Source of the DNA: a virus
Length of the DNA stretch: 30,795 bases
Strand: one strand, 5' to 3'
Virus record (IMG/VR): IMGVR_UViG_3300010373_000107
Location: 1 to 30,795 of that record
The position numbers and the translations under genes were made by a program. The notes under the pieces were generated by a model, which did no database searches, was not told the DNA's origin, and saw only the letters and a list, made by a program, of their open reading frames with translations. Each line of letters begins with the position of its first letter. The stretch's first letter is position 1. Shown piece by piece: positions 1-30,795 of this stretch.

Positions 1-126
1 GACATTCCAGCGACGGAGATTCTCTTGCGTTTGCGACAGGGGGACACACACCTGCGGCGCGGTGAATTCCAACCGCTGACCGTCGAGCGGACCGCCGACG
101 CACTCGATACCTGGGACGGGCACTGA
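1..126 (+). CDS. C-terminal end of a plus-strand gene (partial)
   Basis: The first frame is open from the window edge for 41 residues and ends at TGA, closing with the residues TADALDTWDGH. It looks like real protein, with a charged, mixed composition and no low-complexity run. It converges on the minus-strand lysis operon, whose last stop codon lies only 11 bases away. The family is not recognisable from this fragment. It could be a phage gene of an oppositely oriented arm or a flanking host gene. The start lies outside the window. Confidence 0.45.
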   Translation, partial: DIPATEILLRLRQGDTHLRRGEFQPLTVERTADALDTWDGH

Positions 127-137
127 CTTCGTTGAGA

Positions 138-410
138 TCATACGACGGGCTTCCGGCGGAAGAACGACGCGAGCCACGCGCGCGCATCGAGCAGCCATCC
201 GTGGATCTTGGCGTTGGGCTTGGTGACCGCTGCGCCGATCGTCCCTAAGATCGGGAACGCTGTCCCGAGCACGATCTCGACCTCATCCTTGTCGTGCGCG
301 AGCTCGCCGATCCATGCCCATTTGGGGTGTATGCGCCAGAGGATGCCGATCAGCGCCACGACGGTCGTGACCGCGTTGGCGTAGCCCTTGTGATCCTGGT
401 CGTCAGTCAC
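138..410 (-). CDS. Small two-helix membrane protein, candidate holin
   Basis: The protein has 90 residues and starts at a GTG that overlaps the stop of the endolysin gene (GTGA). GGGACGAG lies just upstream as a ribosome binding site. Two hydrophobic stretches are visible, about residues 14-27 (AVTTVVALIGILWR) and 46-62 (IVLGTAFPILGTIGAAV). A short charged loop separates them, and the tail is basic (FFRRKP). Size, two membrane segments, a basic C-terminus and a place directly after the endolysin fit a holin, which would form pores in the inner membrane to release the endolysin. Family assignment is inferred from features, not from a recognised motif. It is the last gene of the minus-strand lysis operon. 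Confidence 0.65.
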   Translation of the reverse strand: MTDDQDHKGYANAVTTVVALIGILWRIHPKWAWIGELAHDKDEVEIVLGTAFPILGTIGAAVTKPNAKIHGWLLDARAWLASFFRRKPVV

Positions 411-940
411 ATCTCGTCCCGGTTGAGTGGTAGCGGATTGACATATCCAAGCACCCGCGCGAGCGTCGCGGCCTTCGCGAAGCAGCCGACGCCATTGGTC
501 GAGTAGCCGGCGAGCGACGTGTTGCCCTCCACACTCAACAGCGCCGGCGCGACGCGCACGATGACACCCATGTGCTCGGGGTTGTCTTGCGCATCGCCAT
601 AGATCACAGCGCGGCCGATCGCGGGCCTTGACGTCCAGCGCGCCGTGCGGAATCCCCACTGCTTCCACGCGATGACCGCACCCGCTTCCGATGGGGGGAT
701 CTCCGCACCCATTTCGCGAAACCATGCAGCAGCGGCAGCAGCGCACCACGACATGCCGAGCGGCGAGCCAGCGGCCGCCATATAACCGTCGATCACCGGC
801 GAGCGATTGGTCGTCAACTCCATGATGCCTACGTCGCACATCGCGCGGCGAGCGATCAGCGCATTCAGCGCAGGCGTGACGTCCGGAATCCAGCGAGCGA
901 GCGCCGGCATCGTCGGGGTTGTGATCGCGGGATCAGTCAC
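407..940 (-). CDS. Endolysin, CHAP/NlpC-P60-like cysteine peptidase or amidase
   Basis: The 177-residue protein starts at a GTG overlapping the upstream stop (GTGA), preceded by AGGAAG at good spacing. An upstream in-frame ATG exists, but the coupled GTG fits the operon better. The fold signature reads GIMELTTNRSPVIDGYM (about 38-54), then SWCAAAAAAWF with the likely nucleophile Cys66, then PEHMGVIVR with the likely general base His123, and VEGNTS with Asn140 as a possible third residue. This order (Cys, His, polar) is that of phage and secreted CHAP-type peptidoglycan hydrolases. It should cut the peptide part of the cell wall at lysis. There is no signal peptide, so export probably depends on the holin-like neighbour. 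Confidence 0.8.
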   Translation of the reverse strand: MTDPAITTPTMPALARWIPDVTPALNALIARRAMCDVGIMELTTNRSPVIDGYMAAAGSPLGMSWCAAAAAAWFREMGAEIPPSEAGAVIAWKQWGFRTARWTSRPAIGRAVIYGDAQDNPEHMGVIVRVAPALLSVEGNTSLAGYSTNGVGCFAKAATLARVLGYVNPLPLNRDEM

Positions 941-1455
941 AATGCACGCTTCCTGCGGGGCCTGATCGGCGGCACATCGTCGCGCCACGCTTCGATCACG
1001 CCTGAGAGTTTGTTGTGTCCGTCGGCCAGGTAATCGACTTTTTCTTCCAGCTTGGTGAGCGTCGAATCGACCTTTCGGAGCGTGCCGTTCAATTCACCCA
1101 ATGCACGGGATAGCTGCGGGATGTCTTTCAGCATCTCGCCTTGTGCGAGCTGCGCGGCGGCGAGTGCTTTTTGCGAATCTTCGAGCGCATCAACGCGCTT
1201 CGATTCCTCGCGTGCGGCCTGTATGTCGCGCTCGAACGTCGCCGTCCGCAAATGCTTCTCGACCTTCGCGGTTTGCCGCTCAAACGATCCAAACCAGCGT
1301 TCGTCGTTCCACGGCCTCACGATTGATACGAGCAACGCCCAGAGCCACGTGAGCACCACAACGCAACCGCTCGCGATCTTGAGCCACGTCGGTATCGTGT
1401 CGTCGGGGATTGGCACGGCTGATTGGTCGAGGGTGGGTAAACGAAAAACGGCCAT
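937..1455 (-). CDS. Single-pass membrane protein with long coiled coil (lysis-module protein)
   Basis: This 172-residue protein has one strong transmembrane segment at about residues 26-47 (LKIASGCVVVLTWLWALLVSIV). It is followed by a charged helical region of about 100 residues with coiled-coil character (ERQTAKVEKHLRT through LGELNGTLRKVDSTLTKLEEKV). The family is not recognised. A place first in the lysis operon and this architecture would fit an inner-membrane spanin, a holin partner or another lysis accessory, but none is proven. Its ATG lies inside the 3' arm of a terminator-like hairpin, and codons 3-5 form the T-run after it, so its expression is probably tied to the state of that hairpin. 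It overlaps the endolysin start by four bases. Confidence 0.7.
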   Translation of the reverse strand: MAVFRLPTLDQSAVPIPDDTIPTWLKIASGCVVVLTWLWALLVSIVRPWNDERWFGSFERQTAKVEKHLRTATFERDIQAAREESKRVDALEDSQKALAAAQLAQGEMLKDIPQLSRALGELNGTLRKVDSTLTKLEEKVDYLADGHNKLSGVIEAWRDDVPPIRPRRKRAL

Positions 1456-1487
1456 CGCGTCCCTTTGCTGCGGGACGAAATGGCCGT
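1444..1487 (-). terminator. Leader terminator-like hairpin A, upstream of lysis genes
   Basis: Read on the minus strand, ACGGCCAT pairs with ATGGCCGT and GTCCC pairs with GGGAC. The stem is 8 bp, then two mismatches, then 6 bp, around an 8-base loop, and it runs straight into TTTTTCG. This is a rho-independent terminator form. Unusually, the start codon of the next gene is in its 3' arm. It looks like an attenuator between promoter A and the lysis genes. Confidence 0.7.
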
Positions 1488-1545
1488 TGTGAGGGGCCTG
1501 GTTGGCGAGCTATGCCCTGCTAAAACGTACTTACATCACGGTGCT

Positions 1546-1574
1546 AGTGTACCGCTTTTATCGGTGCTGCGCCA
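1546..1574 (-). promoter_or_regulatory. Promoter A (lysis module)
   Basis: The -10 hexamer TACACT at 1551..1546 is followed by AGC, the same TACACTAGC seen at two other intergenic sites. The -35 region is weak (TGGCGC at 17 bp spacing). It sits in the 142-base gap between the repeat-protein gene and the lysis genes, which supports function. An activator or phage factor may be needed because the -35 is poor. Confidence 0.5.
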
Positions 1575-1597
1575 GCGGGAAATTGCCTACAAATCCG

Positions 1598-1804
1598 CTA
1601 CCCGATCACCTGGCAGAAGGCGAGCGGCGGCGGAACGGTGCTCGGCGGATCCGTGAGGACCAGGAATGCGAGCTGCGGGATGCGAACGTTCGCCGCAGTG
1701 TTCTCAACAAGCGCAAGTCCTGCCAGCCGGGTGAGCCGAGCTTTTGCATTCGCGTTTTCAGTTAGCTCCAGTTCGGCGAGCTGCGTGAAACGATTGGCGG
1801 CCAT
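1598..1804 (-). CDS. Small protein of three 18-residue tandem repeats
   Basis: This 68-residue protein is almost wholly made of three consecutive 18-residue units starting at Arg5, Arg23 and Arg41. The pattern is R-x-[TP]-[QR]-L-A-x-L-x-L, and units 1 and 2 continue with xEN. The ribosome binding site GGAGATAACGG sits directly before the ATG. Short proteins with RVTQ-type repeats occur next to tail genes in other phage genomes, from general memory, with no function known to me. The regular period with alternating hydrophobic residues suggests a beta-solenoid turn or an adhesive strand repeat. It follows the distal tail genes, so a minor tail or fibre decoration role is possible. It is the last gene before promoter A. 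Confidence 0.75.
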   Translation of the reverse strand: MAANRFTQLAELELTENANAKARLTRLAGLALVENTAANVRIPQLAFLVLTDPPSTVPPPLAFCQVIG

Positions 1805-1816
1805 CCGTTATCTCCG

Positions 1817-2893
1817 TTACGCCGCGATCTTGGCTAGGATCTCGGTGCTGTTCACGCCCGTAGGCGTGAGCGCAGCCCCAGAACCGTCAACCTGAAACCC
1901 TGCCTGTGTATAGGCATACGTGGCCGAGGTTGGAACCGCGGAGGCGAACGCATTGGTGCTCGACGTACGGATCCCAAGCGCTACTTGCCGAGCCGCCGTA
2001 TCGTCTTTCCGCATGCACGCGACAACGGCAATGGCCGATACACCGGTCGTCCCTGCGTCGAGGGCCGCGTGTGCGAGCGAGATGACGTCGTTAACCGTTC
2101 CATCGGCCGCGTAGCTGGTATCGCCGTTCTCCGGGATGTCACTCGTCACAGCAGCCAGGCTCGCGCCTCCCACAAGAGTTGGCGTACCAACATTCCCGGT
2201 ACCGTCCGCGTTTCCCGTGCGGATCTGAAACCGCTTCGGGCCGTAGTGCTCGAACGTGCACGACGCTGGCGTGCCGGCGCCACTCGCTCCGGTCCGGCTC
2301 GCGGCCTCATATACGTAAGGATCGGAAAAATACGACTGTGTGGCTCCGGTACTGTCGCCGAGTTGGAACCTGGAGCAGGCACTTCCCACAACGGCCGAGC
2401 CGCGGGTATTGAGTCCGGACGCAGAGATCACGCATACGCCGGCAACCCACACGTCGACCGTTCCGGCGGTAGGGTGCGGATAGTATTGCCATTCCACGTC
2501 AAGGTAGCTGTTTATAGGGAGGACACCGGCGGCAGTCGGACCTGCTATCGTGTTGGCTGAACTGCTGCCGCGATAAACGGACATCGAGCCATCCAGATTT
2601 CGCGCGAGCGATCCCTGTACCGTCCCAGCTGAATCAGTCCACTGTGCGATAACGCCCGTCGCGTTGGCCTGAGGGTTGAACGCGAACAACATTCCGCCGA
2701 CAGTGAGCGTGGCCGGAAGCGTCTTAATGGCGATAGATCCGGCGGCTTGCCGCCAACCAACACCGCCGAACCGTCCGTAGGTCGTTCCGATACTCTGGGC
2801 GATTGCATCCCATTGGTTAGGCGTGGGAGTGGAAACGGTGGACGCCGTCGTGTACAGTCCAAAGCTGTCTGCAAATGAGTAGGTGAGTGACAT
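1817..2893 (-). CDS. Distal tail protein with LamG/concanavalin-like fold
   Basis: The 358-residue protein has two halves. The first (about 1-195) reads like a jelly-roll lectin domain as found in phage tail proteins: an N-terminal SFADSFGLYTT, then GRFGGVGWRQ, SYLDVEWQYYPHPTAGTVDVWVAGV and FQLGD...YFSDPYVYE. The second (about 210-358) is a Gly/Ala/Thr-rich region with GPKRFQIRTGNADGTGN and ends in STEILAKIAA. Such proteins sit at the tail tip and often bind surface glycans. The function is inferred from fold-like patterns and position among tail genes. The start ATG has GAGAGA upstream, 16 bases after the previous stop. Confidence 0.65.
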   Translation of the reverse strand: MSLTYSFADSFGLYTTASTVSTPTPNQWDAIAQSIGTTYGRFGGVGWRQAAGSIAIKTLPATLTVGGMLFAFNPQANATGVIAQWTDSAGTVQGSLARNLDGSMSVYRGSSSANTIAGPTAAGVLPINSYLDVEWQYYPHPTAGTVDVWVAGVCVISASGLNTRGSAVVGSACSRFQLGDSTGATQSYFSDPYVYEAASRTGASGAGTPASCTFEHYGPKRFQIRTGNADGTGNVGTPTLVGGASLAAVTSDIPENGDTSYAADGTVNDVISLAHAALDAGTTGVSAIAVVACMRKDDTAARQVALGIRTSSTNAFASAVPTSATYAYTQAGFQVDGSGAALTPTGVNSTEILAKIAA

Positions 2894-2909
2894 GGTCGTA
2901 TCTCTCTAA

Positions 2910-3650
2910 TTAGCTGCGTTGAATTTCAAGCGCGACGTAAGCGCGCGTCGCTGTGGTCGCACTGGTTACGACGAATCGAAGCACATCGCCGTCTGTAATA
3001 GTCGTTGTCGTCCAGCCCGTGAACGCGGTACCGCTCGCACCGGCCGCAGACGACACGACGAGCGGCGACGTGCTGCTGATCTTGGTCCACGTGTTGGTGA
3101 GCGCATTGGCGAGTGTCGCTTTATAGACGTCGATCGACACCGAGCCACTGACTCCGGGCGGGAACCACACGGCCCACGCCGAGAGCGTTCCGGGCGTATT
3201 GGTGCGCGCCTCGATCTCTTGCGTCGTGAGTGCGGCTGCGCCGTTGTCGAGCACAGCATTGACCGTTGCGTTTCGCGCGCTCGCCGGCAGCTGCGCCCAC
3301 GGAACGACGCCCGACGTGAGCGACGCAGCGCCGCTCGATGTGCCGAGATCAGAAAGCTTCGATGACGGGATGCTCGGTATGTCGCTCGCGCCCAACGTGT
3401 CGTAGAACGGCACCCCGGCTGTTGTTCCGTTGCCGGCAGACGTCAGGAATTTCCGCGTCGTCGTGATCTGGCCCGGCAGATCTGCGAGCGCAAGCAAAAC
3501 GGCGCTCCACACACTCGAAACGTATTTCAAGAATGTGCTCGCTGCGGGTGAAACGGGTGACTCGACGTAGGGCGCCGTGCCATCTACCGAGAGATCGCCG
3601 GCGATGTGCAGATTCGCGTCTGTCTTTTTGGTGTAAGGAGAGGTCGCCAC
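2910..3650 (-). CDS. Tail fibre or tail-tip receptor-binding protein
   Basis: This 246-residue protein starts at GTG, since no ATG is available. The N-terminal part (YTKKTDANLHIAGDLSVDGTAPYVES) resembles attachment segments of phage fibres. The middle contains SDIPSIPSSKLSDLGTSSGAAS, a linker-like run common in fibres. The C-terminal half (about 125-246: ATVNAVLDNGAAALTTQE, then WAVWFPPGVSGSVSIDVYKA, then TTTITDGDVLRFVV...YVALEIQRS) looks like a compact beta-sandwich found at the end of many phage structural proteins. It is Ser/Thr/Ala-rich and low in Cys, as usual for virion proteins. The precise receptor cannot be told. Confidence 0.65.
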   Translation of the reverse strand: MATSPYTKKTDANLHIAGDLSVDGTAPYVESPVSPAASTFLKYVSSVWSAVLLALADLPGQITTTRKFLTSAGNGTTAGVPFYDTLGASDIPSIPSSKLSDLGTSSGAASLTSGVVPWAQLPASARNATVNAVLDNGAAALTTQEIEARTNTPGTLSAWAVWFPPGVSGSVSIDVYKATLANALTNTWTKISSTSPLVVSSAAGASGTAFTGWTTTTITDGDVLRFVVTSATTATRAYVALEIQRS

Positions 3651-3653
3651 TGT

Positions 3654-4442
3654 TTAGATGGCCTCTATCGCCGTGAACGTGAGAGCTTGCGGCGCGACCA
3701 TTGCCGCTACAGGCGTCGCAGTCCCGAGCTTTGGCCAGACATTGACGGTGTCGCCGGCGAGCCAATCTCCGGTGAGTGGGACGATTGGTGTGGATTTGAG
3801 AGCGGCGAGCAATGCGTTGAAGTCAGTCGAGTCGAGCGGGACGGTGGTGACGCTCCACGTCCGAATCTCCGGGCCGACTATGACCATCATCGTTCCATCC
3901 AATGTGCGTGCGCGATCCTCCGTCCTCTTACGCGTCATGCTGCATTTATCGATTGCGCAGCGGATCGCAAGTGTCGGCGGGGCGGGATCGATCAGACGAA
4001 TATTGTCGTACCACCCCGCCCAGTTTGTAACTATCCCTGTAAAAACCTCTATCGGGAACGCGACTGCGCCCGAGCCGTCTGCCACGACCGCGACATCCTT
4101 ATATTGCACCCATGTGTCAGGCGTGAGCGAGGTGTGACCCGTGGTATAGACATCATACCGATAACGATAGGTCTTTCCGGGCGTAAGTCCGGTGACATTG
4201 TACGTCATCGTCGCGGTGAGATTGTTGGTATGTCCGTCGGTGCCCGTGAGTGTTAGGTGGGGCACTGGGGACGTGGATGTCTCTTTGTGCGTGCCGTCCA
4301 AGCCCCACACAAGGCCGCCGAGTGGAGTCGACTGCACCCACGCCGCGTTAAACGCAGCACTATCGGCGTATGTGCTCCAGTCCGGAGACCACACGACGAG
4401 CTCGCCGCCGCCGACCGATGGGATCGAGAGGAAATCGGTCAT
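3654..4442 (-). CDS. Distal tail protein, possible carbohydrate-binding
   Basis: The 262-residue protein starts at an ATG 19 bases after the tail hub stop. The region around residues 25-155 (NAAWVQSTPLGGLVWGLDG, LTATMTYNVTGLTPGKTYRYRYDVYTT, NWAGWYDNIRLIDP) reads like a carbohydrate-binding-module beta-sandwich. The C-terminal part (about 175-262) is separate and contains STDFNALLAALKSTPIVPLTGDWLAGDTVNVWP. No catalytic motif is visible. With its neighbours it likely forms the tail tip or baseplate that contacts the cell. The assignment is from context and sequence texture only. Confidence 0.6.
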   Translation of the reverse strand: MTDFLSIPSVGGGELVVWSPDWSTYADSAAFNAAWVQSTPLGGLVWGLDGTHKETSTSPVPHLTLTGTDGHTNNLTATMTYNVTGLTPGKTYRYRYDVYTTGHTSLTPDTWVQYKDVAVVADGSGAVAFPIEVFTGIVTNWAGWYDNIRLIDPAPPTLAIRCAIDKCSMTRKRTEDRARTLDGTMMVIVGPEIRTWSVTTVPLDSTDFNALLAALKSTPIVPLTGDWLAGDTVNVWPKLGTATPVAAMVAPQALTFTAIEAI

Positions 4443-4461
4443 GCGCGGCTCGCGGTGTTGA

Positions 4462-7128
4462 TCACGGTACGTTGAGTGCGCACGGCGCCAGGAGGTAGGA
4501 CGCTGCGATGGTCGAAGCGATCGCGTCGAACGTGCCACCATCGGTCGCGGCGAACGGAATATCCGTTGCGCCGTCGTGGTAGATGTCGGCCAGCGCGTCC
4601 GGAGTGCCGAACAGGAGAGAGCCCGGAGCGCGCTCGACGTGCATCCACGGCTCGAACGCCAAGACGTCACCTGTGAGCACCGCGAGACTCGCTCCAGCGA
4701 CCACTTTTTTGATGACGCGCCGAGACGCGAAAATAAGGTTCTGCGCGCCAGTATTGCCTTCGTGCACATCGTAGATGGTACCGACCTTGCTCCACACTCC
4801 ACCGGACAATCGGAGCACATAGATCGCGAGATTGGAAATTCCGACACCAGGCGTGAACCACTTGACGCCAACTCCGCCGAATTCCCAGTCGCCCGCCGGA
4901 ATCGTCTGACCGGCCGTGAAGGGTTCGGAGAGGAATACCGCCGCGAATCCGTCGTGCGTGCCCGTGACGCTGGATCCCACATACGCCAGGTGCCACGCGC
5001 CGGTACTGGTCTCGCTTCCCTTCGTCTGAACCATGCCACGCGGCGTGTCGTAATTGGTCGAGAGCCTGACGTTGTCCACCGGCATCGAGCTCGAGCGCGG
5101 GAATGTCGAGCCTGCGGGCGCGGACGATGGGACGGTGTTGCGCAGGAATAGCTTGGTCGGCGGGACAACAACTGGCGGAGGCGCGTCAACTGGCAGCGCC
5201 TCGGTGAACGACACGTCGATGTAGCCCACTTCTGGCGAAGTCGCCCCGTCGCCACCCACGGTGACGATGCGAAGCAAGGTGTCGCCCGTCACGCCAGCAA
5301 CCAGGTTCTCGACGGTGCCGATGTGCGTGCCCGTTGCATCTATCGCGACGGTGATGTCGGTCGCGCCAGCGTTCGCCCACGCCGAGCCGGTCCAGTATTC
5401 GAGCGCGAGCTTGCTGCCCGAGCTTCCTGCCACGCTCGGCACGCTCGCGATGAGTTTGGCCGAGCCGAACGGACTGCAGTCCAGGCCGAATTGATGACCC
5501 GGATGCAGTGACGCCGTCCGCGCGGCAGGCATCGCCGAGAGCACGATCAGGTCCGCAGCACCGTCGTGCACCGTCACCGTGTCGGACACCGCGATCGCGG
5601 TGACGTATGTGTGATCCGGCGGCGTCTTTGGTATCGCCGGCGCATCCGTGGCGGGGATGTAGACCTCGCGCTGCGTGTGCTGGCCGTTGAGCGAGGCGTC
5701 GAACACGTAGCGCAAGGGCGCCAGCCCGGCCGTCGAGTCCGGGCGTGCCACGACCCACGGAAATGCAGCCGGAAGCCCCGACGTGCCGAACGTGAGCCCT
5801 CCATCGGTCGAGAGTGTGAGCAAACCCGTATTCTGGACGCTGATCGTAACCGAGTCCGCGTCGGTAACAGCGTTCACCTGGAGCGTAGGGCCCGCGGACG
5901 ATGGCGCGGAGCGCGGATTGTTGCCGCGCGCGATCCATCGCTGGTAGCGGCCGCAGACCGTGCCACGCGTTGCGATCACCGTCCGATACTTCCCGTTGGC
6001 GTAGCTGTGCGTCAGATCGACGACGGCGAATTTCTGATCCGTGTCGTATTGCAGGAAATTCGCGTTGAACTGCTCCAGATCGTGCAGCTCGATCGACCAG
6101 TCGAAGTGCATCTCGATCGACTGGTCAGCGAGTGGATCCTTGGTGTCGGACAATATGAGATCGACGAACGCTTGCGCCTCCGTCGGCGTGTCGATCGGTG
6201 AGTCGCTCGGCTCGTCCGTCCGGAGCCAGCCCCGATCGTAACGCGCGATCGAGGTTGCATCGGTCGCGGTGGCCGTATCGCGAACTCCGGTATCGGAGCG
6301 GGTGTAGCCGCACTCGATCGCGTTCCGCACGTTGTCGCCCGAGAGCGATAGCTCGTTGACGGCGAGGATGCGGGATTTGTCGAGGATACGGTCGGCTATC
6401 GTCTTACCGCGGGGAGGCTGGTAGAGCGTGTAACGCCAGGCCGACGTGCCTGCATCCCACACGTATCGCGTGTCCCATCCGTTCAGGCCGTCCAGCGCGT
6501 CTACGGCGTCCGAAAGCGACGCGATGCTCTGCTTGTACGGCTTGATCGCGAACATCGAGGCCGTGGGTACGTAGAGCGTAATCGGCCCCGCGCTGAACGT
6601 GGTGAGGATGGACTGGATCACATCCTCGAGCACGACAGACCCATCGGCGGCGCCATACTGCGTCTCTGTCTCGACAAAGCGCCGCGTGAGCTGGTCTCCC
6701 AGGTCTCGAACCGTGAGCTTGGCCGTCGTGCCGCCCACGTCGAACTTTGTGACATACCCCTCGAAGATATTTTTCCAATCCCCGGAGACAGGCGCGGTGC
6801 CAACCGCAGTAGTCGCGGTCAAGATCTGCACGCGGCGCCTGACATCGATCGCGGGCCCCGCTGCATTGAGCGGCGAGCCGTCCATGAACGGTGACACCGA
6901 GAGATGGCCCGTGTTGTCGCGAATCTCTCTGCGCAGCACGATCGACGCCTGCGCGATCGTCTGATCGATGTTGAAGTTACAGTTCCAGCTTATGACGAAG
7001 TTGTGGCCCTGTAGCGTCGCCCAATCCTGCATCGTGCCCGTGGCGTCCTCGATGAGGATCTGCTGCCACACCGAGTACGACGTCCCCTGCAGTAGTGCGA
7101 GCTCGGCGGTAGTTGTTGCGCGCGGCAT
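4462..7128 (-). CDS. Large tail hub / tail-associated protein
   Basis: This 888-residue protein follows tape measure and a Dit-like gene, the normal place of the central tail hub. The N-terminal third (WQQILIEDATGTMQDW, NCNFNIDQTIAQASIVLRREI, FEGYVTKFDVGGTTAKLTVRDLGDQLTRRFVE) has the texture of hub proteins with ring-forming domains. Residues about 340-500 hold a domain ending in YANGKYRTVIATRGTV. After that come beta-rich modules with Pro/Ser/Thr linkers, including PPPVVVPPTKLFL near residue 660. The final 200 residues form a further sandwich-like module ending AASYLLAPCALNVP. It likely combines a hub with distal receptor-binding modules. The start ATG follows the upstream stop by 8 bases; its ribosome site is weak. 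Confidence 0.7.
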   Translation of the reverse strand: MPRATTTAELALLQGTSYSVWQQILIEDATGTMQDWATLQGHNFVISWNCNFNIDQTIAQASIVLRREIRDNTGHLSVSPFMDGSPLNAAGPAIDVRRRVQILTATTAVGTAPVSGDWKNIFEGYVTKFDVGGTTAKLTVRDLGDQLTRRFVETETQYGAADGSVVLEDVIQSILTTFSAGPITLYVPTASMFAIKPYKQSIASLSDAVDALDGLNGWDTRYVWDAGTSAWRYTLYQPPRGKTIADRILDKSRILAVNELSLSGDNVRNAIECGYTRSDTGVRDTATATDATSIARYDRGWLRTDEPSDSPIDTPTEAQAFVDLILSDTKDPLADQSIEMHFDWSIELHDLEQFNANFLQYDTDQKFAVVDLTHSYANGKYRTVIATRGTVCGRYQRWIARGNNPRSAPSSAGPTLQVNAVTDADSVTISVQNTGLLTLSTDGGLTFGTSGLPAAFPWVVARPDSTAGLAPLRYVFDASLNGQHTQREVYIPATDAPAIPKTPPDHTYVTAIAVSDTVTVHDGAADLIVLSAMPAARTASLHPGHQFGLDCSPFGSAKLIASVPSVAGSSGSKLALEYWTGSAWANAGATDITVAIDATGTHIGTVENLVAGVTGDTLLRIVTVGGDGATSPEVGYIDVSFTEALPVDAPPPVVVPPTKLFLRNTVPSSAPAGSTFPRSSSMPVDNVRLSTNYDTPRGMVQTKGSETSTGAWHLAYVGSSVTGTHDGFAAVFLSEPFTAGQTIPAGDWEFGGVGVKWFTPGVGISNLAIYVLRLSGGVWSKVGTIYDVHEGNTGAQNLIFASRRVIKKVVAGASLAVLTGDVLAFEPWMHVERAPGSLLFGTPDALADIYHDGATDIPFAATDGGTFDAIASTIAASYLLAPCALNVP

Positions 7129-7136
7129 CGGGGGTG

Positions 7137-7478
7137 CTACGCCTCGTCCAACGTGAAATCGAATTGCAGCATGAACGGAGACGCGGCGATCGGCTTCTCG
7201 TTGGGCGCGGTCGGAAATACGCTCACGGTTGCGCCGCCAAAATAGTCGCCCGTGGCGTTGACCGGAGGTGCGGCGACCAGTGCAGCCCTCACAGTGTCCG
7301 CCAGCGTCTGATCCATCGGCGACGTCGTGAACTTGCAGCCCGATTTCCACCCGATAATCGCAGCCGAGTGCGTGCCGTCGGTCGCGTCATCCCGGTCGCC
7401 GATCTCGTCATACGTGAGAGTCGGCGGGGTTGCGATCGCGACCGGGATGTCCACGCCGCCGACAGTCAAGAACGCCAT
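7137..7478 (-). CDS. Dit-like small distal tail protein
   Basis: The 113-residue protein begins MAFLTVGGVDIPV, a start typical of small phage distal tail proteins that open with a short beta hairpin. It continues with WKSGCKFTTSPMDQTLADTVRAALVA and ends with a beta-strand FMLQFDFTLDEA. It lies between tape measure and tail hub, where siphophages usually encode the distal tail ring. Family membership is inferred. The ATG was chosen 10 bases after the tape-measure stop; a longer in-frame start would overlap tape measure and lacks support. Confidence 0.6.
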   Translation of the reverse strand: MAFLTVGGVDIPVAIATPPTLTYDEIGDRDDATDGTHSAAIIGWKSGCKFTTSPMDQTLADTVRAALVAAPPVNATGDYFGGATVSVFPTAPNEKPIAASPFMLQFDFTLDEA

Positions 7479-7488
7479 CAGTCGCGCC

Positions 7489-10400
7489 TCACTGGAGGCG
7501 ACGCTGTGCGTTGCTGCGCACCGTGGCGCCGCCGCGCATGGAATCGTCCTGCGCGAACTGATCGAGCTTGTCTTGCACGGCACTCGCGATGGTGTCGGCG
7601 ATCATCGTGGGATCCGCGAGCGTGGCGCCGTCAACCTGGATCGAGACCGTGTACGTATTTCCCTGGTACGTGACCTGCGGCGCCGCCGTATTCCCGGACG
7701 CCGGATACATCGGCGTCGTTGGAGTCGGAAGTGCGATCGGGCCTATAGTGTCAGTGCCAGAAACGATCGGCGGCGCGCCGGGGATGCTTGGAAGTGTCGG
7801 CGCGCTCGCGATGTACCGATCGAGCGCGATCTTGAAGCCGGTCGGCACGTTGGACAGCGTCGCCGTGAGGCTGTTCGCCGCGTTGTCGAGCGTATTGAGT
7901 CCGTCCGCAGCCGTGCCGATCGCGGACTCGAATTCGCCGATATTCTGGAATCCGCCGAAATCCGCGATCGAGATCGTGCCGGCAAGCGCGCGGGACAGGT
8001 CGTCCTGCAGCTGCTTGCGAATTGCGGCGCGTCCAGCCGCACTCGATGTGTCGACGTTGCCCGGGAGCATCGCGGGCGCCACGGTCCGGATCAACTGGAT
8101 CGCGCGGTTGAGCGAGTCCTGGTCGCTCGTCTTGCCAGCGAGCTTGTCGGTGAGATCGAGCAACCCCTGCTGGTCGCTCATCGTCGAGCCGAACTCGAAC
8201 ACTGCCTTCGTCGCGTCGGCAATGCCAGTCGAGAACGCCTGGAACGCCGTCTGATTGATCGTGCCATTGGTATTCTGGATCGTGAAACCCAGATCCTTGG
8301 CCGCTTGCTCGACCTGCGCGATAGTGAGCCCGTATTGCGCGAGTATGGGCCCCAGGAGCTTCATCTGGTCAGACAGGCCGCCAATGAGGCCGAACAACCC
8401 GAGCGATCCACTGATAGGCGCGGCCGTGCGCGTGAACTGCGCGACGCGGTCGACGTTGGCACCGCCCGATGTGAAGCCGGACAACTTCACAGCGACGTCC
8501 TGCAACCGCTGGTTGTTCGTCGCCATGAGCTGCTGCGTTTCCTTCTGCAGCGCGGTCTGACCGCCGAACACGGACGCGAATATCGCGATGCTCGAACCGA
8601 TGATTCCGGCACCGGCCGTGATCTGCGCCGCTGCGCTATCTGCCGTGCTGAAGCTGCTCACATTGGACGCGAGGTTGCCGGCGGAGTTGAGTATTCCGCC
8701 AAGCTGCTGCTGACCGAGCGCGTTGGCGGCGTCGGCGAGCCCATGCAAGCCCGTACCGAGCACAGTCAGCGATTCCGCGAGATGATCTACGGGCGACTTC
8801 GTCGACCCCGCGTTGATCGACTTGAGCAGTGTGTCAATCGCCTCGAGGATACGCTTCTTTTCTTCCAGCACCTCCGATGGCGTGCCGGGCAGGTTCATCG
8901 CGTCGACGGCGCGCTTGAGGTCGACGGCCATGTTCGCCGCGGTCGTCCGTGCACCGGCCATCGCCTTGTCCACGTCGACCGGCGTCTGTCCGTTCGCGAT
9001 CTTGGCTGCGTTCTCGATCGAGAGGCGCGCCGCTTGGACCGTCGCGGTGTCGACGGCGTCCCGGAGCGGCTGCAGGAAGCTGTCCGCGAGCTGCTGCTTG
9101 GGGACCGAATCGAGCGCGGCCTTATAGATCTTCTCGATCTGCTTGTCGAGACCCGCCTGCATGTCGATCTTCGGGAGCGACAGTCCCGCGAACTTCATAT
9201 CGGCGACCTTGGCGAGCGCGTCCTGCAGCTGCCCGATCTCGTCGACGCGCTTCTTAAATTCAGTCCCTGACTCGCCGGGATTACGGACGAATGCGCTCCC
9301 GAGATTATTGAGCGTTGCGAGCGCCTTGCCGATTGAGTCGTACGCTGACTGCGCTTCGGCCGGGAGTGGCCCCGCGAATTTCGCGATCTGGTCGATCTGC
9401 GCCACAAGCGTCCCGATCATGTCCGAGAGCTTGTCGACGCCGGCGTCTGCACCGCCGCCCGGGATAGTCACGTGCCCTGGCTCCGCCTGCGCCTTCCGGA
9501 CCGCAGCGAGTTGCGACATCAGCTTGTCGTGCTGCAACTGCACCGCGCGGATCTGCGCCTCGAGCGCGGGATCTTCGCCCGCTGCGCCCTCGAACGATCC
9601 GGCACCTTTGCCGGCGGCGAATCCGGACGGACCCTTCGGCGCTTTCGGGCGGCGCTTGATGAGTGCCGCTACGTCGGCATCGAGCTCGACAATCCCCCTC
9701 TGCGCGCCCGCTGCAGCCGCCGCAAGCTGCGCCTTGGTCATGGCGCCCAGGCTCGCCGTGAACTGATCCGTCTCGGCGCGCGCTGCGCGTGTCGCGTCGC
9801 CCGACTTGTAAAGCAGCGCCGCAAAAAACGCGAGCGGCGCCGCGATCACGGACAGCGAACCGAGCGACTTGGCGAGGCCGAGAAGGCCGGCCGTTCCAGT
9901 CGTCGTCTTGAGGAGCGCGTTGATCGCCGTCAGGTTGCGGATGAGGCTCCCCGTTACGACGATCACCGGCCCAGCCGCTGCGGCTACGACGCCGAACGCG
10001 ATCGCCGTATCCTTGAGCGGCGCCGGCAGATCGGTAACAGAGCGCGTGACGTCGGTCAGCGCGTGCACCGCCGCCGTGGTGGCGGGGATCAACTCCTTGC
10101 CCCACTCGGCGAGAAGCTCCTCTGTCGCGGACCGCAAGAACTTGAACGAATTGGCGGCGTTGTCAGCGGTGCGTGCAGCCTCGCCCATCTGGTTCGCAGC
10201 TTTGGTGCGAATGAGCGAAAGCGTTGCCTCCGCGATGGCGCTCTGCGATAGCTCGGAGCCAGTAGCAGCGAGGCCCATACGATACGCCTCCTGCTTCACC
10301 ATTGCCGAAGTGATCACGACGCCCAGCTGTACGAGGCCGCGCGTCTTGCCGGCGATGCCCTTCTCGAGTGCGTTCATGGCGTCGTCGATACCGACGCCGT

Positions 10401-10818
10401 TGAACGCGGCCATATCGGCGGCCATCGTCGTCAGCTGCTGCGTGAGCGCCGTCGCAGCACGAGGCGCGATACCCATCTGCTCCACGAAGTTCTGCGTCGT
10501 GGCGAGCAGCCTATCCATCTCGCCAGTCGTCGCCGGTATCGTGAGAAGCGCCTGCTTTTCGAACGCCTTCATCGCATCCGACGCGGGGCCAAAGATGCGA
10601 GAGAATCGCACCATCGCGGCTTCGTCGTCGGCTGCGAACTTGGTCATCGCCCCAGCAATCGCGACGAGCGGCACGGTAACCGCGAGCGACATCTCCTTGC
10701 CGGCCTTCTCGATATTCGACGCCGATTTGAGAAATGTCTTTTCCGCGCTATCGAGGTTCTTCTGCCACGACACGATGTCCGCGGAGAGTTTGACCGTCAT
10801 GGTCGCGACCTGTCCCAT
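7489..10818 (-). CDS. Tail tape measure protein
   Basis: This is the longest gene (1109 residues). The N-terminus (MTVKLSADIVSWQKNLDSAEKTFLKSASNIEKAGK) followed by a hydrophobic stretch (VTVPLVAIAGAMTKFAADDEAAMVRF) and KGIAGKTRGLVQLGVVI matches the TP901-type tape measure core domain. Further hydrophobic segments occur at about 270-300 and 320-340. The rest is helical and Ala-rich. Tape measure proteins set tail length and help DNA entry. By the usual rule of about 0.15 nm per residue this would predict a tail near 165 nm (inference). The ribosome binding site GGAGGG sits just upstream of the ATG. No lysozyme or peptidase motif was noticed. Confidence 0.9.
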   Translation of the reverse strand: MGQVATMTVKLSADIVSWQKNLDSAEKTFLKSASNIEKAGKEMSLAVTVPLVAIAGAMTKFAADDEAAMVRFSRIFGPASDAMKAFEKQALLTIPATTGEMDRLLATTQNFVEQMGIAPRAATALTQQLTTMAADMAAFNGVGIDDAMNALEKGIAGKTRGLVQLGVVITSAMVKQEAYRMGLAATGSELSQSAIAEATLSLIRTKAANQMGEAARTADNAANSFKFLRSATEELLAEWGKELIPATTAAVHALTDVTRSVTDLPAPLKDTAIAFGVVAAAAGPVIVVTGSLIRNLTAINALLKTTTGTAGLLGLAKSLGSLSVIAAPLAFFAALLYKSGDATRAARAETDQFTASLGAMTKAQLAAAAAGAQRGIVELDADVAALIKRRPKAPKGPSGFAAGKGAGSFEGAAGEDPALEAQIRAVQLQHDKLMSQLAAVRKAQAEPGHVTIPGGGADAGVDKLSDMIGTLVAQIDQIAKFAGPLPAEAQSAYDSIGKALATLNNLGSAFVRNPGESGTEFKKRVDEIGQLQDALAKVADMKFAGLSLPKIDMQAGLDKQIEKIYKAALDSVPKQQLADSFLQPLRDAVDTATVQAARLSIENAAKIANGQTPVDVDKAMAGARTTAANMAVDLKRAVDAMNLPGTPSEVLEEKKRILEAIDTLLKSINAGSTKSPVDHLAESLTVLGTGLHGLADAANALGQQQLGGILNSAGNLASNVSSFSTADSAAAQITAGAGIIGSSIAIFASVFGGQTALQKETQQLMATNNQRLQDVAVKLSGFTSGGANVDRVAQFTRTAAPISGSLGLFGLIGGLSDQMKLLGPILAQYGLTIAQVEQAAKDLGFTIQNTNGTINQTAFQAFSTGIADATKAVFEFGSTMSDQQGLLDLTDKLAGKTSDQDSLNRAIQLIRTVAPAMLPGNVDTSSAAGRAAIRKQLQDDLSRALAGTISIADFGGFQNIGEFESAIGTAADGLNTLDNAANSLTATLSNVPTGFKIALDRYIASAPTLPSIPGAPPIVSGTDTIGPIALPTPTTPMYPASGNTAAPQVTYQGNTYTVSIQVDGATLADPTMIADTIASAVQDKLDQFAQDDSMRGGATVRSNAQRRLQ

Positions 10819-10848
10819 CTGCCTAGCCCTCCACGGTTGGCGTTGCGG

Positions 10849-11363
10849 TCATCGGTTCTTTCGTGCGGCTTCCATCTCTTCGTTGTAGATCGTGTCCACG
10901 ATCCCCCACTCGGTGAGCTCTTCGGACGACATTGTCGCCTCGAGCTCGGCTACTGTCCGGCCCAGCCTCTCGGCTAGGTGGAAGACGTATCGTCGGTGGG
11001 GGTCGGCGCGGAGTTTTTTTCCAGTACCACGGCGGCGCTCGCGGTTCCGGACAGCCTGTTCGCGACATCGGTCATCTGCTCGACCACGTCGGCCGGCATC
11101 GATCCGATCAGCTCGGAATCGGCGGGTCCGAATAGCTGCTCGCCGCTCTCGGGGTCGTACACAGACTCGATCACCAAACGCGTGGTGTATCGCTCGAAGT
11201 CGATCGCGTTGGTGCTGCCCTCGATGCGCGAGTACGTAAGCACCCGGCCCTTGGCGCCCGCCGTCATGCCGCGGATCTCGACCGTCGCGTCCAGTTCCGG
11301 AATGAGGAGCGGCTCCTTCTTGACAGCGGCGCCGAACAGCTTGCTACGGAGTGTGGAATTCAT
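10849..11363 (-). CDS. Tail assembly chaperone GT (made by -1 frameshift)
   Basis: The short G frame runs to 11013. A -1 shift at the A AAA AAC heptamer then continues the protein for 54 residues: LRADPHRRYVFHLAERL, then AELEATMSSEELTEWG and a tail ending EAARKNR, stopping at TGA 10851..10849. The extension is compact, charged and helical, like known T segments of siphophage chaperones. The fusion is 171 residues. G and GT normally bind tape measure and recruit tail tube subunits. The frameshift product fills the space between the G stop and tape measure, which otherwise would be empty. Confidence 0.85.
10974..11363 (-). CDS. Tail assembly chaperone G
   Basis: This 129-residue protein starts MNSTLRSKLFGAAVKKEPLLIPELDATVEIRGMTAGAKG, a form common in siphophage tail assembly chaperones located between tail tube and tape measure. 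It includes RVLTYSRIE and FERYTTRLVIESVYDPESGEQLF, the predicted interaction core. The C-terminus (SAPTPTDDTSST) after the slippery site is low-complexity, consistent with translation past an unshifted frameshift site. It is transient and not part of the virion. A gap of 39 bases without recognisable elements separates it from the tail tube gene. Confidence 0.85.
   Translation of the reverse strand: MNSTLRSKLFGAAVKKEPLLIPELDATVEIRGMTAGAKGRVLTYSRIEGSTNAIDFERYTTRLVIESVYDPESGEQLFGPADSELIGSMPADVVEQMTDVANRLSGTASAAVVLEKNSAPTPTDDTSST
11013..11019 (-). other. Programmed -1 ribosomal frameshift site A AAA AAC
   Basis: On the minus strand the codons read GAA AAA AAC, giving the classic slippery heptamer A AAA AAC in the right phase. 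After the slip the next codon is CTC and the frame stays open for 54 codons. This is the standard way G/GT tail chaperones are made. I did not identify a clear downstream pseudoknot. Confidence 0.85.
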
Positions 11364-11402
11364 TTGCCCGTTGAGTTGTGTGATGGGTGTTGTGTGAGAC
11401 CG

Positions 11403-12023
11403 TTACGCGATCGCGAGCACATTGTCGTCCACGTCCGCCGTGCCCGACCAGTCGATGCTCTCGTCGATAGCGCCATCGACCGACGCCGAGAGCGCGGCTT
11501 TGGTGAGCGTCGTCCACACGCGCATCGTGAACGCGGCCGTCGAGTCCGCGAAGAATTCGAGTACGACTGGCGTCTCGCCGTCCATCGCGTCGAAGAAATA
11601 AGAGTCGTTCTGATACCAGACCCCGAGCGAGCCCGTGACGTTGAGCATTCCGCCCAGGGACTTCTTCCAATCGGAACCGAAGTCCGACACATCGATCAAG
11701 GTGCGATCGCGCGTGATGGTGAACTGCTTGCACCCAGCCGCTGTGGAAAGCGGCAGATACGACCCGGACACGGTGATTACGCTGGCACCCTGCGACGCCG
11801 CGAACGTCACGCGACCGACGATGCGCTCGATCGTGAATCCGGTTGTCACCGCGACGCCATCAACCTTGACGGTCAGAGCGGCCGTAGGATCCCAGCAGTT
11901 CTTTGTCGCGTCGGTGATGGTGTAGACCTTGTCCGCTACGTCACCGGTGGTGGCTTCATCGGTGAACGCAACGGGGGCGCCCGCCACGCGGACGAGCGCC
12001 TTCCTGCCTGCAAGTGCCGTCAT
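11403..12023 (-). CDS. Tail tube protein paralogue 2, with inserted domain
   Basis: The 206-residue protein begins MTALAGRKALVRV, nearly the same as the gene just upstream (MTALAGRKSLVKV). Both carry the same core: TLIDVSDFGSDWKKSLGGML here (109-128), 19 of 30 positions equal over the aligned stretch. This copy has about 70 extra residues (about 20-90: FTDEATTGDVADKVYTI through GASVITVSGSYLP), resembling a separate small beta domain. The DVS-FG-DWK-SL-G pattern is that of TP901-1-like major tail proteins, which stack as hexameric rings to form the tail tube. Whether both copies enter the tube or one is a specialised ring is not known. ATG lies 13 bases after the upstream stop. Confidence 0.8.
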   Translation of the reverse strand: MTALAGRKALVRVAGAPVAFTDEATTGDVADKVYTITDATKNCWDPTAALTVKVDGVAVTTGFTIERIVGRVTFAASQGASVITVSGSYLPLSTAAGCKQFTITRDRTLIDVSDFGSDWKKSLGGMLNVTGSLGVWYQNDSYFFDAMDGETPVVLEFFADSTAAFTMRVWTTLTKAALSASVDGAIDESIDWSGTADVDDNVLAIA

Positions 12024-12036
12024 GGCGGGCTCCTGG

Positions 12037-12438
12037 CTATATGATCGTGATGCCGCCGGTCTGATTACCGGAGACCTGGAGCGAGACTTCCTTGTCCACG
12101 CCGGAATCGGCGCTGAACTTCGTGATGGTCGCCTGCATCTGCCATCCGGCTGTGCCATCGGGCAGATACTGGATGAAGACGTCGGTGCCGGCCATGAAGG
12201 CCGTCTCGAGCACGCCCTGGCCTGTGGTGTCGCTCGGCTCGTAGTTACCCTGCAGGTCGAACGTCGCGTCCAGAATGCCGCGCAGCGAGCGCTTCCAGTC
12301 GTCGCCGAATTCGGAGACGTCAATCAACGCGCCGTCGCGCGAGAACGTGATCTGCTTGATGCCCTTGACGTTGACGAATGAGCCGCCCGACGTCGTGCAG
12401 ACCTTTACCAGTGATTTCCTTCCCGCGAGTGCGGTCAT
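12037..12438 (-). CDS. Tail tube protein paralogue 1
   Basis: The 133-residue protein starts MTALAGRKSLVKV and contains ALIDVSEFGDDWKRSLRGIL (37-56), the core signature of the TP901-1-like major tail protein family. It then has FDLQGNYEPSD, DVFIQYLPDGTAGWQMQATITKF and a final VSLQVSGNQTGGITII. It is the shorter of two tandem paralogues and lacks the inserted domain. It probably builds the tail tube or a terminal ring, in the virion. It starts three bases after the stop of the previous gene. Confidence 0.8.
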   Translation of the reverse strand: MTALAGRKSLVKVCTTSGGSFVNVKGIKQITFSRDGALIDVSEFGDDWKRSLRGILDATFDLQGNYEPSDTTGQGVLETAFMAGTDVFIQYLPDGTAGWQMQATITKFSADSGVDKEVSLQVSGNQTGGITII

Positions 12439-12441
12439 TTT

Positions 12442-12723
12442 CTAGCCCTCTGTGATTGGTTCGGGTTGTGGTGCGCTTGGTGGTTCGGTGGTGGAGTGGA
12501 AACCGCAGGCGCGGCACCGCCTCTCCAACGGGCCGCCCATAGTTGTGAGATCTTCGCGCTGATCCATCGGGTGAGCGCACCCGCCGTCCGCGTCGTCCTC
12601 GATCGGCAAGCCCAGCGCGGTGAGCGTAACGTCGATCTGCGCGATCGTCGTCTCGGCCATCGCGCGCGCTGCCAGGAGCTGCGCGATGAGAACTTCGCGA
12701 TTGAGGGCAGGATTGATCGTCAT
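12442..12723 (-). CDS. Small helical protein with C-terminal zinc-binding motif
   Basis: The 93-residue protein has a helical N-terminal half (EVLIAQLLAARAMAETTIAQIDVTLTAL). A Cys/His cluster follows, with CAHP at about 49-52 and CRACGFH at about 70-76, spaced like a zinc ribbon. Small phage proteins with CxHP...CxxCG occur in many siphophages, with function unclear to me. It lies between the tail terminator-like gene and the tail tube genes, an unusual place for a zinc protein. The start ATG overlaps the upstream stop (ATGA). Confidence 0.65.
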   Translation of the reverse strand: MTINPALNREVLIAQLLAARAMAETTIAQIDVTLTALGLPIEDDADGGCAHPMDQREDLTTMGGPLERRCRACGFHSTTEPPSAPQPEPITEG

Positions 12724-13163
12724 GCTGCCTCCAGTGTGGCGCGGAATCGCGCGACGACGTGTCTGTACGTGCCGCCGTTGCCGTCGCCTTCACCGGGCAT
12801 CGGCTGGCCGAACTCGTATGCGTAGTCCACGACCGCGAAGCCTTGGACGGTGAGCGGCGCGGATTCGAGCAGTGTGATCATCGCGTCCATGATCGTGAGC
12901 GCGCGCTTGTTACCGCGCGGAGACGCCCCGGCGAGCGTCGCGCCGTCGCGGTCAAATACATGGAACGTGCGCGTCACTTCGCGGCCGTCGTTGGCGAAGC
13001 TGCGATACGGGACCTCGGTCGCCTCGCCGAGCACGACGAACGGCTCCGCCTGATTCTCTGGGATGGCGTCGAACACGCCCGTCACCATCGCGGCAAACGG
13101 TGCGTCGCCCGTGAGACGCGCATACTCTGCGGGCTGCAGATTGATGATCGCGCTGCCTGTCAT
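12720..13163 (-). CDS. Tail completion/terminator protein, DUF3168-like
   Basis: The 147-residue protein reads YARLTGDAPFAAMVTGVFDAIPENQAEPFVVLGEATEVPYRSF, then TRTFHVFDRDG, GNKRALTIMDAMITLLESAPL and a final beta-strand TYRHVVARFRATLEA. This order, the conserved VPYV/VLGE-like motif and the place between the gp10-like protein and the tail tube match DUF3168-type proteins, which cap the tail tube at the head-proximal end. ATG at 13163 was chosen because upstream in-frame sequence lies in the neighbour's reading frame. Confidence 0.75.
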   Translation of the reverse strand: MTGSAIINLQPAEYARLTGDAPFAAMVTGVFDAIPENQAEPFVVLGEATEVPYRSFANDGREVTRTFHVFDRDGATLAGASPRGNKRALTIMDAMITLLESAPLTVQGFAVVDYAYEFGQPMPGEGDGNGGTYRHVVARFRATLEAA

Positions 13164-13173
13164 ATCGCGCGCC

Positions 13174-13653
13174 TCATGCTGCCGCCCCGCCGGACTCGGC
13201 CGCCGAAGCTGCACCGATCAATGCGGCTGCGATACGCGCCTCGTGATGCGGGCGCGTCTCCTCGATTGCGGGCACGATGAACGGCTCGGCTGGCTTGTTG
13301 CGCCTGGAGTCGCCGAACTCGACGACCATCGCATAGACGCCGGGCATCGTGTTGGCGAGAGTCGGCACGCGATGTTTCACCCGACGCTTGCCAGTCGAGC
13401 GCGACCGACGCTTGAGTGTGCCGTATCCGACCTCGAGGTATCCCGTCGGATAGTCCGGTGCGCGCGTCGTTCGGATCGTCGCCGCGAGCTCGCCGGTCAG
13501 GCGCGGCACACGGGCGAGCGCGTCCGCCTTGGCCTCTGCCAAAGATTCGTCCACCGCCTTGATGCAACGCGTGCGCGTGCCGGTGTTGAGCAGCGCCAGC
13601 GAGCGCCGCACCTGCGGGATGCCGCTTACAACGGCAGATACGAAGTCGCTCAC
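13174..13653 (-). CDS. HK97 gp10-like neck/tail-joining protein
   Basis: From a GTG at 13653 the protein has 159 residues and begins SDFVSAVVSGIPQVRRSLALL, followed by DESLAEAKADALARVPRLTGELAATIRTT. This matches the HK97-gp10 pattern, in which a VPxxTGxLxxSI motif is followed by a beta region (GYLEVGYG) and a VEFG motif (AMVVEFGDSRRNKPAEPFIVPAIEET). A longer start at GTG 13692 would overlap the upstream gene by 11 bases and add a Glu/Arg repeat segment. The family usually begins near SDF, so the shorter start is preferred. It joins head and tail. Confidence 0.75.
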   Translation of the reverse strand: MSDFVSAVVSGIPQVRRSLALLNTGTRTRCIKAVDESLAEAKADALARVPRLTGELAATIRTTRAPDYPTGYLEVGYGTLKRRSRSTGKRRVKHRVPTLANTMPGVYAMVVEFGDSRRNKPAEPFIVPAIEETRPHHEARIAAALIGAASAAESGGAAA

Positions 13654-13681
13654 GGAACGCGCCTCGCGTGCCTCTCGCGCC

Positions 13682-14041
13682 TCACGTGTCACCCGCCTCG
13701 TTGCCAATCTCGACGCACGCAAGCTCGATCTCGCGATGGCGCTCCTCCAAGTCGCGCACGCCGGCGATACGGAAGCGCCGAGTGCCGAGGCCCACGACCA
13801 TTGCTTCGGTGACGCCCGCGCGATAGCGCATGTTGACGCGATGCGTGCGCTCGGTTTGCACTGACATCGCCTGATCGCGCTCGCGCGACGTGACGGGCGA
13901 GACCATCGCGCGCGTCGTAGCAAACACCGAGGCCGAGGCGCCGTCCGCGCCGCCCATGCCGTCGGATCCACCTGCGGCGGGAAGGAGGAGCGTGACAACC
14001 TGGCGCATGAGCCCCGGAGGCGTCCACGGTGAGCCGGCCAT
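13682..14041 (-). CDS. Head closure / head-tail adaptor protein
   Basis: The 119-residue protein starts with MAGSPWTPPGLMRQVVTLLLPA, close to the opening of phage head-tail adaptors, in which the first strands are RxRVTLL-like. It then has ATTRAMVSPVTSRERDQAMSVQTERTHRVNMRYRAGVTEAMVVGLGTRRFRIAGVRDLEERHREIELACVEI (adaptor pattern THRVxMRYR...F.I.GV.D..ER...L.L.C.E). This is the phage_H_T_join type. It seals the portal after DNA packaging. The ATG overlaps the stop of the connector gene (TAATG). Confidence 0.8.
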   Translation of the reverse strand: MAGSPWTPPGLMRQVVTLLLPAAGGSDGMGGADGASASVFATTRAMVSPVTSRERDQAMSVQTERTHRVNMRYRAGVTEAMVVGLGTRRFRIAGVRDLEERHREIELACVEIGNEAGDT

Positions 14042-14721
14042 TACACGAACTCCAGGATGCGATATGGCGCCAGGAGTGCGGTGACGGTGAAGGGCACTTC
14101 GTCGGCCGTGAACCGGACCAGCGTCACCGCTTCACGATTCTCGTACCATGTGCCGACCAGGAGTTTTATCGCGGCGATGATGCCCTGCGGCACATCCGTG
14201 CCTGCATCACCGTAGCCGGCATCGTATGTGATGACCACGCCCTCGGGATGGACGAGCGTTGTAGGCCAGATTCCGCCGGGCGCGGGGGTGAGCGTCGCTT
14301 CCCATGCGTCGGCCGACAGTACGTAGGTCGACGGATCGAGCGTCACGAGCGTGCCCGTCGTGTCGCGATATTTGACGCTCGTGATTGACTGCACCATCCC
14401 GCGCGGCAGCCTTAACGCGTAGCGAAACGCGACCGACCCGGACACGGGCGTGCCGGGGAGCGAGAGCGGATCTACGCCGTAAACGGGGACGCCCAAGACG
14501 CCGGTCGCGCCAGGGAAGCCGGGGAGTGCTAACTGCCACGTCTGCGTGATCAACGATCGGCCGCAGATTTCCTCAACCCATTGCCGCGCGGCGGTCGCGA
14601 GCGACGTAATCAGATCGTCGTCCGCCGTGACGTCGGTGTCGACGCGCAAATGCAGCTTCGCTTCGGCGAGCGAGACCGGTTCGGCTGCCGGCGCCGCGGT
14701 GAGGGTGAGGTGGCCTGGCAC
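14041..14721 (-). CDS. Head-tail connector, gp6-like / phiE125 gp8-like
   Basis: The 226-residue protein starts at GTG. The N-terminal region EPVSLAEAKLHLRVDTDVTADDDLITSLATAARQWVEEICGRSLITQTW is the hallmark of gp6-like connector proteins, where a LAEAKxHLR helix and a second helix WVE..xGRxL pack as a ring on the portal. The longer C-terminal part (SVAFRYALRLPRGMVQSITSVKYRD through GIIAAIKLLVGTWYENREAV) resembles the extended phiE125-type form. The protein forms a ring under the portal in the virion neck. It starts five bases after the stop of the previous gene. Confidence 0.85.
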   Translation of the reverse strand: MPGHLTLTAAPAAEPVSLAEAKLHLRVDTDVTADDDLITSLATAARQWVEEICGRSLITQTWQLALPGFPGATGVLGVPVYGVDPLSLPGTPVSGSVAFRYALRLPRGMVQSITSVKYRDTTGTLVTLDPSTYVLSADAWEATLTPAPGGIWPTTLVHPEGVVITYDAGYGDAGTDVPQGIIAAIKLLVGTWYENREAVTLVRFTADEVPFTVTALLAPYRILEFV

Positions 14722-14726
14722 GGTCG

Positions 14727-14927
14727 CTACTTGCCCTTCGCTGCGGGCTTGACTGTCGTCTCGCGAATGCTCCGCGTCGCGGCTTCCGGGGCTGCGTCCT
14801 CGACATACGGCTCGGCCTTGCCCGCGTTCAACGCGGCCACGGCTTCATCGTCCGGCAGATCATAAACGACGCCCGGCATGCGACTCCACGTGACGGACGC
14901 CTCGGACACGAGATACTTGACCTTCAT
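14727..14927 (-). CDS. Small head-associated hypothetical protein
   Basis: The 66-residue protein starts at MKVKYLVSEASVTWSRMPGVVYDLPDDEAVAALNAGKAEPY. The pattern of initial beta-strand, GxVYDLPDDEA and LIxxGxAEP is common in small phage proteins located after the major capsid gene. A short Ala/Glu/Arg-rich tail follows. Its role is not known; a capsid accessory or minor connector is possible. A longer in-frame start would run through the strong hairpin upstream, so the shorter start was chosen. Confidence 0.7.
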   Translation of the reverse strand: MKVKYLVSEASVTWSRMPGVVYDLPDDEAVAALNAGKAEPYVEDAAPEAATRSIRETTVKPAAKGK

Positions 14928-14961
14928 GATGGTGCGCTCCGTTGGTGATGAGTGACCGACT

Positions 14962-14989
14962 GAGTGGGCCGGGCATTCCCGGCCCACTC
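14962..14989 (-). other. Perfect 12-bp hairpin after the major capsid gene
   Basis: GAGTGGGCCGGG, loop AATG, CCCGGCCCACTC form a perfect stem on either strand, 8 bases past the capsid stop codon. No T-run follows on the minus strand, so it is not a clear terminator. It may slow transcription or protect the 3' end of abundant capsid mRNA from exonucleases. Confidence 0.75.
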
Positions 14990-14997
14990 ACACGTCA

Positions 14998-16260
14998 TCA
15001 GGTCGCGGAGTTCGCGAAGTACGTCACCGGGTGCGTGCCGGCGTCCAGCAGGTTGCCGTCCGCGCGGGCCCAGCCGAGGAATCCGACCTGCCCGAAGTCG
15101 GCGTAGCGCTCGACCAGACGGATGATCGAGATTTCCTTCACGTCGCGGATGAAGTACTTGGAGAGCCGGCCGAACAGGATCGACTTGGCGTCCGCGGCCA
15201 TCACCGGCATGTCCTGGTTCACGATGTACGAATTGCCGAGCAGGAGGTCCGGCTGGCCGGCCTGCACGTTGGGCTGCCAGAGCGGGTGGCCTTGGCTGTC
15301 CTTCAACTTCTTGATCGCGAGGAGCGTGGTGTCGTGGAACATCCACTGACCACCCTGGCGATAGGCCGGGTCAACCGAGTGCTGCAGTCCGACGAGATCG
15401 TCGTAGATGAGCGAGAGCGTCTCGCCCGTCGCGCCGGTCACGCCGAGCGTTGCCTGCGGCACAATGCCGTGAGGCTGTCCCGATCCAGTGCCGACGGTGA
15501 AGTGCGTGTTCTGGATGCGGCCGAGGCGCTCGGTGAGGCGCTCGACGATGTACGCGTTCAGGTCGAACGCCGAGTCCTGCAGAAGCTGCAGGGGCACGAG
15601 GATCGACTTGGACGAGTACATGAAGGCGCCGATGTTGACGACGCCGAACGCGATGTCCTGTTCCGACACCTGCGTGTTTTCGCCGAGGATGGCACCGACG
15701 TTCGCGGTGTCGTTCTCGGTCGGCATCGGCATGGTCGCACCGGTGTCGGTCGTGATGACCGTGGACCCCTGACGCATTCCGCCGAACGCCTTGAGCGCGG
15801 TCTCCAGCTGATCGTAGAACGCGGGCGCGACGGTGTATCCGCCGGACGAGTTCGTGCCTACGGTCTGCGCACGGCGCTCCATCATGATCTGCCGATGCTC
15901 GGGCGTCATGTCGGAGAATCCGTTCCGCAGGTAGCTGTCGAAGGCGCGGTTCTCGGCCTCGATGCGTGCGGCGCGAACCTTTGCGACGTCAGAGTCGGCG
16001 GTCTCGTAGCCGCCGCCCTTCCGGTCTTCCTTGGCCGCCTTCGTTCCGCGGCTCTCGTTCATCTCACGCTCGACCGCCTCATGGCGCTCGATGCGCTCGA
16101 CCTGTCCGCGGAGATCCTCGATCTCCTTGTGGAACTTGTCGAATGAGACAGTCTCTTCGGCTGTCAGCTCGCGCTTCTCCGTGTCGGCGAGATCGATGAT
16201 CGCCTGCGCCTGCGTCGCCAGATTCGCGCGCTTCTCGCGCAACTCCTTCGCCTTCAGCAT
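14998..16260 (-). CDS. Major capsid protein, HK97 family
   Basis: The 420-residue protein starts at MLKAKELREKRANLATQAQAI. Residues 1-100 form the coiled-coil delta domain that acts as scaffold and is removed by the prohead protease. The HK97 core follows: GTNSSGGYTVAPAFYDQLETALKAFGGMRQGSTVITT, then GENTQVSEQDIAFGVVNIGAFMYSSKSILVPLQLLQDSAFDLNAYIVERL, then FTVGTGSGQPHGIV, and a final VERYADFGQVGFLGWARADGNLLD. This is the standard fold order. The frame is open 28 codons further upstream through the leader hairpin, but the SD-preceded ATG (GGGAG, GTAGAG) fits the family start. It has its own promoter. Confidence 0.93.
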   Translation of the reverse strand: MLKAKELREKRANLATQAQAIIDLADTEKRELTAEETVSFDKFHKEIEDLRGQVERIERHEAVEREMNESRGTKAAKEDRKGGGYETADSDVAKVRAARIEAENRAFDSYLRNGFSDMTPEHRQIMMERRAQTVGTNSSGGYTVAPAFYDQLETALKAFGGMRQGSTVITTDTGATMPMPTENDTANVGAILGENTQVSEQDIAFGVVNIGAFMYSSKSILVPLQLLQDSAFDLNAYIVERLTERLGRIQNTHFTVGTGSGQPHGIVPQATLGVTGATGETLSLIYDDLVGLQHSVDPAYRQGGQWMFHDTTLLAIKKLKDSQGHPLWQPNVQAGQPDLLLGNSYIVNQDMPVMAADAKSILFGRLSKYFIRDVKEISIIRLVERYADFGQVGFLGWARADGNLLDAGTHPVTYFANSAT

Positions 16261-16321
16261 CTCTACGGCTCCCGTGTTGCCACGTGTTGGTGGTGTGGGA
16301 GGCCGCTTGGGTCGGAATACG

Positions 16322-16385
16322 AAAAAGCGCGCACTACCCGACACCGTGATGAGTGTTGATCACGTTTGTCTGGGTAGCAGCGCGC
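16322..16385 (-). terminator. Leader terminator-like hairpin C, upstream of capsid gene
   Basis: On the minus strand GCGCGCTGCTACCC pairs with GGGTAGTGCGCGC, with one mismatch and one bulge, and runs into TTTTTCG. The loop holds a second hairpin (CGTGAT/ATCACG). The element lies about 60 bases before the capsid ATG and behind promoter C, so it would stop capsid transcription unless read through. Confidence 0.7.
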
Positions 16386-16485
16386 CCGACATGAGTCAGC
16401 GAGACAGCTACGTCAATGGTGCAAACCGCCGGACGCTTGCGCCCGGTACCTGCACATCCGACTTTCAGTTGTTACTTACGGGGCG

Positions 16486-16515
16486 AGTATACAACGACGA
16501 ACGCTCGCCGCGCAA
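16486..16515 (-). promoter_or_regulatory. Promoter C (capsid/tail module)
   Basis: TTGCGC at 16515..16510, an 18-bp spacer, and TATACT at 16491..16486 match a sigma-70 promoter. It lies in the 282-base gap between prohead protease and capsid genes. The transcript would begin near 16480 and carry a leader of about 160 nt up to the terminator hairpin. Confidence 0.65.
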
Positions 16516-16527
16516 GGGCGGCTTTTT
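16507..16527 (+). terminator. Terminator-like hairpin on the plus strand
   Basis: GCCGC, loop GCAAGG, GCGGC, then TTTTT. This is a short plus-strand rho-independent terminator form, although all nearby genes run on the minus strand. It overlaps the -35 box of promoter C. It may end antisense transcripts, or be chance. Confidence 0.4.
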
Positions 16528-16542
16528 AAATAAGAGTGCTGT

Positions 16543-17145
16543 CTAAATACCGAGCAATGCGAGACGTCGGCGACGGAGATCGCGCTGGACGGCCTTCGGT
16601 GGATCCGCCACGGTCTGGTGTGCGACCTTCCACGCGTCGAGCGAACGGACCGCGACGTCGGTATCCGGATACGCGGGATACGTGACGACCGCGACGTCAA
16701 AGAGTTCTTCGATCTCGGTGATGGTGCGCGTCACCGCATCGTCTGTGTAGAGCCACTCGTCGCCGCCCTTGGCAACGCGGAAGCCGAATGACATCTGATC
16801 GATGTCGCCACGCTCGACCGAGACGAGCAGGTCGCGCACCCACTGCACATCGGGCGGCGTCACCTCCATCGAGAGCCCGCGATTGTCCTCGGCGACCGTG
16901 AGGGTGCCCGCCTTGTTTCGGCCCATCACGAAGTTCGGGTCGTGATTGAAGAGCGCCCGAATGTCGGACTTGGGAATCGCACCGCGGAACGCGCCGGGCA
17001 TAATAACCTCGGTGAATCCGCCGAGGTCATCCGACGCCGTATTGAAGAGCGCCGCGTAACCGGCGAGCTTGGGCGCCGAGTCGCTCGTCTTTGCGCGCAG
17101 CTCGGCGCCGGTGACCACGCGGCGCTCGATTGATGGCCTTGTCAT
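16543..17145 (-). CDS. HK97-type prohead protease (S78)
   Basis: The 200-residue protein has the known features: an N-terminal VVTG..LRAK..APKLAGYAALFNTASDDLGGFTEVIMPGAF, FNHDP with catalytic His68, and DQMSFGF with nucleophile Ser119. An acidic residue lies in EIEELFDVAVVTYPAYP (about 146-160). It cleaves the capsid delta domain during maturation. The ATG overlaps the portal stop by four bases (ATGA), so portal and protease are coupled. TAG closes the gene before the promoter C gap. Confidence 0.92.
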   Translation of the reverse strand: MTRPSIERRVVTGAELRAKTSDSAPKLAGYAALFNTASDDLGGFTEVIMPGAFRGAIPKSDIRALFNHDPNFVMGRNKAGTLTVAEDNRGLSMEVTPPDVQWVRDLLVSVERGDIDQMSFGFRVAKGGDEWLYTDDAVTRTITEIEELFDVAVVTYPAYPDTDVAVRSLDAWKVAHQTVADPPKAVQRDLRRRRLALLGI

Positions 17146-18872
17146 GCGGCGATCCTCTTTTTGATGGGAGTGGGGAAGAACGATTCGATGCGTGCGAACA
17201 CGTCGGCGAGCGCGTCGGACGGCTGGGATCCCGCACGAACGGCCGCCATATGTCGCTCCGCGTGCTGTGCCGCGAGTCGGTCGGCGGCCGCGGCGCGCAC
17301 AGCCTCGGACAGCGTCGTACCCACGAGCGTGACGAGCGCCCGCATGGCCGGCGCGAATATCCGGGCGATCGCCGCCTCGTGATCATGATCCAGCGCGTCG
17401 ACGAACGCGACGCCCCGCTTCTCGGCTCGCTCGCGCGCCACAGTCTCGCGGCGTGCCACACGCTCGGCGGCGTCTCCGAACACGGGCGCCAAGGCTGCAC
17501 GCCAGAGCGCGACGGGTCGGCTTCGCTCGCCCTCGGCCGCCGTGTCGTCTGCGTCGTCCGCGGTGTCGTCCTCGTCCGCTTCGTCTGCCGGTGTCTCGCC
17601 TGCCTCATCCGCGCGCGCTACCTGATCGGCAGGAACCATGTTGAGCGGCACGAGATAGAGGTCGCCTTCGTCGCCCGGGAGCGGGTTCAGGTTCTCCATC
17701 TCGCGGATGTCATTGGCGGAGAGCCACCCGCCATTCCGGCCGATGTTGTACGCCGCATATCGCGCCGTCGTGTCACCGCGAAGCAGCGCGTCCATCACGA
17801 ACTCAGCAAAAAACTGGTTGCCGGCGAAGTTGCTGAACAGATCGTAGGAGACGGCCTGTTCCCAACGCACCGCCCACGGCCGGAGAGTATTCGTCACGAA
17901 GTCGATCGACTGCTGCTCAATGTTGGAAAACGTGGCCTTGTCGAGCTGGGCCACCATGTGCGGAGGGACGCGGAACATCCGGCAGATCTCGGTGACCTGA
18001 AAATTCCGCGTTTCCAGGAACTGCGCATCGTCCGGATTGATCGTGATCTGATGCCACGTCATTCCCTCCTCGAGGAGTGCGACGCGGTGCGCGTTCGAGA
18101 GGCCGCCCTGCATCTGCTCCCAGCTCTTCTTCAGTTGCTCCTTCGCCTGGGGAGACAGCTTCTGACCCGGGCCCGTGGTGAGCACACCACCGGGCTTGGA
18201 GCCGTTGCCGTAGAACCGCGCCCCGTACTCCTCGGCGGCCATGCCGACGGACACGGTCTGTTTCATGAGCCCGATCGGCGAATAGCCGATCAGGCCGTCG
18301 TATCCGAAGCCCGGAATGTGCAGCACGTTCTCGCGCGCGAGCGCGACCGGCGTCCCCGTTGGCAGGCTCACGATGTAGCGCTTTTCGCCGCCCACGCGCT
18401 CGACGCGCACGCGGTCGGGTGTGATCGGCCAGAGATTGATCGGCTGATTGCGCCCGTTCCACTCGATTTCCGCGAACGCGTTCCCCGTCAGCGCGACGTG
18501 TCCCTGCATCGTTTCGATGAACTGGAACGGCGTCATCTCGGGATTCGGGCGATTGTGCAGGAGCTGATAGACGGGATGATTGATCGCGCGATGCTTGCCG
18601 CGTGCAAGTCTCTCGTAGGTCACGAGCGGAAGGGACGCCAACGACTCGGCTAGTATGCGGACGCACGCGTAAACCGCCGAAAGCGTCATCGCTTTCCGTT
18701 CGGTTACGGTGATGCCGGTCGTTGATGGCCCTATGCCCAGCGCTTCCAATAACGCCGGAGTCGGGTTGGAGAGCGGTATCGACGGGTTCTCGAGGGACTG
18801 GCTGCGCGCTTCTATGGCGCGCTCGGCGAGCCGTTCACTCCGCACATTGGCGATGTTGAGTCTGGTCAGCAT
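17142..18872 (-). CDS. Portal protein
   Basis: The 576-residue protein (start at MLTRLNIANVRSERLAERAIE, 10 bases after the terminase stop) has the HK97-like portal signature: MTLSAVYACVRILAESLASLPLVTYER, HPVYQLLHNRPNPEMTPFQFIETMQGHVALTGNAFAEIEWN, then VLHIPGFGYDGLIGYSPIGLMKQTV and VPPHMVAQLDKATFSNIEQQSIDFVTNTLRPW. A long C-terminal extension with an acidic patch (ADEADEDDTADDADD) and an Ala-rich helical tail follows the clip and stem. It forms the dodecameric DNA channel in the head. An in-frame GTG at 18917 would lengthen it into the terminase gene and was not chosen. Confidence 0.92.
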   Translation of the reverse strand: MLTRLNIANVRSERLAERAIEARSQSLENPSIPLSNPTPALLEALGIGPSTTGITVTERKAMTLSAVYACVRILAESLASLPLVTYERLARGKHRAINHPVYQLLHNRPNPEMTPFQFIETMQGHVALTGNAFAEIEWNGRNQPINLWPITPDRVRVERVGGEKRYIVSLPTGTPVALARENVLHIPGFGYDGLIGYSPIGLMKQTVSVGMAAEEYGARFYGNGSKPGGVLTTGPGQKLSPQAKEQLKKSWEQMQGGLSNAHRVALLEEGMTWHQITINPDDAQFLETRNFQVTEICRMFRVPPHMVAQLDKATFSNIEQQSIDFVTNTLRPWAVRWEQAVSYDLFSNFAGNQFFAEFVMDALLRGDTTARYAAYNIGRNGGWLSANDIREMENLNPLPGDEGDLYLVPLNMVPADQVARADEAGETPADEADEDDTADDADDTAAEGERSRPVALWRAALAPVFGDAAERVARRETVARERAEKRGVAFVDALDHDHEAAIARIFAPAMRALVTLVGTTLSEAVRAAAADRLAAQHAERHMAAVRAGSQPSDALADVFARIESFFPTPIKKRIAA

Positions 18873-18882
18873 GGCGTCAGAT

Positions 18883-20634
18883 TCAGAATGAGAAGATGCC
18901 CTCGTCCTCGTAGACACTTCGCGTCGTGATCGGTGCGGTTATCACCCGTCCCAGCGCCATGAGCAGCGCCACGAGCGGATCGATCTTGTTTTCCGGCTTC
19001 TCCTTCGTGGGGTAGATGTTGTCTTTCTTGTCGTAATGGCACACGACATTCGAGACAGCCCACGAGAGGATCGGATCCCCGTCATGATGGAAGCGACCGT
19101 CGAGCACCAGCGCCTCGAGCTGCTTCATCGGCTCCGAGAAATTGAGCACCGTCGGCCGCATTTCGACCATCTGGAAGCCCTTGGCCGCCATCTGCGTCGA
19201 GAATTGCGTGGCCTGAAACGGATCGTATGCCACTTCGCGCACCGTGAAGCGGGAAACAAGATCCTGCGCCTCGTCTTCGATCGCGTCGAAGTCGATGATG
19301 TTGCCTTCGGTCGTCTCGATGCGGTTCTCGCGGACCCATCCTTCGTACTGACTGTTGTTCGACTCGTCGACGGCGGATTCGGGCAGGTAGTAGCGACCGA
19401 ATGCGTAGTAGTGCTTCCTGTCGTCGATCTCGCGCTCGAACAACTGCATCCGCGCCGCGAGATCGATCTTTGATGCCAGATCGAACGCCAGAACGCACTC
19501 GCTCTGCTCGAATTGCGCGTCAGAAAGCGTGAGATCAGCGCACTTATCCCACGCGCGCATGTCCATCCAGGCGACGTCGGCGTTAACCCACTGATCCAGA
19601 TGCTTGGTCAGGAAGTTGTTGACGGCGCTCGGCGTCTCCTGCGCCTTCCGGCAGAGCGATGCGAGGTAGTCCGCGAACACGGATACGCCGATATTCGGGT
19701 TCGCTTTCGCCCAAACCGCAGGGTTATCCCACGCGTCTCCGTCGTCGATCGTGTAAATGATTCCGAAATACGACTCATCCGACGCGCGCGCGCCTTCGAT
19801 CTTGTAGCCGAGCCCGTCGTGGCGCGAGAGAACGTCGTTCAGGATCTTGGTGACGTATGTCCGCTGCTCGTAGCAGATGCCAGCGCGATCGCTGCCGGCG
19901 GTCGTGATGGACCATAGCAGTGGCTGTTCGCGCGAGCCCATCGACGTCTCGATGACGTCGAACACGTCGCGCTTCTTGTGCGCGTGCAGCTCGTCGATCG
20001 CGCCGAAGTGCGTATTGAGACCGTCCAGCGTCTCGCCTTCGGCTGACAGCGCCTCGAACTTGCTGCCAGTGCGCAGGACGTTGATGTTGTGCGCGCCGAC
20101 TTCCAGCCCGGTCGCCTTTCGGAGGTCGGGAGACTTCCGCGCCATCTGCTGCGACGCGCTGAAAACGATCTTCGCCTGGTCGCGCGTCGTGGCGGCAGAG
20201 TAAACTTCCGCGCCTTCCTCGCCGTCGGCCGTGAGCATGTAGAGCGCGAGCCCCGAGAGCCACGAACTTTTGCCGTTTTTGCGCGGGACCTCGACATAGA
20301 CCGAGCGGAATCGGCGCTTCCCGGTCTCTCTGTGGACCCATCCGAAGACCACGACGGTGACGAATATCTGCCACGGCGACAGCACGTGCAGCTCGTGGTT
20401 CCTCGCCCACTTGCCTTTGGTGTGTGGCAGGAGCTCGACGAACCGGCACGGCTTGGCGGCCTTCGCTGGGTCGAATACCCACGGGAATTCTTCGGACGTG
20501 CTGCGCGCAAGGTCGTCCAGGTGCCGCTGACACGCGGCCTTGGTCCATTTGCACGCCAAGATCCTCCCCTCGACAACGTCGAGTGCGTAATCGCGAGCGA
20601 TGGACGCGTAGTCGCGGACGGGCTTGCTCGTCAT
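18883..20634 (-). CDS. terL: Terminase large subunit
   Basis: The 583-residue protein shows the ATPase and nuclease parts of an HK97-like large terminase. The Walker A is PRKNGKS at 117-123, Walker B is FGAIDE at 210-215 with DELHAHK following, and a coupling-like WSITTAGSDRAG lies at about 241-252. The nuclease half has VLAFDLASKIDLAA (about 381-394) and later IDPLVALLMALG. It drives DNA packaging and cuts concatemers. The ATG overlaps the small terminase stop (ATGA). The family usually runs about 500-580 residues, so this is full length. Confidence 0.94.
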   Translation of the reverse strand: MTSKPVRDYASIARDYALDVVEGRILACKWTKAACQRHLDDLARSTSEEFPWVFDPAKAAKPCRFVELLPHTKGKWARNHELHVLSPWQIFVTVVVFGWVHRETGKRRFRSVYVEVPRKNGKSSWLSGLALYMLTADGEEGAEVYSAATTRDQAKIVFSASQQMARKSPDLRKATGLEVGAHNINVLRTGSKFEALSAEGETLDGLNTHFGAIDELHAHKKRDVFDVIETSMGSREQPLLWSITTAGSDRAGICYEQRTYVTKILNDVLSRHDGLGYKIEGARASDESYFGIIYTIDDGDAWDNPAVWAKANPNIGVSVFADYLASLCRKAQETPSAVNNFLTKHLDQWVNADVAWMDMRAWDKCADLTLSDAQFEQSECVLAFDLASKIDLAARMQLFEREIDDRKHYYAFGRYYLPESAVDESNNSQYEGWVRENRIETTEGNIIDFDAIEDEAQDLVSRFTVREVAYDPFQATQFSTQMAAKGFQMVEMRPTVLNFSEPMKQLEALVLDGRFHHDGDPILSWAVSNVVCHYDKKDNIYPTKEKPENKIDPLVALLMALGRVITAPITTRSVYEDEGIFSF

Positions 20635-21098
20635 CCCATCAACGCCATGAATGCGTTCTGCGGCTCGGCACCGCCGGTCGTCGACACCTTGGTCCGGGCG
20701 GACGGTGTCAGGCCAAACTCGCGGAGCATTGACGCGATTCGGCGCCACGCGTCGGACGCAATCGCCACCTCGGGGCGGGCGCGGTACATCCGATCGCCCG
20801 ATTCGGTCGTCGTGCAATACGTCGAGCCTTCCTCCTCGACCGTGGCCGCCGCGTAGCGCCACTCGGTGTACGCCACAACCAGGAGCTCGAGCGCCATCGC
20901 GTCGCCTTCGGTCAACACCTTCATCCCAAACAGCCGCTCGGCAAGATCATTCCACGCGTCGCGCTGGTCGTCGGTGAAGTAGCTCGGATAGAGCGGGGTC
21001 GATGGCTCGACCGCGGGCTCGCTCTTCGGGAGTGCGCGCTTGCCGGGGTTGCCGCGCAGCTCACGAATCGCCGTGGGCACGGGCTTGCGGCCGGCCAT
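20631..21098 (-). CDS. terS: Terminase small subunit, P27 family
   Basis: The 155-residue protein begins MAGRKPVPTAIRELRGNPGKRALPKSEP, the characteristic opening of P27-type small terminases. A DNA-binding helical region WNDLAERLFGMKVLTEGDAMALELLVVAYTEWR and a second helix bundle with SMLREFGLTPSARTKV follow. It recognises the packaging site and recruits the large subunit. The start at 21098 overlaps the stop of a short upstream frame (TGATG). A longer in-frame start would add about 20 residues that do not belong to the family. Confidence 0.92.
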   Translation of the reverse strand: MAGRKPVPTAIRELRGNPGKRALPKSEPAVEPSTPLYPSYFTDDQRDAWNDLAERLFGMKVLTEGDAMALELLVVAYTEWRYAAATVEEEGSTYCTTTESGDRMYRARPEVAIASDAWRRIASMLREFGLTPSARTKVSTTGGAEPQNAFMALMG

Positions 21099-21217
21099 CA
21101 GCGGGCGACCGGAAAAACATGTTTCATTTTGCGGGCATGTGCGTTTGACTTGGCGCACGGTCCGGAAGCGAAAATGGCTAGAGATTTAACCACCCCTACC
21201 CATGTGTTTACTGCCAT
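21098..21217 (-). CDS. Possible 39-residue ORF between HNH and small terminase
   Basis: A minus-strand frame from an ATG encodes MAVNTWVGVVKSLAIFAS and then a basic tail (KSNAHARKMKHVF), stopping at TGA that overlaps the terminase ATG (TGATG). It begins 14 bases after the HNH stop. No family is recognised. It may be a coupling peptide, or a C-terminal remnant of the HNH gene in another frame. Ribosome site is weak. Confidence 0.35.
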   Translation of the reverse strand: MAVNTWVGVVKSLAIFASGPCAKSNAHARKMKHVFPVAR

Positions 21218-21231
21218 CTTGGCACGATTAT

Positions 21232-21567
21232 TCACGCGCGCCTCGCATTGCCGAAGCCGCCATCCTCGCGCGCAGTCTTGATGTCGTGGCACGGCTTGCA
21301 GAGCGATTGCCAGTTGGTCGAGTCCCAGAACAGCCCCATATCGCCGCGGTGCGGTCTGATGTGGTCGACAATCCCAGCGCCCTTGATACGTCCGTGGCGC
21401 TCACACAGGGCGCAGAGCGGATGCGCTGCGAGCCATGCTTTGCGCGCCTTCTCCCATCGTGCGCCATAGCCGCGCTGGCGAGCTGTTGGCCGTGCAGCGT
21501 CTGCCTCACGCCGAGCCACGACGCGATGCTCGACACACCGGCCTGAGTCGGTGAGCTTGCCACACAT
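21232..21567 (-). CDS. HNH endonuclease next to terminase
   Basis: From the ATG the protein has 111 residues. It shows ARWEKARKAWLAAHPLCALC, then VDHIRPHRGD (about 67-76), LFWDSTNWQSLCKPCHDIKTARED (about 79-102). These are the HNH metal-binding His and Asn residues flanked by two zinc Cys pairs. HNH enzymes at this place work with terminase in cos cutting and packaging in several phages. In-frame sequence upstream of the ATG (PFASKRPCTYP) also looks like the family N-terminus with a zinc Cys, but no normal start codon precedes it; only ACG at 21603..21601 is available. The true start is therefore uncertain. Confidence 0.88.
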   Translation of the reverse strand: MCGKLTDSGRCVEHRVVARREADAARPTARQRGYGARWEKARKAWLAAHPLCALCERHGRIKGAGIVDHIRPHRGDMGLFWDSTNWQSLCKPCHDIKTAREDGGFGNARRA

Positions 21568-21615
21568 CGGGTAGGTGCAGGGGCGCTTCGATGCAAAGGG
21601 CGTGGGCGGTTAACG

Positions 21616-21655
21616 AAAAAGGCCACCGCACCCGAACGATCTGGGTGTGATGGCC
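21616..21655 (-). terminator. Leader terminator-like hairpin B, upstream of HNH gene
   Basis: On the minus strand GGCCATCACACCC pairs with GGGTGCGGTGGCC, with two mismatches, over a 9-base loop, and runs into TTTTTCG. It lies between promoter B and the HNH/packaging genes. Sequence and arrangement resemble hairpin A, including the ACGGCCAT just before the 5' arm. Confidence 0.7.
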
Positions 21656-21712
21656 GTGGTAAGCGGACCGAGGTTATGGCGAGCGAACTGCCTGCACGAG
21701 GATTATGGCGCT

Positions 21713-21741
21713 AGTGTACGTCCGTTCCGGGGTGGCGTCAA
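21713..21741 (-). promoter_or_regulatory. Promoter B (HNH/packaging module)
   Basis: TTGACG at 21741..21736, a 17-bp spacer and TACACT at 21718..21713, followed by AGCGCC. This is a near-consensus sigma-70 promoter and the best promoter in the window. The -35 box begins 3 bases past the stop of the upstream gene. Leader length to the terminator hairpin is about 50 nt. Confidence 0.75.
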
Positions 21742-21743
21742 GG

Positions 21744-22115
21744 TCATACCGACGCCCCCGGCATGTGCAGCCCGAAAAACGCGATCACGTCGTGCAACTC
21801 CATCCGCTCGTGCTGGATCAGCTCGGCTTCGTCGGCGTTGACGTCGAGCACGAGCAGCCATCCGCGCGCAAGGCTGTACACCCAGAAATGCGCTGAGCAT
21901 CGCGCATGCGGATGAATTGCGTCACGGTGCGTGCATTGTGGCGTGGCCGCTATCGGTCGATCGTGGACCTTGATCGGCGCATGGCCGTACGGGCAGCGGA
22001 TCAACCCCTGGTGCGCCGGCGCGAACCGCCTGACGCGCAACGCGCCATCGAGCCAGTACAACCCGCTCGGCGCTGCCTGTATCTGCGACTCCGGACGTCC
22101 CGCGATTGCGCTCAT
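21744..22115 (-). CDS. Cys/His-rich protein of unknown function
   Basis: The 123-residue protein has a likely metal site: RCPYGHAPIKVH (about 40-51), CTHRDAIHPHARCSAH (about 61-76), followed by FWVYSLARGWLLVLDVNADEAELIQHERMEL. Cys and His spacing would suit one or two zinc ions. The gene stands alone between the early operon and promoter B and has its own extended -10 promoter directly before the ATG. Function is unknown. A regulator of late genes would fit its place but there is no recognisable DNA-binding fold. Confidence 0.7.
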   Translation of the reverse strand: MSAIAGRPESQIQAAPSGLYWLDGALRVRRFAPAHQGLIRCPYGHAPIKVHDRPIAATPQCTHRDAIHPHARCSAHFWVYSLARGWLLVLDVNADEAELIQHERMELHDVIAFFGLHMPGASV

Positions 22116-22120
22116 TCGCT

Positions 22121-22129
22121 AGTGTAGCA
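22121..22129 (-). promoter_or_regulatory. Extended -10 promoter D, likely leaderless
   Basis: TGCTACACT stands 5 bases before the ATG of the Cys/His-rich gene and continues AGCGA. A TG at this position is the extended -10 form. No good -35 is present at normal spacing. Transcription would start at or within a base or two of the ATG, giving a leaderless mRNA. Confidence 0.45.
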
Positions 22130-22153
22130 CCGCGGATGCCCTACGTGTGAGGG

Positions 22154-22594
22154 TCAAGTGCCTATCCTGGTATCTGGAGAGGGGAGCGGGATTGGCTGCG
22201 GCGCGAATATCAGATCGTCGGGAATGCGTCGCCGTCCACGCTCAATGTCCGAGAGATACGCCGCGCTCATTCCGCGAGCGCGCGCCGTCTCGTTGAGGCC
22301 GAGTCCGGCCTTCTTGCGTCTCGCGCGTAACAGTTCGTGAGGCATCGGCGCCGGTAGCTTGATCCAAGGATATTGATCGCCAGCGCCCATGATTACTTCA
22401 TATCCGATCGAGAGCGCACGCTGGATACTGGACGGCCTGATAATGACCGAGCCACTGCCGTCACCATGACCACAGCAGCAATTCACCGTCTGGACGCCAA
22501 CGTCATTGAGCGCGACGACGAGATCAGCGAGACAGGCATCGACCGTAATCGTCTGGCGGATCGTGATCTGTTTATCGGTGCCGTGCTTACACAT
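22154..22594 (-). CDS. CCGHG-domain protein fused to XRE helix-turn-helix
   Basis: The 146-residue protein has two parts. Residues 1-56 (MCKHGTD, DACLADLVVALNDVGVQTVNCCCGHGDGSGSVII) match a widespread small phage protein with a CCGHG metal-like motif (here CCCGHG at 39-44). Residues about 86-128 (HELLRARRKKAGLGLNETARARGMSAAYLSDIERGRRRIPDD) form a Cro/CI-type helix-turn-helix. The fusion may be a metal- or ligand-sensing repressor, but that is inference. It is the last gene of the early operon, and its start overlaps the upstream gene (ATG with TAA inside). Promoter D lies just after it. Confidence 0.75.
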   Translation of the reverse strand: MCKHGTDKQITIRQTITVDACLADLVVALNDVGVQTVNCCCGHGDGSGSVIIRPSSIQRALSIGYEVIMGAGDQYPWIKLPAPMPHELLRARRKKAGLGLNETARARGMSAAYLSDIERGRRRIPDDLIFAPQPIPLPSPDTRIGT

Positions 22595-22799
22595 TACCCT
22601 CTCCAGTCTCGGCCCGCAGTCTGCGCTCGCGTGCTCTGTTCATCGCGACGGCCTGCATCGCGTGCTTGATCGCGAATCCGTGAAACTCGGCGGGCGTTTC
22701 CTTCTCGCCGCCAGCCGCATACACCCGCCCGCTCATTGCCGCGTCCATAATTGCGACCTCCAAATCCTCGCGCGTGAATCTCTTGGGTTCGTCAGCCAT
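22587..22799 (-). CDS. Small early hypothetical protein
   Basis: The 70-residue protein reads EPKRFTREDLEVAIMDAAMSGRVYAAGGEKETPAEFHGFAIKHAMQAVAMNRARERRLRAETGEGNV. No family is recognised. It is helical and charged. Its last residues AETGEGN equal the end of the upstream gene product, because the 19-base junction sequence is duplicated. The ATG overlaps the upstream stop by 8 bases and has GGAGAGGG at good distance. Confidence 0.65.
   Translation of the reverse strand: MADEPKRFTREDLEVAIMDAAMSGRVYAAGGEKETPAEFHGFAIKHAMQAVAMNRARERRLRAETGEGNV
22592..22610 (-). repeat. Junction repeat copy 1 (19 bp)
   Basis: GAGACTGGAGAGGGTAATG on the minus strand, identical to 22797..22815. It codes for the C-terminus of one gene and serves as ribosome site plus start codon of the next. 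Confidence 0.85.
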
Positions 22800-23160
22800 T
22801 ACCCTCTCCAGTCTCAGCAGCCGAGGCCGTGATCTGCACTGACCCGAGCGCCGAGAGTGCTGACAGTAGGACGGATGCCGTATGCACCGCGTCTCGCTCG
22901 TCGAAATTGACCATCAGGTCAACGCCGTGCGCATGGGTGCTTTTCTGGCAGAATCGGATCCTGTCGGACGCGACGGGTGCGTTCGCCGTTTCGCCGCAAC
23001 ACATGTAGCTCTCGTAGGCCGGCGACGCAATCCGTGAGAGGGGATGGCAGTCTGTCCGGCCACGCGGGCAACCCTTCGGATCGTGAATGGCTCCGTCGTG
23101 GAGCGTTGGCACTTCGCGCTCGCGGGCCGTCATTCCTTCGGCTGTTGTATTATCGGGCAC
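22792..23160 (-). CDS. Small early hypothetical protein with Cys residues
   Basis: The 122-residue protein starts at a GTG with a strong ribosome site GGAGGAAGCC. It contains GCPRGRTDCHPLSR (about 30-43), MCCGETANAPV (about 53-63) and a C-terminal helix TASVLLSALSALGSVQITASAAETGEGNG. Several Cys/His residues suggest a metal site but no family is recognised. It overlaps the upstream zinc-ribbon gene by 11 bases. Its last residues repeat the end of the next gene product. Confidence 0.6.
   Translation of the reverse strand: MPDNTTAEGMTAREREVPTLHDGAIHDPKGCPRGRTDCHPLSRIASPAYESYMCCGETANAPVASDRIRFCQKSTHAHGVDLMVNFDERDAVHTASVLLSALSALGSVQITASAAETGEGNG
22797..22815 (-). repeat. Junction repeat copy 2 (19 bp)
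   Basis: Second copy of GAGACTGGAGAGGGTAATG, about 205 bases from the first, again providing the 3' end of one gene and ribosome site plus ATG for the next. Confidence 0.85.
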
Positions 23161-23398
23161 TTGGCTTCCTCCGGAAAAGTCTCATGTGTCTGATTGCGCG
23201 GCGGGTGAGGTGGGCGAGCAGGCCATCGGTTACGCGCTTGCCCTTCTGCCACGCTGTTTGAATCTCTCCATAGCACTGGCCGCAAACGTCTCTGACCTCG
23301 GGCGTTCTGATGTCTGCGAACAATCGATTGCGGTAAGCCATCGACCATTTCTCGCCGCATAGATCGCAAATGAACGCCTCTCCCAACCGTTCAGCCAT
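23150..23398 (-). CDS. Zinc-ribbon protein
   Basis: The 82-residue protein has FICDLCGEKW (Cys11 and Cys14) and VCGQCYGEI (about 38-46), a pair of CxxC knuckles 24 residues apart, which is a zinc ribbon. The tail is basic (KGKRVTDG, RRAIRHMRLFRRKPSAR), so it may bind nucleic acid. The ATG overlaps the upstream stop (ATGGCTGA). No specific role is known. Confidence 0.7.
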   Translation of the reverse strand: MAERLGEAFICDLCGEKWSMAYRNRLFADIRTPEVRDVCGQCYGEIQTAWQKGKRVTDGLLAHLTRRAIRHMRLFRRKPSAR

Positions 23399-23930
23399 TT
23401 GTCCCGCCTTGTGTTGGTGTTGGTGAGTGAGCGCGCGCTATTGCCTGGAACGCCGTGTCGCCCACACCGTCGCACTTCGCGTCGGGCTGGTACGACTCGG
23501 GCTTCCACACGCCCACGTTGCCGTCTTCTGTCAGGCCGAATACAACGACGCCTTCGCCGCGATGCACCTGCGCCGTGATCCATTCGTCAACCTTTCGCCG
23601 TTCCCGTTCTGCGCTATCTAACTGGGATTCAAGTTCCCGAATCCGAGTGTCCGCAGCTTCGATGATCCCCTGTTTCAGGGCTGTGAGTTCTTCTGCGCTC
23701 TCTAGACGGGAGCGGAGGGCCAGGATCTCGTTGATGTAGCCGCAAACATCATCCGCGAACGCATTGGCCGTGCGCTCCCATTCGGCCCGTGAATCTTCGG
23801 TGCGCGTGAGCGCGTCGTCGAGCCACAATACGGCCCGTTCATAGCCTGGCTGGCGACCGTCAGGCGTCGGTGTGCGAAAGTGCCGAATCGTATCGCGGAT
23901 TTCGTCCGGCATTTCCGTTGTCTCACTCAT
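23391..23930 (-). CDS. Coiled-coil early protein
   Basis: The 179-residue protein starts MSETTEMPDEIRDTIRHFRTPTPDGRQPGYERAVLWLDDALTR. A long helical region follows (about 70-115: EILALRSRLESAEELTALKQGIIEAADTRIRELESQLDSAERERRKVDEW) with heptad character. The C-terminal part (GVVVFGLTEDGNVGVWKPESYQPDAKCDG) is a short beta-rich segment. Small coiled-coil proteins are common among phage early genes and have no agreed function. The ATGA overlap and a perfect AAGGAGGG site for the next gene upstream are visible. Confidence 0.65.
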   Translation of the reverse strand: MSETTEMPDEIRDTIRHFRTPTPDGRQPGYERAVLWLDDALTRTEDSRAEWERTANAFADDVCGYINEILALRSRLESAEELTALKQGIIEAADTRIRELESQLDSAERERRKVDEWITAQVHRGEGVVVFGLTEDGNVGVWKPESYQPDAKCDGVGDTAFQAIARAHSPTPTQGGTNG

Positions 23931-24307
23931 TCGCCCTCCTTGCTCATGGCTAGGTCGATTGCTTCGCGTAAGGAGCGGCCCCAATAGTTCGGCACGTTAT
24001 CAGCCTCCCGAGGCGGCTCGAAGAACAGTCGGAATAGATCATCCTCGACTGAGAATCCGTTAATGTCGATTTCAGTTGTGGCCACAGTTTCAAAACTGAT
24101 ATGAGCGTCCGGCGCGGCACGCTCCTCCAGAAATTCCAGCCGCTTCGAGTCCCCTTCGGCCTTTGCGAGAGCGGAGAGGATGGTACGGATGTCGTCCCGC
24201 GATATGTGGGTGGGATGCCAGCATTCGGCGGGCTCCGTCGTGATTGCGGTCAACCCCTCAACGACTTCGGCTACCTGTTCCGGGCTGTACTCTGGTCTGT
24301 CAGTCAT
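23927..24307 (-). CDS. Early hypothetical protein
   Basis: The 126-residue protein reads YSPEQVAEVVEGLTAITTEPAECWHPTHISRDDIRTILSALAKAEGDSKRLEFLEERAAPDAHISFETVATTEIDINGF, then WGRSLREAIDLAMSKEGE. The LEFLEE and SLREAID motifs are typical of small phage proteins of unknown role. It is acidic and helical. ATG overlaps the preceding stop (ATGA), with AAGGGG as ribosome site. Confidence 0.65.
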   Translation of the reverse strand: MTDRPEYSPEQVAEVVEGLTAITTEPAECWHPTHISRDDIRTILSALAKAEGDSKRLEFLEERAAPDAHISFETVATTEIDINGFSVEDDLFRLFFEPPREADNVPNYWGRSLREAIDLAMSKEGE

Positions 24308-24552
24308 TTCCCCTTCGGTAGTGGCGCGCTGGCTGTGTATTGCGGGAGTGCCTCGCGATCGATCTCGCCGTTGTACGTGGCGACAGCGGGCGCTGGCTCG
24401 GTCGGTCGTGCGATTACGCGATCGTACAATTCCTGTGCGGCCTCACGTACGGAATCGTCGTCGTACTGTTCGACGCCGTCTCTCATGCGATGCATGAACG
24501 CGTCAAGTGCTGCGAGTGGCTCATGCACCGGCCATGCTGCGATCATCAGCAT
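24304..24552 (-). CDS. Small early hypothetical protein
   Basis: The 82-residue protein starts at ATG 24552 (MLMIAAWPVHE), preceded by GGAG at good spacing. A second ATG 6 bases downstream forms TGATG with the upstream stop and is an alternative start. The product is helical and acidic in the middle (MRDGVEQYDDDSVREAAQELYDRVIA) and has a Pro/Ala tail. No family is recognised. Confidence 0.6.
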   Translation of the reverse strand: MLMIAAWPVHEPLAALDAFMHRMRDGVEQYDDDSVREAAQELYDRVIARPTEPAPAVATYNGEIDREALPQYTASAPLPKGK

Positions 24553-24959
24553 TCTTTCACTCCGGAGGTGGATTGAGATGCACGACTTGCAGCCTCGGCT
24601 GACGTGATCCCGCACGATTGGCAGTGTAGTTCGCCCGTCGTGCCGTTAGAATACCACGCAATGCCCAAGCTGTGATGCCGCGCAAGTCGTGTGTTCGCTT
24701 CGTCCCGCTCTCTCTGTGCTTTGTCGAGGGCGGCGCGAAGCCGTACGAGTGCAATCTCCCATTCGTCGAAAAAACCTGCCGAGTCGTCGCCCATGTTGCG
24801 GCGCTCGACATACTGGCTGTGGAGATAGTCAGACAATCGACCGAGTTGTTGATCGACCTCCAGCTTGGAGGCTGGTTCTGGCGTGCCCGCCGCGATGAGC
24901 GCGTCGCCTTCTTCGCGCGCCCGCTTGACCCACCACTCCTTCGGTTTATCTACTGGCAT
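24546..24959 (-). CDS. Early hypothetical protein with helical core
   Basis: The 137-residue protein has PKEWWVKRAREEGDALIAAG at its start and a helical core (ALVRLRAALDKAQRERDEANTRL, about 69-91). The end carries a Cys pair, LHCQSCGI (about 109-116), followed by a Ser/Ala-rich tail. The function is unknown. A role with nucleic acid is possible because of the CxxC and basic helix. It overlaps the upstream gene by 14 bases. Confidence 0.6.
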   Translation of the reverse strand: MPVDKPKEWWVKRAREEGDALIAAGTPEPASKLEVDQQLGRLSDYLHSQYVERRNMGDDSAGFFDEWEIALVRLRAALDKAQRERDEANTRLARHHSLGIAWYSNGTTGELHCQSCGITSAEAASRASQSTSGVKEC

Positions 24960-25371
24960 TGGTATCCTCGGGGAACGCGGGGAATGTGCCGCTTGTGGTT
25001 ACGGTGTGGACGTACGGCGCTGGCTCACCCGCGAGCGCGTTGACGATGGCAAGCTGGCGCTCCAACTCCGCAACCCTTGCTAGTAACCGCTCCCTGTCGT
25101 CTGCGATCAATACCGGGATCTCAACGACGAGCGCGTGATTGATCTCGTGGCGTGCGTTGTGCGCGAAACTCCTTGGCGGCGCGCCTTCCGTCAGCAATAA
25201 CGCAAGTTCTGCAATCTGATTGAGGCGCACGATATACCCCAGCATCTCGTCGGCGCTCACGACTGGCAGGATCGGGATAGGCCGCGACTCTCCACCCGTG
25301 ATTGAGAGTCCGCTTTCGACGGAGTATGCCTGCGCGGGTGGCTTGCTTTCGTTCTGCCCGAATGTCGTCAT
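24946..25371 (-). CDS. Early hypothetical protein
   Basis: The 141-residue protein starts MTTFGQNESKPPAQAYSVESGLSITGGESRPIPILPVVSADEMLGYIVRLNQIAELALLLTEGAPP and goes on with VVEIPVLIADDRERLLARVAELERQLAIVNALAG. A short coiled-coil lies near 105-120. The family is not recognised. A tiny 8-codon frame sits between this gene and the one upstream, so that its start is coupled by ATGA to that short frame. Confidence 0.6.
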   Translation of the reverse strand: MTTFGQNESKPPAQAYSVESGLSITGGESRPIPILPVVSADEMLGYIVRLNQIAELALLLTEGAPPRSFAHNARHEINHALVVEIPVLIADDRERLLARVAELERQLAIVNALAGEPAPYVHTVTTSGTFPAFPEDTNASR

Positions 25372-25394
25372 TGTTCGCTCTCTGGTCTGCTCAT
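25368..25394 (-). CDS. Possible 8-codon coupling ORF
   Basis: ATG at 25394..25392 overlaps the upstream stop (ATGA). The frame MSRPESEQ ends in TGA overlapping the next ATG (ATGA). It lies inside a partially duplicated junction. It may be a re-initiation bridge and not a functional peptide. Confidence 0.3.
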   Translation of the reverse strand: MSRPESEQ

Positions 25395-25407
25395 TGTTCG
25401 CTCTGGT
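25369..25407 (-). repeat. Tandem duplicated start junction
   Basis: ACCAGAGCGAACAATG (25407..25392) and ACCAGAGAGCGAACAATG (25386..25369) are two copies of the same stretch, 23 bases apart, differing by a 2-base insert. Each copy ends in a start codon. Confidence 0.75.
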
Positions 25408-25645
25408 TAGGTGTGGATGGGGCCTCCACGAGGACGTAGCCCTCAGGGCAATGCGCTCGGTAGATGTCGTGCTTCCGGTCAGAGGTGAGGCCGATGTCAA
25501 TTCGGGCGAAGGCGAGCGTTGACGAGACATGACACGCCAATAGCTCGCCCGACTCGGCATAGGCCGACGCGAGCACATCACCACCGAACGGCGGATGCCC
25601 CGGCTGAATTATTACTGTGATGCGTGCCTTCTTAGCCTCGCTCAT
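25391..25645 (-). CDS. Small early hypothetical protein
   Basis: The 84-residue protein starts MSEAKKARITVIIQPGHPPFGGDVLASAYAESGELLACHVSSTLAFARIDIG. The pattern of alternating strands (RITVIIQPG, VLASAYAESGELLACHVSS, GYVLVEAP) suggests a small beta-rich fold. No family is recognised. It overlaps both neighbours by ATGA. Confidence 0.6.
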   Translation of the reverse strand: MSEAKKARITVIIQPGHPPFGGDVLASAYAESGELLACHVSSTLAFARIDIGLTSDRKHDIYRAHCPEGYVLVEAPSTPNQSEQ

Positions 25646-25923
25646 AGACTCGTCTCCCCGCGTGAACGGATAGCAGCGCGGTAGTGCAGTACAGCCGCCA
25701 TCCATGCACGCCCGTAGTCGGTATCATGCGGAACACCTGGCTGCGGCATCGGCATCAGACTGTCACAAGCCTCTCGCTCTGCTTTGACTGCGGCTTCTAC
25801 CTGAGAGGGAACTGAGGCGATGTAGTCCAGTAAGCCCTCCAGTGGGTCAGCAATTTCTTTGAGGCGCGCCGCGCGAAGTGTCTGCCGTATCTCTGCGATA
25901 CGCTGCTCTGTCTCTGTCGCCAT
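25642..25923 (-). CDS. Small early helical protein
   Basis: The 93-residue protein reads EIRQTLRAARLKEIADPLEGLLDYIA, then AERE ACDSLM and GRAWMAAVLHYRAAIRSRGET at the end. The AERE-AC and AAIRSRGE motifs are common in small phage proteins lacking a known function. The ATG overlaps the VRR-NUC stop (TAATG). Confidence 0.65.
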   Translation of the reverse strand: MATETEQRIAEIRQTLRAARLKEIADPLEGLLDYIASVPSQVEAAVKAEREACDSLMPMPQPGVPHDTDYGRAWMAAVLHYRAAIRSRGETSL

Positions 25924-26366
25924 TACTCCGTACCCGTTGGTGTGAGTGTCAGATATTCCTCGATCACGCGCCGCGCAGCTAACCATCCTGCGCACACGAC
26001 AACGCAATTACCGGCAGCGCGGAGGCGCATGTGCCAGCCGCGCTGCGCGGGCTTCGTGTCGCTCGCCGTCGCGTCCACGCGCTTGAGCTCGATGTACAAC
26101 GCGTGATACTTCCCGCGCGCGTGCGGCAGGCAGATGTCCGGGACGCCCGACGCAACCCCCTCGCGCTTCATCGCTGCCACGCGCGCGACGTTCTGACGGA
26201 AGCCACCGGTGTAGCCGCCAGCGTTCGGGATCGCAAACAGGTCGCGCAATTCGGGATGGCGACCGGCCGCGATTTGCGCCCATTGAAACAAAAACGCCTG
26301 CTCCTGATGCTCGGTCGGCACAACGCCTGCGCGCCGCTTGGGGCTCGTCATCGGCTGCGCGGTCAT
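25923..26366 (-). CDS. VRR-NUC domain nuclease
   Basis: The 147-residue protein shows the VRR-NUC (PD-D/ExK) pattern: PTEHQEQAFLFQWA at about 17-30, then FAIPNAGG at 44-51, GVPDICLP with Asp77, and YIELKR with Glu93 and Lys95, then Gln108 in KPAQRGW and a final GNCVVVCAGWLAARRVIEEYL. This family covers small phage nucleases, thought to act on branched DNA. The neighbours are a helicase loader and a DUF1376 protein, which suggests a role in replication or recombination. Confidence 0.88.
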   Translation of the reverse strand: MTAQPMTSPKRRAGVVPTEHQEQAFLFQWAQIAAGRHPELRDLFAIPNAGGYTGGFRQNVARVAAMKREGVASGVPDICLPHARGKYHALYIELKRVDATASDTKPAQRGWHMRLRAAGNCVVVCAGWLAARRVIEEYLTLTPTGTE

Positions 26367-27088
26367 GTGTGCCGCCGGTCCGGTCCAGTCATCACGACCT
26401 GGACGAATCGCGACGCCAGTGGCGGCGATAGCACCTGGGTGAGCGGCGACACGTTGGTCGTGATCAGCATCGCCGACTCACGGTCCCACGCGTCGAGGAT
26501 GATCTTGCCGAGCTCGGTATCGTCGAATGCTGTGCCGGACGTCGGTCGCACGTCGTCCAGGCAGATCACGCGCTCGCCCATCACCTCGTCCCGAACCTCG
26601 GACGCTTCGAGCAGCTTGTTCGTGCCCCATGCCGAGCGTCCGCCGTACCTCAATGCGTCGGCCAGGCGATACCACGGCTGCGCGTAGACGCGGACGTTGC
26701 GCCGGTAGAGCGCGTAGGTCGCGGCGTAGAGCAGGTGCGATTTGCCGACGCCTGTTGCGCCGACCAGCGCGAGCATCGCAGGCTCTCCGCCGGTAACGCG
26801 CTTGCACCAGTCAGTCACGGCATCGAACGCCACCTGCTGCGACGCGCGAACCGCGGCGTCGGCGATCTCCGCGAGCGAATCCAGAAACTGCGACAGTCGA
26901 GCGGCGCGAAATCTCGCCGGAATCGCGGGCTCGGCGCACGTGATGTTGCAAATGTCGGTTTCGGACTGGGTGCCGATCGGGGCTATTCGCGATGCACTGC
27001 TGTCGGACGCCGTCTCGGCCATCGCGCTCCGCATCGCGTTGAGGACCGCGTCGGCGTCGACACGTTCCGGCAGTTTGGTTGCGGTCAT
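26363..27088 (-). CDS. DnaC-like helicase loader ATPase
   Basis: The 241-residue protein is an AAA+ ATPase of the DnaC/IstB group. It has the Walker A GATGVGKS at 110-117, Walker B VICLDD at 174-179, a sensor-like LITTN at 208-212 and arginine-finger-like SRF at 226-228. The N-terminal 60 residues are a variable region where loaders bind the helicase; it carries Cys47 and Cys51. It would load the host replicative helicase on phage DNA, with the DUF1376 protein upstream as origin-binding partner. An in-frame longer start exists but the ATGA overlap supports 27088. Confidence 0.88.
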   Translation of the reverse strand: MTATKLPERVDADAVLNAMRSAMAETASDSSASRIAPIGTQSETDICNITCAEPAIPARFRAARLSQFLDSLAEIADAAVRASQQVAFDAVTDWCKRVTGGEPAMLALVGATGVGKSHLLYAATYALYRRNVRVYAQPWYRLADALRYGGRSAWGTNKLLEASEVRDEVMGERVICLDDVRPTSGTAFDDTELGKIILDAWDRESAMLITTNVSPLTQVLSPPLASRFVQVVMTGPDRRHT

Positions 27089-27939
27089 TGCACCTTCACC
27101 GGTTCGGTGGTGGGCGTGTAGTCGTACTGGCCTGGCGGCGTGCGCTTGCCGCGCTGCGGTCGCTGATTCTCTGTCCGCGTTGCACTCGCATCTCGCAGGT
27201 AGCCACGAAACAAGCGCAGCGAAGGATCGCCGCCGTTGGCGTTGAAGTCGCGCACCGCATTCGCGAGTTGTACCGGCGTCACGGTGAAATGCCCGGGCAT
27301 TCCGTCGAGCGCTGCGTTGCTCTCTGCCGCCCACGCCGTCGGGTCTGGCACCCGCTCCAACAGCGCGAGCAGGTCGCCGCGATGAGTGTCCGGCACGCGA
27401 TCCAGAAGCATCTCCGCGACCGGGCCGCCGGGTGGTGGTTGGTGGAGTGCAGATGCAGACTGCAAACTGCAAACTGCAGAGCCATCATCCGGCCAATCTC
27501 CGGCCATTGCCTGTGCATTGCCCGCGCTAATGCCTGTGCCATTGCCCCGGCTATCTGCGAGCTTTCGCTCGGCTTCGCGTTTCCATCGTTCGGTGGCGCC
27601 GTGTTTTCCTTTCTTTGACTGCTCGTCGCGGAATTCCTGCGCCTTGATACGGTCGCGCTCCATGCGCCTGTTCTGCAGGCGTGTCGCGTCGCCAGCGACC
27701 GGATGGAAGCATGGCGAGATCGCCGCCCACATCGCTTTCATCCGCCGCGCCGGCATGTTCTTGCATATGGCCGCGATCGCCTTGAGGTCTGCCGGGATGG
27801 ATCCGTGCAACCATTGATGGTCGAGTAGCCGGCGATACGCACCTTCTTCCTCGAGCGTCATCAGCTTCACCGCCTCGTCGGCCACGAAGTCCCGCGCGTA
27901 CCACTGATACGCGGGCGCCTTTGTCTCTATCTCTGGCAC
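27085..27939 (-). CDS. Replication initiator-like protein, DUF1376 family
   Basis: The 284-residue protein begins with AYQWYARDFVADEAVKLMTLEEEGAYRRLLDHQWLHGSIPADLKAIAAICK, the DUF1376 domain of phage replication proteins. The start is GTG, overlapping the previous TAG by one base. A basic stretch follows (KKGKHGATERWKREAERKL, about 109-127). The C-terminal part (VPDPTAWAAESNAALDGMPGHFTVTPVQLANAVRDFNANGG) is a further helical domain, and the tail is basic and proline-rich. Together with the DnaC-like gene it resembles the O/P-type replication pair of lambdoid phages, by analogy only. Confidence 0.83.
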   Translation of the reverse strand: MPEIETKAPAYQWYARDFVADEAVKLMTLEEEGAYRRLLDHQWLHGSIPADLKAIAAICKNMPARRMKAMWAAISPCFHPVAGDATRLQNRRMERDRIKAQEFRDEQSKKGKHGATERWKREAERKLADSRGNGTGISAGNAQAMAGDWPDDGSAVCSLQSASALHQPPPGGPVAEMLLDRVPDTHRGDLLALLERVPDPTAWAAESNAALDGMPGHFTVTPVQLANAVRDFNANGGDPSLRLFRGYLRDASATRTENQRPQRGKRTPPGQYDYTPTTEPVKVQ

Positions 27940-28271
27940 TACAACCCCATCCTTGCGGCGACTCCCGCGGTAACCAGGACTCGTGATCCATCACGCCGGC
28001 GCTCGATCTCGACGACCGATCCCTTCGCGATCAATGACGCGACACGTCCGGTGATTCTGTTCTGTTGGTTCTCTGCCCAGCCAATCGATGCCGCGAGCTC
28101 CTTGCGCGTGATACCGTACTCACCGGCGGCCGCGATCGCGTTGAACACATCACGCTCGTGGTTGTTTGCGTGCGGCCGCTCGCGGTCTGCTGCGGCCCGC
28201 GACGTCTGGCTCTTACGCTGGTATGGCACCGCCGGCAGCGGGTGGAATAGGTCATCCTGGACGGTGATCAA
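27939..28271 (-). CDS. Winged-helix DNA-binding protein (TTG start)
   Basis: The 110-residue protein starts at TTG, supported by a strong GGAGGTGA site at the right distance and TTGA overlap with the previous stop. Residues about 38-104 (HERDVFNAIAAAGEYGITRKELAASIGWAENQQNRITGRVASLIAKGSVVEIERRRDGSRVLVT) are a winged helix, with turn ITRKELAASIGW and wing VVEIERRRDGSRVLV. It may be a transcription or replication factor. Near the N-terminus QDDLF (5-9) resembles a clamp-binding motif but the fit is poor. Confidence 0.78.
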   Translation of the reverse strand: MITVQDDLFHPLPAVPYQRKSQTSRAAADRERPHANNHERDVFNAIAAAGEYGITRKELAASIGWAENQQNRITGRVASLIAKGSVVEIERRRDGSRVLVTAGVAARMGL

Positions 28272-28588
28272 GGCTCACCTCCGAACAACGAGAGTTGCGG
28301 AGGCCGCGTGAAAAGCTCCGCGATCCCGTCGCGGATATACGATGCCAGAACCGACTTAGTGTTCACGTCCCAGTGAGTCAGTCCGTGATGTGCGCTGCAC
28401 ACTATACTGCCCATCATCTGCGGGACGAGCGCCATCGCATCCGCGAGAGAGCCGACGCCGGGATGTCCGCCGCCGCATTGCACGTTGCCATGCGCTTCCC
28501 AGTAAAACGCGCCGCTGTCAGTGCACTCCATCGTGATATACGTGCGGTGGAGTGATACCTCGACACGACGTACGACATCGGCGCTCAT
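28268..28588 (-). CDS. Small early protein with C-terminal clamp-binding motif
   Basis: The 106-residue protein begins MSADVVRRVEVSLHRTYITMECTDSGAFYWEAHGNVQCGGG and contains SIVCSAHHGLTHWD in the middle. Its end, PPQLSLFGGEP, has QLSLF (98-102), the canonical bacterial beta-clamp-binding pentapeptide (QL[SD]LF). This suggests it binds the host DnaN sliding clamp, either to recruit replication proteins or to block them. The rest is not recognised. It is flanked by the methyltransferase and the winged-helix gene, with four-base overlaps on both sides. Confidence 0.7.
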   Translation of the reverse strand: MSADVVRRVEVSLHRTYITMECTDSGAFYWEAHGNVQCGGGHPGVGSLADAMALVPQMMGSIVCSAHHGLTHWDVNTKSVLASYIRDGIAELFTRPPQLSLFGGEP

Positions 28589-29436
28589 GCCGCACCGCCC
28601 GCGAACAACGTGCGATCAGCCAGTGCGGCCGCGCACGCTGGGTTGAGCCAGAGCACCTCGGTCCTGACGCGAGCACCGTCAGCGCGGTGCTCGCGTTCCC
28701 TGCGCTCCCATCCCGCGTATAACTCGCGATCGTACAGATCGCATGCGTAGCCAGACAGCACAACCATTCCGCTGGTCGCGTGCAGCACCTCGGCAAGCGC
28801 GACGTGTTCAGCGTCTGTCATCTCGACGGCGTAAGCGGCGTTCCCGCGTGCCATGTTCCGCGTTGAATGCGGGTACGGCGGATCGCAGTACATCAGTGTA
28901 TCAGGCCCGTCGTGCTGCCGGATGACATCGGCCGCGCCTCGACGCTCGATCACAACGCCGGCCAGGCGCTCGACGAATTGGTCGATGTGTGCCGGGTAAT
29001 TGATCCAATCGTGCGCCGGCGTAGTACCCGACCTATTACTGTTTGCGCGGAATCCCGTCGGATACTCGCCGTTGGTCGACGCACTGCCGAATCCGGCGAA
29101 CGACCGGAAGATCGTTCGGCGCGCACGTTCTACTGGATCTACAGCGTCATCGTCGTCGTATGTAGCCTCGAATTCAGCGCGTGCGAACGGGGTGAGGCTC
29201 AGTAGCTCGGCAAGCCGCGCCGCCTGGCCGGGATCGCGCAGCACCCGGAACACGTTGACGACCGTATCCCATTGATCGTTGTAGACCTCGGCATATGAGC
29301 GTGGCTTACGCATGAGCACCGAGCCCCCCCCGCCGAACGGCTCAACGTAGACGCGGTGTGCAGGAAAGTGTGAGATAATCCACGGCGCGAGTATCCACTT
29401 GCCGCCGTGATACCTGAGAACGGGGCGTGCCTTCAC
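28585..29436 (-). CDS. DNA adenine methyltransferase, D12 class
   Basis: The 283-residue protein starts at a GTG overlapping the upstream stop (GTGA). It has N-terminal RYHGGKWILAPWIISHFP (about 8-25), motif I VEPFGGGGSVL (about 31-41), and motif IV YCDPPYPHS with DPPY (about 183-191). These are the SAM-binding and catalytic parts of N6-adenine methyltransferases of Dam/D12 class. It may methylate phage DNA to avoid restriction; no partner restriction gene is present, so it is probably an orphan. Recognition sequence is unknown. Confidence 0.92.
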   Translation of the reverse strand: MKARPVLRYHGGKWILAPWIISHFPAHRVYVEPFGGGGSVLMRKPRSYAEVYNDQWDTVVNVFRVLRDPGQAARLAELLSLTPFARAEFEATYDDDDAVDPVERARRTIFRSFAGFGSASTNGEYPTGFRANSNRSGTTPAHDWINYPAHIDQFVERLAGVVIERRGAADVIRQHDGPDTLMYCDPPYPHSTRNMARGNAAYAVEMTDAEHVALAEVLHATSGMVVLSGYACDLYDRELYAGWERREREHRADGARVRTEVLWLNPACAAALADRTLFAGGAA

Positions 29437-29636
29437 GTCGCACCTCCGCTCAACCGCACCGGCTGCGGATCCCGCACACCGTCCGATTCAACTCGCGCGC
29501 GCGGAGCCTTGCCGTGCATCCAGCAATCCGGATGTTCGACCATGCCGATGATCCTGACGGAAACGCGCACATTTCGGCAGAGACACCCCATCCGGATCGC
29601 TTCTGGCGTTGCTGGCATTGGATATGGTCCCTTCAT
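29433..29636 (-). CDS. Small Cys-rich early protein
   Basis: The 67-residue protein starts MKGPYPMPATPEAIRMGCLCRN and continues with HPDCWMHGKAP. The Cys residues at 18, 20 and 38 plus His41 fit a small metal site (GCxC...CxxH), a pattern found in many short phage proteins of unknown role. It overlaps the RMF-like gene start region by ATGA. Confidence 0.65.
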   Translation of the reverse strand: MKGPYPMPATPEAIRMGCLCRNVRVSVRIIGMVEHPDCWMHGKAPRARVESDGVRDPQPVRLSGGAT

Positions 29637-29908
29637 GCCGCACCTCGCAGCAACACCGCCGGCGGATCGGTTTCGATGTCGCGCACGACGTCCCGGAATT
29701 CGGCGGAGAGATCGACAACGGGGAGCGGCTTTCGCCCGCTCGTGAAGCCCCCGGCGCGCCACCAGCCAGTCCAGAACGCGCCATAAAGCGGAGCGCCGCT
29801 GTTGTTGCGGGAGTACGGACTATTCGCGCCCGTAGCTCGCGCCTTCACCCCTTCATCGAATGCCCGCGCGATCCGCTCGCGAGTGCCCGGATAGTAGCGG
29901 CGGCTCAT
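29633..29908 (-). CDS. Ribosome-modulation-factor-like (RMF/CrpP) protein
   Basis: The 91-residue protein contains ARAFDEGVKARATGANSPYS (about 14-33) then GAPLYGAFWTGWWRAG (about 38-53). The G-x-x-A-R-x-x-G...PY...AxxxGW pattern is that of RMF/CrpP-like proteins. RMF binds ribosomes in stationary-phase bacteria. Related small proteins occur in phages, and their role there is not settled. The C-terminal 35 residues (VVDLSAEFRDVVRDIETDPPAVLLRGAA) are outside the core. Flanking genes overlap by ATGA. Confidence 0.72.
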   Translation of the reverse strand: MSRRYYPGTRERIARAFDEGVKARATGANSPYSRNNSGAPLYGAFWTGWWRAGGFTSGRKPLPVVDLSAEFRDVVRDIETDPPAVLLRGAA

Positions 29909-30360
29909 GATACGCCCTCTTTGGCTTCCATTGCCGCGATATGCTTGTCAGCGTCGAACTTCGGATGCTGGTTCGACATGTGTCGCGCCAAATCCTTGAA
30001 CCGGTGCGAGCAGCATGGGCAACGGCCCTGAATCATGCGCCGCTTGTATCGGGTAACTACGCCGCGCGTCGCGCGCAGACGTCGGTTGGCCTTGTCCTCG
30101 CGCTCGGATGCATGAGCGTGAGAGTCGCGCCAAAACTCCGTGTCTGCCTTCTGCGCATCGAGCTGCCGCGCGAGACGCTGGGCCTCGGTTTCGTTGACGA
30201 AGTGGCGCTCGTGGCCGTTAGGACACCAGAACGACTCGTGATCCTGTGTGCGCCGATCGTAGAGATTTGAATCCATCGCGAAGTGCACGCCGCAGAAGCC
30301 GCACGTGAGCGTGGTGAAGCCAACGAAAACGGCGGTTGGCGGAAGGAGTGTCGTGCTCAT
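29905..30360 (-). CDS. Zinc-finger protein with two metal sites
   Basis: The 151-residue protein has an N-terminal CGFC knuckle at 20-23 paired with CPNGH at 46-50, then an acidic and coiled helix (TEAQRLARQLDAQKADTEFWRDSHAHASEREDKANRRLR). The C-terminal part has CPCCSHRFKDLARHMSNQH (114-132), a C2H2-type zinc finger. It probably binds DNA or RNA; its target is unknown. The ATG start at 30360 overlaps the upstream stop (ATGA). Confidence 0.75.
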   Translation of the reverse strand: MSTTLLPPTAVFVGFTTLTCGFCGVHFAMDSNLYDRRTQDHESFWCPNGHERHFVNETEAQRLARQLDAQKADTEFWRDSHAHASEREDKANRRLRATRGVVTRYKRRMIQGRCPCCSHRFKDLARHMSNQHPKFDADKHIAAMEAKEGVS

Positions 30361-30554
30361 GACCGATTCCTCCGCTGCGACTGCTTCCGCATCTTCCGGC
30401 GTGACTTCTCGATCGGCCGATTCTTCGCGCGCTTGGATCTCGCCATCGCGCGGACGTCGCGCTCCAGCTTCGCCTTGCGAGCGTCGACGAGCAGCCGATA
30501 CTCGGCGCGGGCGTTGACCTCCTCGACCGCTTCGATGTAGGCGTCGTCTATCAT
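30357..30554 (-). CDS. Small highly basic protein
   Basis: The 65-residue protein reads MIDDAYIEAVEEVNARAEYRLLVDARKAKLERDVRAMARSKRAKNRPIEKSRRKMRKQSQRRNRS. The N-terminal part is acidic and the C-terminal half very basic, like a small nucleic-acid-binding helix. No family is recognised. It starts with ATGA overlap and ends with ATGA overlap to the zinc-finger gene. Confidence 0.7.
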   Translation of the reverse strand: MIDDAYIEAVEEVNARAEYRLLVDARKAKLERDVRAMARSKRAKNRPIEKSRRKMRKQSQRRNRS

Positions 30555-30673
30555 GCCAGCACCCGGTAGCCGTCGAGGAACTGCGCGGTGGTGATGCGGG
30601 CACGAGCGGATGGCAGGGGATCGAGCCATTCGGCCGCGGTGCCGGCGGTGGCAAGGGCGGCGAGAAATGCCAT
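30551..30673 (-). CDS. Short early protein at the start of the minus-strand operon
   Basis: From ATG 30673 the frame gives 40 residues (MAFLAALATAGTAAEWL and a tail ending TTAQFLDGYRVLA). The stop overlaps the next start (ATGA), which supports translation. An in-frame ATG at 30772 would make a longer protein of 73 residues. It is Ala-rich and helical, with no recognised family. It is probably the first gene of the early operon in this window. Confidence 0.55.
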   Translation of the reverse strand: MAFLAALATAGTAAEWLDPLPSARARITTAQFLDGYRVLA

Positions 30674-30740
30674 TCCCGAGCGAACTACTCCGGAACGGGT
30701 TAGGAACGCTTTCGGATTCGGGAAAATCCTATCGGGGGCG

Positions 30741-30769
30741 TTGCGTGTTCTGCGGGGAAAGGCTATCCT
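30741..30769 (+). promoter_or_regulatory. Possible plus-strand promoter at right edge
   Basis: TTGCGT, 17-bp spacer, TATCCT on the plus strand, with an ATG (30771) directly after it that reads MGEPHRTG to the window edge. This could be the start of a divergent gene, possibly a regulator, but only 8 codons are visible. Confidence 0.35.
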
Positions 30770-30795
30770 CATGGGAGAACCGCATAGAACCGGCC

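Follow-up and report, generated by a model that had tools for sequence, protein, structure and literature searches.

A phage protein that joins a CCGH-family domain to a truncated Cro/CI-type helix-turn-helix

The small CCGH proteins of phages, such as ORF 24 of Escherichia phage V5, belong to PHROG 12958, which is annotated as of unknown function. They share with the protein described here, P0001, an MC start, a D-x-C-[IL] motif, an LN or LW pair and a T-x-x-x-C-C-G-H motif, followed by a strand, a helix and a strand; whereas P0001 also has a helix-turn-helix (HTH), these proteins have none. The CCGH family is large and its proteins are mostly small, and the domain was found in very different phages and also in bacterial and archaeal contigs. 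The domain is common in phages, yet it has no known function and no Pfam family covers it; one CCGH member matched the Pfam family DUF551. A described phage regulator of small size is Ogr of P2, a zinc-binding transcription activator (PMC3931495).

P0001, an early protein of a tailed phage, is encoded in the window analysed here, which is the whole 30,795-nt stretch of the virus record IMGVR_UViG_3300010373_000107. The gene and its parts are as follows.

22154..22594, minus strand: P0001 open reading frame (ORF), 146 aa, CCGH domain and truncated XRE HTH (from the ORF, Pfam and the codon signal)
22592..22613, minus strand: ribosome-binding region and start of P0001, 95% identical over 22 nt to 22797-22818 of the upstream gene
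22349..22594, minus strand: CCGH domain (phrog_12958-like) of P0001, residues 1-82 (from alignment A3, the profile, PHROG and AlphaFold2)
22211..22339, minus strand: Cro/CI-type (XRE) HTH of P0001, residues 86-128, helices 1-3 only (from Pfam HTH_31)
22211..22330, minus strand: HTH_3 match, the sole one in the 30.8-kb record
22157..22210, minus strand: C-terminal tail of P0001, residues 129-146, proline-rich, without HTH helices 4-5, low model confidence

The stretch 22154-22594 has no internal stop on the minus strand and contains stops on the plus strand; the protein reads MCKHGTDK...NCCCGHGDGSGSVIIRP...PHELLRARRKKAGLGLNETARARGMSAAYLSDIERGRRRIPDDLI...RIGT. The first 8 nt of the gene lie inside the end of the gene upstream (22587-22799), and this overlap together with the repeated start region is as expected in an operon with overlapping genes. 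When codon usage was scored with 14 ORFs of the window as the training set, the P0001 frame came out highest across the N-terminal domain, the join, the HTH and the tail to the stop. Because a single frame scored best throughout, a frame error is unlikely; with the codon signal unbroken and the other frames offering no better HTH end, it was rejected. The ORF is real, and the join of both domains looks real. The original prediction had claimed a CCGHG domain fused to a Cro/CI-type HTH and proposed a profile domain search, and both memberships were confirmed by profile in a single frame. HTH_31 and HTH_3 exceeded their curated cut-offs, and a CCGH-family profile made without P0001 (47 relatives) gave it 67.2 bits; the highest score among 999 shuffles was 4.1.

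Relatives of the CCGH domain were collected from 5 sequences at first and then from two IMG/VR scans (124 pattern matches), and a scan of 84,980 prokaryote genomes gave 26 pattern matches, 17 of which were confirmed. Alignment A3 (48 sequences) showed that D19, C21, T36, C40, C41, G42 and H43 are invariant, all of them being present in P0001, and that C2 and L29 are conserved at 90% or more. PHROG 12958 was matched by 36 of the 48 members and by P0001 itself (5.6e-7). Because the few residues that never vary in the family include Cys and His, the CCGH domain likely binds a metal, and C2, C21, C40/C41 and H43 are the putative ligands. In the AlphaFold2 model built with A3 the domain is compact (mean pLDDT 89), with the order strand-strand-helix-strand-strand-helix-strand. 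No PDB entry matched the domain by sequence, and no PDB fold match was significant (best E 0.38); the top match, the DNA-binding domain of T4 MotA, was rejected as a fold relative at this E value and a TM of 0.39. Three uncharacterised proteins of BFVD (A0A5K0U9X7, A0A3G4ZLU7 and A0A3G4ZQQ9 from Yasminevirus, Terrestrivirus and Barrevirus) matched the P0001 model with a Foldseek probability of 0.99-1.0 and an E of 0.008-0.04, and the CCGH fold may be present outside phages, in giant viruses. The V5-type CCGH gene of Escherichia vequintaviruses was also found in records named Campylobacter phage (MG065661, MG065658 and others), possibly by a host label or sample mix-up.

The first 56 residues of P0001 had been equated with a small phage protein; the family match stood, but the domain ends at about residue 80-82. 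In the closest subgroup of relatives (e.g. L047, L058, L059 and L064), the CCGH motif is followed by an h..M..GY(E/K) helix and a final strand. The segment SIQRALSIGYEV of P0001 aligns with this h..M..GY(E/K) stretch, which places the junction with the HTH near residue 82. The tails of 74 distinct CCGH relatives are very varied, with a median of 45 and a maximum of 199 residues after CCGH. Tail exchange is thus usual in the family, with unrelated tails joined to the same domain.

Pfam analysis of the C-terminal part gave HTH_31 at 1.2e-8 (35.6 bits, cut-off 27; profile positions 5-43 of 64) and HTH_3 at 6.1e-6 (26.6 bits, cut-off 23; profile positions 1-40 of 55), the matches falling in residues 88-128. 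The XRE-type domain predicted after the CCGH part was thus recovered by profile; however, it is incomplete and has helices 1-3 only. The last third is absent, and the part is not a complete five-helix domain. The model helices are found at 86-95, 100-106 and 111-118 only, followed by disorder, with pLDDT below 50 at 130-138, and the missing part is not encoded in other frames downstream. The recognition helix (SAAYLSDIERG) is intact. The match of this HTH to full-length phage repressors (L300 and L298) was similar to its match to small CxxC+XRE proteins (L313, L302, L299 and L333). The search of defence families gave nothing but generic HTH matches.

We put at about even the chance that P0001 is a small metal-binding and DNA-binding accessory transcription regulator of the early phase. 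The N-terminal alpha/beta domain would hold a metal ion by C2, C21, C40/C41 and H43, and in the metal-bound state it might be a rigid scaffold, or contact itself or a partner protein. The short HTH would bring the protein to DNA, and P0001 would then act on transcription in an accessory manner during the early phase. The simplest candidate target is the gene just downstream, which has a TACACTAGCG box. This role is favoured by the HTH_31 and HTH_3 scores above the cut-offs, the intact recognition helix, the continuous coding frame and the confident N-terminal fold, and also by P0001 being the sole XRE (HTH_3) match in the record. Moreover, other small phage proteins have a Cys motif followed by a short XRE (L299, L302, L313, L333 and L138). 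The invariant residues of the family, the neighbouring CCGH and CxxC+XRE genes of L034/L138 and the existence of zinc-binding phage activators such as Ogr also speak for this role. Against it, the XRE fold lacks helices 4-5 and the model is weak there, so that the HTH may fail to fold or dimerise alone.

The main rival to this role, which is less probable, is that P0001 is a CCGH protein whose HTH is a non-functional remnant. The HTH would be a decayed or passenger piece from illegitimate recombination without DNA binding; the CCGH domain would be the working part, as a host-directed or metabolic accessory. The HTH indeed breaks off at profile position 43 of 64; the proline-rich tail after it has no helix. 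Because CCGH domains occur with many unrelated tails, varying widely in the 74 distinct relatives with one DUF551-matching member, the HTH may be another passenger. However, helices 1-3 are near enough to the consensus to pass the Pfam cut-offs, the codon signal is best in the P0001 frame up to the stop, and several small phage proteins also have a short XRE with little past helix 3 or 4.

The remnant explanation is also favoured by the failure to find a second CCGH+HTH protein in the searched records. None was found by tblastn of 50,697 phage records and 72,556 plasmids, nor by profile-guided scans of IMG/VR and the 84,980 prokaryote genomes, which use short patterns. DNA patterns in IMG/VR (CCGH followed by an LSD[IL]E-type motif at a distance of 178-218 nt) revealed no fused relative; these patterns need a TGC-coded first Cys and a restricted linker range, and the fusion searches may leave out close relatives of the window's record. 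A search of every ORF in the first 264 loci fetched revealed no other protein with both domains; no phage DNA resembling 22000-24000 was found, nor did any close relative turn up that could be compared for split genes. The join seems to be rare on the basis of these searches; without a fused relative to compare, selection acting on the joined protein cannot be shown. Among neighbouring XRE genes in CCGH phages, only those of L034/L138 (one distant phage and one contig) were found close together, with a separate CxxC+XRE gene about 0.1 kb downstream of the CCGH gene. A CCGH protein of L022 (3845-4288) has a short, helix-turn-helix-like C-terminal tail, RRLTDYVFSRGLVSVRKAARIMDCQVEDITEGL, without a Pfam match; this is possibly a second kind of CCGH fusion.

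The gene order on the minus strand begins in the early part with a D12-class methyltransferase (28585-29436), a DUF1376 protein, an AAA ATPase-matching protein, a VRR-NUC protein and small genes, and continues with P0001, a 123-aa gene, HNH, terS and terL. The 123-aa gene (21744-22115, minus strand), directly after P0001, encodes a Cys/His-rich stretch CPYGH...CTHRDAIHPHARC and has no Pfam or PHROG match. As P0001 lies between the early genes and HNH/terS/terL, a late regulator could sit there. Two sequence features follow P0001.

22117..22126, minus strand: TACACTAGCG -10-like box, exact, 5 nt before the ATG of the 21744-22115 gene; the -35 is weak
21709..21741, minus strand: promoter-like TTGACG-17-TACACTAGCG, with the exact box at 21718-21709, in the gap before the HNH gene; the number of such sites is not above chance

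The original prediction had placed promoters D and B beside P0001; exact TACACTAGCG boxes do lie at 22126-22117 and 21718-21709, but promoter-like sites in the early region are no commoner than chance (2 found, compared with 2.4 expected from shuffled sequence). With at most one mismatch, TACACTAGCG had 3 matches against 0.66 expected, a number reached in 3 of 100 shuffles. The two exact boxes are the best promoter candidates. The first one lies about 27 nt past the P0001 stop codon, and its TACACT is 5 nt from the ATG of the 21744-22115 gene; because this box ends so close to the ATG, the mRNA of that gene may be leaderless.

P0001 had also been regarded as an early-to-late switch: the last gene of the early operon, it would sense a metal or ligand and turn on the packaging or late genes, or shut off the early ones, like lambda Q or P2 Ogr. 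We consider this unlikely. P0001 directly precedes the run of the 21744 gene, HNH, terS and terL on its own strand, with TACACTAGCG boxes at 22126 and 21718, and it is the only XRE protein in the record; however, the promoter-like sites are not above chance, and antiterminator or late-activator families (Q, Ogr or RinA-ArpU type) are absent from the Pfam and PHROG matches. A packaging-linked late switch is expected to travel with the packaging module, and the comparison covered 25 records whose terminase is related at about 55-60% identity. These terminase relatives had no CCGH gene in one search, which had no positive control, and a second search gave 0 in the terminase loci, all of its 183 matches being in CCGH-fetched loci. 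They also had no same-strand XRE gene within 5 kb upstream of terL. In these relatives terL is preceded by XRE genes at a distance of about 5.6-19 kb, several of them as divergent pairs; a single one is nearer, about 1.1 kb upstream, and is on the opposite strand (distances set by hand from located genes). The lack of a CCGH gene in these relatives counts against the switch: gene position is what speaks for it, and the gene is not conserved beside the packaging module. Lysogeny control, with P0001 as the sole Cro/CI-type protein of the phage serving as repressor or Cro, is highly improbable: the 30.8-kb record has no HTH_3 match besides P0001, but it is possibly incomplete, the XRE genes of the terminase relatives lie elsewhere at the distances given above and partly in divergent pairs, and P0001 has neither a divergent partner nor a repressor C-terminal domain.

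The fusion is a guilt-by-association clue to the role of the CCGH domain; the clue is weak, because there is a single fusion without relatives. P0001 also offers one small protein for testing metal binding and DNA binding together. That it stands for an undescribed class of phage regulators, in which CCGH would be a metal- or ligand-responsive module controlling the DNA binding of a minimal XRE, is doubtful. If true, the HTH-less CCGH proteins across unrelated phages might be regulators as well.

Comparison with known systems showed that TYW3 (PF02676) has the register D..I...I..[LI]N...T..[ST]CxG[HR], with SCxG[HR] in the archaeal L266 and L272-L295, in common with the CCGH domain over 31 columns, whereas TYW3 has Arg in place of His. 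One phage CCGH homologue is annotated as 'methyltransferase TYW3'. Homology to TYW3 was rejected: the profile-profile match was marginal (P 0.011; 1 of 200 column shuffles was higher), TYW3 was outside the 50 best fold matches, and P0001 has no TYW3 Pfam match. Ogr and Delta of P2-like phages resemble the proposed role of P0001 in being small zinc-binding phage transcription regulators (PMC3931495); however, they have the C4 zinc motif CX2CX22CX4C, and no sequence relation to P0001 was seen. The small CxxC+XRE phage proteins (L299, L302, L313, L333 and L138) differ from P0001 in their N-terminus, which is CxxCxGxG-like and about 20 residues long versus the 80-residue CCGH domain, and their HTH_31 matches run to positions 48-57 of 64, beyond that of P0001. 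Like P0001, they carry an N-terminal Cys motif followed by a short XRE with ...YLSD[IL]E.GRR, and these small CxxC + short XRE proteins are the closest known architecture.
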